Source of the DNA: Brevundimonas sp. 357
GTDB lineage: Bacteria; Pseudomonadota; Alphaproteobacteria; Caulobacterales; Caulobacteraceae
Direction: 5' to 3'
Assembly: GCF_003938605.1 (NCBI RefSeq)
Contig: NZ_RHWX01000006.1
Location: 124,001-188,000 of the forward strand
DNA length: 64,000 bases
The notes beneath the pieces are model-generated. The model did not search any database. It saw only the letters and a program-made list of their open reading frames with translations, and had not been told where the DNA came from. This document shows, one piece after another, positions 1 to 64,000 of this stretch (positions within the stretch are counted from its first letter, which is position 1; every line of letters begins with the position of its first letter). The position numbers and the translations under genes were made by a program.

Positions 1-108
1 AAGCGCGTCTGGCCGCGCAGACCGCAACCGACGGCGCCCCAACACCCCGATAACGGTCCAAGACAGCGCCCGCTAAGGGTCGAAAGCTGACATTGACGGA
101 TGCTGCAG

Positions 109-714
109 CTAATCGCTCAGTTCTGGAATGAGCGTGCTGAGTGTGGCGCCGGGGGTCCAAAGCGCGGCATTCCACCCGCGCGCACGCGCGGCTTCGACAT
201 TTTTTGCAATGTCGTCGATGAAGGCGATTGCCGACGCGGGCAAATCCACGCGTTGCTCTACCGCTGCATAGAAATCCTGTGACGGTTTCGAAACGCCAAG
301 CTGTGCGGCGTAGTGCATGTCGTCAAACCGGTCGCGAAGCTTGAGCGTATCCCACAGATAGGACGCGCGTTCATGCTCCTGAACGGTCGCCAGGTGCAGC
401 GGCACGCCTGACGCCCGGACCTCAGCCAGTTGCAGCAGCAGGGCCTCGTCCAGATGGGCGTCGCCTTCGAACCAGTAGCGGATCAGCTGATCACAGCTGA
501 CATGCGGCGCGACGTCCGCGAGCGCGGGCGCCAATCGGTCCCGCAGCGTTGCGCGGCCATGAACGACGTCGTCCCACCACGGCTTGAAGAAGCGGTCTTG
601 CAGCGCTTGGCGCGGAATACCCAGATCCTCTTCAATACGAGCGGACCATCCTGATGGATCGGGGTGACGAACCACGACGCCATCGACATCCACCATCAAC
701 ACGGCCGGTTTCAT
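109..714 (-). CDS. HAD-family hydrolase
   Basis: Predicted 201-residue cytosolic HAD-superfamily phosphatase. Motif I is visible at the N-terminus (VDVDGVVV, residues 8-15), and a motif IV-like FIDDIAKNVEAA lies near residue 165, as expected for the metal-binding acidic pair. The helical cap insert between them fits small HAD hydrolases of the GPH/epoxide hydrolase-N type. The substrate cannot be read from the sequence. It stands alone, with a roughly 225-bp gap before the next gene on the opposite strand. The family call is firm and the substrate unknown. Confidence 0.85.
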   Translation of the reverse strand: MKPAVLMVDVDGVVVRHPDPSGWSARIEEDLGIPRQALQDRFFKPWWDDVVHGRATLRDRLAPALADVAPHVSCDQLIRYWFEGDAHLDEALLLQLAEVRASGVPLHLATVQEHERASYLWDTLKLRDRFDDMHYAAQLGVSKPSQDFYAAVEQRVDLPASAIAFIDDIAKNVEAARARGWNAALWTPGATLSTLIPELSD

Positions 715-939
715 CAGACCTGCAGCCCATCACACCTCGAGACAGAGGCATTCTGCTGGTTTGCAATCCGGCTGCAAGAGACGCGAAACGAGGTTCGCTT
801 ATAGATCGGGGGAGACGTCACTGGCGAAGGGCGAGCGATCCTGCCCCTGCTATCGCACACGTCCCAAAATCCCCTGTTAACCCGCGACGGGGCACCCTCA
901 GCGTCTTGGCCGGGAATCAGTTCGGTCGAAGGAGCCGGG

Positions 940-2286
940 ATGGCGGACCTGTCGGGCGTCCAGAGGGCCGCCTTGGCCCATTTGATCGAACGGTGTCCGG
1001 ACCGGATCCTGTCGCAGCTGCTGGGGCTGGCGGGAGCGATGGCGGGCGACCGGGCGGGCGCGATGCGCGAAATGGTCGAGGTCGAGTTGCTGGACCGTCG
1101 TCGTCGCGATGTCGCTTTCGGGCCTCTGGCCCCGTTGTTTCATCCGCGTGAAGACGGGCTGGGCGGGCTGGATTTTCCGGCGGACCTCCTGGTGCGGCTG
1201 TGGCGCGCGGCGACGCGCGGCGAGCCTGAGCTGCTGCCTCAGCTGGATCGCGACGACGACCTGTCGCGCATGGTCGCCGACCGCCTGTGCCACAGCGCCG
1301 CCGTGGTGCTGCGCGATGCGTCGGACGTGGTCTGGCCGGACGTCGGGCCGGAGCGGGTCGAGACCATGGCGGCCTGTCTGGATCTGGCGCCGGTGATGCG
1401 GCGGGCGCTGCCGTATCTGCCGGCTTGGATCGGACGGCCGGGCGTCGCCGAGCTGGCGGAACTGAAGCTGGCTTTGCGGCAGGCTTCGGCGGTTGGTCCG
1501 GGCGGCGTCGAGCGGCTGCTTGAGATTGTCTTCGCCCATATGCCGGACGCGCGGCTGATGTTGCGTGTGCTCAGCTTGATCGGCGCGTCAGGGCGCGAGG
1601 CGGCGACTGGGCGTGAGGAAGCGGATCGATTGATCGATCGGGTCGTGTCGGCCTTGGCGCAGCGCGCCGCCGAGGTCGTCGCACTCAACCCCGTCGCAGA
1701 TGAGAATGAGCATAGGCGGCTGGCGGCCGGGCTGAACTGGTGCGCTGAAACCCTGGCCGAGATTGATGTCGCACTGTCGCTTGGAACCGACAGCGTCCGG
1801 GCCAAGGCCGTGCGTCAGGCGCGCCTGAAAATAGCGCTGCGCCTGTCCGAGCATTTCGCCGCAGCGGAGAAGGCGGTCGACGCGGTTCTGCCGGTCGAAC
1901 GGACGGCTTTGGCGGGACGGATGACGCGGCCTACCCCGCGTCTGGATCAGGCGCCGGACCTGCAGGCGGCGGCGAAGGCGCGTGCGCTTTTGGCGCTGAC
2001 GGGGCAGGTGCGCGACATCACTGCGGTGTTCGGCTGTGAAGCCGAGCGCCGCCAGACGGCCGAGGCCCTGACCGGGCGGTTGGCGACCTGGGCGGATGAG
2101 GCGATCGAGCGGTTGAACGACGGCCGGGCCACGGATGAGGTCGTGGCGCGCAAGCGCATCGGACTGACCGCCGAACTTCTGGGCCTGCTCGGAGCGCGGG
2201 ACGCTTCGCGCACGGTGCGGCGGCGATTGGCTATTGCAGGTTCCAACGCAGGTGCGGCGTCGCGCGCCTCGCCTCCGGCCGCCTGA
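940..2286 (+). CDS. Conserved hypothetical helical protein upstream of ccmI
   Basis: A 448-residue protein of mostly alpha-helical, Leu/Ala/Arg-rich composition, with no signal peptide or membrane segment. I do not recognise a domain with certainty; the all-helical make-up resembles DUF2336-type proteins of alphaproteobacteria, but this is weak. The ATG follows a GGAG ribosome-binding site (ggagccgggATG). It ends 18 bp before ccmI on the same strand and may be co-transcribed with the cytochrome c maturation genes, which does not by itself give it a function. Confidence 0.75.
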   Translation: MADLSGVQRAALAHLIERCPDRILSQLLGLAGAMAGDRAGAMREMVEVELLDRRRRDVAFGPLAPLFHPREDGLGGLDFPADLLVRLWRAATRGEPELLPQLDRDDDLSRMVADRLCHSAAVVLRDASDVVWPDVGPERVETMAACLDLAPVMRRALPYLPAWIGRPGVAELAELKLALRQASAVGPGGVERLLEIVFAHMPDARLMLRVLSLIGASGREAATGREEADRLIDRVVSALAQRAAEVVALNPVADENEHRRLAAGLNWCAETLAEIDVALSLGTDSVRAKAVRQARLKIALRLSEHFAAAEKAVDAVLPVERTALAGRMTRPTPRLDQAPDLQAAAKARALLALTGQVRDITAVFGCEAERRQTAEALTGRLATWADEAIERLNDGRATDEVVARKRIGLTAELLGLLGARDASRTVRRRLAIAGSNAGAASRASPPAA

Positions 2287-2304
2287 TCCGCTACAGCGGC
2301 GGCC

Positions 2305-3123
2305 ATGACGATCTTCTGGATCATGACGGCCCTGGCGACGGCGCTGGCGGGCCTGGCGGTGCTGTCCGCCGCGCGACGCGGGGCGGAGGCCGAGAGCGTG
2401 GCGGATCGCGACGCGGGCGCGCGCGAACTGGCCGAGCTGGACCGGCTGAAGGCGCGGGGCCTGCTGGACGAGGCGAGCTGGACCGCCGCGCGAGCCGAAG
2501 CGGGCCGTCGCCTGCTGGCCGCCCACCGCGCGGATCGCCGTCCGGTGTCGCGCTCGGCCGACCGCTATTGGGTGCTGGGCGGGATCGGAGCGGCCGCCGC
2601 CGCGTCGCTGGGCCTCTATGTCGTCTTCGGCGCGCCCGGCATGAAGGATCAGGCCTATGAGACCCGCGTGCGCGAATGGGCCTCGACGCCTGAGGCGCTG
2701 GAGCCGGCGCAGGTCGCGGCCGTGCTGGGGCAGGTGGTCAAGGATCGACCCGACGACCGTCTGGCCCTGACCATGCTGGGCGCCGCCCGGTTCGAGGCGG
2801 GCGACCCCATCGGCGCGGCCTCGGCCTTCCGCCGCGCCCTGGCCATCCAGCCGGACGACGCCCAGAGCTGGGCGCGGCTGGGCGAAAGCCTGGTGCGGGC
2901 CAATGACGGCGTGGTCGACGGCGACGCCGAGGCGGCCTTCCGCCAGGCGGTCAAGCTGGATCCCGACCAGTTGGGCGCGCGCTTCTATCTGGGCGAGGCC
3001 GCCCTGGCGCGCGGCGACCGGGCCGAAGCCGAGGCCATGTGGACGCCGTTGATCGCCGTGCTGGCGCCGTCGGATCCGCGCCGCGCCGACCTGCAGAACC
3101 GCCTGGCCGAGGCCGTCCGATGA
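2305..3123 (+). CDS. ccmI: Cytochrome c maturation protein CcmI
   Basis: A 272-residue CcmI, the apocytochrome c chaperone of System I cytochrome c maturation. It has an N-terminal membrane segment (about residues 3-20), a cytoplasmic loop with the conserved ELDRL-ARGLLDE pattern near residues 45-57, a second membrane segment (about 88-110) and a periplasmic region of TPR-like repeats (from about residue 140, including LTMLGAARFEAGD and WARLGESLVRAND). It leads a run of ccm genes on one strand, which supports the call. Its role is to hold the apocytochrome C-terminus for haem ligation by CcmF/CcmH. Confidence 0.9.
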   Translation: MTIFWIMTALATALAGLAVLSAARRGAEAESVADRDAGARELAELDRLKARGLLDEASWTAARAEAGRRLLAAHRADRRPVSRSADRYWVLGGIGAAAAASLGLYVVFGAPGMKDQAYETRVREWASTPEALEPAQVAAVLGQVVKDRPDDRLALTMLGAARFEAGDPIGAASAFRRALAIQPDDAQSWARLGESLVRANDGVVDGDAEAAFRQAVKLDPDQLGARFYLGEAALARGDRAEAEAMWTPLIAVLAPSDPRRADLQNRLAEAVR

Positions 3124-3190
3124 GCCGTTGGCCCGACCTTAACCTCGCCCTATACGCGGTGGTGTTTTCCGCCGTCCCCGGATCGCCGAC

Positions 3191-3688
3191 ATGAGCTGGT
3201 TGCCCAAATCGCCCAAGGCGCGCCGCCGCCTGTGGGTCGTCATCGCTGCGGCGCCGGTGCTGGCGCTGGCCGTCGGCCTGTCGCTGTGGGCGATGAAGGA
3301 CAATGTGACCTTCTTCTACTCCCCCTCGGAGGTGACGCCGCAGAAGGTTCCGGCCGGTCAGATGATCCGTCTGGGCGGTCTGGTCGAGGCGGGCAGCGTG
3401 CACAAGGCCGCCGACGGCTCGGTCGTCTTCGTCGTCACCGACAACGGGGCGACGGCGCAGGTGATCTATCACGGCGATCTGCCCGACCTGTTCCGCGAGG
3501 GGCAGGGCATTGTGGCGCAGGGCGCCTTCCGCCCCGACCGCACCTTCGAGGCCAGCCAGGTGCTGGCCAAGCACGACGAGACCTATATGCCGCGCGAAGT
3601 CGCCGACCGGCTGAAGGAAAAGGGCGAGTGGCGGCCCGAGGGCGACGAGGCCGCGCCCGCCGCCGCAACCGTGCAGCAGGGGGCCTGA
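3191..3688 (+). CDS. ccmE: Haem chaperone CcmE
   Basis: A 165-residue CcmE, the periplasmic haem chaperone that binds haem covalently and passes it to CcmF. It has an N-terminal membrane anchor (about residues 13-34), an OB-fold core with the IRLGGLVEAGSV segment, and the haem-binding motif KHDETYMP, where His128 is the covalent haem ligand and Tyr132 the conserved axial residue. The length is normal for the family. The gene lies 67 bp after ccmI and 3 bp before ccmF. Confidence 0.96.
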   Translation: MSWLPKSPKARRRLWVVIAAAPVLALAVGLSLWAMKDNVTFFYSPSEVTPQKVPAGQMIRLGGLVEAGSVHKAADGSVVFVVTDNGATAQVIYHGDLPDLFREGQGIVAQGAFRPDRTFEASQVLAKHDETYMPREVADRLKEKGEWRPEGDEAAPAAATVQQGA

Positions 3689-3691
3689 GCC

Positions 3692-5701
3692 TTGATCGTC
3701 GAACTGGGCGCCTTCGCCCTGATCCTGGCGCTGGTGCTGTCGGTGCTCAGCCTGGCGCTGACCACGGCGGGCCGTCTGCGGTTCAGCCCGGTGCTGGCCG
3801 GGGCGGGGGGCGGCGCCATGCTGGCCTCGGCCGCGGCGATCGCCCTGGCCTTCGCCGCCCTGATCTACGCCTTCGTGGTGTCGGACTTCTCGGTGTCGAA
3901 CGTGGCCATGAACAGCCACACCGACAAGCCGGTCTTCTACAAGGTCGCCGCCGCCTGGGGCAGCCATGAAGGCTCCCTGCTGCTGTGGTGTCTGGTGATG
4001 ACGGTCTTCGGCGGGGCGCTGGCGTTGGCGCGCGGCCTGCCGTTCGGGCTGAAGACCTCGGCCGTGGCCGTGCAGGCGGCCCTGTCGAGCCTGTTCCTGG
4101 CCTTCGCCGCCTTCACCTCCAACCCCTTCTTCCGGCTGGATCCGGCGCCGGTGCAGGGCGCGTCGCTGAACCCCCTGCTGCAGGATCCGGCGCTGGCGGT
4201 GCACCCGCCGCTGCTCTACGGCGGCTATGTCGGCTTTTCGGTCTGCTTCTCGCTGGCGGTCGCCGCCCTGATCGAGAAGCGCGTCGATCCGGCGTGGGGC
4301 CGCTGGGTGCGGCCGTGGGCGCTGGCGTCCTGGGCCCTGCTCACCGTCGGCATCGCCCTGGGCTCCTTTTGGGCCTATTACGAACTGGGCTGGGGCGGCT
4401 GGTGGTTCTGGGATCCGGTCGAGAACGCCAGCTTCATGCCGTGGCTGGCGGGCGCGGCCCTGCTGCACTCGGCCATTGTGACAGAGCGGCGCGGGGCGCT
4501 GGCGGGCTGGACGGTCTTTCTGGCGATTCTGGCCTTCACCTTCTCCATGCTGGGCGCCTTCCTGGTGCGCTCGGGCGTGCTGACCTCCGTCCACGCCTTC
4601 GCCGTCGATCCCCAGCGGGGGATGATGTTGCTGGCCATCCTGGGCGTGGCGGCGGGCGCGGCCTTCATCCTGTTCGCCTTGCGCGCCCCGGCCATCCGCT
4701 CGGGCGCCGCCTTCGCCCCGGTCAGTCGTGAAGGCGCGCTGGTGCTGAACAACCTGTTCCTGACGGCGGCGGCGGCCACGGTGCTGTTGGGCACCCTGTA
4801 TCCGCTCATTCTGGAAGGCGTGACGGGGGCGACCATTTCGGTCGGCCCGCCCTATTTCAACGCCGTCTTCAACCCGTTGATGATCGTCGCCTGTCTGATC
4901 CTGCCCGCCGGGCCGCTGTTGGCCTGGAAGCGGGGCGATCTGAAAGGCGCCCTGCAGCGCCTGTGGCTGGCCGCCGCCCTGGCCATCGCCGCCGCCTTCG
5001 CCGCCTTCTTCCTGTTCGAGCCGAAGAAGGCGCTGGCCGCCGCAGGGCTGGGCGTCGGCGCCTGGCTGATCGGCGGGGCGCTGGCGGAGCTGGGCGTGCG
5101 CACCAAAGCCTTCCGCGCGCCCTTGGCTGAGACGCTGCGCCGCGCCAAGGGCCTGCCGCTGGGCGCCTGGGGCATGGCGCTGGCCCACGCCGGTCTGGGC
5201 GTCTTCATCCTGGGGGCCGTGGTCGAGACCAGTTTCAAGGCCGAGGCTGCGCTCGCCCTGCCGCTGGGCGGTGAAGTCGCCGCCGGACCGTGGAAGGCGC
5301 GGCTGGACGCGGTTCAGGTCATCGAGGGGCCGAACTATCTGGCCGAGCAGGGCCGTCTGACCATCATGCCGGTCGACGGCCGCGCGCCCGAGCGCGTCAT
5401 CACCGCCGAGCGCCGCTTCTTCCCGGCGGGCGGCCAGACGACGACCGAGGTCGGCCTCGACTTCCGCGGCCTAGACGACGTTTACGCGGTCATGGGCGAC
5501 CGCGCGGCGACGGATACGGGGGAGCGCGCCTGGATCGTGCGCATCTATTACAACCCGTGGGCGCGGCTGATCTTCCTGGGACCGGCGTTGATGGCGCTGG
5601 GCGGGCTGATCTCCCTGCTGGACCGGCGCCTGCGCGTCGGGGCGGGTTCGCGCGTGAAGAAGGCCGCCCAGCCGAGCGAGCCAGTCGAGGCGCAGGCGTG
5701 A
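3692..5701 (+). CDS. ccmF: Haem lyase subunit CcmF
   Basis: A 669-residue polytopic membrane protein of the HCP family. The tryptophan-rich WWD signature (GWGGWWFWDPVENASFMPWL) lies near residues 232-251, with the expected multiple transmembrane helices and conserved periplasmic histidines. With CcmH it forms the haem lyase that attaches haem to CXXCH motifs. The start is a TTG codon 3 bp after the ccmE stop (MIVELGAFALILAL); no better ATG keeps the first membrane helix. The stop overlaps the ccmH start (GTGA), which implies translational coupling. Confidence 0.96.
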   Translation: MIVELGAFALILALVLSVLSLALTTAGRLRFSPVLAGAGGGAMLASAAAIALAFAALIYAFVVSDFSVSNVAMNSHTDKPVFYKVAAAWGSHEGSLLLWCLVMTVFGGALALARGLPFGLKTSAVAVQAALSSLFLAFAAFTSNPFFRLDPAPVQGASLNPLLQDPALAVHPPLLYGGYVGFSVCFSLAVAALIEKRVDPAWGRWVRPWALASWALLTVGIALGSFWAYYELGWGGWWFWDPVENASFMPWLAGAALLHSAIVTERRGALAGWTVFLAILAFTFSMLGAFLVRSGVLTSVHAFAVDPQRGMMLLAILGVAAGAAFILFALRAPAIRSGAAFAPVSREGALVLNNLFLTAAAATVLLGTLYPLILEGVTGATISVGPPYFNAVFNPLMIVACLILPAGPLLAWKRGDLKGALQRLWLAAALAIAAAFAAFFLFEPKKALAAAGLGVGAWLIGGALAELGVRTKAFRAPLAETLRRAKGLPLGAWGMALAHAGLGVFILGAVVETSFKAEAALALPLGGEVAAGPWKARLDAVQVIEGPNYLAEQGRLTIMPVDGRAPERVITAERRFFPAGGQTTTEVGLDFRGLDDVYAVMGDRAATDTGERAWIVRIYYNPWARLIFLGPALMALGGLISLLDRRLRVGAGSRVKKAAQPSEPVEAQA

Positions 5702-6180
5702 GGCGCGCCGCCGCCCTGTTCGCCGCCGTCTTGCTGGCCGGCGCCGCCGCGCCCGCGCTGGCTGAGCCGCCGCCTGCGCCTGACCTGCCCCTGGCCGATC
5801 CGGCCCAGGAGGCCCGCGCCCGCGCCCTGTTCGGCGACATCCGCTGCGTCGTCTGCCAGCACGAATCCATCGCCGACAGCCCGGCCGGCATCGCCGCCGA
5901 CCTGCGCGGTCTGGTGCGCGAACAGATCGCCGCCGGAAAGACCGACGACGAGATCAAGGCCGACCTGCTGCGCCGCTACGGCGACTATGTGCTGTTCAAG
6001 CCGCCGCTGCGGATCGGCACCTGGCTGTTGTGGTTCGGCCCCTTCGCCCTAGCGGCGGGGGCGGGCGTGGTGCTGGTCCTGCGGGCGCGTCGGCGCAGTG
6101 CGGGCGAGGCCGCGCCCCTGACGCCGGAAGAAGAACGCGCCCTGGCCGCCCTGACGGCGGACGACGAAGCGGGGCGCTGA
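5698..6180 (+). CDS. ccmH: Cytochrome c maturation thioredoxin-like protein CcmH (CcmL type)
   Basis: A 160-residue protein from a GTG codon that overlaps the ccmF stop. It has a signal peptide (about residues 1-22, ending ALAEP), the RCVVCQ redox motif with Cys50 and Cys53, the conserved GD-YVLFKPP stretch, and one C-terminal membrane anchor, exactly the CcmH/CcmL layout. It reduces the apocytochrome CXXCH cysteines before haem attachment. No ccmG (DsbE) gene follows, although ccmG normally lies between ccmF and ccmH. The longer frame that begins at 5290 inside ccmF is an artefact. Confidence 0.93.
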   Translation: MRRAAALFAAVLLAGAAAPALAEPPPAPDLPLADPAQEARARALFGDIRCVVCQHESIADSPAGIAADLRGLVREQIAAGKTDDEIKADLLRRYGDYVLFKPPLRIGTWLLWFGPFALAAGAGVVLVLRARRRSAGEAAPLTPEEERALAALTADDEAGR

Positions 6181-6201
6181 GCTACGCCCTATCTCCCGCT
6201 C

Positions 6202-6283
6202 ATCCCGGCGGCCGCCGGGATCCAGGTCTTTGGGTGTAAACGTGGCGGATGATGTTCTCACTGAGCCCCGGCGTCCGCCGGGG
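6202..6283. repeat. Pair of GC-rich extragenic palindromes
   Basis: Two palindromes fill the gap after ccmH. ATCCCGGCGGCCGCCGGGAT at 6202-6221 is a perfect 20-bp palindrome. CCCCGGCG-TC-CGCCGGGG lies at 6266-6283. No T-tract follows either, so they are not classical terminators. They look like REP-type extragenic palindromes of the kind scattered in Caulobacterales genomes. The rest of the 6181-6478 gap shows nothing clear. Confidence 0.7.
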
Positions 6284-6478
6284 TGAACGGGGAGAAGGGG
6301 CTGGCTCCTGTGCGTTTGGAAAGCCTTTTGCCGCCTTCCTGACGCAGACGCGCCACACCGCGAACGACGATCAGGAACAATCATCGCGACGGCGTGCATT
6401 GGCTTGAGCCGTAACGCCCTATATCCATGGGCGAACGGAGCTTTTCCGTATCCGCCAGTAGAGACTGCAAGGACGACG

Positions 6479-8029
6479 ATGCTGAAACGCAAGGAGTTCA
6501 TTCTGGGGGCCGCTGTCGGCCTGACCTTCGCCGCCGCCGCGACGGCGGGCGGGGTCATCACCTGGCCGGGCGCCGAAGCCGCGCCCGCCGCCAAGGTCGG
6601 ACAGCTGGTTCCCTCGGCCGGGGCCGGAGCCTTGGCCTTCGCCCCGCCGCAGGGCGCGCCGCTCAGCTTCGCCGACATCTTCCAGCAGGTCGCCCCCGCC
6701 GTGGTGCAGATCGACGTGAAGACCCGCGTCCAGCGTCCGCGCGGCGGCGTGTTCCAGATTCCCGGCTTCGGCGCCGTGCCCATCCCCGGCGCGCCGGGCG
6801 GCTCGGGCGAGGGTGAGGAAGATAACTCGACCACGGCGATGGGCGCCGGTTCGGGCTTCCTGATCTCGGCCGACGGCTTCATCGTCACCAACAACCACGT
6901 CGTCGAGAACGCCGAGGAGATCAGCGTCAAGTTCAGCGACGGCCGTGAGTTGAAGGGCAAGCTGATCGGCCGCGACGAGGGCACCGACCTGGCGGTCATC
7001 AAGGTCGAGGGGTCGGCCTTCCCCTTCGTCAGCTTTGAAGAAAGCGCCGAGCCGCGCGTCGGCGACTGGGTCATCGCCGTGGGCAACCCCTTCGGCCTGG
7101 GCGGCACGGCGACGGCGGGCATCGTTTCGGCCAAGTCGCGCGACATCGACCCGGTCGGCTACAACGAATATCTGCAGATCGACGCGGCCATCAACCGGGG
7201 CAACTCGGGCGGGCCGACCTTCGACATCTATGGCCGCGTGATCGGGGTGAACACGGCGATCTTCTCGCCGTCGGGCGGCTCGGTCGGCATCGGCTTCGCC
7301 ATCCCGGCCAGCACGGCCAAGGCTGTCACCGACAAGCTTATGCGCGGCGAAAGCGTCGAGCGCGGCTATCTGGGCGTGCAGATCCAGACCCTGTCCAAGG
7401 AGGCGGCCGCCGCCCTGGGGCTGAATGAAGACACCAAGGGCGCCTATGTCGCCGAGGTGACGGCCGGCGCCCCTGGCGAACGTGGCGGGATGCAGATCGG
7501 CGATGTGGTCGTCAGCGTGAACGGCGATGCGGTCGACAGCTCGACCGAACTGACACGCCGCGTGGCCCGCGCCAAGCCCGGCGACACGCTGCGGCTGGAA
7601 GTTCTGCGCGACGGCAAGCGCCAGACGTTGAACATCCGCGCGGGCACCCGTCCGTCGGAAGCCGAACTGAACGGCGGCCAGGATTCGGGCGCTCAGCAAC
7701 CGGGCGAGGACGGCGCGGCTGTCGGCCAGTCGATCGAGGGCATGACGGTGACGCCGATCACTGCGGCCCTGCGTCAGCGCTATTCCATCCCCGACGGCAC
7801 TGAGGGCGTCGTTCTCACCGCCGTGGCGCCTCGTTCGGAGGCGGGCAAACTCGGAATGCGCCCCGGCTTCGTAATCCAGCGCGCCAACAACCGTGTGGTC
7901 CGCTCGGAAGCGGATCTGAAGGCGGCCGTTGATGCGGCACGGACGGCGGGACGGCCGGGGGTCTTCCTGCTGATCCGGACACCGGCGGGCAATACCTCGA
8001 CGGTTCTGCCCTTCGCCAAGTCTGAATAA
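6479..8029 (+). CDS. degP: DegP/HtrA-family periplasmic serine protease (Do)
   Basis: A 516-residue trypsin-like protease and chaperone for misfolded envelope proteins. It has an N-terminal signal/anchor (about residues 7-27), a protease domain with catalytic His140 (TNNHVVENA), Asp170 (GTDLAVIK) and Ser243 (GNSGGP), then two PDZ domains (about residues 295-390 and 425-510). The ATG at 6479 was chosen because it directly precedes the signal sequence; the frame is open upstream to 6404 but that part looks non-coding. Next on the strand is an OmpR-type two-component system, which may or may not regulate it. Confidence 0.95.
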   Translation: MLKRKEFILGAAVGLTFAAAATAGGVITWPGAEAAPAAKVGQLVPSAGAGALAFAPPQGAPLSFADIFQQVAPAVVQIDVKTRVQRPRGGVFQIPGFGAVPIPGAPGGSGEGEEDNSTTAMGAGSGFLISADGFIVTNNHVVENAEEISVKFSDGRELKGKLIGRDEGTDLAVIKVEGSAFPFVSFEESAEPRVGDWVIAVGNPFGLGGTATAGIVSAKSRDIDPVGYNEYLQIDAAINRGNSGGPTFDIYGRVIGVNTAIFSPSGGSVGIGFAIPASTAKAVTDKLMRGESVERGYLGVQIQTLSKEAAAALGLNEDTKGAYVAEVTAGAPGERGGMQIGDVVVSVNGDAVDSSTELTRRVARAKPGDTLRLEVLRDGKRQTLNIRAGTRPSEAELNGGQDSGAQQPGEDGAAVGQSIEGMTVTPITAALRQRYSIPDGTEGVVLTAVAPRSEAGKLGMRPGFVIQRANNRVVRSEADLKAAVDAARTAGRPGVFLLIRTPAGNTSTVLPFAKSE

Positions 8030-8094
8030 GGCGTAACTCACGGGATCGGCGGCGATGCGCTAACATCGCCGCCGAATCTTTTTTGGGAGGCTGC

Positions 8095-8766
8095 ATGCGT
8101 ATTCTGGTGGTTGAGGACGACGCTGAAGCCGCGACCGCCATGGTGCGCGGCCTGAGCGAGGCCGGGCACGAAGTCACCCATGCGGTGGACGGCGCCTTCG
8201 GCCTGCTTGAGTCGCAGAAGGGCGGCTACGACGTCTATGTCGTGGACCGCATGATGCCGCGCCTGGACGGTGTCGGCATGGTCGAGACCATCCGCAAGGG
8301 CGGCGACCAGACGCCGGTCCTGTTCCTGTCCGCCCTGGGCGAGGTCGAGGACCGCGTCACGGGTCTGAAGGCGGGCGCCGACGACTATCTGGTCAAGCCC
8401 TATGCCCTGGCCGAACTGGTCGCGCGGGTCGAGGCCCTGTCGCGCCGCCGCGAGACGGGCGGGGTCCAGACCGTGCTCAAGGTCGGCGACCTGGAGATGA
8501 ACCTGATCGCCCGCACCGTCCACCGCGACGGCCAGGAGATCGACCTGCAGCCGCGCGAGTTCCAGCTGCTGGAGTTCCTGATGCGCCACGCGGGCCAGTC
8601 GGTCACGCGCACCATGCTGCTGGAGAAGGTCTGGGAGTACCACTTCGACCCTCAGACCAACGTCATCGACGTGCACATCAGCCGCCTGCGCTCCAAGATC
8701 GACAAGGGTTTCGACAGGGCCATGCTGCAGACCGTGCGCGGTGCGGGGTACCGGCTGGAGGCGTAA
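8095..8766 (+). CDS. OmpR-family response regulator
   Basis: A 223-residue two-component response regulator. The receiver domain (residues 1-115) has the acidic pair Asp8-Asp9, phosphoacceptor Asp51 (VVDRMMPRLDG) and the conserved lysine in DYLVKPYA. The C-terminal winged-helix DNA-binding domain (about 130-220) carries the usual VTRTMLLEKVW and NVIDVHISRLRSKID motifs. The ATG at 8095 has a GGGAGG ribosome-binding site. Its partner kinase starts at 9238, but a DUF559 gene framed by inverted repeats separates the two. Confidence 0.93.
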   Translation: MRILVVEDDAEAATAMVRGLSEAGHEVTHAVDGAFGLLESQKGGYDVYVVDRMMPRLDGVGMVETIRKGGDQTPVLFLSALGEVEDRVTGLKAGADDYLVKPYALAELVARVEALSRRRETGGVQTVLKVGDLEMNLIARTVHRDGQEIDLQPREFQLLEFLMRHAGQSVTRTMLLEKVWEYHFDPQTNVIDVHISRLRSKIDKGFDRAMLQTVRGAGYRLEA

Positions 8767-8776
8767 GGCGCGCAAT

Positions 8777-8835
8777 CTTTCTCCCTCCCCTTCATGGGGA
8801 GGGTGGCCGGCGCAGCCGGTCGGGTGGGGAGGGCT
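8777..8835. repeat. Left inverted repeat of DUF559 unit
   Basis: A 59-bp sequence that is a near-perfect inverted copy of 9176-9232. It starts CTTTCTCCCTCCCCTTCATG, contains its own palindrome (CCTCCCC-TTCAT-GGGGAGG), and ends GGGTGGGGAGGGCT. The outer 27 bp and inner 14 bp match the right copy exactly; the middle differs slightly. It begins 11 bp after the response regulator stop. Confidence 0.9.
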
Positions 8836-8843
8836 TGCAAATC

Positions 8844-9236
8844 ATGGCGATCATCGCTCGAGCCCGCGCCATGCGAAAGGCGCTGACGCCACCCGAGGCG
8901 CGTCTGTGGGTGCAATTGAAGCTGTTGCGCGCTCAAGGGTTTCATTTTCGGCGGCAGGCGCCATTTCGCGGCTATTATCTCGACTTCGTCTGTTTTGACC
9001 AGCGCTTGGTCATAGAGGTGGACGGCGTCACCCACACGGTCGAGGCGCGGGCGAACAGGGACAGGGTGAGAGACGCGGTGCTGGCAGGCGAAGGGTTCAC
9101 GACGCTGAGATTCGACAACGCCGCCGTTCGCGATGATCTGGACGGCGTGATGGCGGGGATAATGGGCGCGCTTGAAGCCCTCCCCACCCGGTCGCTGCGC
9201 GACCTCCCTCCCCATGAAGGGGAGGGAGAAAGCTGA
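8844..9236 (+). CDS. DUF559 endonuclease-like protein
   Basis: A 130-residue DUF559 protein, a family with a PD-(D/E)XK/Vsr-like nuclease fold. The family hallmark is visible: ARAMRKALTPPEARLWVQLK, FRRQAPFRGYYLDFVCF (catalytic Asp), then LVIEVDGVTH (Glu and Asp) and a C-terminal RFDNAAV segment. The ATG at 8844 is preferred over a TTG at 8835, which falls in the left repeat. The last codons and the stop lie inside the right inverted repeat. Substrate and biological role of the family are not established. The repeat-framed setting between two partner genes suggests a mobile unit. Confidence 0.85.
   Translation: MAIIARARAMRKALTPPEARLWVQLKLLRAQGFHFRRQAPFRGYYLDFVCFDQRLVIEVDGVTHTVEARANRDRVRDAVLAGEGFTTLRFDNAAVRDDLDGVMAGIMGALEALPTRSLRDLPPHEGEGES
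9176..9232. repeat. Right inverted repeat of DUF559 unit
   Basis: A 57-bp inverted copy of 8777-8835 that begins AGCCCTCCCCACCCGGTCGC and ends GGGGAGGGAGAAAG. It encodes the C-terminus of the DUF559 protein. Its GGGGAGGGAGA also lies just upstream of the histidine kinase GTG start at 9238, so it may serve as that gene's ribosome-binding site. Confidence 0.9.
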
Positions 9237-9237
9237 A

Positions 9238-10674
9238 GTGAAGCTGCCCTCGCTCTTTCGACGGACGCCTTTCCGGCTGACGCTGCTGTTCCTAGCGCTG
9301 TTCGTGGCGACGGCCAGTGCGGTCCTGGCCTATGTCTATTTCGCCTCGGCGTCCGAGGCGCGGGCGCGGGCGGAGGCCAGCGTCAAGGCCGAGGTCGAGG
9401 GGCTGACGGCCGTCTATCGCACGCGGGGCCGCGACGCCCTGAATCAGGTGTTGGTCGAACGCACGCTGAAGGGCGGGCCCTACCTCTATCTGCTGATGGC
9501 GCCGGACCGCTCGGTCATTACCGGCAATGTCTCGGAATCGCCGCTGGATCCGCCCAGGGAAGACGCGCCGCCGTCGACCGCGCGCTGGGACGACTTCCGC
9601 CTGACCGATACGGACGAGGACGGCCGCGTGCGCCGTCGCGGGGCCATCGGCGTGGAGATGACCCTGTCCGGCGGCGAGCACCTGTTCGTGGGCGAGGACA
9701 TCGGCGACATAGAGGCCTATCTGGCGCGGCTGACCCAGGCCCTGTGGGGCGCCATGGTCATGGTGCTGGTGCTGGGCGTCGGCGGCGGACTGTGGATCAG
9801 CCGGGGCGTCGAGCGCGCCATGGCCGGTCTGAACCGCGTGGTGGCGGCGGTGCAGGAGGGCGACTTGAAGACGCGCGTCCCGATCCGCCACTCCGGCGAC
9901 GAGCTGGACGAACTGGCCGAGGGGCTGAACGGGATGCTGGACCGGCTGGAGGGCTCGATGGCCTCGATCCGCCACGCGGGCGACGCCATCGCCCATGACC
10001 TGCGCACCCCGCTGAACCGGATGAAGGCCAAGATGGAAGTCGCCCTGATCGACGCCGAGGCGGGGCGGACCTCGGGCGTCGACGCCCTCAGCGTGGCGCT
10101 GGACGAGGCGGACGCCCTGCTCAAGACCTTCAACACCGTCCTGGCCATCGCCCGGTTGCAGGCGGGCGGGGCGCCGGATCCCAAGATGTTCGACGCCGCT
10201 GATCTGGCCGCCGACATGGCCGAGCTCTACGAACCGGCGGGCGAGGACAAGGGGCTGGAGTTCGCCGCCGAGATCGAGAAGGGGCTGATGATCGAGGGCA
10301 ACCAGCCCTTCCTGGCCCAGGCGCTCGCCAATCTGATCGACAACGCCATCAAATATACGCCGGAGGGCGGGGCGGTGATGTTCCGCGCGCGCCGCCGTTC
10401 GTCGGGCGATGTGGAGTTTTCCGTCACTGACAATGGGCCGGGCGTACCGGACGAGGATCGCGAGCGCGTGCTGCAACGCTTCGTCCGCCTGGACAATAGC
10501 CGCACCGAGCCGGGGTCGGGCCTGGGTCTGTCGCTGGTGACGGCGGTGGCCGAGGCCCACGGCGGGCGCATCCAACTGGACGAGGGGCCGGGCGTCTATG
10601 ACGGGCGCGGGCCGGGCCTGCGCGTGGCTCTGATCCTGCCCGCCGCCAGCCGGGCGCTTGAGGCCGAGGCGTGA
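9238..10674 (+). CDS. Sensor histidine kinase (OmpR-type partner)
   Basis: A 478-residue membrane histidine kinase. It has an N-terminal membrane segment (about residues 13-34), a periplasmic sensor of about 135 residues, a second membrane segment (about 170-190), a HAMP domain, and a HisKA domain with phosphoacceptor His253 (AIAHDLRTPLNRM). The HATPase domain has the N box (NLIDNAIKYTPEGG), G1 box (VTDNGPGVPDEDR) and G2 box (GSGLGLSLV). The start is a GTG with an SD that lies in the preceding repeat. The stop overlaps the GTG of glnE. The stimulus is unknown. Confidence 0.92.
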   Translation: MKLPSLFRRTPFRLTLLFLALFVATASAVLAYVYFASASEARARAEASVKAEVEGLTAVYRTRGRDALNQVLVERTLKGGPYLYLLMAPDRSVITGNVSESPLDPPREDAPPSTARWDDFRLTDTDEDGRVRRRGAIGVEMTLSGGEHLFVGEDIGDIEAYLARLTQALWGAMVMVLVLGVGGGLWISRGVERAMAGLNRVVAAVQEGDLKTRVPIRHSGDELDELAEGLNGMLDRLEGSMASIRHAGDAIAHDLRTPLNRMKAKMEVALIDAEAGRTSGVDALSVALDEADALLKTFNTVLAIARLQAGGAPDPKMFDAADLAADMAELYEPAGEDKGLEFAAEIEKGLMIEGNQPFLAQALANLIDNAIKYTPEGGAVMFRARRRSSGDVEFSVTDNGPGVPDEDRERVLQRFVRLDNSRTEPGSGLGLSLVTAVAEAHGGRIQLDEGPGVYDGRGPGLRVALILPAASRALEAEA

Positions 10675-13556
10675 ACCAGGTTCTGGCGACGCGGTTGCAG
10701 CCGTGCGGTCCCGTGCGCGACGCCGAGGCGGCGGCGCGCCTGCATGAACGGCTGGCCGAGGCGGCCGACGCCGACGGCTGGCGCGCGACGCTGGACGCGG
10801 CCTGGGCTGCGCTGGAGCCGGTCTTCGCCGCCTCGCCCTATCTGGCGGGCTTGGCGCGCCGCTGGCCGGATCGGCTGCGGCTGACGCTGGAGAGCGATCC
10901 CGAGGCGCGGCTGGCGGAGATTCTGGCGGCGACCGACGCCCTGACCGGCGCGCCGGACGAGGCCAAGGCGCCGCTGCGTCATTTGAAGGCGGAACTGCAT
11001 CTGCTGACGGCGCTGTGCGATCTGGGCGGGGTCTGGAATCTGGATCAGGTGACGAGCGCCCTGTCGCGCTTCGCCGATGCGGCGGCGCGGGCGGCGCTGA
11101 GGATCACGGCCGACGATTGGCGCAGGCGCGGGCGTCTGGTCTCGGCGCCTGACGATCCGCGCGGGCCGGTTCCGGGCCTGTTCGTCCTGGCCATGGGCAA
11201 GGGCGGGGCGTTCGAGCTGAACTATTCCTCGGACATCGACCTGTCGCTCTTCTACGAGCCGGAAGCGCTGGAAACCGCCCTGTCTGAAGGCGTGGAGATG
11301 CAGGGCTTCGTCAACCGCCTGGCGCAGGGGCTGACGGCCCTGTTGGCCGAGCGGACGGCGGACGGCTACGTCTTCCGGGTCGATCTGCGGCTGCGGCCCG
11401 ATCCGTCGTCGACCCCGCCGGTCGTCGCGGCGCCGATGGCGCTGGCCTACTATGAATCCGTCGGCCAGAACTGGGAGCGGGCGGCCTTCATCAAGGCCCG
11501 CGTCTGCGCCGGGGATGCGGCCGAGGGCGCCGACTTCCTGAAGGCGCTCGTCCCTTACATCTGGCGGCGCAGCCTGGACTATCAGGCGGTACTCGACATC
11601 CAGTCGATCAAGAAGCAGATTCACGTTCATAAGACCGGCGAAGGACTGGAGGCGGCGGGCGCCAATCTGAAGCTGGGTCGGGGCGGCATCCGCGAGATCG
11701 AATTCTACGTTCAGACCCAGCAACTGATCCTGGGCGGCCGCGACCGGTCCTTGCGCTCGCCGCGCACCCTGGAGGCGCTGGACGCCCTGGCCGCCGCCGG
11801 CCACGTCGCGCCCGAGGCGCGCGACGAACTGCACGCCGCCTATGTCGAGTTGCGCGCGCTGGAGCATCGGGCGCAGATGCTGGCGGACGAACAGACCCAC
11901 ATCCTGCCCGTCGATCCCGAACGCCGCGCCGATGTGGCGGCCCTGGCGGGGCAGGGCGATCTGGCCGCCTTCGATGCCGAAATCGAGCGCCTGCTGGTGC
12001 GGGTCAACGCCCGCTATGGCGAACTGTTCGAGGGCGGCGAAGACCTGTCCTCGCCCTACGGCAGCCTGGTGTTCACGGGGGTGGAGAACGATCCCGGCAC
12101 GCTGGAGACGCTGGCGCGCATGGGCTTTTCCGAGCCCGCCACGGTGTCGGACACCATCCGCAGCTGGCACCATGGCCGCATCCAGGCGACGCGCACGGCG
12201 CGGGGACGCGAGCTGTTCACCCGCCTGGCGCCGCAACTGCTGACGGCGGTGGCCAGGACGGGTGCGCCGGACGCGGCCTTCCGCCGGTTCGCCGTCTTCT
12301 TCTCGGGCCTCAGCGCCGGGGTGCAGGTGCAGGCCCTGTTCCTGAACCAGCCCAAGCTGTTCGACCTGGTGGTCGGGGTCATGGCCTTCGCGCCGCGACT
12401 GGCGCGGGCGCTGGGGCGTCAGCCGCAGGCCCTGGACGGAGTGCTGGACGCGCGCTTCATGACGGCCCTGGGCACCGACACCGGCCTGGCCGATCAGGTG
12501 GTGCGCGAGGCGCATGAGGCCGGCGATTTCGAAGGGGCCATGAACGCCGTGCGTCGTCTGCACCGTGAACAGACCTTCCGCATCGGCATGCATGTCGTCA
12601 CCGGCCGGACCACGGCCGAGCAGGCCGGGCTGACCTACACCTCCCTGGCCGACGCCTGCATGAAGGGGCTGGCCCCAGCGGCCCTGGCCGAGGCTGAGCG
12701 AATGGGCGGGGCCTTCGACGGCGCGGTCGCCGTGGTGGCCCTGGGCAAGGCCGGGTCGCGTGAGATGACGGCGGGATCGGACCTGGACCTGATGACCGTC
12801 TATGCGGCGCCGCCAGAGGCGATCTCCGCCGGGCGCGGCTGGAGCGCCGAGACCTTCTACGGCCGCTTCACCCAGCGGCTCATCGCGGCCCTGTCGGCTC
12901 ATACGGCCGAAGGCGGTCTGTATGAGGTGGACATGCGATTGCGGCCGACCGGCTCCAAGGGGCCGGTGTCGGTGCGGCTGGAGACGTTACAGGCCTATTA
13001 CGCCGAAGAGGCGGACACATGGGAGTTCATGGCCCTGACGCGCGCCCGGGTGGTCTGGGCCAGTGATGCGACGTTCGGTCCGCGCGTCACGGCGGTGCTG
13101 GAGGAGGCTCTGCGGCGGCCGCGCCCCGGCGTCGATGCGGCGCATGACGTGCGCGCCATGCGCGACCTGATGGAGCGCGAGCGACGGGCCAAGGGGTTCT
13201 GGGATCTGAAGCTGTCGGCGGGCGCGCAGGTGGATGCGGAGTTCGTCGGCCAGTATCGTCAGCTGACGGCCGCCGCCGCTGGCCGACCGTTGACCGTCTC
13301 GACGCTTGAGGCGCTGAAGGATGACCCGATCCTGGCTGAAAGCTGGCGCACGCATCAGCAGTTGTCGCAACTGACGGCCTGCGCCTTCGAGGACAGGAAC
13401 GACCCGGATCAGGAGCCGTCAGGCTTTCAGAAGCGCCTGGCCGCCACGGTAGGCGCGCCCGATTTCGATACGCTGAAAGCGCGCCTGATCGATCTGCGGA
13501 TGCGGGCGCGGCGGGCGTTCGATGCGGTCCTGCCGCCTATCCGCGACGGAAACTGA
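10671..13556 (+). CDS. glnE: Bifunctional glutamine synthetase adenylyltransferase/adenylyl-removing enzyme
   Basis: A 961-residue GlnE, which adenylylates and deadenylylates glutamine synthetase under PII control. It has two nucleotidyltransferase domains. The N-terminal (adenylyl-removing) one has GKGGAFELNYSSDIDLSLFY, and the C-terminal (adenylyl transferase) one has GKAGSREMTAGSDLDLMTVY. Each carries the G-x-D-x-D metal site and a downstream VDLRLRP or VDMRLRP stretch. Length is normal for the family. The GTG start overlaps the kinase stop (GTGA), so the two are translationally coupled. Confidence 0.97.
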   Translation: MNQVLATRLQPCGPVRDAEAAARLHERLAEAADADGWRATLDAAWAALEPVFAASPYLAGLARRWPDRLRLTLESDPEARLAEILAATDALTGAPDEAKAPLRHLKAELHLLTALCDLGGVWNLDQVTSALSRFADAAARAALRITADDWRRRGRLVSAPDDPRGPVPGLFVLAMGKGGAFELNYSSDIDLSLFYEPEALETALSEGVEMQGFVNRLAQGLTALLAERTADGYVFRVDLRLRPDPSSTPPVVAAPMALAYYESVGQNWERAAFIKARVCAGDAAEGADFLKALVPYIWRRSLDYQAVLDIQSIKKQIHVHKTGEGLEAAGANLKLGRGGIREIEFYVQTQQLILGGRDRSLRSPRTLEALDALAAAGHVAPEARDELHAAYVELRALEHRAQMLADEQTHILPVDPERRADVAALAGQGDLAAFDAEIERLLVRVNARYGELFEGGEDLSSPYGSLVFTGVENDPGTLETLARMGFSEPATVSDTIRSWHHGRIQATRTARGRELFTRLAPQLLTAVARTGAPDAAFRRFAVFFSGLSAGVQVQALFLNQPKLFDLVVGVMAFAPRLARALGRQPQALDGVLDARFMTALGTDTGLADQVVREAHEAGDFEGAMNAVRRLHREQTFRIGMHVVTGRTTAEQAGLTYTSLADACMKGLAPAALAEAERMGGAFDGAVAVVALGKAGSREMTAGSDLDLMTVYAAPPEAISAGRGWSAETFYGRFTQRLIAALSAHTAEGGLYEVDMRLRPTGSKGPVSVRLETLQAYYAEEADTWEFMALTRARVVWASDATFGPRVTAVLEEALRRPRPGVDAAHDVRAMRDLMERERRAKGFWDLKLSAGAQVDAEFVGQYRQLTAAAAGRPLTVSTLEALKDDPILAESWRTHQQLSQLTACAFEDRNDPDQEPSGFQKRLAATVGAPDFDTLKARLIDLRMRARRAFDAVLPPIRDGN

Positions 13557-13593
13557 TCCGGATCGCGTTCAATCTCTCGACAGGGATGCTTTC

Positions 13594-13609
13594 GGGGCGG
13601 CTTCGCCCC
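13594..13609. other. Short hairpin upstream of EF-hand gene
   Basis: GGGGCG-GCTT-CGCCCC forms a perfect 6-bp stem in the 67-bp gap between glnE and the EF-hand gene, directly before the AGGAG ribosome-binding site. No T-tract follows it. It could block glnE readthrough or affect translation of the next gene; neither is shown. Confidence 0.45.
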
Positions 13610-13623
13610 AGGAGACCATCGAG

Positions 13624-14238
13624 ATGAAGACCACATTCGCCGCCGCCGCTGTTTCCGTCTTGCTGTTGACGCTGGGCGGGGTTGCCGCCGCACAGACCAC
13701 GGCGCCCGGAACGGCGCCCCAGCGCCAGGCGCGCATGGCCCAGCCGGTCACTCAGGCCGACTTCGTTCAGCGCCGCGTCGAGCGGCTGCGCGCCGCAGAT
13801 GCGAACCGCGACGGCCAGGTCACGGCCGAGGAGATGCGCGCGCATGCTCAGGTGCGCCGCGCCGAACGTCGCGCCGCCCAGTTCGATCGGCTGGACGCGG
13901 ACAAGAACGGCGCCGTCAGCCGCGCCGAATTCGAGGCTCCCCGCCAGCAGGCGCGGGGGGATGGTCGTGAACGCGGCGGCCGTTGGGGCCATGCGCGCCG
14001 GGACGCGGAACAGGGGCGCATGGGCGGGCGTGACATGCGCGGCGAGGCTGACCGCTTCCCCATCGCCATCGCCGAGGTTGAACGCAAGGCGACCGAGGCC
14101 TTCGTCCGCATGGACGCGAACCGCGATGGAACGCTGACGGTGGAGGAGCGCCGCGCCGCCATGCAGGCGGGCCGCGCCGAGATGCGTCAGAGGCGCGAGC
14201 CGCGCCCGGCGTCGCCTTCGGCGCCGGTTTCGGAGTAA
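13624..14238 (+). CDS. Secreted EF-hand calcium-binding protein
   Basis: A 204-residue periplasmic protein with a signal peptide (residues 1-23, cleaved near VAAAQ). Three EF-hand loops are visible: DANRDGQVTAEE, DADKNGAVSRAE and DANRDGTLTVEE. The regions between are Arg/Gln/Gly-rich. The ATG at 13624 has an AGGAG site and sits right before the signal sequence. The loops predict calcium binding; the role is unknown. The next gene is an ECF sigma factor 62 bp downstream. Confidence 0.85.
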   Translation: MKTTFAAAAVSVLLLTLGGVAAAQTTAPGTAPQRQARMAQPVTQADFVQRRVERLRAADANRDGQVTAEEMRAHAQVRRAERRAAQFDRLDADKNGAVSRAEFEAPRQQARGDGRERGGRWGHARRDAEQGRMGGRDMRGEADRFPIAIAEVERKATEAFVRMDANRDGTLTVEERRAAMQAGRAEMRQRREPRPASPSAPVSE

Positions 14239-14300
14239 GGTGATGTCGGGGACGGCGGATGGACCGCTCGCCCTTTTCTCGGCCGACCAAAGAGGCGTGA

Positions 14301-14876
14301 TTGGCGAAGACCGCCGACCCCGACGAGGACCTGGTGAAGCGCGTAGGCGCGGGCGATCCTGCAGCCGTTCAGGCCATGGTCGCGCGCAAGCTGCCGCGCA
14401 TGTTGTCGCTCGCCCAGCGAATGCTGGGCGATGCGGCGGAGGCTGAGGACGTGGCCCAGGAAGCGATGCTCAGAGCCTGGCGACAGGCGCCGCGCTGGAC
14501 GCCGGGGCAGGCGCGCTTCGACACCTGGCTGCATCGGGTGGCCCTGAACCTTTGCTATGACCGGCTGCGGCGACGGCGCGAGATCGCGACGGACATGCCG
14601 CCGGATGGAATCGACGACGGACCGGCGCCGGACCGGGGCCTGTTGGCCGCCGAGACCGGGGTCCGGGTTGAGCGCGCGCTGGCGCGCCTGCCTGAGCGCC
14701 AGCGCGAGGCTATCGTCCTGTGCCACTATCAGGAGCTCGGCAATATCGAGGCGGCCGCCCTGATGGAGATCAGCGTCGAGGCGCTGGAAAGCCTGTTGTC
14801 GCGCGGGCGACGGGCGTTGCGAACGGCGCTCGCGGACATGGCGCCGCATGGCGCTGCGAAGGCGATGGGGAGATAG
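14301..14876 (+). CDS. ECF-type RNA polymerase sigma factor
   Basis: A 191-residue sigma-70 family factor of the ECF class. Region 2 is seen in AEDVAQEAMLRAWRQAPRW and FDTWLHRVALNLCYDRLRR, and region 4 in LPERQREAIVLCHYQELGNIEAAALM-ISVEALESLLSRGRRAL. The start is a TTG after a weak AGAGG site. It heads a tight set with a small anti-sigma-like membrane protein and a periplasmic heavy-metal-sensor-like protein. This matches ECF systems in which a membrane complex restrains the sigma factor. Confidence 0.9.
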   Translation: MAKTADPDEDLVKRVGAGDPAAVQAMVARKLPRMLSLAQRMLGDAAEAEDVAQEAMLRAWRQAPRWTPGQARFDTWLHRVALNLCYDRLRRRREIATDMPPDGIDDGPAPDRGLLAAETGVRVERALARLPERQREAIVLCHYQELGNIEAAALMEISVEALESLLSRGRRALRTALADMAPHGAAKAMGR

Positions 14877-14886
14877 GGGGCTGAAG

Positions 14887-15327
14887 ATGACGACGATGAA
14901 CCTGGAACGTTTTGAGTATCTGGCCGACGCCTATGGCGCAGACCTGCGACGCTGGCCCGAGGCCGAGCGCGAGGCGGCGCGGCTGCTGATGGCCGCTGAT
15001 CCGCGCGCCGGTGTCGTGCTGACCGAGTCCGACCTGGTGGACGCTTTCCTGGACGCCGCGCCGCGCCAGGCGCCGTCGCATGCGCTGCGTGAGCGGGTCA
15101 TCGCCGATGCTGCGGGCGCGCGCCTGGGACAACGCCGGCGCGGGCTGGGGCCTCTGGCCTGGATGTCGGGCGCAGGCTGGGCGGCGGCGGCCTGTGCGGG
15201 CGTGGCCTTCGGCATGGTGCTGACCGGTCAGATGACGGCCGAGACCCGCGCCGACACCGTGCTTTATCAGGCCAGTCTGACGGCGCCTGACGACGCAGAA
15301 ATCCTGGCCGCAGGCCTGGGGAGATAA
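14887..15327 (+). CDS. Small single-pass membrane protein, putative anti-sigma factor
   Basis: A 146-residue protein with an N-terminal cytoplasmic part (LERFEYLADAYGADLRRWPEAER) and one membrane helix near residues 98-118. There is no clear zinc-binding anti-sigma motif. The short cytoplasmic region, the single membrane pass and the position 10 bp after the ECF sigma gene suggest an anti-sigma role, by inference only. The ATG at 14887 follows a GGGGG-rich ribosome-binding stretch. Confidence 0.75.
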   Translation: MTTMNLERFEYLADAYGADLRRWPEAEREAARLLMAADPRAGVVLTESDLVDAFLDAAPRQAPSHALRERVIADAAGARLGQRRRGLGPLAWMSGAGWAAAACAGVAFGMVLTGQMTAETRADTVLYQASLTAPDDAEILAAGLGR

Positions 15328-15329
15328 GC

Positions 15330-15863
15330 ATGAACAAGGGTCTGAAGATCGCCCTGGCCGCGTCGGTCGCTTTGAATATCTTCGCCGTGGTCGGCGGGGG
15401 CACCGCCTGGGTGCTGTCGCGCAAGGCGGCGGAACAGGCGGCCGAGGGGCGCAAGCCGGGCCGCAGCGAACCGGTCTGGGCTGTGGTCGAGGCGCTGCCG
15501 TCGGCCGTGCGCGATCAGGTGAAGGGCGAACTGCGCGCCAACGCCCTGCAGGCGCGACCGGACTTTGAGGACTCGCGCGCGGCGCGACGCGAGGCCATCG
15601 CCTTGACGGCGTCCGACAGCTTCGACGCGGTGGCGGTCGCAGCCTTACTGGAACGCTCTCGCGCGTCCGAGATGCGTGGACGCGCCCGTCTGGAAGCCGG
15701 GGCGGTCGAGACCCTGGGGCGCCTGTCGCCGGAAAACCGCAAGGCTTTGGCGCCCATTCTGTCGCGTCACAAATCGAAATCGCGCGAGAAGTGCAATCAG
15801 ACGCCGCCGCCGCAGGCGACGGAAAAGGCCAAGGATCAGGCGGGTGATCAGGCCGCCCGCTGA
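15330..15863 (+). CDS. Periplasmic heavy-metal sensor (Metal_resist-like) protein
   Basis: A 177-residue protein with an N-terminal membrane anchor (about residues 7-29) and a helical periplasmic region. The pattern LPSAVRDQVKGELRANAL, FDAVAVAALLERSRASEMRGRARLE and LGRLSPENRKALAPIL is typical of the CnrX/ZraP-like Metal_resist family, which often partners ECF sigma systems. It starts 2 bp after the anti-sigma candidate. Its 3' end overlaps the convergent kinase gene by 16 bp. A role in sensing metal or envelope stress is inferred. Confidence 0.8.
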   Translation: MNKGLKIALAASVALNIFAVVGGGTAWVLSRKAAEQAAEGRKPGRSEPVWAVVEALPSAVRDQVKGELRANALQARPDFEDSRAARREAIALTASDSFDAVAVAALLERSRASEMRGRARLEAGAVETLGRLSPENRKALAPILSRHKSKSREKCNQTPPPQATEKAKDQAGDQAAR

Positions 15864-18259
15864 ACCCGTTGAATCGGGGCGCCGAGCGGGGCCATAGCGC
15901 CTGCGGGAGCGCACACGGGCAGATCAAACCAGACCGTGGTGCCGCGTCCAGGTTCGCTGTCGATCGTCATCTGGCCGCGATGCAGCTCGATCAGGGACTT
16001 GGTCAGGGCGAGGCCCAGTCCCGTGCCCTGCGTCGATTTGGAATGCTGGCCCTCGACCTGTTCAAACGGTTGAGCCAGACGGCTCAGATCCTGCGCTGAG
16101 ATGCCGATGCCGGTGTCCGCGACGGCGATCCGCATCGTCTCATTGTTCAGCGGGACGACGCTGACTTTTACGGCGCCGCCTTCGGGGGTGAACTTCACGG
16201 CGTTTGAGATCAGGTTCAGCAGCACCTGCTTCAGTCCGCGCTGATCGGCTTCCACGCGAAGGTCGTCGGGGCAGGACAGGCTGAGGCGCAGTTGTGATTC
16301 CAGCGCCTTGCCGCGCATCAGCCGCACGGCGTCGGCGCACAGCTGGTCCAGGGCCACGACTTCATAGTGGAGCGTCAGTTTGCCGGCTTCGATCTTGGCC
16401 ATGTCCAGGATGTCGTTGATCAGGCTGAGCAGGTGCTGGCCCGAGGCGTGGATGTCGGCGGCGTAACCCTTGTAGCGATGGTCGCCCAGGGGGCCGAACA
16501 TCTCGCCCGCCATGATTTCCGAGAAGCCGTTGATGGCGTTCAGCGGCGTGCGCAGTTCATGGCTCATATTGGCCAGGAACTCGGACTTGGCGCGGTTGGC
16601 GTCCTCGGCGCGGGTCATGGCGACCTCGTATTTGCGCGCCAGCAGCGACAGCTTGTCCTGGCTGGCCTCCAGTTCCTCGACCATGGCGCGCAGTTCGTCG
16701 GCGGCGCGGCGGCGTTCAGCCTCCTGGCGACGCACAACGGTGATGTCGGCGCAGATGACCACCGTGCCGCCGTCGCCGGTGAACCGTTCAGCCATCTGCA
16801 GCCAGCGACCGTCCTTCAACTCGACCTCGCGCACGCCCGCGCGCCCCTCGACGGAGGGCCGTTCGGTCTTGATGGCGTCTGCGGCGATCCGCGTCAGCTC
16901 GTCCTTCAAGGCGCCGCGCCGCACCACGCCCGGCGGAAAGGCGAAGGCGTCCTGGAAACCCTGGTTCCACAGGATCAGCCGCCCGCGCCGGTCGAACAGG
17001 ACGAAGGCGTCGGACACGCTTTCGATGGCGTCGCGCAGGCGGCTCTCGGCGGCCTGGGCCTGGGCCTTGGTGCGGCGGGCGTCGGTGACGTCCAGCGCAA
17101 CGCCCATCAGGCTGACGAAGGCGCCGTCGCGGCGCGGCTGGCGCGACTGGCCGCGTGCATCGATCCAGCGGATGCTGCCGGACTTCAAGGGTATGGGGAA
17201 GGCGGCCTCGAAGGCGCCATGCAGGGCCGCTTCGTCCAAGGCCTGATGCAGGGCGTCGCGATATGAAGGGTGGACCCGGTCCATCAGCGCCTGCGTCGTC
17301 AGACGCGACCCGTGCTCGACCTCAAGCAAGGCGGCCATGTAGTCCGACAGGACCATTTCGCCGCGGCCGATGTCCCATTCCCAAACGCCGCAGCGCGCCG
17401 CCTCGACCGCCACGCGAAAGCGTCGCTCGGTTTCGACCCAACGCCGCCCGACGCGCATCTGACGCCAATTTTGCACTGCGATCACAGCCAGCATCAGCAC
17501 CACCAGCAGCAGAGGGCCGGCCAGCACCCAGGCGTCTTCGAGCCAGGCGGCCAGGCCATGGGCGTGCGGCAGTGCGGCGACGACCGACAGGCCCGTGTCG
17601 CCGATGGGGGCGACGGCCGCCAACTGCGCCCGACCGTCCGGCCCCTTGACCGCGCGGCCCGGCTCGGCCTGAGTCTGACCGGACGGCATGACGCTCAGGG
17701 CGGCGTCTTTCAGCGTGGCCTTCAGCGACGGCAGGGGCGTGCGGGCCAGAAGCACCGTCCCGCCCGCTGCCGTGACGCTTTGGGTCAGGCCGTCGTCGCC
17801 CAACTGGACGGCGTGAAGGGCGATTGCTGGCGCGGAGAGCCGTGCGCCGCTGGCGGCCAGGACGCGGCCTTCGGGGCTCAGGATCATGAAGGCGGCTTCG
17901 GGGGCCAGGGCGCGGGCCTGATCCAGGGCGGCGGCGGGGTGACCGGGGGCCTGGGCCAGTGCGCGCGCGCCGGCGCGCAGGGCCAGAGCGGCGCGATCCG
18001 CCTGGGCCTCGACCTGAGAGGCGGCCAGGCGGGCCTCCAGCGCCAGAGCCTCGATGCGGGCGGCCTCGGCTTCACGGCGCGGACGGTCCGCCTCACGCAG
18101 CACCAACAGGGCGTAGGCGGCCAAGGCCAGGGCGACGGCGAGCGCCAGGATGCGCACCCAGGGCGCGGATCGCGCGTCCTGCTGGTCCGTGGCCCTGCGG
18201 CCCGGCTCATAGCTGCGCCGCTCTGTGCCCTGCAAAGGCGACCTCCTGTGCCGATTCAA
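15848..18259 (-). CDS. pleC: PleC-like PAS-domain sensor histidine kinase
   Basis: An 803-residue membrane histidine kinase with two membrane segments (about residues 35-53 and 243-262) around a periplasmic sensor of about 190 residues. Two PAS-like domains follow, then HisKA with FLANMSHELRTPLNAINGFS and HATPase boxes (NLISNAVKFTPEGG, VADTGIGIS, GTGLGLALTKSLI). The EMFGPLGDHRYKGYAADIHA stretch after the phospho-His is strongly reminiscent of Caulobacter PleC/DivJ, the cell-cycle kinases that control DivK and PleD. The PleC assignment is by resemblance and needs an orthology test. Confidence 0.75.
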   Translation of the reverse strand: MNRHRRSPLQGTERRSYEPGRRATDQQDARSAPWVRILALAVALALAAYALLVLREADRPRREAEAARIEALALEARLAASQVEAQADRAALALRAGARALAQAPGHPAAALDQARALAPEAAFMILSPEGRVLAASGARLSAPAIALHAVQLGDDGLTQSVTAAGGTVLLARTPLPSLKATLKDAALSVMPSGQTQAEPGRAVKGPDGRAQLAAVAPIGDTGLSVVAALPHAHGLAAWLEDAWVLAGPLLLVVLMLAVIAVQNWRQMRVGRRWVETERRFRVAVEAARCGVWEWDIGRGEMVLSDYMAALLEVEHGSRLTTQALMDRVHPSYRDALHQALDEAALHGAFEAAFPIPLKSGSIRWIDARGQSRQPRRDGAFVSLMGVALDVTDARRTKAQAQAAESRLRDAIESVSDAFVLFDRRGRLILWNQGFQDAFAFPPGVVRRGALKDELTRIAADAIKTERPSVEGRAGVREVELKDGRWLQMAERFTGDGGTVVICADITVVRRQEAERRRAADELRAMVEELEASQDKLSLLARKYEVAMTRAEDANRAKSEFLANMSHELRTPLNAINGFSEIMAGEMFGPLGDHRYKGYAADIHASGQHLLSLINDILDMAKIEAGKLTLHYEVVALDQLCADAVRLMRGKALESQLRLSLSCPDDLRVEADQRGLKQVLLNLISNAVKFTPEGGAVKVSVVPLNNETMRIAVADTGIGISAQDLSRLAQPFEQVEGQHSKSTQGTGLGLALTKSLIELHRGQMTIDSEPGRGTTVWFDLPVCAPAGAMAPLGAPIQRVQRAA

Positions 18260-18326
18260 CGCGGAATCTAGGCTGCGTCGCCGACTCCTGTCGAGGGTCG
18301 GCGGGGCCGGAAGCTGCGCCGGGGCG

Positions 18327-18917
18327 CTAAGCGTCGGTTTCGGAAAGGGTTACATCTTCGCGGGCGGCGGGCCGCGTCGCTTCAGGCGGGGGCGCCAGGA
18401 CGTCGGTGATCCGGCGCAGCACGGTCTGGGCCTGACGCGCCAGGCGCACGGTCTCCGGCGGGGCGTCCTCAGGCGCTTCGGCGACCGAGGCCAGAAGTTC
18501 TCGCGCCAGCCCCATCAATTCCGGCGCGGCGGCGATCAGACGCGACTGGAATTCGATGCGTTGGGGATCGCGGTCGTATTCCGCGCCCGGCACGCGCCAG
18601 CCGCCCCAGTCCGCCTTGTCCGTGACGACGACCGGATAGCTGCCGGGGAAGGGATGATGGGCGCAGTCGGCGGCGTCCTGCCACTTGTTGCGGGCGCGCA
18701 GGACGCGCCAGTCGCCCAGGGCGGTGGCGGCGCGGTCCTCGGCCGGAAGCTGCAGCTCGCCGGCGGCGAATTCACGACCCAGCCCCACGTCGTAGGTGAT
18801 GCGGACAGGCTCGTCGAAGCCCTTGGCCCAGACAGGGTTGACCTTTTCGACCTGGGCCCAGACGCCGACGCTCTCGACCCAGACCTTCTGGCCCTTCTGG
18901 AACTGGGCGCGCGCCAT
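18327..18917 (-). CDS. Conserved hypothetical protein
   Basis: A 196-residue soluble protein of unknown function. The N-terminus (FQKGQKVWVESVGVWAQVEKVNP) resembles a small beta-barrel such as an SH3-like or KOW-type fold, and the C-terminal third is helical. There is no signal peptide or membrane segment. It lies alone between the PleC-like kinase and a CBS-domain gene, all on the minus strand. I cannot assign a function. Confidence 0.75.
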   Translation of the reverse strand: MARAQFQKGQKVWVESVGVWAQVEKVNPVWAKGFDEPVRITYDVGLGREFAAGELQLPAEDRAATALGDWRVLRARNKWQDAADCAHHPFPGSYPVVVTDKADWGGWRVPGAEYDRDPQRIEFQSRLIAAAPELMGLARELLASVAEAPEDAPPETVRLARQAQTVLRRITDVLAPPPEATRPAAREDVTLSETDA

Positions 18918-19006
18918 GCCGGACTCCCCTCGCGATCAAGGGGGCAGCATGGCGCGCCAGCCGTTATCGCGGGGTTCCGCGAGATGGTTAGCGAGACCTT
19001 AAGTCA

Positions 19007-19420
19007 TCATCCGGGGCGGGAAATCTCTTCCAGCGCCTCGCCGGCGTAGCGTTCCTTGACCCGCGTCGACAGGTCGCCCAGCGAGACCACGCCGACCAGG
19101 CGGCCGTCTTTGTCCACCACCGGCAGGCGGCGAATCTGGCGCGAGGACATCAGGTCCAGCGCGACCTTCAGGTCGTCGTCGGCCCGCACCACCAGGGCGT
19201 CGCGCGACAGCACGTCCAGCACCCGCGCCTCCGGCCCCGCGCCCGAGGCGACCGCGCGCACCACGATGTCGCGGTCGGTCAGGGCGCCGATCAACCGGTC
19301 GCCGTCGGCCACGGGGATGAAGCCGAAATCGCCCGCCGCCATGCGCCCGGCGACGTTCTGAAGGGTGTCTTCGGGACGGGCGACCTGCACGTCCTTGCTC
19401 ATCACGTCGCGAATCTTCAT
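19007..19420 (-). CDS. CBS-domain protein
   Basis: A 137-residue protein made of two CBS motifs (a Bateman module): residues 1-60 (MKIRDVMSKDVQVARPEDTL and DGDRLIGALTDRDIVVRAVA) and 68-128 (VLSRDALVVRADDDLKVALD and DGRLVGVVSLGDLSTR). Such stand-alone pairs bind adenine nucleotides and act as energy sensors or regulators. It is a soluble protein, and its partner is not evident from the context. Confidence 0.92.
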   Translation of the reverse strand: MKIRDVMSKDVQVARPEDTLQNVAGRMAAGDFGFIPVADGDRLIGALTDRDIVVRAVASGAGPEARVLDVLSRDALVVRADDDLKVALDLMSSRQIRRLPVVDKDGRLVGVVSLGDLSTRVKERYAGEALEEISRPG

Positions 19421-19503
19421 GGCCTTCTCCCTTGGCGCGGCCGTTGCGGCCTGGCCTTAAGGAACCCGCGCCGCCGGTCGCGGTTCCGGCGGCGCGGGGC
19501 AGG

Positions 19504-21318
19504 CTAGGGCTCGCGACGTTCCGGCAGGCTCTGGGCGGCGCGGACCAGTTGCACGAACTCGGCCCGCTCGCCGTAGGGATCGGCGCCGCGCGCGCCCTGG
19601 GCCAGATCCAGCACCCGATCCCAGCCGTAGTCCGGCGCCATCCACGGATCGCCGCGCAGCTTCTGGCCGAAGGCGGCGACGGCCAGGGCCCAGCGGGTCG
19701 CCTCGGGCGGAGCGTCGGCGCGCGAACGGTCGGTCAACGGCTGCTGGATCAGCTCTGAACGCTGCTGGCCGGGCTGTTTGTAGCGCACCTGGATGAAGCC
19801 CAGTTCGCCGTTCGGATCGCCGTCGCCGGTCGCGACGCGGTTGTCGGGATAGCGACGCTCAGGGATTTGCGTCGGCCCGCCGACAGGCGTGATTTCATAC
19901 AGGGCCGTGACGGAGGCGCCCGAGCCGACCTCGCCCGCATCGACGGCGTCGTTGTTGAAGTCTTCTTCGTTCAGCAGGCGGGTTTCGTAGCCGATCAGAC
20001 GCCATTCGGCGACGCGGGCGGGGTTGAACTCGACCTGGATCTTCACGTCGTCGGCGATAGGGAAGGCGCCCCGGTCGAACATCGGCCCGAACAGACGACG
20101 GGCCTCATTCAGGTCGTCGACATAGGCCGCCGTGCCATTGCCTGCCTGGGCGATCGCCTGCATCCGGGCGTCCTGATAGTTGCCGCGTCCAAAGCCGTAG
20201 ACGGACAGGTAGATCCCCGTCTTGCGCTTGTCGGCGACGTAGTCCTCCAGCCGCTTGTCGTCAGTGACGCCGACGTTGAAGTCGCCGTCGGTGAACATCA
20301 GGATGCGGTTGACCTTGTCGCGGCCGAAGCCGGCCTGGGCCTGGTCATAGGCGTTGGTCATGCCGGTGGCCCCGGCCGTGCCGCCCGAAGCCCGCAAGGA
20401 GGCGACGGCGCAGCGCAGTTTCAGCTTCTGCGTCCCGGCGGTGGGGGCCAGCGTCGTGCCGGCGCCCTCGGCGTAATAGGCCACGGCGACGCGATCCTGG
20501 GGCCGCAGGCGGTCGATGATCAGGTTCATCGACTGCTTGGCCAGGTCCAGCTTGTCCGGGCTGTTCATCGAGCCGGACACGTCGACCAGGAAGGTCAGGT
20601 TCAGCGGGCGGCGTTGGCCCTCGGGCAGTTCATAGCCCTGAAGGCCCACATGGACGATCCGTCGCCCTTCGGACCACGGCGAGGCCGTCGCGGTCGTGGT
20701 GACGGCGAAGGGCCGCGCGGCCGAGGTCGGTCGGGCGTAGCCGTAGTCGAAATAGTTGATCATCTCCTCGACCCGCACGGCGTCGCGCGGCGGCGTCCGG
20801 CCCTGATCGATGAAGCGACGGACGTTGGCGTAGGCGGCGGTGTCCACGTCGATTGAGAAGGTCGAGACCGGCTGATCCGCCGTGCGCTTGACCGCATTGG
20901 GCGTGGCGTCGGGATAGCGTTCGGTATCGACGGGACGCGGCGGCAGGGGAAGGCCGGGGGGATAGGGACTGATGCGCGACCCGCTGACGACCACGCCGTT
21001 CACCGTGGCGGGCGGGGCGGCGTATTCGACCCGGTCTTCCTTCTTGGTCGCTTCGATCGACAGGGTGACGGGCGGAGGCGGCGCGGGCTGGGCCGGCCGC
21101 GATCGCAGGACGGGCGGCCGCGCATGGGACGGCGGCGACAGGTCGAAGCCGAGTTCGCGACAGGCGGCCGGGCTGGGCGTTCCGTCCTGAACCACGGGCG
21201 GCGGAATGGGCGCGGCGCCGACCGGGGCGGCGGTCATGAGGGCGGCGACGGCGACCAGCGTCAGGCTCGCCGGGCGATGCTGGAATCCGGCGGCGCGGCG
21301 CCGTGGATGCTGGGGCAT
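19504..21318 (-). CDS. Secreted von Willebrand factor A (YfbK-like) protein
   Basis: A 604-residue exported protein. It has a signal/anchor (about residues 17-36), a short TonB-plug-like stretch (VVVSGSRI), a YfbK N-terminal segment (DVDTAAYANVRRFIDQGRTPP, VRVEEMINYFDY), and a VWA domain whose MIDAS motif DVSGSMNSPDKL is intact, with downstream T and D residues (GATGMTNAY, MFTDGDFNVG). The C-terminus matches the DUF3520 region that follows VWA in this family. It probably binds a metal ion and a protein partner in the envelope. The function is unknown. Confidence 0.88.
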   Translation of the reverse strand: MPQHPRRRAAGFQHRPASLTLVAVAALMTAAPVGAAPIPPPVVQDGTPSPAACRELGFDLSPPSHARPPVLRSRPAQPAPPPPVTLSIEATKKEDRVEYAAPPATVNGVVVSGSRISPYPPGLPLPPRPVDTERYPDATPNAVKRTADQPVSTFSIDVDTAAYANVRRFIDQGRTPPRDAVRVEEMINYFDYGYARPTSAARPFAVTTTATASPWSEGRRIVHVGLQGYELPEGQRRPLNLTFLVDVSGSMNSPDKLDLAKQSMNLIIDRLRPQDRVAVAYYAEGAGTTLAPTAGTQKLKLRCAVASLRASGGTAGATGMTNAYDQAQAGFGRDKVNRILMFTDGDFNVGVTDDKRLEDYVADKRKTGIYLSVYGFGRGNYQDARMQAIAQAGNGTAAYVDDLNEARRLFGPMFDRGAFPIADDVKIQVEFNPARVAEWRLIGYETRLLNEEDFNNDAVDAGEVGSGASVTALYEITPVGGPTQIPERRYPDNRVATGDGDPNGELGFIQVRYKQPGQQRSELIQQPLTDRSRADAPPEATRWALAVAAFGQKLRGDPWMAPDYGWDRVLDLAQGARGADPYGERAEFVQLVRAAQSLPERREP

Positions 21319-21500
21319 TGATCGATCTCCTCCAACCCTGTCTCGTCCATGAAGAATGACGATGTTCGGCGAAACTAAGGCGAAGGTTCTTCGCGTGGGC
21401 GCATCGTCGTCGCCCTGTGGCGCAGTTGCTGTGGTGAGGAACCCCCTCGCTATTCAGTCCTTTCGTCCCCACTATGAAGGCTCAAGCATAAGGGTGAGCG

Positions 21501-23366
21501 ATGGCCGAGGCTGCGACGGGACTGGAACTGGGCCATGTGGCGGCCCTGCTGGCGGCGGGCGTGGTGGCCGTGCCGATCTTCCGCAAGCTGGGGTTGGGCT
21601 CGGTGCTCGGCTATCTGGCGGCGGGCGTCGCCATCGGTCCTTTCGGCCTGGCCCTGTTCCGCGAGCCGCAGACCATACTGCACGTCGCCGAGTTCGGCGT
21701 GGTCATCTTCCTGTTCATCATCGGTCTGGAGATGCGGCCCAAGCGGCTGTGGGGGATGCGCAAGGAAATCTTCGGCCTGGGGGCGGCCCAGGTCGGTTTG
21801 GCGGGTCTGGCCCTGACGCTGGTGGCCATGGCGGCGGGCGTGTCCGCGCCGGTGGCCTTTGTCGGGGCCATGGGCTTCGTCATGTCCTCGACCGCCGTCA
21901 TCGTGCAGATGCTGGAAGAGCGCGGCGACCTGCCGACGCCCAGCGGCCAGCGGGCGGTGTCCATCCTGCTGTTCGAAGATCTGGCCATCGTGCCCCTGCT
22001 GGCCATCGTCGCCCTGCTGGGCGCGTCGATGGGGCAGTCGGCCGAGAGCACGACGCCCCTGTGGCAGTCGATCGGCCTGGCGCTGGCGGCCCTGGGGGGC
22101 GTGCTGGCGGTCGGCGTCTACGCCATCAATCCGGTGTTCCGCTTCCTGGCCCGCAACGGCGGGCGCGAGGTGATGACGGCCGCCGCCCTGCTGGTGGTGG
22201 CGGGCACGGCCTGGATCATGGACGGGGTCGGCCTGTCGATGGCCATGGGCGCCTTCCTGGCCGGGGTGTTGCTGTCCGACTCGACCTTCCGGCATCAGCT
22301 GGAAGCGGACGTCGAGCCGTTCCGCGCCATTCTGCTGGGCTTGTTCTTCCTGTCGGTCGGCATGGCGCTGGACATCGGCGTGGTCGTCAACGACTGGCGC
22401 ATCGTCGTGGCGGGGCTGGCGGCCTTCATGGTGGTCAAGGCCCTGGTCATCTATGTCGTCGCTCGGGTGTTCAAGGCGCGCCACCATGAGGCGATCGAGC
22501 GCGCGGCCCTGTTCGCCCAGGGCGGCGAGTTCGCCTTCGTCCTCTATAGCGCCGCCGCTACGGCGGGCGTGATCGACGCCCAGGCGGGCGCGGCCCTGAC
22601 GGCCATCGTCATCCTGTCGATGGCGCTGACGCCGCTGACGACCCTGGCGCTGAAACGGCTCCTGCCCAAGGAGGCGGGCCTGTCGCCGGAAGACGCCGAA
22701 GGCGTGGACGCCGCCGACGGCCTGGGCGGCCAGGTGCTGATTATCGGTTTCGGCCGTTTCGCCCAGGTGGTGTCGCAGCCGCTGCTGGCGCGCGACGTGG
22801 ACGTGTCGATCATCGAGAACGATGTGGAGATGATCCAGGCGGCCGGGAACTTCGGCTTCAAGGTCTACTACGGCGACGGCACGCGCCTCGACACGCTCAG
22901 GGCCTCGGGTGCGGGCAAGGCCGAGGCGGTGCTGGTCTGCGTCGACAAGCCGGAGGCCGCCGACAAGATCGTGCAACTGGTCAAGTCCGAGTTCCCCGGC
23001 GTGAAGCTGATGGTGCGGGCCTTCGACCGCGGCCACTCGCTGCGTCTGATCCAGGCGGGGGTCGACTATCAGGTGCGCGAGACCTTTGAGTCCGCCCTCC
23101 GGTTCGGCCAGGCCGTGCTGGAGGAGCTGGGCCTGCCGGAAGACGAGGTCGCCGACGTCATCGCCGACGTGCGCCGTCGCGACGAGGCGCGGCTGGATCT
23201 GGATCTGACCGGCGGGCTGAAGGCCGGGGCCGCCCTGATGCGGGGCAATATGCCGACGCCGCAGCCGACCCCCTACATCAAGCCGCACCGCGAAGGGCGT
23301 CTGGTCAATGAGGACGAGGCCCCGCCCGAGGCCGTCATCGAGCCGGCGGCGCAGAAGGCGGACTGA
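21501..23366 (+). CDS. KefB/KefC-type monovalent cation:proton antiporter
   Basis: A 621-residue CPA2-family transporter. The N-terminal 380 residues hold 12-13 membrane helices with the LGYLAAGVAIGPFGL and FIIGLEMRP motifs. A cytoplasmic TrkA-N (RCK) domain follows (about 410-530, IIGFGRFAQVVSQPLLARDV, Rossmann glycine pattern intact), with a charged tail. Such proteins export K+ in exchange for H+, often in electrophile stress. No KefF/G partner is adjacent, although a flavin reductase-like gene lies two genes downstream. pncB follows 6 bp later. Confidence 0.93.
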   Translation: MAEAATGLELGHVAALLAAGVVAVPIFRKLGLGSVLGYLAAGVAIGPFGLALFREPQTILHVAEFGVVIFLFIIGLEMRPKRLWGMRKEIFGLGAAQVGLAGLALTLVAMAAGVSAPVAFVGAMGFVMSSTAVIVQMLEERGDLPTPSGQRAVSILLFEDLAIVPLLAIVALLGASMGQSAESTTPLWQSIGLALAALGGVLAVGVYAINPVFRFLARNGGREVMTAAALLVVAGTAWIMDGVGLSMAMGAFLAGVLLSDSTFRHQLEADVEPFRAILLGLFFLSVGMALDIGVVVNDWRIVVAGLAAFMVVKALVIYVVARVFKARHHEAIERAALFAQGGEFAFVLYSAAATAGVIDAQAGAALTAIVILSMALTPLTTLALKRLLPKEAGLSPEDAEGVDAADGLGGQVLIIGFGRFAQVVSQPLLARDVDVSIIENDVEMIQAAGNFGFKVYYGDGTRLDTLRASGAGKAEAVLVCVDKPEAADKIVQLVKSEFPGVKLMVRAFDRGHSLRLIQAGVDYQVRETFESALRFGQAVLEELGLPEDEVADVIADVRRRDEARLDLDLTGGLKAGAALMRGNMPTPQPTPYIKPHREGRLVNEDEAPPEAVIEPAAQKAD

Positions 23367-23372
23367 TCCGGC

Positions 23373-24683
23373 ATGGCGAGCATCGACCTGGCCAAGCGGG
23401 CCTATGACCACGGCTGGCGTCTGGACCCCATCGTTCGCAGCCTGCTGGACACCGACTTCTACAAGCTGTTGATGCTGCAGCTGATCTGGCGCCGGTTCCG
23501 CGACGCGCCCGTGACCTTCTCGGTCATCAACCGCACGATGTCGGTGCGGCTGGCCGAGGAAGTGGACGAGGCCGAACTGCGCGCTCAACTGGACCACGCC
23601 CGGTCCCTGCGCTTCACCAATCGCGAACTGATCTGGCTGGGCGGCAACACCTTCTACGGCGTGAAGTCGATCTTCAGCCCGGACTTTCTGGCTTGGCTGG
23701 CTGATTATCGCCTGCCGGACTACGACCTGTCGCGGGGGGCAGACGGCCAGTATCGGCTGGAATTCTCGGGAAGCTGGGCGGACGTCACCCTGTGGGAAAT
23801 CCCCGCCCTGTCGATCCTGAACGAGCTGCGCAGCCGCCGCGCCCTGCGTCGCATGGGCCGGTTCGAACTGGACATCCTCTATTCGCGCGCCAAGACCAAG
23901 CTGTGGAGCAAGATCGAGCGGCTGAGAAAACTGGAGCCGCTGGCCCTGTCCGACTTCGGCACGCGCCGCCGCCACGGCTTCCTGTGGCAAGGCTGGTGCG
24001 TCGAGGCGCTGAAGGAGGGGCTGGGCGGCGCCTTCATCGGCACCTCCAACGTGCTGCTGGCCATGAACAACGATCTGGAGGCCATCGGCACCAACGGTCA
24101 CGAACTGCCCATGGTGCTGGCCGCCATGGCGGGCGAGGACGAGGCGGCCCTGCGCGCCGCCCCCTATCGGGTGCTGGAGGAATGGCGGGCGGCCTATGAC
24201 GGCAATCTGCTGATCGCCCTGCCGGACGCCTTCGGCACGCAAGCCTTCCTTGACGACGCGCCCGATTGGCTGGCCGACTGGAAAGGCTTCCGCCCCGATT
24301 CCGCCCCGCCGATCGAGGGCGGCGAGATCATCATGAAGTGGTGGGCGTCGAAGGGCCGCGACCCGCGCGAGCGCCTGCTGGTGCTGGCCGACGGGCTGGA
24401 CGTCGACGGCATCGAGGCGGCCCACGCCCACTTCAAGGGCCGGGTGCGCACCAGCTTCGGCTGGGGCACCAATCTGACCAATGACTTCCGTGACTGCGCT
24501 CCGGTCGAGGCGCCTGAACTGCTGCCCCTGTCGCTGGTCTGCAAGGTGACGCAGGCGGCGGGCCGTCCGGCGGTCAAGCTGTCGGACAACGTCGAAAAGG
24601 CCACCGGCGACCGGGCCGAGATCGAACGCTATCTGCGCGTGTTCGGCGAGGCGGGGCGCGGGCGTCAGGCCGTGCGCGTCTGA
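23373..24683 (+). CDS. pncB: Nicotinate phosphoribosyltransferase
   Basis: A 436-residue PncB that makes nicotinate mononucleotide from nicotinate, PRPP and ATP in NAD salvage. The N-terminal [16 protein letters not shown] is typical. The core carries [11 protein letters not shown] and [12 protein letters not shown], where the His is the conserved catalytic phospho-acceptor. [13 protein letters not shown] is near the C-terminus. Length matches the family. It is probably in one transcript with the antiporter gene (6-bp gap). Confidence 0.96.
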
Positions 24684-24764
24684 GACGGAACCGCTAAGCT
24701 TGGTTGGACATTTGGCTATCAGCGGCGCCGGGCGCCGCCCATTATTTCAGCGGGACACGCTTCC

Positions 24765-25337
24765 ATGACCACCTACAACGTCGGCTACATCATCGGCAGC
24801 CTGGCCAAGGGCTCGATCAACCGCAAGCTGGCCAAGGCCCTGGTCAAGCTGGCGCCGGACAAGCTGAACATGAGCGAGATCAGCTTCGCCGACCTGCCGC
24901 TCTATTCCTACGACTACGACGCCGACTATCCGGCCGTGGCCGAGACCTTCAAGGCGGCGATCAAGCGCTCGGACGCCATCCTGATCGTCACGCCGGAATA
25001 CAATCGCTCCATGCCCGGCGGGCTGAAGAACGCCTTGGACTGGGCCAGCCGCCCCTATGGAACTAACGCCTTCAAGAACAAGCCGACGGCGGTCATCGGC
25101 GCCTCGCCCGGTTCGATCGGCACGGCGGTGGCCCAGCAGGCGCTGCGGCCCGTCCTGGGCTTCCTGCAAGCGCCGCAGATGAACACGGTCGAGGCCTATA
25201 TCCAGATGACGCCGGGCCTGATCGACGATGACGGAAACGTCAGCGTCCCCGGCACCGAGCAGTTCCTGCGCGACTATATGGAAGCCTTCCATCAGCACAT
25301 GGCGCGGGTGCTGACCGTCCTACCGCGCGACGCCTGA
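24765..25337 (+). CDS. NADPH-dependent FMN reductase
   Basis: A 190-residue flavodoxin-fold reductase. The N-terminal phosphate loop (GSLAKGSINRKLAKAL) binds FMN phosphate, and the LIVTPEYNRSMPGGLKNALDW stretch is the family signature, with the NADPH-side GASPGSIGTAVAQQ. It likely reduces FMN, quinones or azo compounds in the cytosol. The gene starts 81 bp after pncB. The true substrate is unknown. Confidence 0.94.
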   Translation: MTTYNVGYIIGSLAKGSINRKLAKALVKLAPDKLNMSEISFADLPLYSYDYDADYPAVAETFKAAIKRSDAILIVTPEYNRSMPGGLKNALDWASRPYGTNAFKNKPTAVIGASPGSIGTAVAQQALRPVLGFLQAPQMNTVEAYIQMTPGLIDDDGNVSVPGTEQFLRDYMEAFHQHMARVLTVLPRDA

Positions 25338-25344
25338 GGCGGCG

Positions 25345-26010
25345 TCAGGCGTCCAGCGACCAGACGCGCGTGCGCTTGACCTCCTGGTCCTCTAGTTCGC
25401 GCGTCGTCGGCACGCGGTATTCGGCCAACAGGCTGAGGCCCTCTTTCGGGAAGTAGGTGCGACCCGGATCGCCGACCAGCACGCTAGACCCGGCCGCGCG
25501 CGCCTGCTTCAGCCAGGCCAGCATCGCCGCGGCCATCGGTCCTTCATAGAAGACGTCCCCGGCGCAGATCAGGTCGAACGCCTGCGGCGGCGCCTCCAGC
25601 AGATTGCCGGCGGTGAAGGCGATCTCGACGCCGTTGGCCTCAGCGTTCGCGGCCACGGCGGCGGCGCAGAAGGGATCTATGTCGGCGGCCAGCACCGAGG
25701 CCGCGCCCGCCTTCATGGCCGCGATGCCGACGAGGCCCGAGCCCGTCGCCAGGTCCAGCACGCGACGCCCCTCAACCGCTTGCGGATGGTCCAGCAGCCA
25801 GCGCGCCAGCGCCTGTCCGCCCGCCCAGGCGAAGGCCCAGAACGGCGGCGGCAGGCCCATTTCGCCCAGCTCTTCCTCCGTCAGCCGCCAGACGGGCGTG
25901 ACCTCATCGGCCAGCCACAGCGAAACCTCCGGCGTGTGGGAGACGGGCTGAAGGCGGGTGTTGTCGCGAATGAAGCGGGCGGGATCGGCGATCCGTCTAG
26001 TCGAGTTCAC
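25345..26010 (-). CDS. Class I SAM-dependent methyltransferase
   Basis: A 221-residue methyltransferase. The SAM-binding motif I VLDLATGSGLVGIAAMKAG (about residues 91-109) and the acidic residue after strand 2 (LAADIDPFC) are clear, followed by DLICAGDVFYEG. The WLADEVTPVWRLTEEEL and PPFWAFAWAGGQALARWL segments match the family of lysine methyltransferase-like (Nnt1/METTL-type) proteins. The target is unknown. It overlaps the upstream gene by 14 bp on the same strand, so the two are probably one operon. Confidence 0.88.
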   Translation of the reverse strand: MNSTRRIADPARFIRDNTRLQPVSHTPEVSLWLADEVTPVWRLTEEELGEMGLPPPFWAFAWAGGQALARWLLDHPQAVEGRRVLDLATGSGLVGIAAMKAGAASVLAADIDPFCAAAVAANAEANGVEIAFTAGNLLEAPPQAFDLICAGDVFYEGPMAAAMLAWLKQARAAGSSVLVGDPGRTYFPKEGLSLLAEYRVPTTRELEDQEVKRTRVWSLDA

Positions 26011-26572
26011 GGGCGCCCTCGATCACGGCCTGATAGACCAGCGACCGATCCGGCCCGCGCGTCATGTGCAGCAGCACCCAGGTCGAACCCTTGCGCGCCA
26101 CGACCACCCGCAGCTGATCGTTGAACACGCCGTCGGCGAACCCGGCGGGCGCGACCTTGTCGCTGAGCAGGATCAGCGACCCCATGCCCGAGCCGCAGCG
26201 GGCGATGCCGGTGCAGGCGAAGACGGTTTCATAGCCGCCCTCGCGCAGAGCTTCCTCATAGTGGCGCGCCATGTCGATCGGCGCGACGGCGGGTCGGATG
26301 GCGTAGTCCAGGTGGCTGATCTGGCCCTGCAGGCGCAGGGCGCTTTCCGGGGCGGCGCCTTCGGCCACCGGGCCGGTCGGCAGGGTGATCTCGGCCACCG
26401 ACAACTGACGCCAGGCGCGGATGCGCGCGCCGTCCATGCGCGGCAGGTCGTCATGGTCTCGCGCGCCTCGCACGTCCTGCTCGACCGGGGGCGGGGCAGG
26501 CGAGGCGGCGGACGCCGCAAGGGGCGCGACGGCCGTCAGGACGGCGAGGACGAAGGCGGGGAGGCTACGCAT
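25997..26572 (-). CDS. Hypothetical secreted protein
   Basis: A 191-residue protein with an N-terminal signal peptide (residues 1-22, ending ASAAS). The rest is soluble and predicted periplasmic, with two cysteines (FACTGIARCGSG) that could form a disulphide. I do not recognise a domain. It overlaps the methyltransferase gene, so the two may be functionally linked. No promoter can be named with confidence. Confidence 0.75.
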   Translation of the reverse strand: MRSLPAFVLAVLTAVAPLAASAASPAPPPVEQDVRGARDHDDLPRMDGARIRAWRQLSVAEITLPTGPVAEGAAPESALRLQGQISHLDYAIRPAVAPIDMARHYEEALREGGYETVFACTGIARCGSGMGSLILLSDKVAPAGFADGVFNDQLRVVVARKGSTWVLLHMTRGPDRSLVYQAVIEGARELD

Positions 26573-26638
26573 GACGACAAGCTAGGGGCCGCCGAAGGCG
26601 CTGGCAACAAAGTCAGGACAGGCTGATAAAAAGTTAGG

Positions 26639-26677
26639 TTGACATGACATAAAGGCGGTGTAAGGTGTACCTTACAC
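26639..26677 (+). promoter_or_regulatory. Promoter and palindromic operator of XRE/membrane pair
   Basis: A -35 box TTGACA (26639-26644), a 16-bp spacer and a -10-like TAAGGT (26661-26666). The -10 overlaps a perfect palindrome GTGTAAGGT-GT-ACCTTACAC at 26658-26677, 20 bp before the ATG of the membrane protein. A repressor bound there would block transcription. The downstream XRE regulator is the obvious candidate, giving autoregulation by inference. Confidence 0.7.
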
Positions 26678-26696
26678 AAAGTCAGGAGCGCCTGCC

Positions 26697-27104
26697 ATGT
26701 TGACCCTTTCCAAACAACAGACCCCCGCCGGGCGCCGCTACGTCCTGCGGACCTTCGCCTTTATGGTCCCCTATGTGGCGATCTGCGTGGCGATGATGAC
26801 CACCGACGCCTTCGACGGCGTGATGGGACGACCTGCGGGTTGGGTGCTGGCGGCCGCCGTGGCCGCTCCGGTCATCGGCCAGATCTGGGCGACGCTGGCG
26901 CTGATGCGGGAAAGCGATGAGTTCGTGCGCATGGTCACGGCCAAGCAGTTCATCATCGCCTCCGGCCTGGCGATGGCGGCCGCGACCTTCTGGGGCTTCG
27001 GCGAGACGTTCGCCGGGGCGCCGCATCTGCCGGCCTGGCTGATCTATCCGCTGTTCTGGGCGGCCTTCGGCCTGGTTTCGCCCTTCATCCGGTCGTCGAA
27101 CTGA
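26697..27104 (+). CDS. Hypothetical multi-pass membrane protein paired with XRE regulator
   Basis: A 135-residue protein with about four membrane helices (residues 17-38, 47-68, 82-100 and 112-130). No known domain is recognised. It is often seen that such small membrane proteins are encoded with a short XRE regulator; here the ATGA overlap at 27104 couples them. Expression is probably controlled by the palindrome at 26658. Function is unknown. Confidence 0.8.
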   Translation: MLTLSKQQTPAGRRYVLRTFAFMVPYVAICVAMMTTDAFDGVMGRPAGWVLAAAVAAPVIGQIWATLALMRESDEFVRMVTAKQFIIASGLAMAAATFWGFGETFAGAPHLPAWLIYPLFWAAFGLVSPFIRSSN

Positions 27105-27301
27105 TGAAGAACCGGCTGAAACTGCTGCGCGTCGAGCGCAACTGGACCCAGGAGCAGCTGGGGCAGGCGCTGGGGGTGTCGCGCCAGGCGGTCAACGCCC
27201 TGGAGACCGAGAAGCACGACCCCTCGCTCGACCTGGCCTATCGCATCGCCGCCCTGTTCGAGCGGCCGGTCGAGGACATCTTCGAGAACCCGCATGCCTG
27301 A
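27104..27301 (+). CDS. Small XRE-family transcriptional regulator
   Basis: A 65-residue protein that is almost entirely a helix-turn-helix domain: LRVERNWTQEQLGQALGVSRQAVNALETEKHDPSLDLAYRIAALF gives the classic Cro/CI pattern, ending in FERPVEDIFENP. This is the YozG/plasmid-type family of short regulators. The start overlaps the previous stop (ATGA). It most likely binds the palindrome at 26658-26677 as an autorepressor. Confidence 0.92.
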   Translation: MKNRLKLLRVERNWTQEQLGQALGVSRQAVNALETEKHDPSLDLAYRIAALFERPVEDIFENPHA

Positions 27302-27344
27302 CGCGTAAAGTCAGGAAAACCTTACTTCATAATCTCCCGCTTCA

Positions 27345-27452
27345 CCGTCATCCTCGGGCTTGACCCGAGGATCGAGCCCCGCTGCGCGCGTCAGGTCGCT
27401 AGGGTCGCGCAGGCGGACCACCCGATCCTCGGGTCAAGCCCGAGGATGACGG
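27345..27452. repeat. 29-bp inverted-repeat pair, copy A
   Basis: Two perfect 29-bp inverted arms (27345-27373 and 27424-27452) separated by 50 bp. Each arm holds a hairpin CCTCGGG-CTTGA-CCCGAGG. The same arms occur at 44842-44948 with a different centre. This is a REP/BIME-like intergenic element that lies between the XRE gene and the alpha/beta hydrolase. Confidence 0.92.
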
Positions 27453-27498
27453 GGCGGGGGGAGCGATCAGTGAAGCGCCAACTCACAAAGGAAGAGCC

Positions 27499-28428
27499 AT
27501 GACCAAGATCTCCGCACCCGCCAAGACCCTGCGCGCCTTCATCCTGGCCGCCGCCGTCGGCTTCAGCGCCGCCGGCATCGTCTCTCCCGCCCAGGCCGAA
27601 CCGGCCCGCGTCGAGGCGCCCGCCTTCGTCTCCGATCGGCTGTCGGTCGAGGTGATGGGGCAGGGGCCGGACGTGATCCTGATCCCCGGCTTCGCCTCCT
27701 CGCGCGAGGTGTGGCGGCCGCTGGCCCGGCGTCTGTCGGCAACGCATCGCGTCCATCTGGTGCAACTGGCCGGTTTCGCGGGCGAGGCGTGGACGCACGG
27801 CGACGGCGCCTTCGTCCAGCCTGTCGTGGATGAACTGGCGCGCTATGCGGCGACGCTGGACCGGCCTGCCGTCATCGGTCATTCGATGGGCGGGCTCAGC
27901 GGCTTGCTGCTGGCGCAGCAGCATCCCGAGGCGATCAGCCGCGTGATGAGCGTCGACAGCCTGCCCTTCTTCAGCGCCATGTTCGGCCCGCAGGTCACGC
28001 CGCAGACAGCCGGGCCCTTCGCCGATCAGGCCGCCGCCTCCATCCTGAACGCGGACGATGCGGCCTTCCGTGCCCAGCAGGAACGCACCGCTGTCGGCAT
28101 GATGCGCGACGAGGCCGGGCGCGCCGCCATGGTCGACTGGTCGATGGCCTCGAACCGCCAGGCGATGGCCTCGGCGATCCGCGAGGTGATGACGACCGAC
28201 GCGCGCCCCGGTCTGGCGGCCATGACTACGCCGGTCTGGGCCGTCTACGCCTCGGACGCGGACGGCGGGGCGCCCGCCGCCATGGCCGACGCCCTGTGGA
28301 GCCGCGAATACGCCGCCCTGCCGGGCGTGACGCTGAAGCGCGTCGACGGCGCCCGGCACTTCATCATGGTCGATCAGCCTGACCGGCTGGACGCCCTGGT
28401 CGACGCCTTCCTGAAGCGCGAGGACTGA
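27499..28428 (+). CDS. Secreted alpha/beta hydrolase
   Basis: A 309-residue alpha/beta hydrolase with an N-terminal signal peptide (about residues 1-33, ending AQAEP). The nucleophile elbow GHSMGG gives Ser; the acid is likely the Asp in VYASDADGG and the base the His in DGARHFIM. The oxyanion segment is IPGFASSREVW. It is predicted periplasmic with an unknown ester or related substrate. It stands alone. Confidence 0.9.
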   Translation: MTKISAPAKTLRAFILAAAVGFSAAGIVSPAQAEPARVEAPAFVSDRLSVEVMGQGPDVILIPGFASSREVWRPLARRLSATHRVHLVQLAGFAGEAWTHGDGAFVQPVVDELARYAATLDRPAVIGHSMGGLSGLLLAQQHPEAISRVMSVDSLPFFSAMFGPQVTPQTAGPFADQAAASILNADDAAFRAQQERTAVGMMRDEAGRAAMVDWSMASNRQAMASAIREVMTTDARPGLAAMTTPVWAVYASDADGGAPAAMADALWSREYAALPGVTLKRVDGARHFIMVDQPDRLDALVDAFLKRED

Positions 28429-28435
28429 TCGCGGA

Positions 28436-29278
28436 TCAGGCGGCGGGCGCCTTCAGCCGCAGGTCGTCGGTAACGTCGCCCGCCTTGGTCGGGGCGCCCG
28501 CAAACTCGCCCGCGTATTCCGGCGACAGGGCGCTCTGGAAGGCCGACAGCGGCAGGGTCAGGTAATAGGCGCCCTCGACATAGGGGCCGACCGCATAGGC
28601 GTCGAGCAGGAAGGTCAGGCCGCCCGCCTTGCCGCGAACCGAGCCGGGCGCCAGGGTCACGGCCACGTCCTTCAGCTTGGGGCAGGCCCACATCTCGCCG
28701 CTGGTCGAGACCGGCTCGGCGCCGGGACGCTTGGTCTTGGCGGTGTTCACCGCCTGGCACAGGGCGCGCTCCAGGCCGGTCTTGTCGGCCTTGTCGGCGA
28801 ACAGGTCGGCGGCGGCGATGCGACGGGCCTCGGCCTTGTCCCACAGCAGGCCGGTGGCGACCGTGTTCGGGTGGGCGCCGCCCGAATAGTCGAAGTCGGT
28901 CCGCATCAGGCTGAACAGGCGGCCGGTCTCGATCGGGGCGCCGTAGACGATGGTCTTCTCATAGGGCGGCATGCCTTCGGGCGAACCGGCTTCGGTGCGG
29001 TCGGCCTGGGCGCCCTCGGCGTATTCCTTCAGCTTGGCCACCTCGTCGCGGTACAGCGGGGTGTAGAGCGCCGGATAGGACAGCACGTTTTCCGGCAGGC
29101 TCAGGCTGACCTTGGCGTAGGGTGTGGCGCTGTCGTACTTCAGCGGCCCTTCGACGGCGTGGGCGGAGGCGGCCGGCGCGGCGGGCGTCTCCTTCTTCTC
29201 ATTGCGCTGGCAGGCGGCGAGCGAGGCCGCGACGGCGGCGGTGACGAGAAGGACGCGAAGGGGGCGCGAAGGGATCAT
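28436..29278 (-). CDS. DUF3298/DUF4163-type lipoprotein
   Basis: A 280-residue predicted lipoprotein: the lipobox LAAC at residues 19-22 follows a basic N-terminus. The mature part resembles the DUF4163/DUF3298 (RsiV-like) module, with DFDYSGGAHPNTVATGLLWD as the signature and FLLDAYAVGPYVEGAYYLTLPLSAF near the end. RsiV homologues bind lysozyme; here no sigma-linked domain is present. It is anchored to a membrane facing the periplasm. The function is unknown. Confidence 0.85.
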   Translation of the reverse strand: MIPSRPLRVLLVTAAVAASLAACQRNEKKETPAAPAASAHAVEGPLKYDSATPYAKVSLSLPENVLSYPALYTPLYRDEVAKLKEYAEGAQADRTEAGSPEGMPPYEKTIVYGAPIETGRLFSLMRTDFDYSGGAHPNTVATGLLWDKAEARRIAAADLFADKADKTGLERALCQAVNTAKTKRPGAEPVSTSGEMWACPKLKDVAVTLAPGSVRGKAGGLTFLLDAYAVGPYVEGAYYLTLPLSAFQSALSPEYAGEFAGAPTKAGDVTDDLRLKAPAA

Positions 29279-29303
29279 GCCGGGCTCCTTTGGAACGGTT
29301 CGA

Positions 29304-30323
29304 TCAGAAAGCTAGGCCGTTGAACGCGATGGCGGCCAGAAGGATCAACCCCGCATCGCGATTTGATTTGAAAAGACGCAGGGAAAGTTCCGGGTCGTCC
29401 GGCCGCAACCGCCGCACCTGCCAGACGAAATGCAGGGCGTAGAGCGCCAGACCGACATAGAAGACCGGCCCCAGACCCGCGACGTAGCCCGCTGCGCCGG
29501 CCAGGGCCACGGCCAGGATGTAAAAGACGGCCACGCCTTCCTTGACCTTGCCGCCCAGCGCCCGCGCCGAGGACTTCACCCCGGCCATGACGTCGTCCTC
29601 GATGTCCTGAAGCGCGTAGATGGTGTCGTAGCCCAGGGTCCAGAAGATCCCGCCCGCGTAGAGCAGCCCCGCGGACAGGGCCAGGTTACCCATGCGGTTC
29701 AGCCCTTCCGCCATCCAGTAGCTGTCGCCGCTGAGCTTGACCTGCAGCACGTAGAGCCAGCCCAGGGCGAACAGCCCGCCCGTCGCCGCCGCGAAGCCCA
29801 GCAGGGCGCCCCAGTTGAAGGTCAGGCCCAGCCACGCCTGGGGCCACCAGGTGATGCGCTTCATGAAGGGATAGGCCGCCACCAGCCCCAGCGACAGGGC
29901 GCCCAGCAGCACCGACGTCAGGTTCATCGTCAGCAGAATGCACAGGCTGACCAGCGACAGGCCGCCGACGAAGGCCCAGGCCTGTTTGACGCTGATCTGG
30001 CCCGCCGGAATGGGGCGCAGGGCGGTGCGGGCCACCTGGGCGTCGAAGTCGCGGTCGACGATGTCGTTCACCGCACAGCCCGCGCCGCGCATCAGGGCCG
30101 CGCCGACGGCGAAGCCGACGACCAGCCACAGCTCATAACCGCCGAACGGCCGGTCATACTGGTTCAGCGCCAGCATGATCCCCTGCCAGCCGGGCAGCAG
30201 CAGCAGCCACGTCCCGATCGGCCGGTCGAAGCGGCCCAACTTCAGCCAGGGCTTCAGACGCTCGGGCGCATGGCGGTCGACCCAGTTCTGGCCGGCGGCG
30301 TCGGGAAGCGGGGCTGTGTTCAT
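29304..30323 (-). CDS. ubiA: 4-hydroxybenzoate polyprenyltransferase
   Basis: A 339-residue integral membrane prenyltransferase of ubiquinone synthesis. It has nine or so membrane helices and the two Asp-rich motifs: NDIVDRDFD (first, with Mg-diphosphate binding) and DIEDDVMAGVKSSA (second). The start at 30323 (MNTAPLPDAAGQNW) was chosen because the first membrane helix and the RPIGTWLLLLPGW motif follow at the normal distance. The frame continues upstream but overlaps the divergent MFS promoter region. Confidence 0.94.
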   Translation of the reverse strand: MNTAPLPDAAGQNWVDRHAPERLKPWLKLGRFDRPIGTWLLLLPGWQGIMLALNQYDRPFGGYELWLVVGFAVGAALMRGAGCAVNDIVDRDFDAQVARTALRPIPAGQISVKQAWAFVGGLSLVSLCILLTMNLTSVLLGALSLGLVAAYPFMKRITWWPQAWLGLTFNWGALLGFAAATGGLFALGWLYVLQVKLSGDSYWMAEGLNRMGNLALSAGLLYAGGIFWTLGYDTIYALQDIEDDVMAGVKSSARALGGKVKEGVAVFYILAVALAGAAGYVAGLGPVFYVGLALYALHFVWQVRRLRPDDPELSLRLFKSNRDAGLILLAAIAFNGLAF

Positions 30324-30450
30324 GCGAACCGTCTTAGCCCTCCAGGCGGCGCCGGGTGAAGGGGGCGCGTTTGATCGCAGTTTCATGAAGTTTCTCGCCG
30401 GAGCCGGACCCAGGCTGGACAGCGAGCGCCGTATCCCGCACTGGGCGCGA

Positions 30451-31647
30451 ATGGCTCGCAGCTCCATCCCCCGCAGCGTCTGGATTCTGGGCGTCGTCAG
30501 TCTGTTGATGGATGTCTCGTCGGAGATGATCCAGACGCTTCTGCCCATCTATCTGGTGGTGGGGCTCGGCGCTTCGGCGGTGATGATCGGTCTGGTCGAA
30601 GGCTTCTCCGTCGTCGTGGCGACGGCGGTGAAGTTCCTGTCGGGCTTCTGGTCCGACCGCATTGCGCGGCCCAAATGGCTGGCGGTGGCGGGCTATGGGC
30701 TGGCGGCCCTGTCCAAGCCGATCTTCCCCCTGGCGGCCTCGGTCGAGGGGGTGCTGCTGGCCAAGGGGGTGGACCGGATCGGCAAGGGCGTCCGCACCGC
30801 CCCGCGCGATGCCCTGGTCGCCGCCGTGACGCCGCCGGACATTCGTGGACGCGCCTTCGGCCTGAGGAAGTCGCTGGATACGGTCGGCGGTTTCGTCGGC
30901 CCTTTGCTGGCTATCGGGCTGATGGTGGTGCTGGCGAACGACATCAAGGCGGTGTTCTGGCTGGCCTCCATCCCGGCCTTCCTGGCCGTGGCCCTGCTGG
31001 TCGGCGGCGTGTCTGACCCGCCGCGCCCGGACGAGGCCGCCAAGAAGCCGCCCAGCCTGGAGGGGGCGCTGCGTCTGGACGCCGCCACCTGGACCATGAT
31101 CGCCCTGACGGCGGTGATTGGTCTGGCGCGGTTCAGCGAGTCCTTCCTGCTGATGAAGGGGCTGGACGTCGGCGTTCCCGCCGCCTTCGCGCCGGCGGCC
31201 ATCGTCCTGCTGCACCTGGTGTTCGGCCTGGCCGCCTTCCCGGTGGGGGCGCTGTCGGACCGCATCGGCCGCACCTCCCTGCTGCTGCTCAGCCTGGTCT
31301 TCCTGGCCGCCGCCGACGTGGCGCTGGCGCTGGCGAGCGATCAGGTCGTCTTCTATTTGGGCGTGGCGCTGTGGGGCCTGCACATGGGCTTTTCCCAGGG
31401 CCTGCTGATGACCCTGATCGCTGATGCGGCGCCCGCTCACCTGCGCGGCTCAGCGTTCGGCCTGTTCGCGCTGATCTCGGGCCTGATCGCTCTGCTGGGC
31501 AATGTGGCGGCGGGTCTGCTGTGGGACGGCTTCGGGCCGCAGGCGACCTTTGCGGTCGGCGCGGTGTTGAGCCTCGTCTGCGCCCTGGGCATCGCCGGGT
31601 GGATGCGGCTTCAGGCGGCGCACAGCCGCTCCAGCGCCTCGGAGTAA
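30451..31647 (+). CDS. MFS transporter
   Basis: A 398-residue major facilitator superfamily protein with 12 predicted membrane helices. The loop 2-3 region includes GFWSDRIARPK and the central loop FPVGALSDRIGR, in line with MFS signatures. An in-frame ATG at 30385 would add 22 residues; the chosen ATG (MARSSIPRSVW) is directly before the first helix. The substrate is unknown. Its end overlaps the convergent LytTR gene by 37 bp. Confidence 0.88.
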   Translation: MARSSIPRSVWILGVVSLLMDVSSEMIQTLLPIYLVVGLGASAVMIGLVEGFSVVVATAVKFLSGFWSDRIARPKWLAVAGYGLAALSKPIFPLAASVEGVLLAKGVDRIGKGVRTAPRDALVAAVTPPDIRGRAFGLRKSLDTVGGFVGPLLAIGLMVVLANDIKAVFWLASIPAFLAVALLVGGVSDPPRPDEAAKKPPSLEGALRLDAATWTMIALTAVIGLARFSESFLLMKGLDVGVPAAFAPAAIVLLHLVFGLAAFPVGALSDRIGRTSLLLLSLVFLAAADVALALASDQVVFYLGVALWGLHMGFSQGLLMTLIADAAPAHLRGSAFGLFALISGLIALLGNVAAGLLWDGFGPQATFAVGAVLSLVCALGIAGWMRLQAAHSRSSASE

Positions 31648-32537
31648 CGACGCGACAGCGGGGCCTCCAGCGCCCCCAGCTCCACGGTCCAGTCGCCTGA
31701 CCCTTCAGGCCGCAGGCCGGTCATTCGCGCAGCGTTGACCAACCAGCCCCGGTGCGTCCGCACGAAGCCGAAGCGCGCCAGCTCGCCCTCGACCGCCGCC
31801 AGGGTGACGCGCATCAGGGGCCTGCGCCCGTCGGCCAGCACGAACTCGACGTAGTTGCCCGCCGAGGTCGCGGCCAGAATGTCGTCCAGCGGCGCCCGGA
31901 TCAGCCGCGTCCCGTCGCGGATATCGAAGCTGACGGGCCGCAGCGGCGTCTCGCGCGCCTCGCGCAGGCTGCGCACGCCCCAGAAGACGCCGATGAACAG
32001 GGCGTAGCTCAGCACATCCTTCCGCAGTTCATAGATGAAGCGCTCGATAGGCGGGCCATAGTCATAGACCTCGCCCAGCAGGGCGTAGACGCCATGCCGC
32101 ATCGCCACCATCAGCACGACGTGCAGCAGGCTGTAGAGGCAGGCGGCGCCCAGATGCACGGCCAGAAACCGCCCTCGCGCCCGCCAGCCTTCGTGCAGCA
32201 GGGACGACGGCGCCGCGCCCGCCGCCCGCCACGGAAGCCAGATCACCAGCGCCAGCGCCAGGGCGCTGGACCCCTCCCACACCCACGGGGCCCATGCCCG
32301 CAGGCCAGGCCAGTCGGCCTGCACCGTCAAGGCGTTGACCACCAGGAAGCCCAGGGTGACGGCGATGATGATCGGCCCGCCGGTCAGCAGGTCGCGCCGG
32401 TCCGCCCCGTTCGTCCCGACAGACGCGCCGCTCGCCCCGGCGCTCCGCGATCCGGCCCCGCCGTCTGACCGAACGGCCCCGGCGCCTTGTCGGGCGCGGG
32501 GTGTCGGAGGCACGGCCGATGGCGTCGTTTCCGTCAT
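31611..32537 (-). CDS. LytTR-family membrane-linked DNA-binding regulator
   Basis: A 308-residue protein with about four membrane helices in the N-terminal two-thirds (roughly residues 50-195) and a C-terminal LytTR DNA-binding domain (about 205-305, ending VRTHRGWLVNAARM and SRRYSEALERLC). There is no receiver domain. It may sense membrane or small-molecule signals directly. Divergent from the acyltransferase at 32550, only 12 bp apart, so it may regulate that gene; this is inference. Confidence 0.87.
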   Translation of the reverse strand: MTETTPSAVPPTPRARQGAGAVRSDGGAGSRSAGASGASVGTNGADRRDLLTGGPIIIAVTLGFLVVNALTVQADWPGLRAWAPWVWEGSSALALALVIWLPWRAAGAAPSSLLHEGWRARGRFLAVHLGAACLYSLLHVVLMVAMRHGVYALLGEVYDYGPPIERFIYELRKDVLSYALFIGVFWGVRSLREARETPLRPVSFDIRDGTRLIRAPLDDILAATSAGNYVEFVLADGRRPLMRVTLAAVEGELARFGFVRTHRGWLVNAARMTGLRPEGSGDWTVELGALEAPLSRRYSEALERLCAA

Positions 32538-32549
32538 TTCAGGTCGCCC

Positions 32550-33611
32550 ATGTCCTCAGAACCCCTCGCACCCGAACCCCTCGCAGTCGCCCGCCGCCAT
32601 GACCTGGACTGGATCCGGGTCGGGGCCTTCCTGCTGCTGATCCTCTATCACGTCGCCATGTTCGTGATCGTGCCGCCGCAGTCCTATTACGAGGTGGTCG
32701 AGGCGGCTTCTGGGGTGGGCGTTGTCGATCCGGCGCGTTCGCCCTGGCTGGCCGACTTCTGGTTGAAATACGCCACGGCGTCCGGCGGCTGGTGCGACGC
32801 CGACGGCTGCCTGACCACGCCGACGTGGAACCACATGTGGTTCGTGGCCTATCTGTTCGTCTATAGCCTTGTGCTGGCCGGTCTGCTGGCGTTTGGGCGG
32901 GGGTTGCTGCCTGTGATCCAGTCAGGGCTGGAGCGCGCCCTGAAGGGCTGGGGCCTGCTGATCTGGCCGGTGCTGTGGCTGTTCCTGCTGCGCTGGACCC
33001 TGGCGCGGATCTTCCCGACGACCCACGCCCTGACTGACGACTGGTACAATCACGCGGTGTCGTTCAGCGCCTTCCTGTTCGGCTTCCTCAGCGTCCGCTC
33101 GGCGGGGCTGAAGGCGGCCTATGAGCGGCTGCGGCGACCGGCGCTGATCCTGGCCCTGTGCGCCTGGGCGGGATGGGCCGCCTATGCCTGGACCTATCGC
33201 GACAGCGGAACGCCGCCCGAAGCGCTGAGGGCCGCCATGCGCCTCGTCTATGCGCTGGATCAGTGGGCCTTCATCGCCGCCGTGCTGGGCTATGGCGCGC
33301 GTTATCTGAACCGGGGCGGGCCGTGGCTGCGCTATCTGACGGGCGGCGTCTTCTGCTTCTACATCGTGCATCAGACGATCACCGTGGTCGCGGCCTATCA
33401 CCTGTCGAAGCTGGGCCTGCCGCAGGGGCTGGAGGCGGGGCTGTTGATCGCCGTCACCCTCGGCGGCTGCTGGGCCGCCTATGAGGTCGCGCGTCGCCTG
33501 GGACCGCTGGGCCTGCTGCTGGGCGTGAAGACCCGCGCCGGGCTTGCGCCCCGGGATCGTCCCACTAGGCTCGACGGCCAGGAACATCAGCCGGTCGGAC
33601 AGGACGGATGA
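32550..33611 (+). CDS. Acyltransferase-3-family membrane protein
   Basis: A 353-residue polytopic protein with about ten membrane helices. The N-terminal RRHDLDWIRVGAFLLLILYHVAMFV segment is the family signature, with the catalytic-type His in ILYHVAMF. HNHMWFVAYLFVYSL-like and HQTITVVAAY stretches follow later. It likely transfers an acyl group to an extracytoplasmic sugar or lipid, as in the MdoC/OafA type. The ATG at 32550 is the best start. The stop overlaps the next gene (ATGA). Confidence 0.88.
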   Translation: MSSEPLAPEPLAVARRHDLDWIRVGAFLLLILYHVAMFVIVPPQSYYEVVEAASGVGVVDPARSPWLADFWLKYATASGGWCDADGCLTTPTWNHMWFVAYLFVYSLVLAGLLAFGRGLLPVIQSGLERALKGWGLLIWPVLWLFLLRWTLARIFPTTHALTDDWYNHAVSFSAFLFGFLSVRSAGLKAAYERLRRPALILALCAWAGWAAYAWTYRDSGTPPEALRAAMRLVYALDQWAFIAAVLGYGARYLNRGGPWLRYLTGGVFCFYIVHQTITVVAAYHLSKLGLPQGLEAGLLIAVTLGGCWAAYEVARRLGPLGLLLGVKTRAGLAPRDRPTRLDGQEHQPVGQDG

Positions 33612-34246
33612 CGACACGCACCAAGCCCCCATTCCCCTGGCTGCTGGCCTTGACCTGGCTGGTGCTGCTGGGCGCGGCTGTCGGGGGCTTCCTGACCGGC
33701 GAGTTCAGCGTCACCTTCGTCGGCGCCGGGACGTTTCTGCTGACCCTGGTTCCGTTCTGGCTGGCGCCGCGCATCGGGCTGAACCTGCCGATCGGCTTCG
33801 TCACCGCCATCGCCGTCTTCCTGTGCGCCACCCTGTTCCTGGGGGAGATGGGCGACTTCTACGAGCGCTATTGGTGGTGGGACGTGGTGCTGCACGGCGG
33901 CTCGGCCGTGGCCTTCGGCCTGGTCGGCGCCCTGTTGATGCTGATGCTGGTGCAGGGCAGCCATTTGAAGGCCGCGCCCCTGACGGTGGCCTTTTTCGCC
34001 TTCTGCTTCGCCGTGACCATCGGCGCCCTGTGGGAGATCTGGGAGTTCATGCTGGATCAGGTGTTCGGCCTCAACACCCAGAAGTCCGGCCTGGTCGACA
34101 CCATGTGGGATCTGATCGTCGATTCCATCGGCGCCCTGATCGGGGCGGGAGCCGGCTGGGCCTATCTGAAGGGGCGCGAAGGCGGGCCGCTGGTGCGGGC
34201 CCTGCGCGCCTTCATCGACAAGAACCGGCGCCTGTTCGGCGGCTGA
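33608..34246 (+). CDS. Conserved membrane protein (DUF2238/YjdF-like)
   Basis: A 212-residue protein with five or six membrane helices. The WWWDVVLHGGSAVAFGL and GALWEIWEFMLDQVFGLNTQKSGLVDTMWDLIVD stretches look like the DUF2238 (YjdF-type) membrane family. It is translationally coupled to the acyltransferase by an ATGA overlap, so the two products may work in the same envelope process. No enzymatic function can be stated. Confidence 0.8.
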   Translation: MTTRTKPPFPWLLALTWLVLLGAAVGGFLTGEFSVTFVGAGTFLLTLVPFWLAPRIGLNLPIGFVTAIAVFLCATLFLGEMGDFYERYWWWDVVLHGGSAVAFGLVGALLMLMLVQGSHLKAAPLTVAFFAFCFAVTIGALWEIWEFMLDQVFGLNTQKSGLVDTMWDLIVDSIGALIGAGAGWAYLKGREGGPLVRALRAFIDKNRRLFGG

Positions 34247-34252
34247 AGAGGC

Positions 34253-34996
34253 CTATTCAGCCAGCCGTCCTTTCGCCTCATCGGCGGAGAAGACGACCGA
34301 CGGGTCCGGCTCGCGGCACTCCAGGCCGGGGCGGTTCAGGCGGCGCAGGACGTGGCGCAGGATGTTCAGCCGCGCCGTCTTCTTCTTGTCGGTCGCCACC
34401 ACGGTCCAGGGGGCGTAGTCGACATGGGTCCGCTTCAGCATCTCGTCGCGAGCGGCGGAATAGGCGCTCCAGCGGGCCTGGGCTTCGGCGTCCAGGGACG
34501 AGACCTTGAACCGTTTCAGCGGGTGGTCGACGCGCTCCTCCAGACGGCGGGCCTGTTCGTCGCGGCTGATGTCCAGCCACAGCTTGATCAGAATGACGCC
34601 CGACTGAGTCAGCATCCGCTCGAAATGCGGGGCGTCGTGCAGGAAGCGCTCATGCTGCTCAGGCGTGCAGAAGCCCATGACCGGCTCGACCCCGGCCCGG
34701 TTGTACCAGGAGCGGTTGAAGATCACGATCTCGCCCGCCGCCGGCAGATGGGCGGCGTAGCGCTGAAAATACCACTGGGTCGTCTCACGGTCGGTCGGCT
34801 TGGGCAGGGCGACGACGCGCGTCTGGCGCGGGGCCATGTATTCGGTCATGCGCTTGATCGCCCCGTCCTTGCCGGCGGCGTCGCGCCCCTCGAAGACGAT
34901 GACGACCTTCAGCCCCTGTTCGATGGCCCAGGCCTGGGTCTCGACCATCTGGATCTGCAGGGCCTCCAGGATGTCGGCGTAGTCGTCCTTGGCCAT
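34253..34996 (-). CDS. ppk2: Polyphosphate kinase 2
   Basis: A 247-residue PPK2-family enzyme that transfers phosphate between polyphosphate and nucleotides. Walker A is FEGRDAAGKDGAIKR, Walker B is EIVIFNRSWYNRAGVE, and the lid segment SRDEQARRLEERVDHPLKRFK is present. The single-domain length fits class I enzymes (NDP phosphorylation). It lies alone on the minus strand between a membrane protein gene and a serine hydrolase. Preferred nucleotide is not predictable. Confidence 0.94.
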   Translation of the reverse strand: MAKDDYADILEALQIQMVETQAWAIEQGLKVVIVFEGRDAAGKDGAIKRMTEYMAPRQTRVVALPKPTDRETTQWYFQRYAAHLPAAGEIVIFNRSWYNRAGVEPVMGFCTPEQHERFLHDAPHFERMLTQSGVILIKLWLDISRDEQARRLEERVDHPLKRFKVSSLDAEAQARWSAYSAARDEMLKRTHVDYAPWTVVATDKKKTARLNILRHVLRRLNRPGLECREPDPSVVFSADEAKGRLAE

Positions 34997-35091
34997 GGGC
35001 GTGTCCTTGTGTCGCGATCGGCGAACCTTGCGGCGAATTCACTGGCGTCGCCAGCCTCGCCGTTCAGGGTGCAACGCAAAAGGAGCCGAAA

Positions 35092-36189
35092 ATGATCAAT
35101 CGTCGTCATGTCCTGGCCGTCGGCGCGGCGGTCGCGGCTGCACCTACGGTGGTGCGCGCGGAAGGCGAGACGGCGTTCGACGCCGCCCTGACGACGGCCT
35201 TCGAGACGGTCAAGCCGGTCGCCCTGGCCGGCGGGGTCGTGACGGCCCAAGGTCTGGCCTGGTCCGGCGCGCGCGGCGTGCGGCGCGCGGGAGGGGACGA
35301 TCCGGCGACGACCGACGACCGCTGGCACTTGGGCTCCAACACCAAGGCGATGACGGCGACGCTGTTCGCCCGCCTGGTCGAGCAGGGACGGGCGCGCTGG
35401 GCCATGCCGCTGACCGAGGCCTTTCCCGACCTGGCGATCGATGCGGGCTGGGACGGCGCGACGCTGGACGACTTCATGACCCATACGGCGGGGCTGAAGG
35501 ACGAGGCGGTCATGGGCATGGCCTGGCTGATGACGGCCCGCGCCGATCCTCAGTCCCTGGCGGAGCAGCGCCGCGTCATCGTCGAGAAGGCGCTGGCCGC
35601 CCCGCCGACGGGCGCGCGCGGCACGTTCGCCTATGGCAACGCCAACTATGTGCTGGTCGGGGCGGCGATCGAGGCCGTCACCGGCGTATCGTGGGAAGAG
35701 GCCATGCAGGCCGAGGTGTTCGGCCCTCTGGGCCTGGCCTCGGCGGGGTTCGGCGCTCCGGCCGGAAGCGACAACGCCTGGGGCCACCGCCGCATGGGCG
35801 AGACGGCGCTGCCGATGGATCCGGCTGATCCGGGTTCGGACAATCCTCTGGCGCTCGGCCCGGCGGGCACGGTTCATATGACGGCGGCTGACTACGCCCG
35901 CTTCCTTCAGGTCTTCCTGACCGAGGGCGGCGGCTGGCTGAAGCCCGAGACGGTGCGGCGTCTGGTCACGCCGGGCGAGGGGCGCAACTACGCTCACGGC
36001 TGGATCGCCCTGCCGCCTCAGCCCTGGGCCAAGGGGCCGGTGATCGCCCATGAGGGCTCCAACACCTTATGGCACGCCATCGCCCTGGTCGATCCGGCGG
36101 GCGGACGCGCGGTCTTCGGCCTGTCCAACGACGGCGGGCGCGGCGGCTCGGCCTGTCAGGCCATGGTTATGGAAATGCTGCGGATCTGA
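35092..36189 (+). CDS. Beta-lactamase-class-C-like serine hydrolase
   Basis: A 365-residue serine hydrolase of the penicillin-binding-protein/class C beta-lactamase fold. The signal peptide (about residues 1-23) ends VVRAEG. The S-x-x-K motif is SNTK (WHLGSNTKAMT), the Y-x-N motif YGNANY, and an H-x-G type motif HEGS near the C-terminus. These proteins are mostly esterases or D-peptidases, not true beta-lactamases, so resistance should not be inferred. Confidence 0.87.
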   Translation: MINRRHVLAVGAAVAAAPTVVRAEGETAFDAALTTAFETVKPVALAGGVVTAQGLAWSGARGVRRAGGDDPATTDDRWHLGSNTKAMTATLFARLVEQGRARWAMPLTEAFPDLAIDAGWDGATLDDFMTHTAGLKDEAVMGMAWLMTARADPQSLAEQRRVIVEKALAAPPTGARGTFAYGNANYVLVGAAIEAVTGVSWEEAMQAEVFGPLGLASAGFGAPAGSDNAWGHRRMGETALPMDPADPGSDNPLALGPAGTVHMTAADYARFLQVFLTEGGGWLKPETVRRLVTPGEGRNYAHGWIALPPQPWAKGPVIAHEGSNTLWHAIALVDPAGGRAVFGLSNDGGRGGSACQAMVMEMLRI

Positions 36190-36557
36190 GCGCCGCCCCG
36201 GCGCCTTCTGCGCATCCGGAGCGGCGTTTCTTCGGTGTTTGCGCCAGGCGGGGCGTGGTCTGTTCGGTCATGTGCAGTCGTCGGACTATATCACTGCGCG
36301 CCGGTGCGTCGTCGCCTGGGCGCGACGGAGCGCAAGTTGCGCGCGCCGCGGCGAAATTAACTGTAAAGCCTGTAAGCTCGGTTTCGCTTTACAGTTGACC
36401 GCTGTGGATAGTCGGGTGACAACATCGCCGCAGCCCGGATTTCACGTGGGGTCCAAACCCGCGTCTTGCTCCTTCGCCTGAACGAGCTTGTCCAGATGGG
36501 CTGACGGGCGCTCCTGCTAGGACGTCCGCCTGGAAAGCGCGTTTACGGAGACGCAAT
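36190..36557. other. 368-bp gap upstream of cold-shock gene
   Basis: No open frame here looks coding. The gap contains a perfect 10-bp inverted repeat AACTGTAAAG (36359-36368) with CTTTACAGTT (36387-36396) in a locally AT-richer stretch. This could be an operator, or part of a structured 5' leader of the cold-shock mRNA. Cold-shock genes often have long leaders. No promoter can be named with confidence. Confidence 0.5.
36359..36396. promoter_or_regulatory. Inverted repeat in cold-shock leader region
   Basis: AACTGTAAAG and its exact reverse complement CTTTACAGTT are separated by 18 bp. It lies about 160 bp before the csp start. It may be a regulator site or an RNA stem. Confidence 0.5.
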
Positions 36558-36761
36558 ATGGCGACCGGCACGGTCAAGTGGTTCAACCCCACGAAGGGCT
36601 TCGGCTTCATTCAACCCGACACGGGCGGCGCGGACGTTTTCGTCCACATCACCGCTGTGCAGAAGGCTGGTCTGGCTGGCCTCGATGAAAACGCCAAGGT
36701 CGAGTACGAGCTGGAATCCCAGCGCGGCAAGACCTCGGCTGTGGACCTCAAGGTTCTCTAA
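36558..36761 (+). CDS. cspA: Cold-shock protein (CspA family)
   Basis: A 67-residue cold-shock domain protein: [31 protein letters not shown] contains the RNP1 (KGFGFI) and RNP2 (VFVHI) motifs. It is a single-strand nucleic-acid-binding chaperone. The ATG is preceded by a GGAGACGCAAT site. A small hairpin and a terminator follow. The symbol marks the family, not proven orthology to E. coli cspA. Confidence 0.96.
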
Positions 36762-36790
36762 GGCCCCGAACCCATAGGGTTCTAGGAAAG

Positions 36791-36820
36791 GACGCGGGGG
36801 GCGACCTCCGCGTCTTTTTT
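36791..36820 (+). terminator. Rho-independent terminator of cold-shock gene
   Basis: The stem GACGCGG (36791-36797) with CCGCGTC (36808-36814) is followed directly by TTTTTTATTTT. It lies 29 bp after the csp stop, beyond a smaller hairpin GAACCC-ATA-GGGTTC at 36768-36782. Confidence 0.9.
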
Positions 36821-36840
36821 ATTTTGCGCCTGTTTTGGGA

Positions 36841-37689
36841 TCAGAGCTTCAACTCAGTCCTGAGGCCTTCTGGCGTCAGCCCGCCTTCCCGCAATTCGGC
36901 CAGAGTGACCGAGCGGTCGCGCTTGGCGTAGCGGCGGCCATCCGGCCCAGCCAGCAGGCGGTGGTGATGATAGACAGGTTCGGGCCAGCCCATCAGCGCC
37001 TGGATCAGCCTCTGGATGTGAGTCGCCTCGAACAGATCCCGGCCCCGGATGACATGGCTGATCGCCTGCAGGGCGTCGTCGTGCGTCACGGCCAGATGAT
37101 AGGCGGTCCCGGCGTCCTTGCGCGCCAGCACGACGTCGCCCGCCGTCTCGGGGCGGGCCTTGATCACGCCGGTCTCGCCGTCGGGGCCTGAGCCTTCCTC
37201 GACGAAGCTCAGGGCGTCCCACGCGGCGCCGCCCAGCGCCTCCTTGGCTCGATCCAGCGACAGTCGCCAGGCGAAGGGGCGTCCTTCCGCCAGCAGTCGC
37301 GCCTCTTCATCGGCCGGATGCGGGCCGGGACGGGCCGCCTCGGCGGGGCCGTGGGGCGCATCGCCGATGGCGTCCAATATCTCCTTGCGCGTGCGGAAGC
37401 AGCGATAGAGCAGGCCGCGCCCATTCAGCGCCTCGACCGCGGCGGCGTAGTCGGCCAGATGATCGGACTGGCGCCGCACCGGCGTCTCCCAGTCCAGCCC
37501 CAGCCAGGTCAGGTCTTGATGGATCCCGACCTCGAACTCGGGCCTGCACCGCGTTGGGTCGATGTCCTCGATCCGCAGCACGAAGCGCCCCCCCGCTTCC
37601 TTCGCTGCGCCCCACGCCGTCAGGGCTGAGAAGGCGTGGCCCCTATGCAGGCGACCGGTGGGCGAGGGAGCGAAGCGGGTGGCGAACAT
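36841..37689 (-). CDS. gluQ: Glutamyl-Q tRNA(Asp) synthetase
   Basis: A 282-residue truncated glutamyl-tRNA synthetase paralogue that attaches Glu to queuosine of tRNA-Asp. It has the HIGH-type signature APSPTGRLHRGHA at residues 7-19, the RIEDIDPTRCRPEF stretch and the KMSKS-like YAKRDRSVTL near the C-terminus. It lacks the anticodon-binding domain, as expected for GluQ. It starts with ATG and lies 16 bp from the cupin gene on the same strand. Confidence 0.95.
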   Translation of the reverse strand: MFATRFAPSPTGRLHRGHAFSALTAWGAAKEAGGRFVLRIEDIDPTRCRPEFEVGIHQDLTWLGLDWETPVRRQSDHLADYAAAVEALNGRGLLYRCFRTRKEILDAIGDAPHGPAEAARPGPHPADEEARLLAEGRPFAWRLSLDRAKEALGGAAWDALSFVEEGSGPDGETGVIKARPETAGDVVLARKDAGTAYHLAVTHDDALQAISHVIRGRDLFEATHIQRLIQALMGWPEPVYHHHRLLAGPDGRRYAKRDRSVTLAELREGGLTPEGLRTELKL

Positions 37690-37705
37690 GGCGCATCAGA
37701 GCGGG

Positions 37706-38839
37706 TCAGACCCGCTTCAATACTCCGGACTTTTCGGCTTGATCCACGGTTGCGCGAATGTCGGATTCGGGCACGAAGTCGAACTGGGCGATAAGGTCTT
37801 CCAGAGCAAAGACATGTTGGGACAGCGCCCAGTGCATCGCATGTGCGACGGGACCGGCGTAGAGCGGAGCCATGACGGCGGTGCGGCTGTATCGGGTCAG
37901 CGGCGCTCGCTCGGGCAGAGTGAAACGGTGCGTGCGCGGCGTCAGCCGTTCCTGGGTCATGGCGACTTCATCGCGGAAGGCGGAAGAGGCTGCGAGTTGC
38001 GCCAGCTTCTGGCCCAATCCGGCCAGGTGTTGCTGCAGGGCGCGACCGCCGTCCTTGTCCGGTGACGGCAGATAGGCACGGAAAGCCGGATCCTGCATTG
38101 CGGCCTGCTCAAGCAGATTGAAGATGATGCGGCCGTAAAGGGAGGCGATGGAGAAGGTGACGTGAAGGGAGGCCGCGTCCTGGGCCAGGGCGTCATGGTA
38201 ACAGCCGCGCGGCAGATAGAGGACGTCGCCGGGACGCATCATCACTTCGGCCTGCAGTCGGCCCCGCGTCTGCTCGAACCAGCGTCGCATGTCACCCACG
38301 CCGGACGGCATCTCGACCGGGGCGTCTGCGCGATTTTCATAGATGCGCCACAGCTTCTCGCCTTCAGTCTGGACGGCGAAGACGTCGGTCAGGTCAAAAT
38401 GGGCGCCGAAGGCCTGAACCCCTTTGAACGAGCAATAGATGTTGGCGCCCATGCTGGCGGCGAAGGCGCGCCCCAGCACGGACGACAGATCGGCGATCGG
38501 CGGGGTCAGATCCTGCACGTCGCCTGCGATCAGGCTGGCGCCGTCGGCGACGAAGAGCGCGACCTTGGCCGGATCGGGGCGGAAGACGGCTCCGGACTGG
38601 GTCTGGACCGTGCGGCAATAGCGTTCGGGCGGAACCGGCTGGGTATTGTGCACCAGCTTCAGGCTCTGGGCGGTCCAGATCGATGGTTGGTTCAGCAGGC
38701 CGTTGAACGTGGACCAGTCCAGCAGCGCACGCTTCGGCTCACCCTCGCCGGCCGGGATGTGCAGCGGCTTTCGGCCATGGAAGTCGGCGAAGAAACGATC
38801 AGGGGTGATCGGGTGAAGAAGATCGTCCAGAGTGCGCAT
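37706..38839 (-). CDS. JmjC/cupin-domain oxygenase
   Basis: A 377-residue cupin protein of the ribosomal oxygenase (RoxA/YcfD-like) type. The iron ligands fit the H-x-D...H pattern: AHFDLTDVF (His-Asp) and PRGCYHDAL (His), after GDVLYLPRG. Such proteins are 2-oxoglutarate/Fe(II) hydroxylases of ribosomal proteins or other substrates. The chosen ATG at 38839 gives MRTLDDLLHPITPDRFFADF, a normal N-terminus. The frame upstream overlaps the divergent glycosylase gene. Substrate is unknown. Confidence 0.87.
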   Translation of the reverse strand: MRTLDDLLHPITPDRFFADFHGRKPLHIPAGEGEPKRALLDWSTFNGLLNQPSIWTAQSLKLVHNTQPVPPERYCRTVQTQSGAVFRPDPAKVALFVADGASLIAGDVQDLTPPIADLSSVLGRAFAASMGANIYCSFKGVQAFGAHFDLTDVFAVQTEGEKLWRIYENRADAPVEMPSGVGDMRRWFEQTRGRLQAEVMMRPGDVLYLPRGCYHDALAQDAASLHVTFSIASLYGRIIFNLLEQAAMQDPAFRAYLPSPDKDGGRALQQHLAGLGQKLAQLAASSAFRDEVAMTQERLTPRTHRFTLPERAPLTRYSRTAVMAPLYAGPVAHAMHWALSQHVFALEDLIAQFDFVPESDIRATVDQAEKSGVLKRV

Positions 38840-38884
38840 GGGCGCGATGCTAGAGCGGCGCTGTTTTCCTGTCGATACAACCTC

Positions 38885-39538
38885 ATGGCCCTTGCTCCCT
38901 CCGCTTCTTCCGTCGCCGCAGCCCGTGAGGCTCTGGCCGCCGTCGATCCGGCCCTGGCCAAGGCGCACGCCTCGACGCCCGTGTTCGAATGGCGGCTGCG
39001 GCCCGGCGGCTATGAAGGTCTGTTCCGCATGATCGTGGAGCAGCAGGTCTCGGTGGCGGCGGCGGCCTCGATCTGGAAGCGGGTGGTCGAGGGGCTGGAC
39101 GGTCAGGTGACGCCGGACGCGGTGCTGGCGCGCGATGTCGAGACGCTGCGCACCTTCGGCCTGTCGGGGCAGAAGGCGAAATACGGCCATGAGATCGCTC
39201 GCGCTCATGCTGACGGCCATATCGACTTCGACCACCTGGAGCGGCTGGACGACGCCGAGGCCATCGCCGCCCTAGTCGCCATCAAGGGCGTGGGCAAGTG
39301 GACGGCCGAGACCTTCCTGATGTTCTGCGAGGGGCGGCAGGACGTTTTCCCCGGCGGAGACGTGGCCTTGCAGGAAGCCATGCGCTGGGCCGACCGCGCC
39401 GAGGACCGTCCGAACGAGAAACAGGCCTATGCCCGCGCCGAGATCTGGCGGCCGCATCGCGCGGTGGCGGCGCATTTGCTCTGGGGGTGGTATGGTGGCG
39501 TTCGGCGCGGCGAAATCGCGCTGGACGAAGGCGTCTAG
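38885..39538 (+). CDS. DNA-3-methyladenine glycosylase II (AlkA-like)
   Basis: A 217-residue HhH-GPD glycosylase. The helix-hairpin-helix motif is AIKGVGKWTAETFLMFCEGR, followed by the GPD region DVFPGGDVALQ, in which the Asp is the catalytic residue. It removes alkylated bases from DNA. Length fits bacterial AlkA core enzymes without the N-terminal regulatory domain. The ATG at 38885 was chosen since earlier starts overlap the cupin gene on the other strand. Confidence 0.92.
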   Translation: MALAPSASSVAAAREALAAVDPALAKAHASTPVFEWRLRPGGYEGLFRMIVEQQVSVAAAASIWKRVVEGLDGQVTPDAVLARDVETLRTFGLSGQKAKYGHEIARAHADGHIDFDHLERLDDAEAIAALVAIKGVGKWTAETFLMFCEGRQDVFPGGDVALQEAMRWADRAEDRPNEKQAYARAEIWRPHRAVAAHLLWGWYGGVRRGEIALDEGV

Positions 39539-39600
39539 CCTTCGGCATTTCACCAAGGCTGGGGGCGACCCCGAAGACGGCGCCGCGCGGCGCCCTGGGG

Positions 39601-40263
39601 ATGATGACGATGTTGGAGCCGATCGCGGCCGCAGACCTGGTTCGTCCGGCTGCGGTGCTGCCGTTGCTGGATTTCGCGGGGGTGGCCGTGTTCGCCGCCA
39701 CCGGCGCCCTGGCCGCCGCGCGCGAGAAGCATGACGTCCTGACCTTCGCCTTCTTCGCCGCCGTGACCGGCATGGGCGGCGGCACCCTGCGCGACCTGTT
39801 GATCGGGGCGCCCGTCTTCTGGGTGCAGGACTGGCGCTATGTCGCCGTCTGCATGGTGGCGGCGGTCGGTTTCTGGATGCTGGGGTCGCGGTCGTGGCGT
39901 TTCCGCGCCCTGCTGTGGCTGGATGCGGTCGGGCTGGCGGCCTATGGCGTCATGGGGGCGGCCAAGGCGGCGTCCTATGGCGTGACGCCGTTGATCTGCA
40001 TCGTCATGGGCGTGCTGACGGCCTGCTTCGGCGGCATCGTGCGCGACGTGCTGGCGCACCAGCCCTCCATCCTGCTGCGGCGCGAGCTGAACATCACCGC
40101 CGCCCTGGTCTCGGCGGCCCTGTTCGTCGGGCTGAAAGCCGTGAGCCTTCCCACATGGCCCGCCGTGGCGGTGGCTGTGGTGACCGGGTTCGGCGTGCGG
40201 GCCGGCGCCCTGAAGTGGGGCTGGAGCCTGCCTGCCTTCCCGACCGCCGCTTCGCGCTATTGA
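39601..40263 (+). CDS. TRIC-type (UPF0126) cation channel-like membrane protein
   Basis: A 220-residue membrane protein with seven predicted helices and two copies of the UPF0126 unit: AVTGMGGGTLRDLLIGAPVFW and VLTACFGGIVRDVLAHQPSILL. Bacterial members are trimeric intracellular cation channel homologues. Three candidate ATGs (39601, 39604, 39610) lie close together; the first is used. The natural ion and role are unknown. Confidence 0.92.
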   Translation: MMTMLEPIAAADLVRPAAVLPLLDFAGVAVFAATGALAAAREKHDVLTFAFFAAVTGMGGGTLRDLLIGAPVFWVQDWRYVAVCMVAAVGFWMLGSRSWRFRALLWLDAVGLAAYGVMGAAKAASYGVTPLICIVMGVLTACFGGIVRDVLAHQPSILLRRELNITAALVSAALFVGLKAVSLPTWPAVAVAVVTGFGVRAGALKWGWSLPAFPTAASRY

Positions 40264-40278
40264 ACCTAATCGACGAGA

Positions 40279-40683
40279 ATGCAGATGAACGACCTTCCCG
40301 CCGCCTATGCGGCCGCGCCCCGTTGGCCCTTTGGCGACAGCCCCGAACTGGCTGATGAATTGCTGGCCCTGGTGCTGGCGGGCGGCAAGCGCGCGACCTG
40401 TTCGTCGCTGGCGTCATGCGAGGCCGACATCATGCCGACCGTTGGCGAGGTCAGCGTCATTCTGGACGGCGCCGGCGTTCCTCGCTGCGCGATCCGCACG
40501 ACCGAGGTCGAGATCATGCCCTTCGAGCAGGTCAGCGAGGACTTCGCCCGCGCCGAGGGAGAGGGCGACCTGACCTACGAATGGTGGCGCGACGCTCATG
40601 AGGCCTATTACCGCCGCGAAGGCACCTGGGCGCCGGACATGAAGGTGGTCTGCGAGCGCTTCGAACTGGTCGAGGTCTTCTAG
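40279..40683 (+). CDS. ASCH-domain protein
   Basis: A 134-residue ASCH protein, a PUA-like RNA-binding fold. The WPFGDSPELADELLALVLAGGKRATCSSL motif and the C-terminal EGEGDLTYEWWRDAHEAYYRREG are typical of this family. A second ATG lies two codons downstream. E. coli YqfB, a related small ASCH protein, is an N4-acetylcytidine amidohydrolase; whether this one acts likewise is not known. It is 15 bp after the channel gene. Confidence 0.9.
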   Translation: MQMNDLPAAYAAAPRWPFGDSPELADELLALVLAGGKRATCSSLASCEADIMPTVGEVSVILDGAGVPRCAIRTTEVEIMPFEQVSEDFARAEGEGDLTYEWWRDAHEAYYRREGTWAPDMKVVCERFELVEVF

Positions 40684-40822
40684 GGGCGCGTCACGAAAAC
40701 GCGCCGTATCTGTCATGGCGATGCGGGAGAATCAGGCGTAGGGTTTCGCCATCAGACCAAGGAAGGAGACGTGTCTTCAGTCCTGTCGCGTCGATAATCC
40801 CCCGTATGAGCGGGAGGGCCTG

Positions 40823-41392
40823 ATGCAGGTCCTGTCCCGCCCGCCGTCCGGCTTTCCGGCCCTGGTGCTGAACGCCGATTTCAGGCCCTTGTCCTATTTT
40901 CCTCTGTCGCTGTGGCCGTGGGAGGAAGTGGTCAAGGCCGTGTGGCAGGACCGCGTCGACGTGGTCGCCACATATGACAAGGTCGTCCGCAGCCCCTCGC
41001 TGGAGATGCAGCTGCCCAGCGTGGTCTGCCTGAAGTCCTACGTGGATCAGGACCGCAAGCCGGCCTTCACCCGTTTCAACGTCTTCCTGCGCGACGGTTT
41101 CGCCTGCCAGTATTGCGGCGCGCCCGGCACGTCCCAGGATCTGACCTTCGATCACGTCATCCCCCGCTCGCGCGGCGGGCGCACGACGTGGCAGAACATT
41201 GTCGCGGCTTGCGGTCCCTGCAACCTGAAGAAGGGCGGTCGCACGCCCGGTCAGGCGCACATGCCCCTGCGCCGCACCGCCCACCAGCCCAGCGCCTGGC
41301 AGCTTCAGCAGGCGGGGCGGCGTTTCCCGCCCCACTTCCTGCACCAGAGCTGGCTCGACTACCTCTACTGGGACATCGAGCTGGAGCCGTAG
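40823..41392 (+). CDS. HNH endonuclease
   Basis: A 189-residue HNH nuclease of the kind common in alphaproteobacterial chromosomes. The zinc/active-site region is seen in CQYCG, then LTFDHVIPRSRGGRTTWQNIVAACGPCNLKKG, giving C-x2-C, the catalytic DH, N and C-x2-C. The N-terminal LNADFRPLSYFPLSLWPWEEVVKAVWQDRVDVV segment is a hallmark of this family. The biological role is unknown. Confidence 0.93.
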   Translation: MQVLSRPPSGFPALVLNADFRPLSYFPLSLWPWEEVVKAVWQDRVDVVATYDKVVRSPSLEMQLPSVVCLKSYVDQDRKPAFTRFNVFLRDGFACQYCGAPGTSQDLTFDHVIPRSRGGRTTWQNIVAACGPCNLKKGGRTPGQAHMPLRRTAHQPSAWQLQQAGRRFPPHFLHQSWLDYLYWDIELEP

Positions 41393-41484
41393 GGCGGGCG
41401 TCTTTGATCGTCGTGCGACGGTCTGCGTCGTTCGGGCGCTTCACAGCTCTTGCAAAATGCCCTTCAACAGGTGTTGGAGGGGGC

Positions 41485-42159
41485 ATGAGCCGGGATACGA
41501 ATTGGCAGCGGCTGACGGAACGGGAGCGGCAGGTTCTCGCCTATGTCGCCGCCCACCATCAGAGCAAGAGCATCGCCAGGATGCTCGGCACGGCTCCCAA
41601 GACCGTGGACGCCCAGATTTCGTCCGCCTGCAGGAAGCTGGGCGTCGCCAATCGCAACGAGGCGGTGCGCCTTCTGCTACAGGATGAGAACGCCTTTCTG
41701 GACATAGGGGGTAATCCCCCACCGGCTTCGTTCCCAATGGCTGTGGGCGTCGTGGGCGGCTCCTTTCTCCCTGTCGATTTCAGGGGAGTTGATGGAGACA
41801 GCCACGATGCTTGGAACCTCGCCAGAGGACGTTCTGCCGACCATGACCTACGCGGATCTGGCGGCGGCGTTGGAGCAGGTGGCGTCGAACGAAGCGCATC
41901 GGAACATGGCGCCCTATCTGGTTTCGGCATTGCGCCGACAGGCCCCGTTTCTGACGGGGCGGATGGTCCTGTTCGAGATTCTTCGCTCGGCCAACTGTTT
42001 GGCGGACATTCCGGCGGCAAGTTCGAATTTCTGACCCAATCGGCTGGCTGGCGACGGCTGGCCTGGGCGGTGGCTGGGTCATTGGTCCTGGCTTTCGCCT
42101 TGCCGCTCGCGCTGAAAGGCGCGTTGTGGCTCCAGAAGCTCGTGCACTCGATTCAGTAA
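41485..42159 (+). CDS. LuxR-type HTH regulator with C-terminal membrane helix
   Basis: A 224-residue protein with an N-terminal LuxR-type HTH (LTERERQVLAYVAAHHQSKSIARMLGTAPKTVDAQISSACRKLG), a long Gly/Ser/Asp-rich linker, and a membrane helix near residues 193-213. This layout is common in Caulobacterales and sphingomonads and suggests a membrane-tethered regulator. The linker's third-position GC is about 49 per cent, much lower than usual here. Another frame, 41792-42034, lies over the linker and looks more coding. The start is an ATG after GGAGGGGGC. Confidence 0.82.
   Translation: MSRDTNWQRLTERERQVLAYVAAHHQSKSIARMLGTAPKTVDAQISSACRKLGVANRNEAVRLLLQDENAFLDIGGNPPPASFPMAVGVVGGSFLPVDFRGVDGDSHDAWNLARGRSADHDLRGSGGGVGAGGVERSASEHGALSGFGIAPTGPVSDGADGPVRDSSLGQLFGGHSGGKFEFLTQSAGWRRLAWAVAGSLVLAFALPLALKGALWLQKLVHSIQ
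41792..42034 (+). CDS. Nested ORF inside LuxR-type gene (possible overprinted gene)
   Basis: An 80-residue frame in a different phase inside the linker of the LuxR-type gene. By hand count its third-position GC is about 75 per cent, against about 49 per cent for the host frame. The product (MTYADLAAALEQVASNEAHR and APYLVSALRRQAPFLTGRMVLFEIL) reads like a real helical protein. An AGGGGAG site is just 3 bp upstream of the ATG. It may be a true overlapping gene or a chance open frame. Confidence 0.4.
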   Translation: METATMLGTSPEDVLPTMTYADLAAALEQVASNEAHRNMAPYLVSALRRQAPFLTGRMVLFEILRSANCLADIPAASSNF

Positions 42160-42208
42160 ACCCTGACCGACGTCTTTCAGACGCGCCGCTGCGGCGGCAG
42201 GAGGTCCC

Positions 42209-42565
42209 ATGTCTCAACGAGAAGCGACGGCCACAAGGGTCGCCGCCTATATCAATCACGCCGAGCAATCGCTCGACGAAGCCCTGTCGCGCACGTCGAT
42301 CCTGGTCAGCGAACTGCCTAGCCTGCAGCGTGACGCCGGGCTGAACGCGGCCTGGGCCCAACCCGCCGTGGCCTCGGTCTGCGTCGCCTTGAACAACCTG
42401 ACGAGCGCTCGGGCCGCTCTGATCGACGCACACAAGTCGCTCTCGGCCGTGCAACGCAAGCTGGGCGTGACCACGTTGGAAACTCCAAACAACGACAAGC
42501 CAGCTGAAACCGGGCCGTTCGCCCGACAGGCGGAGGCTGCGGTCGTCGTGCCGATGCGCGCCTAG
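42209..42565 (+). CDS. Hypothetical protein downstream of LuxR-type regulator
   Basis: A 118-residue soluble protein, mainly helical (YINHAEQSLDEALSRTSILVSELPSLQ, ALNNLTSARAALIDAHKSL), with a Pro-rich tail. The AGGAGGTCCC site upstream supports the ATG. It probably shares a transcript with the LuxR-type gene 49 bp upstream. No function is recognisable. Small proteins of this style are often found next to such regulators. Confidence 0.78.
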   Translation: MSQREATATRVAAYINHAEQSLDEALSRTSILVSELPSLQRDAGLNAAWAQPAVASVCVALNNLTSARAALIDAHKSLSAVQRKLGVTTLETPNNDKPAETGPFARQAEAAVVVPMRA

Positions 42566-42604
42566 GCGTCTTGACGCGGGCGAGGAGCGCGGCGACCTAG
42601 GCAC

Positions 42605-43054
42605 ATGGCCGCGCTTCTCGCCCCGTTCGATCAGATTCAGGAAATCCTCGGACTTGCGGCTGTGGTCGTCACCGGTCTGTTCGCCGTCTTCATGGGGCGC
42701 CGAGAGGTCGGGGTCGCAGGGGTTCTGCATCTGATCGACGGGTTCAGCCTGACACTGGTCGGGGCGCTGAGCCACGGTGCGACAAGCTTCATATCTGCCG
42801 ATGTGAAGGCGATCCTGATCTGGTTTGCTTACGCCCTGATGACCTTGCGCTGGCCCGGCCGGTGGCTGGTGGTGCTGACGGCGTTGCAGGGCCTGGCGGT
42901 GCTGATCCGTTGGTCCTTCTGGCTGGATGCGGAACTGCCGCGCGCCACCACCTCGCTGATCCTGAACCTGACCGGATGGATGATGCTGTTCATCCTGCTG
43001 GGCGCGACGGTGGCCTATCCGCGCCGTCCCTGGTTCTCGGCTAAGCCGGCCTGA
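42605..43054 (+). CDS. Hypothetical multi-pass membrane protein
   Basis: A 149-residue protein with four membrane helices (about residues 15-30, 40-60, 75-105 and 118-138). It is the third gene of the LuxR-type cluster. There is no domain that I recognise. Convergent with the M1 peptidase gene. Confidence 0.78.
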   Translation: MAALLAPFDQIQEILGLAAVVVTGLFAVFMGRREVGVAGVLHLIDGFSLTLVGALSHGATSFISADVKAILIWFAYALMTLRWPGRWLVVLTALQGLAVLIRWSFWLDAELPRATTSLILNLTGWMMLFILLGATVAYPRRPWFSAKPA

Positions 43055-43069
43055 CTCGCGATCCGTAGT

Positions 43070-44770
43070 TTAGCCGCTCGACTTGTCCTGAGACGCCTTC
43101 CAGGTTTCCAGATATTCGAGCCGACGCAGAACCTTTGAGCCAGGGTCCAGCAGGATGTGGGCGCCCGCCGGAGCGGTGAAGGTCGCGCGGCCATTGGTCA
43201 TGGGCAGGGCGCGCAGAACACCGTCCACCTCGACCTCGACGGGCAGGGGGAAGGGGCGGCTGTTTCCGGTCTTCCATTCCAGGCTTACGCGCTCGCCGTC
43301 GCGGGTCATGACCAGATCGGGCAGAGCGGCCTGATAGAGGTAGGCGTCGAAGAACCAGCCCATGTCGCGGCCTGTCACCTCATTGACGATGGCCACATAG
43401 TCCGACGTCGTGGCGTAGCGCGGCTTGAAATTCCCCGGTTGCGGATCGGGGCGGCCATAGACCAGACGGCGCAGGCTCTCATAGAAGGCGTCGTCGCCGA
43501 TGTGCAGGCGCAGGGTGTGGGCGATCAGCGCCCCCTTGTAATAGAGGTCCAGCGCCGGGCCGGTCTTGTCGTCATAGACGGTCCCCGCGTCCTGCGACCG
43601 GCCGGACACGACCGGGAAGCGGTTGGCCAGGGTCAGGCGCATGGTCTGCAACTCGGCCTGCATGGCTCGCTCGCCGTTCAGCCAGCGGGCGTAGAGGGGC
43701 TGCATGTATGTGCCGAATCCCTCGTGCAGCCACATGTCGTCCCAGTCGGCGTTGGTCAGTTGATTGCCGAACCACTCGTGCGCCAGTTCGTGCTGCAGCA
43801 GCCAGTCGTAGCCCTTGCCGTCGAGCTTGTAGCCGTTGCCGTAGGCGTTGATGGTCTGGTGCTCCATGCCCAGGTGCGGGGTCTCGACCACGCCCATCTT
43901 CTCGTCGCCGAAGGGGAAGGGGCCGATGCTTGCCTCATAGAAGTCGAGCATCCGCGGGAACTCGTCGAACAGGCCTTGCGCCTTGGCCGGGTCGGCCGAG
44001 GCTAGACGCCAGAACCGCAGCGGGATCACATTCCCGAACCGGCTTTGGTAGTCGGCGGCCATCTCCACATAGGGGCCGACGTTCAGACTGATGGCGTAGG
44101 TGTCGGGCTGGCGCGCGGTCCAGTTCCAAGTGGTCGTGCCGTCGCCGTTGTCGGTCTTGCCCACAAAGCGGCCGTTGGCGGGGGCGCTGAGGCTTGAGGG
44201 GACGGTGATGTGAAGGTCGACGCGCTCCGGCTCGCCCTGCGGATGATCGATGCAGGGCCAGAACAGGTCGCAGCCCTCGCCCTGAACCGCGCTGGCGATC
44301 CACGGCTGGCCGTCGGGCGTCGTGGTCCAGACGAAGCCGCCATCCCACGGCGCGCGCTGGGCCTGATGCGGGCGGCCGAAATAGGCGATGCGGACGGAGA
44401 CGCTTTCACCTGCCGTCAGAGGACGGGGCAGGGGGATGGTCAGCCGTCCCTCGGGATTGGACCAGTCGGCGATCGCCCGGCCGTCCACCGTGATGGCGGC
44501 GATAGCGAAGACCGCATCCAGTTCGACCACGACCGCCGATGTCGGCGCCGTGGCGGTGAAGTCGAGGACCGCGACGCCCTCCAGCGACTGGCTTTCCGGC
44601 AGCAGCTTGAACGATAGGTCCGCCTTGTCGAAGCGCAGCGCCAACTGCTCCGCCGTGCGCGGCGCGCCGCTGGACAGGGTGAAGGCGGTGGTTTCGCGTA
44701 CCGCCTCCTGCGCCAGCGCGGGCGAGGTCAGCAGGGCTGTCGTCAGGCAAAGGACGGCGAGAGGGCGCAA
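43070..44770 (-). CDS. M1-family metallopeptidase
   Basis: A 566-residue exported zinc aminopeptidase. It has a signal peptide (residues 1-22, MRPLAVLCLTTALLTSPALA), a GxMEN-like GMEHQT motif, the zinc site QHELAHEWFGN (HExxH) and the distal Glu in WLHEGFGTYMQ. The start was set at a TTG at 44770, right at the signal peptide. An ATG at 44848 is in frame but falls inside a repeat element, so it is unlikely. It probably degrades peptides in the periplasm. Confidence 0.9.
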   Translation of the reverse strand: MRPLAVLCLTTALLTSPALAQEAVRETTAFTLSSGAPRTAEQLALRFDKADLSFKLLPESQSLEGVAVLDFTATAPTSAVVVELDAVFAIAAITVDGRAIADWSNPEGRLTIPLPRPLTAGESVSVRIAYFGRPHQAQRAPWDGGFVWTTTPDGQPWIASAVQGEGCDLFWPCIDHPQGEPERVDLHITVPSSLSAPANGRFVGKTDNGDGTTTWNWTARQPDTYAISLNVGPYVEMAADYQSRFGNVIPLRFWRLASADPAKAQGLFDEFPRMLDFYEASIGPFPFGDEKMGVVETPHLGMEHQTINAYGNGYKLDGKGYDWLLQHELAHEWFGNQLTNADWDDMWLHEGFGTYMQPLYARWLNGERAMQAELQTMRLTLANRFPVVSGRSQDAGTVYDDKTGPALDLYYKGALIAHTLRLHIGDDAFYESLRRLVYGRPDPQPGNFKPRYATTSDYVAIVNEVTGRDMGWFFDAYLYQAALPDLVMTRDGERVSLEWKTGNSRPFPLPVEVEVDGVLRALPMTNGRATFTAPAGAHILLDPGSKVLRRLEYLETWKASQDKSSG

Positions 44771-44841
44771 GGTCGAGGCTCCGGCTGGATGAGCTCTGAG
44801 GGTAGCGGGCGGGGCGGAGCTCGCAAGTCCGCACCTATTTG

Positions 44842-44948
44842 CCGTCATCCTCGGGCTTGACCCGAGGATCGAGTGCAGCGGCGCGCTCGACCTTCCAGCT
44901 TTGCGCAGATGGAGCGCCCGATCCTCGGGTCAAGCCCGAGGATGACGG
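44842..44948. repeat. 29-bp inverted-repeat pair, copy B
   Basis: Perfect 29-bp inverted arms at 44842-44870 and 44920-44948, identical to those at 27345-27452, with a different 49-bp centre. It lies between the M1 peptidase gene and the rpmB terminator. Confidence 0.92.
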
Positions 44949-44982
44949 CGGTAGGAGACGTCGCAGAACCGGCAAAACGCGC

Positions 44983-45016
44983 AAAAGAAAAAAGGCCGGT
45001 GTTTCCACCGGCCTCT
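44983..45016 (-). terminator. Rho-independent terminator of rpmB
   Basis: On the minus strand, the stem GGCCGGTG-GAAA-CACCGGCC region (45013-44994) is followed by TTTTTTCTTTT. It lies about 25 bp after the rpmB stop. Confidence 0.92.
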
Positions 45017-45040
45017 TCAAAATCCGTCAGTCGACGCCGA

Positions 45041-45337
45041 TCAGGCGGCGGCTTGCTCGGCCAGCTTGGCGCGGACCTGACGCTTGATGCGCAGGGCGGC
45101 GATCGACAGCTGTTCGTCGCGAGCCTTGACGATGAAGGCGTCCAGGCCGCCCTTGAAGTCCAGGGTGCGCAGGGCGGCGTTCGAGATACGCAGCGAGAAG
45201 GTCTGGCCCAGAGCTTCCGACTGAACCTTGACCGTCTTCAGCGACGGCAGGAAACGGCGCTTGGTCTTGATGTTGGAGTGGCTCACGTGATGGCCGACCA
45301 TGGGGCCGATACCGGTGAGTTCGCAGCGACGCGACAT
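45041..45337 (-). CDS. rpmB: 50S ribosomal protein L28
   Basis: A 98-residue L28 protein. [37 protein letters not shown] and the C-terminal [14 protein letters not shown] match alphaproteobacterial L28. The start is the ATG at 45337; the open frame upstream is non-coding. It is transcribed alone and ends in a clear terminator. Confidence 0.97.
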
Positions 45338-45554
45338 CTGAAGATCCTCAAGGTCACATCCGCGATATCGGTGCGGACGCATGAAACAGGGACGCAACGA
45401 ACAAAGAGGCCCGCGCGAGAGGGGGCCGTATAGAGGAATGACTCGCCGGGCGTCAAGGCTGGAGTCATCGGGCGACGGGATTGGAGTCATTCTGAAGGCG
45501 AGGGATCGCCTTCGTTCAGCAGTCGTTCAAGGCGTGACTATATAGAGCAGACCC

Positions 45555-46052
45555 ATGATGAGTCCCATGAACGGCAAATCCATGAAGACCTTGATCCCCT
45601 TCGCCCGGCTGATGGCCGTCGTCGCCCCCGTGGCCGCCGGCGCCGTGATGCTGGCCGCGCCCGCGTCCGCGCCTCAGGCCCAGTCGGCCGCCCAGTCCGA
45701 GGTTCTGCCCGGCTACTGGGAATACACCACCAGCGTCATGGGCGCCCGCGACACAGAGCAGAAGTGCGTGCGGCCCAGCGAGATCAACCGATTCTTCGGC
45801 GGTCTTTCGACGCGCAAATGGCGGTGCACCTACCCGACCCGCGAGGTCGGGGACGGCCGGGCGCGCTTTGAGGGCAGCTGTCAGGACCGCAAAGGCCGCC
45901 GCATCAACGTGCGCCTGAACGGCACCTATGAAGAGCAGGCCTTCCGTTTCAACGGCGGCGCCCAGCTGGCGCGCGGCACGCCCTATATTCCGGCCAGCAT
46001 CACCGCCCGTCGCCTGGCCGCCCAGTGCCCGGCCGGGGCGGAGTACTTCTGA
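45555..46052 (+). CDS. DUF3617-type secreted protein
   Basis: A 165-residue protein with a signal peptide (to about residue 42, APQAQSA). The mature part starts VLPGYWEYTTSVMG and has four cysteines (QKCVRPSEI, WRCTYPT, GSCQDRKG, AQCPAG), as in DUF3617 proteins. Several start codons are possible; MKTLIPFARLM at 45582 would give a shorter signal peptide. The function is unknown. Confidence 0.82.
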   Translation: MMSPMNGKSMKTLIPFARLMAVVAPVAAGAVMLAAPASAPQAQSAAQSEVLPGYWEYTTSVMGARDTEQKCVRPSEINRFFGGLSTRKWRCTYPTREVGDGRARFEGSCQDRKGRRINVRLNGTYEEQAFRFNGGAQLARGTPYIPASITARRLAAQCPAGAEYF

Positions 46053-46136
46053 TCTAGAACGCCGCGCGCGGCTAGATGCGAAAAGACCTCGGCGCGGCGC
46101 ACCGAGGTCTGATCTTCGTCACGGTGATCGACGGGG

Positions 46137-47732
46137 TTACAGGCTGCGGGCCTGCTCGCGCATGCGTTGGGCCGAACGGACCATATCGTCGGCCTGTTGC
46201 GGCAGGGTGCGTGACAGTTCGATCAGCTGGGCGTGAGTGACCTCGTTCCCGCGGGCGCGGTTTTCGGCGATCACCTCGGCGCGACGGGCTGGATCGCGCA
46301 GACGCAGGGCGTTGGCGCGCATGGTCTCGGCGCCCTGATCCATGTCGTCGGCGCCGCGCAGCATGCTGGCGCGCGCATCGATCATGGCGACGCGGGCGTG
46401 TTCCCTGGCCGCGTCGGCGGCGACGCGGGCGCTTGCCGCTGCCGCCGCGGCGTCGCGAGTGACCCGTTCAATGGCGTCTCGGCTGCTGCGGGCGGCGGCT
46501 TCCGCTTCGCGACGAGCGACCTGGGCGTCACGCCGAGCGGCGTCAGCAGCCAGGCGGGCTTCGGCCCTGGCGGCCTCGATGTCGCGCCGCTCGCCGTCTT
46601 CCAGCATGTCCAGATGGATGGTGCGGCCGTTCTCGACGATGAGGCTGGACGTGGTCTGGACCGATTTCGCAGGCTGCGCCGGGCGTTCAGGGGCGGCGGG
46701 CGGCGCAGGCGGGACCGGCGGGGCGGGCGGCGTCCAGGCGACGCTTTCGGCCGCCGCTTCGGCGGCGCGCGGGATCAGCTCAATGGCGGCCAGGGGCGTG
46801 GCCACAGCCAGCAGGGCGCCCACGGACAGGGCCAGGGTCAGCGGGCGGGACGGAGTCTTGCGAGGGGACGTCATGATGCGGCTTATCCTTTTGGCGAGAG
46901 AGGCGTGGGATCCGGCGATGCCCAGGGCGGCGCCGGTGGAAGAAAAGGGAGCGGTCGAGGCCAGGTCGACCAGGACGCGGGCGTAGAGACGGCGGTCCAT
47001 GCCGGCGACGGCCAGGGCGTCGGCAGCCTCCTCCGTCCGGGCGGATAGGCTGTGGTGCAGCAGCCAGACCAGGGGGTTGAACCAGAACAAGGCCAGGGCC
47101 AGGCGCGACAGCAGGGCGAAGATCCAGTCGCCACGGCGAATATGGGCCAACTCGTGGGCGAGCACGGCTTCGGCGGCGGCGGCGCGTGAGACGCAGTCCT
47201 CGCCGATCAGGATGACGCCCGGCGGCAGGCCCCAGCTGAGCGGCGTCTTGACATGAGCGGAGGCGATCAGGCGCGTGCGGCCGTCGGCGTCCAGACGGCG
47301 CAGGGGCGTCGTCCAGGCCGGTGCGGATACCGTGCGGCCCTGGCTGGTCCATCGGCGCAGGGTCCACAGACCGACGAGGAAACGGGCGCCGACCGCCAGA
47401 AGGCCTGCGGCGTAGGCCAGAGCGATCAGTAGGGCCGAGGGCGCGCCGGCCGGCAGCTGTCCGGCGACCGAGGCGTCCGCCATCGGCTGCAGGCTGACGG
47501 ACCAGGAAGCCGCCGAGGCAGGCTCGACCGAGGGCGGCGTCAGCCAGGCCAAGGGCAGGCTGGGCCCGATCCATAGGAAGACGGGCAAGGCGATCAGCAG
47601 GCAGACGGCGATGCGCAGCACCAACGCCCGTTCCGCGGCCGGGCGCCGGCCCAGGAAGGCGGACAGGGCCAATCCCGCAGCGGCGACGCCGCCAGACTTG
47701 ACCAGAAGCTCCAGCAGCAGGGCCCCGGTCAC
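46137..47732 (-). CDS. BlaR1/MecR1-type M56 metallopeptidase
   Basis: A 531-residue membrane protein with about four membrane helices and an M56 protease site (VLAHELAHIRRGDWIF, HExxH, about residues 191-206) as in BlaR1/MecR1. A long Ala/Arg/Asp-rich coiled-coil tail (about residues 375-531) follows a Pro-rich linker, in place of the penicillin-binding sensor. It lies in one operon with a BlaI-type repressor, overlapped by 4 bp. It likely cleaves the repressor upon an unknown envelope signal. Confidence 0.92.
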   Translation of the reverse strand: MTGALLLELLVKSGGVAAAGLALSAFLGRRPAAERALVLRIAVCLLIALPVFLWIGPSLPLAWLTPPSVEPASAASWSVSLQPMADASVAGQLPAGAPSALLIALAYAAGLLAVGARFLVGLWTLRRWTSQGRTVSAPAWTTPLRRLDADGRTRLIASAHVKTPLSWGLPPGVILIGEDCVSRAAAAEAVLAHELAHIRRGDWIFALLSRLALALFWFNPLVWLLHHSLSARTEEAADALAVAGMDRRLYARVLVDLASTAPFSSTGAALGIAGSHASLAKRISRIMTSPRKTPSRPLTLALSVGALLAVATPLAAIELIPRAAEAAAESVAWTPPAPPVPPAPPAAPERPAQPAKSVQTTSSLIVENGRTIHLDMLEDGERRDIEAARAEARLAADAARRDAQVARREAEAAARSSRDAIERVTRDAAAAAASARVAADAAREHARVAMIDARASMLRGADDMDQGAETMRANALRLRDPARRAEVIAENRARGNEVTHAQLIELSRTLPQQADDMVRSAQRMREQARSL

Positions 47733-48109
47733 GCCTTGCTCTCCCCAGAAGCGTTGTCGTCAGCATCGTCGATGGCGCGGCGCAGGGCGGCCGCCTGCTC
47801 TGGGCTCAATGTCTTGGCCATGCCCAACAGGGCGGTGGCGGCCGTTACGGCTGATCCGGCGAAGAAGGTGTCGACCATGCGCCGCAGAGCGCTGTCGGCC
47901 AGGGCGCCGGTCTCGGGCGCCGGGCGCCAGACAGAACCGGACGTGCGCTCGACGAGCTTCTTGGCTTCGAGCCGTTTCAGCAGGGTGCGGACGGCTGAGT
48001 CGCTGAGCGGGTCAGTCAGGGCGTCCCGGACGGCGGCGGTCGAAGCCTGGCCCAGACGGCACAGGGTCTCGAACACCTCTCGCTCTCTGCGGGGCAGGGT
48101 TTCGATCAT
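47729..48109 (-). CDS. BlaI/MecI-family transcriptional repressor
   Basis: A 126-residue winged-helix repressor of the BlaI/MecI/CopY family: LPRREREVFETLCRLGQASTAAVRDAL and SAVRTLLKRLEAKKLVERTSGSVWR. It should be a dimer cleaved by the neighbouring M56 protease. Two TACA-N2-TGTA operators lie upstream of its start, which supports autoregulation of the operon. Confidence 0.95.
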   Translation of the reverse strand: MIETLPRREREVFETLCRLGQASTAAVRDALTDPLSDSAVRTLLKRLEAKKLVERTSGSVWRPAPETGALADSALRRMVDTFFAGSAVTAATALLGMAKTLSPEQAAALRRAIDDADDNASGESKA

Positions 48110-48129
48110 GACGCGCCCTTTTCTTTCGC

Positions 48130-48153
48130 TACATATGTAACGCTACAAGTGTA
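48130..48153 (-). promoter_or_regulatory. BlaI-type operator pair
   Basis: Two dyads of the BlaI/MecI half-site type lie 20-45 bp upstream of the repressor gene: TACATATGTA (48130-48139) and TACAAGTGTA (48144-48153). The second extends to CTACAAGTGTAG and beyond. The spacing suggests two repressor dimers bound side by side. Confidence 0.85.
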
Positions 48154-48226
48154 GCGAAATGCGGCTTAATTGGGGCGGATCATGTGAACTTTCGGAAAGG
48201 CGCAGCAGGGGGGCGGGCAAAGAAAA

Positions 48227-48250
48227 AGGCCCGGCGTCGCCGCCGGGCCT
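48227..48250 (-). terminator. Rho-independent terminator of carD
   Basis: On the minus strand, AGGCCCGGCG-GCGA-CGCCGGGCCT (48250-48227) is followed by TTTTTCTTTG. It lies 28 bp after the carD stop. Confidence 0.9.
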
Positions 48251-48277
48251 TTCGCGTCGTTTGCGGATCGCCTGAGG

Positions 48278-48823
48278 TCAGGCGGCCTCGGCTTCAGCCT
48301 CGGCGGCCGGAGCGACCGGCTTCTTGGCGCTGAGCGACTTGCCCAGCAGAGCCATGGCGGCGTCCTTGTCGATCTTGTTGGCGGCGGCGACTTCGCGGGC
48401 CATGCGGTCCAGGGCCGATTCATAGAGCTGGCGCTCGGAATAGGACTGTTCCGGCTGGGTCTCGGCGCGGTGCAGGTCGCGGACCACTTCGGCGATCGAG
48501 ATCAGGTCGCCCGAGTTGATCTTGGCTTCATATTCCTGAGCGCGACGCGACCACATGGTGCGCTTGACGCGGGCGCGGCCCTTCAGGGTCGTCAGGGCCT
48601 TGGACACGGTGTCGTCGGCGGCCAGGGTGCGCAGGCCGGCGGTCTTGGCCTTCTTGGTCGGGACGCGCAGGGTCATCTTCTCGTGCTCGAAGGTCACGAC
48701 ATAGACTTCCAGCGCCATGCCGGCGACTTCCTGAGTCTCGATTGCGGCGACCTTGCCGACGCCGTGCGCGGGATAGACCACCGCATCGCCAACCTTGAAT
48801 TCCAGACCGGTCTTGCTCGTCAT
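48278..48823 (-). CDS. carD: CarD-family RNA polymerase-binding regulator
   Basis: A 181-residue CarD/CdnL-type protein. The N-terminal Tudor-like RNA polymerase interaction domain (FKVGDAVVYPAHGVGKVAAIETQEV) binds RNAP beta, and the C-terminal helical domain contains WSRRAQEYEAKINSGDLISIAEVVRDLHR. It stabilises the open complex at housekeeping promoters such as rRNA. Length is normal with an Ala/Glu-rich tail. It has its own terminator and a 310-bp upstream gap. Confidence 0.95.
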   Translation of the reverse strand: MTSKTGLEFKVGDAVVYPAHGVGKVAAIETQEVAGMALEVYVVTFEHEKMTLRVPTKKAKTAGLRTLAADDTVSKALTTLKGRARVKRTMWSRRAQEYEAKINSGDLISIAEVVRDLHRAETQPEQSYSERQLYESALDRMAREVAAANKIDKDAAMALLGKSLSAKKPVAPAAEAEAEAA

Positions 48824-49133
48824 GTCATTCCTTTCCCGAACCGTAGGGATGAGATCGTCGCCGCGCTGATAGTGAAAAACCGCCCCTCCGCCGAGCGCTG
48901 GGCCCGGCGGTTGAGGCGGAGGATCGCACTGTCAGACGCGAAAACGGATCACCAAACCTCAGGCCGACCTCGTCTCTAGCGGCGAGGTTCTGTCGTAAAT
49001 GCGGGCGGCGCGCAGAGTTGCGGAACCGCCCGTTTCGAATAGGGAGGAACCTATCATAAAATTAGGAAATCTCAAAACATCCACAGGGCGCGCGGCGATG
49101 ACCGGCGCATTGTGACCGCATTGTGGCGAATTC
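48824..49133. other. 310-bp gap between carD and fdxA
   Basis: No coding frame is evident. A GGGCGG...CCGCCC inverted repeat occurs near 49003-49030, followed by an AT-rich stretch (about 49036-49080). It likely holds the carD promoter (minus strand). No specific regulator site can be named. Confidence 0.5.
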
Positions 49134-49475
49134 TTAGGAGCCTTTGCCCGGCTTGGGGCTGAAGTACTTCTCGAACTTGCCGGTTTCGCGCTCATACTGT
49201 TCGCGATCCGCCGGGGGCACGCCCTTCACTGTGATGTTGGGCCAGACCTTGGCGTATTCGGCGTTGACCTGCAGCCACTTGCCGTCGGGCTCGTCCTCGG
49301 TGTCGGGGACGATGGCGTCGACGGGGCATTCCGGCTCGCACACGCCGCAGTCGATGCATTCGTCGGGCGCGATGACCAGGAAGTTCTCGCCCTCATAGAA
49401 GCAGTCCACCGGACATACCTCGACGCAGTCCATGAACTTACATTTCACGCAGGCGTCGGTGACGATGTAGGTCAT
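49134..49475 (-). CDS. fdxA: 7Fe ferredoxin FdxA
   Basis: A 113-residue ferredoxin with a [3Fe-4S]-[4Fe-4S] pattern: C9-x7-C17-x3-CP, and C40-x2-C43-x2-C46-x3-CP. The C-terminal extension ([28 protein letters not shown]) is typical of alphaproteobacterial FdxA. The ATG at 49475 starts [17 protein letters not shown]. It probably shuttles electrons, though its partner is unknown. The neighbourhood carD-fdxA-S4-helicase is common in Caulobacterales. Confidence 0.96.
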
Positions 49476-49643
49476 GGCGTTCGGGCGGGCCTGTGGCAGC
49501 GAGGGAGGTCGAGGGCGGGCACATGGCCCCGACGGAACCAACTGTCAACCGAAGGCGCTGTTGCAAAGCTGTTCAGGCCCGATGTCGCCGGGCCCCGCTC
49601 CACATTCATGACGTCCGATCATCGGCCAGCAGGAGGCTCCGCC

Positions 49644-50282
49644 ATGCGTTTCATCACTCACTCAGCCATCGGCCGTCTCGGCGCCGCGAGCCTGGCGCTC
49701 AGCCTGCTGGCCGGCGGCGCGGTTGTGGCCCAGTCCGCCCTGACCAAGGTTCCGTCCGAGGTCCAGCCCGGCGACTACAAGCTGGACTCGGCGCACGGCA
49801 AGATCACCTGGTCGGTCGATCACCTGGGCTTTTCGACCTATGTCGGCCAGTTCGTGAACGTCCAGGCCGAGCTGAAGCTGGACCCGGCCAACCCGTCCGC
49901 CAGCACTCTGACGGCGACCATTCCTCTGACGGACGTGGCGTCGAACTCGGACGGGTTGAACCGCCATCTGCAGACGGCGGACTTCTTCGACACCGCCAAC
50001 CATCCGGTCGCCACCTTCCGTTCGACCCGGATCGTGGTTGACGCCGATGATCGCGATGAGGCGACGGTCCACGGCGAGCTGTCCCTGCGCGGCGTGACCC
50101 GTCCGGTGGTCATGGAGGTCGAGTTCAATCAGGCAGGCCCGACGCGCGGCGGCTACAAGGCCGGCTTCGACGGAGAGGCGACCATCAAGCGTTCCGACTT
50201 CGGCATCAACTTCGGCCTGCCCGCCCTGGGCGACGAGGTGAAGCTGCACATCGAAGGCGAGTTCGTGAAGGCGGCGGGCTAG
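49644..50282 (+). CDS. YceI-family periplasmic protein
   Basis: A 212-residue lipocalin-like beta-barrel protein with a signal peptide (residues 1-29, VVAQS). The YKLDSAHGKITWSVDHLGFSTYVGQF start and the TADFFDTANHPVATFRST motif are the YceI hallmark. Family members bind polyisoprenoids or amphiphilic compounds. The ATG at 49644 has an AGGAGG site. It stands on the plus strand among minus-strand genes and overlaps the S4 gene by 4 bp at its 3' end. Confidence 0.93.
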   Translation: MRFITHSAIGRLGAASLALSLLAGGAVVAQSALTKVPSEVQPGDYKLDSAHGKITWSVDHLGFSTYVGQFVNVQAELKLDPANPSASTLTATIPLTDVASNSDGLNRHLQTADFFDTANHPVATFRSTRIVVDADDRDEATVHGELSLRGVTRPVVMEVEFNQAGPTRGGYKAGFDGEATIKRSDFGINFGLPALGDEVKLHIEGEFVKAAG

Positions 50283-50563
50283 GTCGGCGTGTCCAGCGGC
50301 TCATAGAGGGCGCGGGCTTCCTCGGGCGGGCCGCGCCTTTCGCCCATCCGCACCACGCGCACGGCGATGAGGCGCCCGCCTTGGGCGAACAGCACCTCGT
50401 CGCCGGGATGGACGCTGCGGCTGGGCTTGTCGAGCCGGGTCTGGGCGCCGTTGTGCGTCAGGCGGATGGCGCCCTTCTCGACCATGGCCGCGGCCAGGCT
50501 GCGCGTCTTGGCGAAGCGCGCGCGCCACAGCCAGACGTCGATGCGGCAGCTCGCGACGCTCAT
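50279..50563 (-). CDS. S4-domain RNA-binding protein
   Basis: A 94-residue protein with an S4 domain: CRIDVWLWRARFAKTRSLAAAMVEKGAIRLTHNGAQTRLDKPSRSVHPGDEVLF. It is of the Hsp15-like type, binding RNA or ribosome particles. The ATG overlaps the helicase stop (ATGA on the minus strand), so it is translationally coupled to it. Confidence 0.93.
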   Translation of the reverse strand: MSVASCRIDVWLWRARFAKTRSLAAAMVEKGAIRLTHNGAQTRLDKPSRSVHPGDEVLFAQGGRLIAVRVVRMGERRGPPEEARALYEPLDTPT

Positions 50564-53130
50564 TCAGCGTTCTGGCCCGCCCCCTGAGACGCGGCGCGTC
50601 GCGGGCGACGGCGGGATCGGCGCGCCGCCTTGGGTTTGGCGGAGGAGGCCGGGCGGGGCGGTTGGGTCAGCTGCGCCAGGGCGGCGAAGGGTGAATCCTT
50701 GGGCGGCGGCGCCGACTTGCCGGGGCCTGGCGCCCGTTCCGCACGGGGCGTGCGCAGGGCGGCCTGGATGGCCCTGGCCTGATCCGCCGTCCAGCCGAGG
50801 CTGTTCAGGGCTTCATCCGACAGCGACGCCTTGCCTGCCGCCTTCTGGGCGTCGGCGAAGGCTTCCAGCGCTTCGATCGGCGCGGTCCAGCGCCCGACCG
50901 CGCGCCGCCCGACCGCCGCCAGCGCCCGCGCCGACGGCGCCGGTTCGGGCAGGGGCGCCAGGCCCTCGCCCGCCAGTCCCTTCGTCATCTCGCGCGGCAG
51001 GAAGGCCTGCGCCAGCGCCGCGCCGCGCGGCTTCATCACGCCGGGCAGCCACACCGAATGGGCGCCGACCCGAATGGCGAAGGTCTTCAGCGTGCGCCGC
51101 TCATGCTGGCTCAGGGCCGCCAGGTCGCGCTCGACCTCGCGCCGGGGAATCAACCCGCCCGCCTCGACCAGCCGAAACGCCAGCCCGCGCGGCAGGCCGG
51201 TCAGGGCGCCGCTCTCGATCGCATGGCGCAGCCGTTTCAGCGGCTTCAGCGCCCGCCCGGCCTCGCCCGCCAGCCACGCCTCCATGCGCCGTTCGGCCCG
51301 CTCGCGCGCCGGGACCGGCCCCAGTTCGCCCAGCAGCCGCACGCGCGGCGAGAAGGGGTCTTCATTGACGATGCGTCCGGTCAGGGCGCTGTTCCACAGC
51401 ACGCCGCCGTCGGGCGTGACGGAAAAGGCCGCGTCCTCATCCGCCGCCAGCCGCCCCAGCCGCCGCGCCACCTCGGGCCCCACGGCGCGCGTCGCCGCCT
51501 GTCGCAGCGCCCGGTCGGCCAGGGCCGATCCGCCCGCGTCGACGGTGAAGCGCACCCCGTCCAGATGGCCGACCACCTCGCCCTCGACCGTCACCTCGCC
51601 GTCCTCGGCCACGCCCGCCAGCACGTCGGAGCGCACGTGCAGCGCCCGCATCAGCGCCGCCGTGCGCCGGTCGACGAAGCGCGCCGTCAGCCGCTCGTGA
51701 AGCACGTCGCTGAGCCGCTCCTCCAGCGCCTTGGTCCGGTCGCGCCATTCCTGCGCGCCCGCCAGCCAGTCGGGCCGGTTGGCGATGTAACTCAGCGTCC
51801 GCACCCCCGACAGCCGCGCCGACAGCTGGTCGATCTGGCCGTCGTCGCGGTCCAGGTCGTTGAAGCGCGGCGCCACCCAGTCCTCGGTCAGCCGCCCGCG
51901 ACGACTGGTCAGGGCGGTGAAGATCTCCTTTGACAGGCGGGCGTGTTCGTCCAGCGTCGTCTTCTGGAAGTCCGGCAGCTGGCACGCTTCCCACAGCCGC
52001 ATCAGGGCGCCGCGCGAACGGGCGATCTTCTTGACGTCTTCATCGACCGCAAAGCGCCGCAGCAGGGTCTCATCCAGCGCCTGGGCCGTCAGCCGCAAGC
52101 CGTGCCGCTCCGGCGCGAGGGTCAGCGACCGCAGCAGATCGGGCAGGGTGTCGAAGTCCAGCCGCCCGCTGCGCCACTCGGCCCCCTCGACCGGATCGAA
52201 ACGATGCTCGACCACCTGTTCGACCAGATCCTCGTCCAGCTCTTCCGCCTCGCCGGTGACGCCGAACGTCCCGTCACGCAGGTGCCGCCCCGCGCGCCCG
52301 GCGATCTGGCCGATCTCGGCGGCCTGCAGCCAGCGCGTGCGCCGCCCGTCAAACTTCCGCAGGCCCGCGAAGGCCACATGGTCCACGTCCATGTTCAGCC
52401 CCATGCCGATGGCGTCGGTGGCGACCAGGAAGTCCACCTCGCCCGACTGGAACAGCTCGACCTGGGCGTTGCGGGTGCGCGGACTGAGCGAGCCCATGAC
52501 CACGGCCGCCCCGCCCCTCTGACGGCGCAGCAGTTCGGCGATGGCGTAGACCTGCTCGGTCGAGAAGGCGACGACGGCGCTGCGGCGGGGCAGGCGGGTC
52601 AGCTTCTTCGATCCGGCGTAGGACAGCGTCGACAGCCGGTCTCGGGTGACGATCTCCGTATCCGGAACCAGCGAACGCATCAGCGGCGCCATCGTCCCGG
52701 CGCCCAGGAACATGGTCTCGAACCGGCCGCGCGCGTGCAGCAGTCTTTGCGTAAAGACGTGGCCGCGCTCGGGGTCGGCGACCAGTTGGATCTCGTCCAC
52801 CGCCAGGAAGTCGACCGACCGCTCCAGCGGCATGGCTTCGACGGTGCAGACGAAATAGGCCGGGCGCGGCGGGACGATCTTCTCCTCGCCGGTGATCAGG
52901 GCGACCGAGGCCGCTCCGCGCCGCTTGACGATCCGCTCATAGATCTCGCGCGCCAGCAGCCGCAGCGGCAGGCCGATCATGCCCGAGGCGTGACCCAGCA
53001 TGCGCTCGACCGCCAGATGGGTCTTGCCGGTGTTGGTGGGGCCCAGGATCGCCGTGACGCGCGAAGGGGCCATGCCTGCGGAACGGTCGCTCATGACCGG
53101 CCCAAGGTGGCGAACCTCGTCGGGTTTCAC
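50560..53130 (-). CDS. SUV3-like DExH/D RNA helicase
   Basis: An 856-residue superfamily 2 helicase of the mitochondrial SUV3 type. Walker A is ILGPTNTGKTHLA (about residues 29-41), the DExH-like box is AVDEIQLVADPERGH, and the C-terminal helicase part includes VATDAIGMGLNMDVDHVAF and QIAGRAGRH. The C-terminus is Lys/Arg-rich (PRRRPRRAAS), perhaps for RNA binding. It likely works in RNA turnover together with the linked S4 protein; this is inferred from the setting. Confidence 0.93.
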   Translation of the reverse strand: MKPDEVRHLGPVMSDRSAGMAPSRVTAILGPTNTGKTHLAVERMLGHASGMIGLPLRLLAREIYERIVKRRGAASVALITGEEKIVPPRPAYFVCTVEAMPLERSVDFLAVDEIQLVADPERGHVFTQRLLHARGRFETMFLGAGTMAPLMRSLVPDTEIVTRDRLSTLSYAGSKKLTRLPRRSAVVAFSTEQVYAIAELLRRQRGGAAVVMGSLSPRTRNAQVELFQSGEVDFLVATDAIGMGLNMDVDHVAFAGLRKFDGRRTRWLQAAEIGQIAGRAGRHLRDGTFGVTGEAEELDEDLVEQVVEHRFDPVEGAEWRSGRLDFDTLPDLLRSLTLAPERHGLRLTAQALDETLLRRFAVDEDVKKIARSRGALMRLWEACQLPDFQKTTLDEHARLSKEIFTALTSRRGRLTEDWVAPRFNDLDRDDGQIDQLSARLSGVRTLSYIANRPDWLAGAQEWRDRTKALEERLSDVLHERLTARFVDRRTAALMRALHVRSDVLAGVAEDGEVTVEGEVVGHLDGVRFTVDAGGSALADRALRQAATRAVGPEVARRLGRLAADEDAAFSVTPDGGVLWNSALTGRIVNEDPFSPRVRLLGELGPVPARERAERRMEAWLAGEAGRALKPLKRLRHAIESGALTGLPRGLAFRLVEAGGLIPRREVERDLAALSQHERRTLKTFAIRVGAHSVWLPGVMKPRGAALAQAFLPREMTKGLAGEGLAPLPEPAPSARALAAVGRRAVGRWTAPIEALEAFADAQKAAGKASLSDEALNSLGWTADQARAIQAALRTPRAERAPGPGKSAPPPKDSPFAALAQLTQPPRPASSAKPKAARRSRRRPRRAASQGAGQNAE

Positions 53131-53379
53131 AAGCGACGCGGCGGTTTGGGGGAGGGCGAAGAAGGAATGGTAAGCGGAACCTTACCGCCCCCTGGAACAC
53201 GGGCGAAACGAATCATGACCGAATCAGCGACGTTCGCCGATTCAGGCTTTGTTCCATACTAGTGATTGTATCTTAACGGCTCTTAACCACAAGGCGGAAC
53301 CATCGCCGCCGCCTCATGCCGCGCCCGCGGCGCGCAGGGGCTTCCCTGACGCCGCAACCTCCTTTAGGCAGACGCGCGT

Positions 53380-53456
53380 GGCCCCGTAGCTCAGCTGCAT
53401 AGAGCAAGGCTTTCCTAAAGCCGAGGTCGGAGGTTGGAGTCCTCCCGGGGTCGCCA
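53380..53456 (+). tRNA. tRNA-Arg (CCT anticodon)
   Basis: A 77-nt tRNA with encoded CCA. The acceptor stem GGCCCCG/CGGGGTC has a G2-T71 wobble. D-arm GCTC/GAGC, anticodon loop TTCCTAA (CCT, reads AGG), T-arm GGAGG/CCTCC. Odd points: the D-loop has C at position 19 (AGCTGCATA) and the T-loop has G at position 56 (TTGGAGT), so the nearly universal G19-C56 tertiary pair is swapped to C19-G56; pair 27-43 is A-G. A Tn7-like element end lies 8 bp downstream. Confidence 0.9.
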
Positions 53457-53464
53457 CCGCTTTG

Positions 53465-53603
53465 TGTCGGGACAACTTAAGACTGTCCCGTTTCCAAGCT
53501 AAGACTGTCCTGGACCAGCTAAGACTGTCCTAGCGTTTTGGAAATTTTCTTTAAAAACAGCGCAATGAAGCCGCGCCTCGGGTCCGCTGGGCGCGACAGT
53601 CTT
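53465..53603. repeat. Tn7-like transposon end with TnsB-site-like repeats
   Basis: Starts TGTCGGGACAACTTAAGACT. Three direct copies of AAGACTGTCC lie at 53479-53488, 53501-53510 and 53521-53530 (periods of 22 and 20 bp), and an inverted copy CGACAGTCTT at 53594-53603. This spacing matches arrays of TnsB-binding sites at Tn7-family ends. I saw no copies upstream of tnsA. The stretch 53604-53774 shows no gene. Confidence 0.8.
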
Positions 53604-53774
53604 AACTTGTCGATCGCAACGCGATCGACTGGAATGCGCCAGTTGCGGATATTGGCATCGGGCCAGAAAGCGGACATTGACGACACGGAGAGCCATGTAC
53701 GCCCGCGCCGACTAGCGGCTTTTTGACCGAAATGCCGGTTCCGACGCGAAGATCAAGCACGTCGTCGCGAGAGC

Positions 53775-54488
53775 TCAAGCAGCCAGGGCATCGGCCTTTG
53801 GAAATCCGCAATCCCGCATGGCCCCACAGCAGGTCTGTGTGCCGTTGGAAATGCGCTTCTTGTAATCCGCTAGAGCTGCGCGACGCTTCCGCTCAGCCAT
53901 GACGAGTTCCAGAAGCAGCAGCCGGGCCTTTCGGTCGCCTTTCATCTGGGGTGCCCGCGCGACGACCGGACCGGTCAGCCGCACCCTCCGCTCACCTAGC
54001 TTGGTCAGCCCTGTACTGGTGATCCACGACGGTTGGTCAAAATAGGCGTCGAGATAGGCATCCATGATGCCCAAGCGCTCCGCCACTCTGAGGGCGCGTT
54101 GGTGGTAAAGGCCCGCCGGTCCATGATCGAGGGCGTTCTGCGGCGGCCACAGCCGGGTGGCTTCGGCGATCGCCTGACACGCCAGATACTGATCGAGATC
54201 CGCCCACCATGCCCGGGCGCGGCGCAGGGAGTCGATCGGCCCGCGGCCCAGCCCCACGCAAAAGGTGCGATCCCCCTGGATGTGGCGATCCGGGCAGAAG
54301 GCCGGAAACCGGGTTCCCGGCTTGGTCTCCCGCACGATCGGGCAGGGCGCGGACAGAATCGTCAGATCCAGAGGCGATCCGGCCCAAGGGCCATGTGCCG
54401 CCTCGCCGCGAATCTGGTTCACCGTGCGGTCCCGCACGGTGAACCAGTCGGGTGCCGTTGCCACGAGAAGATCGATCGGCGCGATCAT
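53775..54488 (-). CDS. Cysteine-rich protein coupled to the nucleotidyl cyclase
   Basis: A 237-residue soluble protein encoded third in the Pycsar-like operon. It has eight or so conserved-looking Cys/His: C49, C65, H69, C77, C104 and a C-terminal TCCGAMRDC (C220, C221, C227). The FCPDRHIQGDRTFCVGLG stretch recalls the cysteine-rich proteins found beside prokaryotic E2-like (ubiquitin-conjugation-type) genes. That link is from memory and weak; no E1, E2 or JAB gene is present in the window. The ATG overlaps the cyclase stop (ATGA). The function is unknown; a metal-binding or accessory role is likely. Confidence 0.7.
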   Translation of the reverse strand: MIAPIDLLVATAPDWFTVRDRTVNQIRGEAAHGPWAGSPLDLTILSAPCPIVRETKPGTRFPAFCPDRHIQGDRTFCVGLGRGPIDSLRRARAWWADLDQYLACQAIAEATRLWPPQNALDHGPAGLYHQRALRVAERLGIMDAYLDAYFDQPSWITSTGLTKLGERRVRLTGPVVARAPQMKGDRKARLLLLELVMAERKRRAALADYKKRISNGTQTCCGAMRDCGFPKADALAA

Positions 54489-56083
54489 TCCGGGCAGTGC
54501 GCCCGCATGGGCGCGGCCGAGACGGCGCTGGCGACCGAGGCCCCGGCGGCGGCTCCCGCACCGACGACGGCCGGCACGCTCACCCGTGAGAGGTGAGCCT
54601 GCGCCGACGGATAGGTCAGGTTCGGCACCCGCCGCGCCGGGCCGAACAGGTGCTTCACCGTGGCCCCGGCCTCCGAATAGGCCCGCTCGCCGATCGCGGT
54701 TTCGACGCCGCCACAAGCGGCTTGGGCCGCCTCTGAAACACACGTCGCCTTGCTGGAGGAACACCGCACGCTGGTGTCGCCGCGCAGACCTAGCCGGCAT
54801 ATCGGGGTCGGGCCGTATTCGATCCCGATCGCGATGCCCAGGGCCGCGATGCCCGGCAGCCGGGCCCGGCAGAGTTCGAAGGACGACCGGATCGCCGCAG
54901 CGGTGAGCACAGCCTCCTTGATCGTGGCCATCGCATCGGTGTCGCGCGCATCGCCGATAGCGATCACGCCGTGTAGGCAGTCACCGATGAAGCGGATCTT
55001 GCGCCCCTCGAAATCCTCCTGAAGCACGGCGGCCATTTCCGCCCGCAGAACATGAAGGTTCGAAACCGCCTCCGCGACCCGGCCACCGGCGATGGCCGCG
55101 TCCACATAGGCGGTGAAGCCGTCGATGTCGGCGAACACCGAAGCGAGCGGCAGCCGGATGCTGTTGCTGGGGGGATGGTCGGCGAACTTGACCGACCGCA
55201 GCGGCGGCTGGCGGTAGTGGAAGGTGAATTCCGCAGGTCGGACGCCGCCGTGCGCCTTGAGCAGCCGTTCCTGATCCTCGACGAAGGTGGCGTAAGCCTC
55301 ATCTAGAGGGCCACGCGCGCTCTTGCGAAGCGTCCGGATGTCGATGGTCTCGGTCAGAACCCGGGTGGCGGCGTCCTCGGTGAAGCGCACGGGCGAGAGT
55401 GGCCGCAGTCCGGTCCGCGCCAGTTCCAGACGCGGCGACAGGAAGATGCCCGGCTCATCCCCGTCGGCCAGCTTGGCGGCGTGGTTTGCCGGCGATCCGA
55501 TGAACAGAGGCTCCGGCTCGCTAGCGCGGCCGCTGTTCACTGCCACAGCCGGGCCGCTGTCGATGCCGATGCGAACGTCGGTCTGGAAATCGGCGCCGTA
55601 TCGACGGCCCGCCCGGTCGACCATTTCCCGGAAGGCCGCCGCGAAGGCGAGCGCTTTGGCGATCCGTTCGCCTTCGCGATCCGCCCCTTCCGGCGTCAGC
55701 ACGACCGCATGCAGCCGCCCACCGTGGAAGTCGACGCGCTGGATGTCGAAGGCCTGGGTCAGCAGATCGCAGCCGCTGTAGTGGAAGTGCAGGAGTTGCA
55801 AGGCCCGCGCGTGGCTCGCCTCGGTCTCGCGGCCCTGTTCGACCAGCCGGTCGTTATAGGCCAGCAGATTGGCGTAGATGTGCACTCCGTGGGTCGTGAC
55901 CGCCCTGTTCGGCGGCACATACCAATCGCGCTGCGGCGTGGCGCCCAAGGTCCGGGCCTGTTCGGCCAAGGCCCGACGCGAGCGCATATAGTCTGAGAAG
56001 TCGGATACGGAGACGGCGGTTTCGGGCGAGGAGGCGCGATGACGGGCGATGCGTTCGAGCGCGCGGGGTTCTGACCAAGGCAT
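54485..56083 (-). CDS. pycC: Pycsar-type nucleotidyl cyclase with two cyclase-like domains
   Basis: A 532-residue class III cyclase-fold protein. The second domain (about 310-455) has metal-binding Asp319 and Asp321 (VFADIDGFTAYVD) and the downstream GDCLHG (Asp368) and IAIGIEYGPT. The N-terminal domain (about 95-215) looks cyclase-like (DFHGGRLHAVV, RIGIDSGPAVAVN, FIGSPANHAAKLA) but I see no metal-binding Asp pair, so it may be inactive. PycC enzymes make cCMP or cUMP upon phage infection. Located 11 bp after the effector gene. Nucleotide specificity is not predictable by eye. Confidence 0.82.
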   Translation of the reverse strand: MPWSEPRALERIARHRASSPETAVSVSDFSDYMRSRRALAEQARTLGATPQRDWYVPPNRAVTTHGVHIYANLLAYNDRLVEQGRETEASHARALQLLHFHYSGCDLLTQAFDIQRVDFHGGRLHAVVLTPEGADREGERIAKALAFAAAFREMVDRAGRRYGADFQTDVRIGIDSGPAVAVNSGRASEPEPLFIGSPANHAAKLADGDEPGIFLSPRLELARTGLRPLSPVRFTEDAATRVLTETIDIRTLRKSARGPLDEAYATFVEDQERLLKAHGGVRPAEFTFHYRQPPLRSVKFADHPPSNSIRLPLASVFADIDGFTAYVDAAIAGGRVAEAVSNLHVLRAEMAAVLQEDFEGRKIRFIGDCLHGVIAIGDARDTDAMATIKEAVLTAAAIRSSFELCRARLPGIAALGIAIGIEYGPTPICRLGLRGDTSVRCSSSKATCVSEAAQAACGGVETAIGERAYSEAGATVKHLFGPARRVPNLTYPSAQAHLSRVSVPAVVGAGAAAGASVASAVSAAPMRAHCPE

Positions 56084-56094
56084 GAGAGACTTCC

Positions 56095-57060
56095 TTAAGA
56101 GCAGCGCACGCCGACGCGGCGGACGTGTTTGGAGATTTCGTGGGCGACAGGCTGGATGCGGCTTTCCAGGGTGTCGTCCGCACCGGAGCGGTAGGTCAGG
56201 GTGGTGATGCCGCGCAGGTCGCTGGCGAGCTTGATCTGGGCGTTCCTCGGCTCAACCAGGATGGTGCGCTCCAGGTCCAGCTTGCCCATGAAGAGCCCCA
56301 GCTCAAACGTCACATTGTCCCGGGGCGCCAACTGGGTCGTCTCGCGCGACACGATGGTGTCGTCGCCGTCGATCACGGCGATGGCGAAGTCCGACGCCTC
56401 GATCGCCCGCTGAAGCGCGGGGATCGGATAGTCGGACGCCCGGAACACCCCGTCCGTCCAGAGCGTAACCTGCATGTCCGCATGGGTGAGGCGGGACTGG
56501 ATTTCCTGGGCGACCGTCAGCGCCTCGACCGAGGAGATTATGAAGATGATCGGCTGGTCATTGGCCGCCCGGACCAGGTCATTGCGTTGAACCAGACGCT
56601 TGGCCTGTTCGATGGCCAGACGGCGCCAGATGGCCGGAAAGCGTTCGGCGATGTCGGTCAAGGCCGGTTCCGGCAATCGCAACGCCACACCCGGGGATTG
56701 CCCCACCACGGTGGACGAGCGCTGCTGGGTCGGGTCCAGCGCGGCGATCTCGCCGACGTGGTCACCCGGTCCCCGCTCATTGACCTGCACGCCCTTGACG
56801 ATGATCCCGGCCTTTCCGGCCAAGATGAAATAGAGGTCCGTGTCGTGACCCTTTTCGGTGATCAACGCCTCGCCAGTCTCAAGCGGGACGGGCTCGCTCG
56901 CGTCTGCGATGGCTTCCGCCAACGGCTGGTCGCCCCGGACCAGAGTCGCTTCCATCAGAGCGTTGATGCGGTTGGCCCGCCCGCCGTCTCCGGAAAACCG
57001 GGCGACGAGGCCCGTCGCCGCACCCCCGACCTTCCCATCCTGACCGTCTTCAGCCTTCAT
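56095..57060 (-). CDS. pycTIR: Cyclic-nucleotide-binding TIR effector (PycTIR-like)
   Basis: A 321-residue protein from an ATG at 57060 with an AGGAGA site; a GTG at 57123 would add 21 residues. Residues 37-155 form a cyclic-nucleotide-binding domain, with a phosphate-binding cassette GDHVGEIAALDPTQQRSSTV (Glu104, Arg114). Residues 170-292 are a TIR-like (CAP12-type) domain with IIFIISS, the AIAVIDGDD strand and RDNVTFELGLFMGKL, where Glu253 is the likely NADase residue. In PycTIR, cyclic pyrimidine binding triggers NAD+ loss. First gene of the operon. Confidence 0.88.
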   Translation of the reverse strand: MKAEDGQDGKVGGAATGLVARFSGDGGRANRINALMEATLVRGDQPLAEAIADASEPVPLETGEALITEKGHDTDLYFILAGKAGIIVKGVQVNERGPGDHVGEIAALDPTQQRSSTVVGQSPGVALRLPEPALTDIAERFPAIWRRLAIEQAKRLVQRNDLVRAANDQPIIFIISSVEALTVAQEIQSRLTHADMQVTLWTDGVFRASDYPIPALQRAIEASDFAIAVIDGDDTIVSRETTQLAPRDNVTFELGLFMGKLDLERTILVEPRNAQIKLASDLRGITTLTYRSGADDTLESRIQPVAHEISKHVRRVGVRCS

Positions 57061-57188
57061 GCGTTTCTTCTCCTGTGCGCCCGATCGGGCCTTGTGTTTT
57101 TGATCGCCTAGCGCGACCTTCACCGTTGATCAGGAGCAGATGGGTATGGTTTTAATGCAGATCAAGTCTCAACATCCGAATATTTTCT
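57061..57188. promoter_or_regulatory. Divergent control region of Pycsar operon and WYL regulator
   Basis: The 128-bp gap between the two divergent genes. It contains a perfect palindrome GCCCGATCGGGC (57079-57090) that overlaps the effector leader, and AT-rich stretches near the WYL start. There is no clear ribosome-binding site before the WYL start. The WYL protein probably binds here, as CapW-type repressors do at CBASS loci; the exact site is not shown. Confidence 0.6.
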
Positions 57189-58121
57189 ATGCCTGAGTTT
57201 GAAGCGTTCCCCAAGGCCACCCAGCGCCGTTTCGAATTCCTAGAATGGCGGCTGTTCTGGGAGCGCGGTCTGCGTCGCGCAGGGCTGGAATCGACCTTCG
57301 GCATCTCGACGCCCCAAGCCTCGGTGGACCTGCGCAACTATAGGGAGTTGGCACCCGACAACATCGACTACGACGCCAGCCAAAAGACCTATGTGCCTGG
57401 CCCGCGTTTCAAGCCGAAGCTGCTCACCCTGTCAGCGGACCGGCTTCTGTTGCAGCTTCGCGCCTATCTGATGGGTGCGCTCGGGCGTCAGGATCTGTGG
57501 TTCAGCGAGCCCCCATCGATGGACGGCGCACCGGACTTGGTGCGGTCTGTTCAGCCCGAAACCCTGCAGCGCATCCTCAACGCCATCCGGCAGCGCCGAA
57601 AGCTGGAGATCGACTATCGGTCCCTTACCAATGAACGGCGACGCACCATCGCGCCCCATGCCCTGGCGTTTGACGGACACCGTTGGCACGTCCGGGCCCT
57701 GTGCTGTGAGAAGGATGATTTCCGCGACTTCGTCATCACCCGGATCAGCGCCATAGACCTCGGCGCCCGCATCGACTTCGATCCGGCCGAGGACGTCGAA
57801 TGGGCGCGTAAGGTCGTTCTGGAGCTCGCGCCGCATCCCGGTCTGAACGCTGATCAGCGTGCGGCGATCGAATACGATTACGGGATGACGGACGGCGGGC
57901 GCGCGGTCGAGATGCGGATCGCGCTGAGCTACTACTTCATCAAACGCCTGAACCTGGATCTCGAAACCCGTCTGCCCGAAGGTGCCCTCTCCCCCGAGCG
58001 CGTCCAGATCGCCCTGATCAACCTCGCGGAGGTCGAACAGGCCCAAGCCGACGCCAAGCGAGATTCGGTCGAACAGGTGCGGATTCGCAAGGCCTTGAGG
58101 GTGCTCGACGCGGGGACCTAA
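57189..58121 (+). CDS. WYL-domain transcriptional regulator (CapW/BrxR-like)
   Basis: A 310-residue protein with an N-terminal winged-helix (RFEFLEWRLFWERGLRRAGLESTFGISTPQASVDLRNY), a WYL domain (about 115-200, RRKLEIDYRSLTNERRRTIAPHALAFDGHRWHVRALC) and a C-terminal domain. This is the CapW/BrxR layout, regulators that repress defence operons (CBASS, BREX) and probably respond to nucleic-acid ligands. Here it diverges from the Pycsar-like operon, so it most likely controls it. The start has a weak ribosome-binding site. Confidence 0.88.
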   Translation: MPEFEAFPKATQRRFEFLEWRLFWERGLRRAGLESTFGISTPQASVDLRNYRELAPDNIDYDASQKTYVPGPRFKPKLLTLSADRLLLQLRAYLMGALGRQDLWFSEPPSMDGAPDLVRSVQPETLQRILNAIRQRRKLEIDYRSLTNERRRTIAPHALAFDGHRWHVRALCCEKDDFRDFVITRISAIDLGARIDFDPAEDVEWARKVVLELAPHPGLNADQRAAIEYDYGMTDGGRAVEMRIALSYYFIKRLNLDLETRLPEGALSPERVQIALINLAEVEQAQADAKRDSVEQVRIRKALRVLDAGT

Positions 58122-58303
58122 CAGCTGACGGAACCTGCCTTCAGAACAATCCCTGGCTTATGAGCGCCAAAGCTTCACGTGGCCTCATCCATGAATAACC
58201 ACTGCCGATAGGTGCCGCCGGCAGGCCCGCATGCATTTGGGAATTGATGAAAATCTACGGCTAGAAGCGGACATTCCGAACCGCTGCTTTGAGTCAGGTC
58301 CGG

Positions 58304-58525
58304 TCATTCAGTCTCTAGTCGAAGGAATCTAATTCGAAGACCTGCTGCCTTGCTCGCTTCGAAAACGTCCTCTGCGTCGAGGATGCCATCTTCTGGTAGC
58401 GCAATGCTCAGGAGGGTGGCGATGGCTTTGTCTGCTTCCTTCGGGTGCTTGCAGTAGCGATCCAAAATAGCATTCAGGCTGGCCGCCAAAGCCTCTGCGG
58501 AAGCTTGCATAGGAGCTGTGGTCAT
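58304..58525 (-). CDS. Small hypothetical protein
   Basis: A 73-residue acidic helical protein (SAEALAASLNAILDRYCKHPKEADKAIATLLSIALPEDGI). A good AAAGGA site precedes the ATG at 58525. The same frame stays open upstream to 58792, but that stretch is AT-richer and lacks a good start. No domain is recognised. It lies within the transposon between the WYL regulator and tnsA. It could be a cargo protein. Confidence 0.55.
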   Translation of the reverse strand: MTTAPMQASAEALAASLNAILDRYCKHPKEADKAIATLLSIALPEDGILDAEDVFEASKAAGLRIRFLRLETE

Positions 58526-59090
58526 TGGCGTTCCTTTCGTCGCGCAAGCCGCTGGCGCTGGAAAACATGCTCCCAATGGCTGGAGATCACTATTCGCAGG
58601 ATTCCAGTGGCTAAGAATTTTAAACGCTGAGGCGCGTGGAAAGTCTAGCGTAATTAAGTGATTGAAGTCGCCACACTGTTTGTGTGAGAAAAATCGACGT
58701 TTTTTGTATCTACATTCCAGTACGGCTCGATCAAAACATGCATCGATCAGAACGAATCTGATCGGTCGGGACGGGCTCATGTCGTCAAACACGTCGTAAG
58801 GCTACGAACCGATCCGCTTGCGGTGAACTGGAATGTCGGAGGCAGCCATGCCCTTTCCTTAATCTCTTTTGAGACCGGAAACGAAAAAGCCCGCGCTCTG
58901 GAAAGCGCGGGCTCTTCGCGGGACGAAACCCGAAGTCGTTGAACATCGACAGACGGACTCTCCCCCAAAGCGTCGGCAGCGTCAAGTAAACCCGCGTATA
59001 TCCAAGCACGGGCATCGTCTTCGGTTGCCTGACGCCCGGTCCTCTCCGCCAATCTCGTGCGAGCTGCACGCCTATATCTGAGAGACCTCT
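58526..59090. other. Non-coding stretch upstream of tnsA
   Basis: A 565-bp region of lower GC. I see no convincing gene and no AAGACTGTCC motif. It holds the minus-strand terminator-like hairpin at 58888-58913. On the minus strand a TTGACG box near 58991 lies upstream of the hairpin. A 15-codon frame (58849-58802, MAASDIPVHRKRIGS) with an AAGGAAAGGG site lies after it. It may be a leader, an sRNA gene, or a remnant. Confidence 0.5.
58888..58913 (-). terminator. Terminator-like hairpin (minus strand)
   Basis: Perfect 10-bp stem AGCCCGCGCT/AGCGCGGGCT with a 6-nt loop; on the minus strand it is followed by TTTTTCGTTT. No minus-strand gene is evident upstream, so what it terminates is unclear. 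Confidence 0.75.
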
Positions 59091-59933
59091 ATGTCCGCGA
59101 TCCCTTCTGACGGGAGCCGCTTGAGCGCCTTTGCGCTTGAAACGAGCCGGCTTTCCGCAAGTATTCCTATCCGCGCGCCGGCGCCTGGTCGGCTGATGCA
59201 TGCCGTCCATAGCGCTTTGGCCCAGCCAGGCCATGACGAACAGATCGTCGCCGGCCGGATAGTCCTGACGCCTGACGGACGACCGATCCGGAGCATTATT
59301 ACCGGTCGACGTCATCAGGTGACGGGCAGCTACGCCAGTCGAAAGGCGGGCCAAGGTCTCGTGTTCGAGAGTATGAACGAGCACGACTTCTACCAGGAGT
59401 GCGAGGTCGATCCCCGTGTGATCGACTATCGTGCGCAGCCCTTTCGGTTTGAGTTCGTCCTGGAAGGGCAGGTCAGGCGCTACATCCCGGACTGCGTGCG
59501 TCTTCTTGAGTGCGGCTCCATCGAAGTGGTCGAGATCAAGGGATGCAGTCGGCAGTTGCAGGAGCCGGACTACGCGGCCAAGCTTGAACGGACGAAGGAA
59601 ATCTGCGGGCTGCTGGGTTGGCGTTTCTCAGTGGTGTTGGCGGAGCAGATCCGGAGTCCAGCCGTCCGCCGCCGGAACGTTCTATTGATCCAGCAGGATC
59701 GATTGGCCGCCTTCGATGAAAGGCATGTCTATCTCGCTCGCAAGGCCATCGACGAGGCAGGTGGAGAGGCGCTGTTCGCCGAGGCGGCGGCCGCTATCGA
59801 GGGGCCTCCTAGGGGCGAAGCAATTTTGCGAGCTCTTATGGTGGCTCGCGTGGTTGAGATCGAACTCGAACGCCCGCTTTGCGCTGAAAGCCGAGTGCGC
59901 TTGCACCATCCGCAAGGGAGGCGCGACGCATGA
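59091..59933 (+). CDS. tnsA: Tn7-like transposase endonuclease TnsA
   Basis: A 280-residue TnsA-type restriction-fold nuclease that cuts the 5' ends of the transposon. The catalytic set is visible: FESMNEHDFY (Glu93), RYIPDCVRLLE (Asp134) and VEIKGCSR (Glu148-x-Lys150). A C-terminal DNA-binding region follows. Length is close to Tn7 TnsA (273). Its presence implies cut-and-paste transposition rather than copy-in. It starts the tns operon and its stop overlaps tnsB (ATGA). Confidence 0.94.
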   Translation: MSAIPSDGSRLSAFALETSRLSASIPIRAPAPGRLMHAVHSALAQPGHDEQIVAGRIVLTPDGRPIRSIITGRRHQVTGSYASRKAGQGLVFESMNEHDFYQECEVDPRVIDYRAQPFRFEFVLEGQVRRYIPDCVRLLECGSIEVVEIKGCSRQLQEPDYAAKLERTKEICGLLGWRFSVVLAEQIRSPAVRRRNVLLIQQDRLAAFDERHVYLARKAIDEAGGEALFAEAAAAIEGPPRGEAILRALMVARVVEIELERPLCAESRVRLHHPQGRRDA

Positions 59934-62107
59934 GCGGGTTCTTGAGACTGAGCCATGGGGATCGCTGGCGTTTCAATGGTCAGACGCTTCGATTCGAGGC
60001 GCGGCTCGGGGATGGCTTGCTTCATTTCATCAGGGAAACGAGTGGCGGGCCTTTCCAGCTAGAGCAAGACGGCCTCATGACCCTTCCAACCGAGGAATGG
60101 GTGATGCAGGCCTATGGTTCTGGAGAACTGACCCGCATCCCGAATGTCCATGCCGCTGCAGCCAGGCGCGCTGCTTCGGAGCGTGAGTACGATCCCGCCA
60201 CGATCCAGAAGATGGATCCGGACGCGCAACGTCGAAGCTTCATCCTGCGCGGCTTTGACGCCATGGGCGTGGTCAACGGCAGCGAGGCGCGGGTGCGATA
60301 TGCCCTGAACCGCCTTTGGCAAGATCAGCCAGTGCAAGCGGCGGCGTTCGTCCAGCCTCACCCTCGCACGGTCATTCGTTGGCTTGGGCAGCGGGGCCGC
60401 CCGGGCGATCGACCGCTTGAGCAGATGGTCTCGATGCGGGGCCGTGTGCCCCGCGCGCAGCGTCTTCCCCCAGTTCTGCATTCGCTTATGGATCGATATG
60501 CCGCTCGGTACTGGTCGAGCATGGGGCTAACGATCACCGACGCCTTTGCCTTGATGGCAAGCCGCCTGTTTCGACTGAACCGCTGGCTGGTGAGAGCAGG
60601 GCTCGATCCGTTCGCGCTGCCCAGTACGGAGCTTTTTCGGCAGAGGGTCCGTAAGAGTGAGACGCCAGCGGCGCTTGCGGCAAAGTGGGGCGTTAAGAAG
60701 GCTGCGAGCCGGTTCAAATCGGTGGAGGGGCAGCTTCATGCAGCACGCTTGCTGGCGCTCGGCTGCATGGATCACACGTCGCTGGACACCATCGCCGTAC
60801 TGGACGCTGACTGGATGTTGCCTGTGGGCACGCCATGGCTAACCCTTCTGATCGATGTGAGGACCAGGTGCGTAGTCGGCTTCTTTGTCGGCTTTGAACC
60901 TCCCTCGATCCATTCCGTCATGGAGTGCCTCAGGCGGGCGAACCTGCCCAAAAGTGTCTACGAGGATCGGCGAGGCGCGCCTCAGAGCCTTGTGAATATT
61001 TATGGCCGGTTCGACGAGATTATCGTCGACAATGGTAAGGAGTTCGCCGGCGTTGCGATGGAGCACACGCTGGCGGATCTGGGCACGACATTGCGTCTGG
61101 CCCCGGTGGCGTCTCCCCAGCACAAGGCGATCGTCGAACGTTTTTTCGGCACGCTAAACAGCTTGTTGGTGCGGAAACTTCCCGGCACCAAGCTTCCCAT
61201 CCACACCATGCGCGAGCTTGGTTACGATCCCCAAGCCACGGCGGTGCTGACCGTCCAGGAGGTCGAGCAGCTCATCTGGGAGGCGCTGGCCGTCTATCAC
61301 CTCGATGTCCACTCCGGCATCGGTACACCTCCAGCGCTGCAATGGGCCAAGGATGCAGAGGCTTACGGGATCGCCGTCTACGACAGTGTGAGAGAACTGG
61401 AAAAAATGCTGGGCGTGCCAGCCAAAAGGCAACTCAGCCGTTCCGGCATCGAGTTGCATGGTCTCCAGTATCACGACCCGGCTGCCGTCGGTGCTTTGCT
61501 GACCGAACTGGCTGTTGTTGCGCCCCAGAGGGAGCAGCGGCGCTCGGGATCGATCACCTGCAAGGTCACGGTGAAATACAATCCCGCCAACCTGAATGAG
61601 GTCCAGGTCTGGCACCATCTGCAGAAGCGTTACGTGACCTTGCCCTGTACCGAGCCTGAGTATGCGCAGGGGCTGTCGCTTTGGCACCACGAACGGGTCA
61701 AGCAGTGGTCCAAAGAAGCGGGGCTTCGCTTCAGTTCGCTTCAGGACCGTCTTGAAGCGCGGGCCAGGATGATCGAGCAGGTCGAGCGCCTGGCTCCCGA
61801 GCTGAAGATGCGACAGAGACGTGCCTTGGCGCGGTTGCTGCACTCGCCGGCCAACAGGGTGGGCAAGGGCCTGGTCTCCGGGGTCGTGGAGGTGGACGTT
61901 GCGCCGTCTCGCCACGATGGCCTGGCGCCGATCATTCCGCAGGTGGCGTTGGCCTCAGAACGGACTGACGGGAGTGTGCGGCCTTCTCGCCCGCCGAGAC
62001 CGCCATCTCGGCCGAAAATTGTAAGGACGAGAAAAGAGAAATCGAACGATACGGCGCCTGCTTTTCCATCCCGGCTTGCTGATACGCCGTGGAAGGAATT
62101 CGAATGA
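59930..62107 (+). CDS. tnsB: Tn7-like transposase TnsB (DDE integrase)
   Basis: A 725-residue Mu/TnsB-family transposase. The DDE core has Asp281 (MDHTSLDTIAV), Asp367 (EIIVDNGKEFAG) and Glu403 (QHKAIVERFFGTLNS), with the PWLTLLIDV and CVVGFFVGFEPPS context typical of TnsB/TniA. The N-terminus likely contains HTH domains that bind the end repeats. The Pro/Arg-rich C-terminus (SRPPRPPSRPKIVRTRKEK) may contact TnsC. It makes the 3' cuts and joins. Overlaps tnsA and tnsC by 4 bp. Confidence 0.95.
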   Translation: MSGFLRLSHGDRWRFNGQTLRFEARLGDGLLHFIRETSGGPFQLEQDGLMTLPTEEWVMQAYGSGELTRIPNVHAAAARRAASEREYDPATIQKMDPDAQRRSFILRGFDAMGVVNGSEARVRYALNRLWQDQPVQAAAFVQPHPRTVIRWLGQRGRPGDRPLEQMVSMRGRVPRAQRLPPVLHSLMDRYAARYWSSMGLTITDAFALMASRLFRLNRWLVRAGLDPFALPSTELFRQRVRKSETPAALAAKWGVKKAASRFKSVEGQLHAARLLALGCMDHTSLDTIAVLDADWMLPVGTPWLTLLIDVRTRCVVGFFVGFEPPSIHSVMECLRRANLPKSVYEDRRGAPQSLVNIYGRFDEIIVDNGKEFAGVAMEHTLADLGTTLRLAPVASPQHKAIVERFFGTLNSLLVRKLPGTKLPIHTMRELGYDPQATAVLTVQEVEQLIWEALAVYHLDVHSGIGTPPALQWAKDAEAYGIAVYDSVRELEKMLGVPAKRQLSRSGIELHGLQYHDPAAVGALLTELAVVAPQREQRRSGSITCKVTVKYNPANLNEVQVWHHLQKRYVTLPCTEPEYAQGLSLWHHERVKQWSKEAGLRFSSLQDRLEARARMIEQVERLAPELKMRQRRALARLLHSPANRVGKGLVSGVVEVDVAPSRHDGLAPIIPQVALASERTDGSVRPSRPPRPPSRPKIVRTRKEKSNDTAPAFPSRLADTPWKEFE

Positions 62108-63063
62108 TGGGGCGCCTGGATGCGACGCCTCAAACCGGCGAAATGATCGAGGACATGTCGGCGGCTGCCAATAAACGGGTAGCGGACATTGTGGCGTCCT
62201 TCCGCCAGATATTCATCCCGTACCCGCGCCACGTCGAGTTTCATTCCCGATGCGACTATCTGGTGCAACTGGGCCAGGCGACCAAGGGGGCTCCGCAAAA
62301 GGGCATGAGAGTTCTTGCCCCGTCCGGTTCAGGCAAGACGACTGCTGCGCGGGCCTTCGCCGAGCGCATTGAGCATCGATCACCGCCGACCGGCGACTTC
62401 AAGCCGGTACTGATTGTGTCCCTAGATCGGGCGACAACCGTGAAGAAGTTGTTCAGCTCGATCCTGGCTGAGTTCGGCGATGGCTTTTCCGATCGAGGCA
62501 CTGAGCAGACGCTTCGGAAACGGGTCCTGTCGTGCTTTGGGCACTATGGAACGCAGTTGCTGATCATCGATGAAGTCCAGCACCTCAACTTCCGTAGCAC
62601 CGCCACTAACGACGTCACCGACAGCCTGAAGTCGCTTCTGGATACGGGCGTCATCCCGATCGTGTTCATCGGGACAGAAGACGCGGAGGGCATGTTCAAG
62701 CGCAACCTTCAGCTCAATGGGCGCCTTCTGCCGCCTTGTGATTTTCTGCCCTTACGCGCCACCGTCGCCGAGGATGCGGCCCTCTTCACCAGCTACTGGC
62801 GTCGGCTGGATCAGGAGATGGTTCAGCGCGGCCTGATCCGGCGCCCAAGCGGACTTGAGGGCGTCGAATTTCTAGGGGCGCTGCACAAGGTTTCTGCTGG
62901 CGTGATCGGGCGTGTGTCTCGCTTGACGGAAGCAGCTCTGGAGATCGCATGCAGGCGATCAGCGGACCGGATCGAACTCTATGACTTCATGGTGGCGACC
63001 GAGAGGTGGGCGCTCGCGCAGAACTTTGTCGAGAGCAATCCCTTTCGGTCGATGCTGAAATGA
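62104..63063 (+). CDS. tnsC: Tn7-like AAA+ ATPase TnsC
   Basis: A 319-residue AAA+ protein that links target choice to the transposase. Walker A APSGSGKTT (residues 72-80), Walker B LLIIDEVQHL (Asp156, Glu157), sensor-like PIVFIGTEDAEG. Shorter than Tn7 TnsC (555) and like TniB/CAST-type TnsC. The ATG overlaps the tnsB stop, and the stop overlaps tniQ. Confidence 0.95.
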   Translation: MMGRLDATPQTGEMIEDMSAAANKRVADIVASFRQIFIPYPRHVEFHSRCDYLVQLGQATKGAPQKGMRVLAPSGSGKTTAARAFAERIEHRSPPTGDFKPVLIVSLDRATTVKKLFSSILAEFGDGFSDRGTEQTLRKRVLSCFGHYGTQLLIIDEVQHLNFRSTATNDVTDSLKSLLDTGVIPIVFIGTEDAEGMFKRNLQLNGRLLPPCDFLPLRATVAEDAALFTSYWRRLDQEMVQRGLIRRPSGLEGVEFLGALHKVSAGVIGRVSRLTEAALEIACRRSADRIELYDFMVATERWALAQNFVESNPFRSMLK

Positions 63064-64000
63064 GCGGGCAGGTGGCCACCAGGGGAATGCTGGCGATTCC
63101 AGTGACCCCTGAGATGAATGAAAGCCTCCTGGGCTACCTGACGCGCGTGGCGGAGCGAAACGTCCTTGAGAGCCCAGCAGTCCTTCTGGAGGGTATTGCA
63201 AGTTGGCCGCCTAGCCAGCTTACAACGCAGCAGCAGGCCCAGCTGGCGCGCGTTCTCGGCCTCTGGCCTCGCCAGGTTAAGGCGTTGTTCGACAGAACCT
63301 ATCGATCGGGTTTGTCAGCAAATCTCGTGAGCCACGAGCGCCGGCGTGTGTCGCCCTGGATGCTGAAGCAGACAGGTTGTGACCAAGCGCTTTGGGCCGT
63401 GAAGCCGCTAAGCTGTTGCTGCGAGTCCTGGCGCGAACTGATCGACGCTTGTCCGCACTGTGGGCAAGCGCTTCGATGGGGGCACCCATATCTCACAAGA
63501 TGCCAGTCCTGCGAGGCGGATCTCACCACTGTCGAAACGCGTGCGGTCCCGCCCGAACTCCGGGCACCACTTCGCGCAGCTGCTCGGCTCGCTGCCGGGG
63601 CTATGCCTAAATGGCATGCCTTAGGTTCGTCTCTCCACCCAGATCTCTCCGCCTTAAGCCCAGCAGAAATATTCGAACTGGCGGTTGTGTGCGGCCGGGC
63701 CGCGGCGCCTAAGGGACAGAAGGGCCTGCGGTCAGATGCACGGGGCGTTGGCTATGAGGATCTGGCTGCGGGATTAAAGCTGGTCCTCGGCTATCCCGCA
63801 TCCTTCAGAACCATAGCCGGCAGTACAGACAACGCTGTTGAGCATCCATTTTTCAGGATGTTTACGGCCGGCTCTTTGAACCGCGAAGGCGAACTGAAGC
63901 GCGTAATGGCGATCATCAGCCACCTGGCTCCCGAGAAACGTGGCGTGCAACGCCTGAAAACCGTGCGCATCCAACAGGGTCGTCTCACCACGACGGAGCT
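63060..64000 (+). CDS. tniQ: TniQ/TnsD-family target-selection protein (partial, 3' end outside window)
   Basis: An open frame from the ATG at 63060 to the window edge, 313 codons. The N-terminus PVTPEMNESLLGYLTRVAERN is the TniQ signature. Zinc-binding cysteines follow: CCC near 119-121, CPHCG (131, 134) and CQSC (148, 151). TniQ/TnsD proteins choose the attachment site and bind TnsC. This one is the natural candidate for recognising the tRNA-Arg locus. Its length cannot be judged because the 3' end is missing. Confidence 0.92.
   Translation, partial: MSGQVATRGMLAIPVTPEMNESLLGYLTRVAERNVLESPAVLLEGIASWPPSQLTTQQQAQLARVLGLWPRQVKALFDRTYRSGLSANLVSHERRRVSPWMLKQTGCDQALWAVKPLSCCCESWRELIDACPHCGQALRWGHPYLTRCQSCEADLTTVETRAVPPELRAPLRAAARLAAGAMPKWHALGSSLHPDLSALSPAEIFELAVVCGRAAAPKGQKGLRSDARGVGYEDLAAGLKLVLGYPASFRTIAGSTDNAVEHPFFRMFTAGSLNREGELKRVMAIISHLAPEKRGVQRLKTVRIQQGRLTTTE

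Follow-up and report, generated by a model that had tools for sequence, protein, structure and literature searches.

Between a response regulator and a sensor histidine kinase, Brevundimonas sp. 357 carries a gene for a small DUF559 protein with inverted repeats on either side. Is this gene a settled member of the operon, or is it a mobile unit that travels with its own repeats? A preliminary description of the DNA had favoured the second reading and had likened the unit to REP-associated transposases. Pfam still lists DUF559 as a protein of unknown function, and no enzyme is known for some families of bacterial repeats, among them the CGTC REPs as these are described in PMC3733652. If each DUF559 protein has a cognate palindrome, then both the enzyme of the repeats and the function of DUF559 can be put to the test, using a 130-residue protein and an oligonucleotide of 60 bases. 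We analysed a 64,000-nucleotide stretch of the genome (contig NZ_RHWX01000006.1; hereafter the window) and followed its DUF559 unit into other genomes. Our best reading is that the system is a nuclease with cognate REPINs, RAYT-like in its logic and unrelated to the RAYTs in its enzyme.

The DUF559 unit in the window

The features of the locus are collected in Table 1. The regulator, DUF559 and kinase genes lie on the same strand, with a 1-base gap between the DUF559 stop and the kinase start, and the window protein matches the Pfam profile of DUF559 (PF04480) with 101.2 bits against a gathering score of 20.6. That a 130-residue DUF559 protein splits the regulator from the kinase is therefore borne out by the open reading frames and the Pfam matches.

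Table 1. Features of the DUF559 unit and the adjoining host genes, in window coordinates.
Feature	Position	Strand	Evidence
OmpR-type response regulator, host gene, upstream of the DUF559 unit	8095..8766	+	PF00072, PF00486
Left arm: head palindrome, second hairpin, G-rich tail	8777..8836	+	inverted-repeat comparison, DNA fold
Left head palindrome, type D, CCCTCCCC-TTCAT-GGGGAGGG	8783..8803	+	DNA fold; dispersed copies
Left second hairpin, GCA (GNA) loop closed by C-G	8805..8821	+	DNA fold, loop count
DUF559 CDS, predicted Vsr/EDxHD-like nuclease, 130 aa (start ATG 8844, stop 9234-9236)	8844..9236	+	PF04480 E 3.8e-29; structure model pLDDT 86; Foldseek to 3hrl, 3r3p, 1vsr
Right arm, inverted; contains the codons for the DUF559 C-terminus and the AG-rich stretch ahead of the kinase start	9175..9232	-	sequence, inverted-repeat comparison, DNA fold
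Right second hairpin, GCA loop, stem unlike the left one	9190..9204	-	DNA fold, loop count
Right head palindrome	9205..9227	-	DNA fold
Sensor histidine kinase, host gene, downstream of the DUF559 unit (start GTG 9238, end 10674)	9238..10674	+	PF00512, PF00672, PF02518

Each window arm is about 60 bp long. Folded as DNA, it forms two hairpins, the head palindrome with a stem of 8-9 bp and the second hairpin, with a G-rich tail after them. The outer blocks (8777-8809 and 9200-9232) are 94 per cent complementary over 33 nt and the inner ones (8821-8836 and 9175-9190) 100 per cent over 16 nt. The left and right heads match each other. The second hairpins, which lie between the matching blocks, differ in sequence and both pair (CCGGC-GCA-GCCGG on the left, GGTCGC-GCA-GCGACC on the right). 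The inverted arms are thus real, and the wording of the preliminary description, near-perfect repeats of 57-59 bp, was too strong. A search of Rfam with five loci gave no match up to E = 0.1.

Arms beside DUF559 genes in other genomes

We looked for similar arms in a sample of 61 genomes of the genus, 57 of which contain DUF559 (217 matches). From these we took 145 distinct loci, not counting two duplicates (L051 = L001, L184 = L064); the inverted-repeat count covers 144, as L033 is missing one flank. An arm pair was called when the best ungapped inverted repeat between both flanks scored at least 14. By this measure 110 of the 144 loci have inverted arms and 34 do not, compared with 0/144 when one flank was shuffled and 23/144 when the partner flank was taken from another locus. 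Repeats in direct orientation also reach 14 at 49 of the 144 loci, as expected given that the heads are themselves palindromes.

Across the class, 63 of 192 genomes had a DUF559 match. Forty of these were picked from the top of the list, one locus each, leaving out G163 and two genomes of the window's genus; 22 of the 40 loci reach a score of 14 and 18 fall below it (shuffled 0/40, swapped 3/39). We also examined named loci from a genome scan, taking the best 80 of 588 relatives of a type-E/G/H query, and found arms at 58 of the 80 (shuffled 1/80, swapped 13/79). At least nineteen of these 80 loci are from Brevundimonas, and some probably duplicate loci of the genus sample. Within the best 80 of 588, the arm-bearing records include three from Planctomycetota, two from Prevotella and one from Betaproteobacteria; a fourth Planctomycetota, an Anaerolineales and a Chthonomonas record score below 14. 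The proposed search for other DUF559 units with arms was therefore productive, and the arms that these genes bear match each other in a type of their own. The DUF559 gene, like that of a RAYT or REPtron, has members of a dispersed family of palindromes on both sides.

The type-E pattern occurs in 11 of the 192 class-wide genomes. Four of these matches (G000, G004, G063 and G070, all among the 63 DUF559-positive genomes) were judged by eye to be real arms, too few to weigh. The other seven resemble G-rich runs by eye and were discarded.

Arm type follows the DUF559 protein

The arms fall into eight families (A-H), defined by head or tail pattern. Eighty-seven of the 145 genus units have both arms of one type, 49 were typed from one arm or from unlike arms and nine are untyped, so that 58 of the 145 are not typed alike on both arms. 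We built trees from the DUF559 domains with the arms excluded; these use only 106 columns and have many open forks. On the tree of 86 units with both arms typed alike, arm type requires 9 changes, against a mean of 46.2 and a minimum of 42 in 200 shuffles, and the host genome needs 79. When one-arm labels are included (118 units), arm type requires 11 changes, the least possible being 7, and the host genome 108; shuffled arm types average 65.8, and 0 of 200 shuffles are as low as 11. Both trees omit L033 and L051, and the 86-unit tree also omits L184. Shared flanks group the units into 62 loci, of which five groups mix arm types. Taking one unit per locus (51 typed) gives 10 changes for arm type, compared with a shuffled mean of 22.7 and a minimum of 20 in 200. 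Arm type follows the clade of the DUF559 protein, not the host genome.

The second hairpin has a regularity of its own. Among arms of types A, B, D and E, 124 of 146 second hairpins have a GNA triloop, all 124 closed by C-G, and the complementary TNC loop occurs in none of the 146; the loop is thus polar, being found on one DNA strand. Control hairpins of the window have GNA in 0 of 29 cases and TNC in 1 of 29, and the gene-less type-A arms of the Brevundimonas sp. 357 genome have GNA in 16 of 25. Of the 54 units with a hairpin in each arm, 47 have left and right stems that differ and yet both pair, which is partly by construction since the script looks for stems. Hairpins of the form d(GCGNAGC) are unusually stable in DNA. 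The C-G-closed GNA loops point to a folded DNA strand, and from the sequence pattern we read a folded single DNA strand as probably being under selection.

Dispersed palindromes in the genome

A search with the 21-bp type-D head, allowing up to three mismatches, gave 35 strand matches in the Brevundimonas sp. 357 genome (G000). They lie at 20 places, eighteen of them outside the unit; three of these eighteen match only at three mismatches, and at least one is probably unrelated. The reversed control pattern has no match in this genome, and the recurrence of the head is not chance. A pattern scan confined to the window was weak (4 matches, equalled by 4 of 100 shuffles). Eight type-D places are arranged as four inverted pairs with spacings of 111-130 bp, which have the same anatomy as the unit and contain no gene; the remaining places listed are mostly single heads. 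A second palindrome family in the same genome, type A, has 48 heads. Twenty-five type-A arms fit the head-plus-tail pattern, sixteen of them as eight pairs, and the seven pairs measured are 144-170 bp long. These gene-less pairs, at about 135-170 bp, are REPIN-like: in four type-D and eight type-A cases two inverted REP palindromes enclose a short spacer, and the pairs are dispersed. A search for solo repeats elsewhere in the genome, which the preliminary description had suggested, thus found the arms both solo and as REPIN-like pairs.

The genome has a single DUF559 match, of type D, and its 48 type-A palindromes stand without any type-A DUF559. They may be relics, or may be mobilised by something else.

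We then compared palindrome counts with units across the 61 genomes, having removed the units' own arms; the statistics ignore the relatedness of the genomes. Dispersed type-A and type-D palindromes are commoner in genomes with a unit of the same type (A, P = 0.0095; D, P = 0.0068), and in the 51 genomes of at least 90 per cent completeness the association has P = 0.014 for A and P = 0.051 for D. Type-E counts are not significantly associated with type-E units (P = 0.12), and they associate with F units too (P = 0.033). In one genome (G041), which has no DUF559 match, there are 25 sites of type A and 18 of type E. As this genome lacks DUF559 and G000 has type A without a type-A gene, dispersal need not be current or DUF559-dependent. 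Another genome (G024, 99 per cent complete) has no DUF559 match and zero palindromes of types A, D and E.

The DUF559 protein as a predicted nuclease

A structure model of the window protein (pTM 0.79) matched, in Foldseek, NGO0050 (3hrl), the catalytic domain of I-Bth0305I (3r3p, E = 4.3e-5) and Vsr (1vsr, E = 9.7e-4), and a sequence search also matched I-Bth0305I (E = 2.2e-4). Conserved E, D, E, D, H and D residues, which we take to be catalytic, are kept in 135-144 of the 145 DUF559 domains. The modelled fold, together with these acidic and histidine residues, places the protein in the Vsr/EDxHD superfamily as a predicted endonuclease core. We know of no strand-joining activity in nucleases of this fold, so movement would need host repair. 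An internal stop interrupts 8 of the 147 DUF559 domain records that were fetched.

The EDxHD family of nucleases has been described (PMC3943268). In Caulobacter, VsrA has a DUF559 domain; according to PMC12907096 it is needed for, and induced in, the SOS response of a methylase mutant, and it was proposed there as a mismatch-repair enzyme. A role in anti-phage defence was also considered and rejected, as PADLOC returned only weak partial matches that do not extend over most of a model (DpdF, 58 of 1078 positions, E = 2.5e-4; PDC-S37, E = 6.6e-4).

The junction and the movement of units

The regulator-kinase junction was read in 50 of the 61 genomes; of the others, nine have a strong regulator match and two do not. 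Sixteen junctions hold a DUF559 unit, 20 are plain (2-24 bp) and 14, judged by eye, hold another element of 130-162 bp with inverted ends, four of these being type-E-like. Three loci whose regulators are 97-99 per cent identical to that of the window (L054-L056) have 12-bp junctions. Empty junctions had been predicted for relatives of a mobile unit, and a DUF559 gene that was always present at this site, with no repeats elsewhere, had been named as the contrary outcome; the unit is present at 16 of 50 junctions and the repeats are dispersed. Many relatives have lost the junction unit or never had it. On the DUF559 protein tree a single branch has the junction units to one side of it, so they look like one old insertion, not a fresh one, that has since been lost or exchanged in places; the window unit is an old, patchily kept resident.

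In ten genomes the junction has a different, GAGTGGCGAGTGG-type inverted repeat (L060, L062, L068, L069, L078, L085, L088, L089, L090, L092), which differs from the DUF559 arms.

Most close pairs of units share their flanks, which indicates that the gene is for the most part inherited without moving. Of the units fetched, L193 and L194 (genome G052) are the only within-genome pair more than 67 per cent identical in protein. They are 92 per cent identical over 496 bp, lie about 2.8 kb apart in opposite orientation, and the arms mark the exact limits of their homology; an internal stop interrupts one copy. This gene-bearing unit has been duplicated within one genome. L103 matches L122 and L125 only from head to head. 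The pair L022/L028, which seemed to be a unit with unrelated flanks, was not counted as movement because the downstream flanks are homologous again about 1 kb away.

The gene-less pairs were followed at ten sites in six close relatives, eight of the sites being readable (all except L201 and L220). The L212 pair is absent from G051, G043 and G007, which have no head there, and G045 has a different pair; in G000 the sequence TTCATC lies on both sides of the filled site. The L003 pair is absent from G043, again with no head, and an imperfect 14-bp duplication flanks the filled site. Where G000 has the L203 pair, G051 has a solo head. The L218 site (L307, L312, L327 in the relatives) holds a type-A pair in G000 and a type-D pair in G051, and both G031 and G043 have a solo type-A head there. 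In G059 a type-A pair stands in place of L002. Remnants of 27-40 bp mark L215 and L223 in G043 or G031. The interior of L215 is inverted in G031 (L325) relative to G000 (94 per cent identical when reverse-complemented, 62 per cent as is), with the heads unmoved, and is not inverted in G007. We saw no constant target duplication at the gene-less sites in relatives or at the duplicated units. The small gene-less pairs vary, and the gene-bearing units seem to move rarely. The idea of a small mobile unit accordingly survives in part: the recurring arms, the plain junctions and the in-genome duplication speak for it, while the window copy is not fresh and units with a gene seem to stay where they are for the most part.

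Comparison with known systems

According to PMC8049555, RAYTs are transposases that replicate REPINs, occur in single copy and are passed on vertically; PMC3733652 also describes RAYT and REPIN traits. As in that system, the DUF559 gene lies between REP-type palindromes, there are dispersed gene-less inverted pairs and solo remnants, and the gene is inherited mostly in place. Unlike it, DUF559 has the predicted fold of a Vsr/EDxHD nuclease rather than an HUH tyrosine transposase, and each arm has two hairpins with GNA loops. The HUH Y1 profile of RAYT-type transposases (Y1_Tnp) has 0 matches in G000 and is matched in one of the 61 genus genomes. The gene that marks a RAYT or REPtron is thus absent from G000, and its REPIN-like pairs now have no RAYT there to disperse them; a past RAYT is possible.

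The CGTC REPs, by the description in PMC3733652, occur mainly in Alphaproteobacteria, mostly as head-to-head pairs, and apparently without a dedicated transposase. They resemble the DUF559 arms in host class and pairing and differ in having one stem of 8-9 bp with a loop of 4-5 bases where the DUF559 arms have two hairpins. The first report of rhizobial RIMEs placed them in a two-component regulatory system, to go by a paper title cited in PMC2873474; they too are described as short intergenic mosaic repeats of Alphaproteobacteria, found at the same kind of site, and unlike the DUF559 units they have no attached gene named in that description. The DUF559 protein shares its fold and conserved acidic and histidine residues with I-Bth0305I and Vsr, and differs from Vsr and the EDxHD homing endonucleases in having little beyond the catalytic domain and a gene set between its own palindromes. 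It belongs to the DUF559 family with NGO0050 (3hrl) and the PRK09767 model, and differs from the latter in scoring 61 bits against a cut-off of 218. A literature search, which did not extend to most subscription papers, found no report tying DUF559 to palindromic repeats.

Discussion

Any explanation has to account for the anatomy and breadth of the units, the co-inheritance of arm and protein, the presence, absence and inversion of pairs, and the one gene-bearing duplication within a genome. We would give an even chance to the reading in which the unit is a nuclease gene with cognate DNA hairpins, DUF559 cuts the arms, host repair joins the ends and gene-less pairs spread in REPIN fashion. 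In this scheme DUF559, as a small endonuclease of the Vsr/EDxHD fold, would recognise the arms by their head palindrome, GNA hairpin and G-rich tail, most likely on a single strand that has folded in the course of replication or repair, and would nick or cut there. Cutting and repair together would copy and reshuffle short gene-less arm pairs (inverting and trimming them) and slowly disperse them, and the DUF559 gene itself would mostly stay in place, like a RAYT. We infer all three of its key steps, namely the binding and cutting of arms by DUF559, the folded strand as substrate and repair as what completes the move; that the nuclease drives the movement of the repeats is likewise how we would interpret the comparisons.

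Homing would use the same enzyme differently. A free-standing DUF559 would cut solo heads, and gap repair from an arm-flanked template would copy a pair or a whole unit in, with a head at each end. I-Bth0305I, one of the closest solved relatives by structure and by sequence, is a homing enzyme; some relatives have a solo head where G000 has a pair (L218 in G031 and G043, L203 in G051), and the units L193/L194 and L103/L122 start and stop at heads. A solo head, however, may be the remnant of a deleted pair, some relatives have neither pair nor head at L212 and L003, and heads of about 20 bp are short for homologous repair, which leaves homing possible and, in our view, unlikely. DUF559 could otherwise be a host repair or SOS nuclease like VsrA, with arms that only regulate or end its transcript and that resemble repeats landing in many intergenic places. 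The SOS role reported for the Caulobacter protein (PMC12907096) agrees with this, as does the inheritance of most close units with their flanks. Chance landing, on the other hand, would not yield inverted, like-typed arms that track the protein clade over the host, nor an in-genome duplicate with both ends at arms, and the GNA loop is polar on one strand; we think this explanation quite improbable. We give very little credence to the last alternative, in which another enzyme moves all the palindromes and DUF559 rides between two of them. The transposase search covered the Y1 family only, and G000 has type-A pairs without a type-A DUF559, both of which would suit a passenger. Against it, the DUF559 family has like-typed arms in many lineages, and arm type follows the DUF559 clade.

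If a nuclease with cognate palindromes is indeed the answer, the DUF559-palindrome pair may represent a transposase-free analogue, so far undescribed, of the self-spreading palindromes known in bacteria, and a nuclease can drive REPIN-like populations with no transposase involved. A broader version, which we hold tentatively and at somewhat below an even chance, is that DUF559 is a second, independent REPIN solution: widespread Vsr-fold nucleases, each with a cognate GNA-hairpin palindrome and no transposase, would cut the folded strand, host repair would join it, and short non-coding DNA would be dispersed and remodelled. DUF559 proteins would then be the missing enzymes of several transposase-less repeat families in Alphaproteobacteria and other phyla, and the DNA damage attributed to Caulobacter VsrA would have an alternative reading.

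At the window locus the unit may also touch its host operon. The right arm codes the end of the DUF559 protein, and the AG-rich end of the arm precedes the kinase start, as the preliminary description had noted. The AG-rich stretch directly before the kinase GTG (within 9204-9240) therefore comes from the inserted arm, so the DUF559 unit may set the translation of the kinase.
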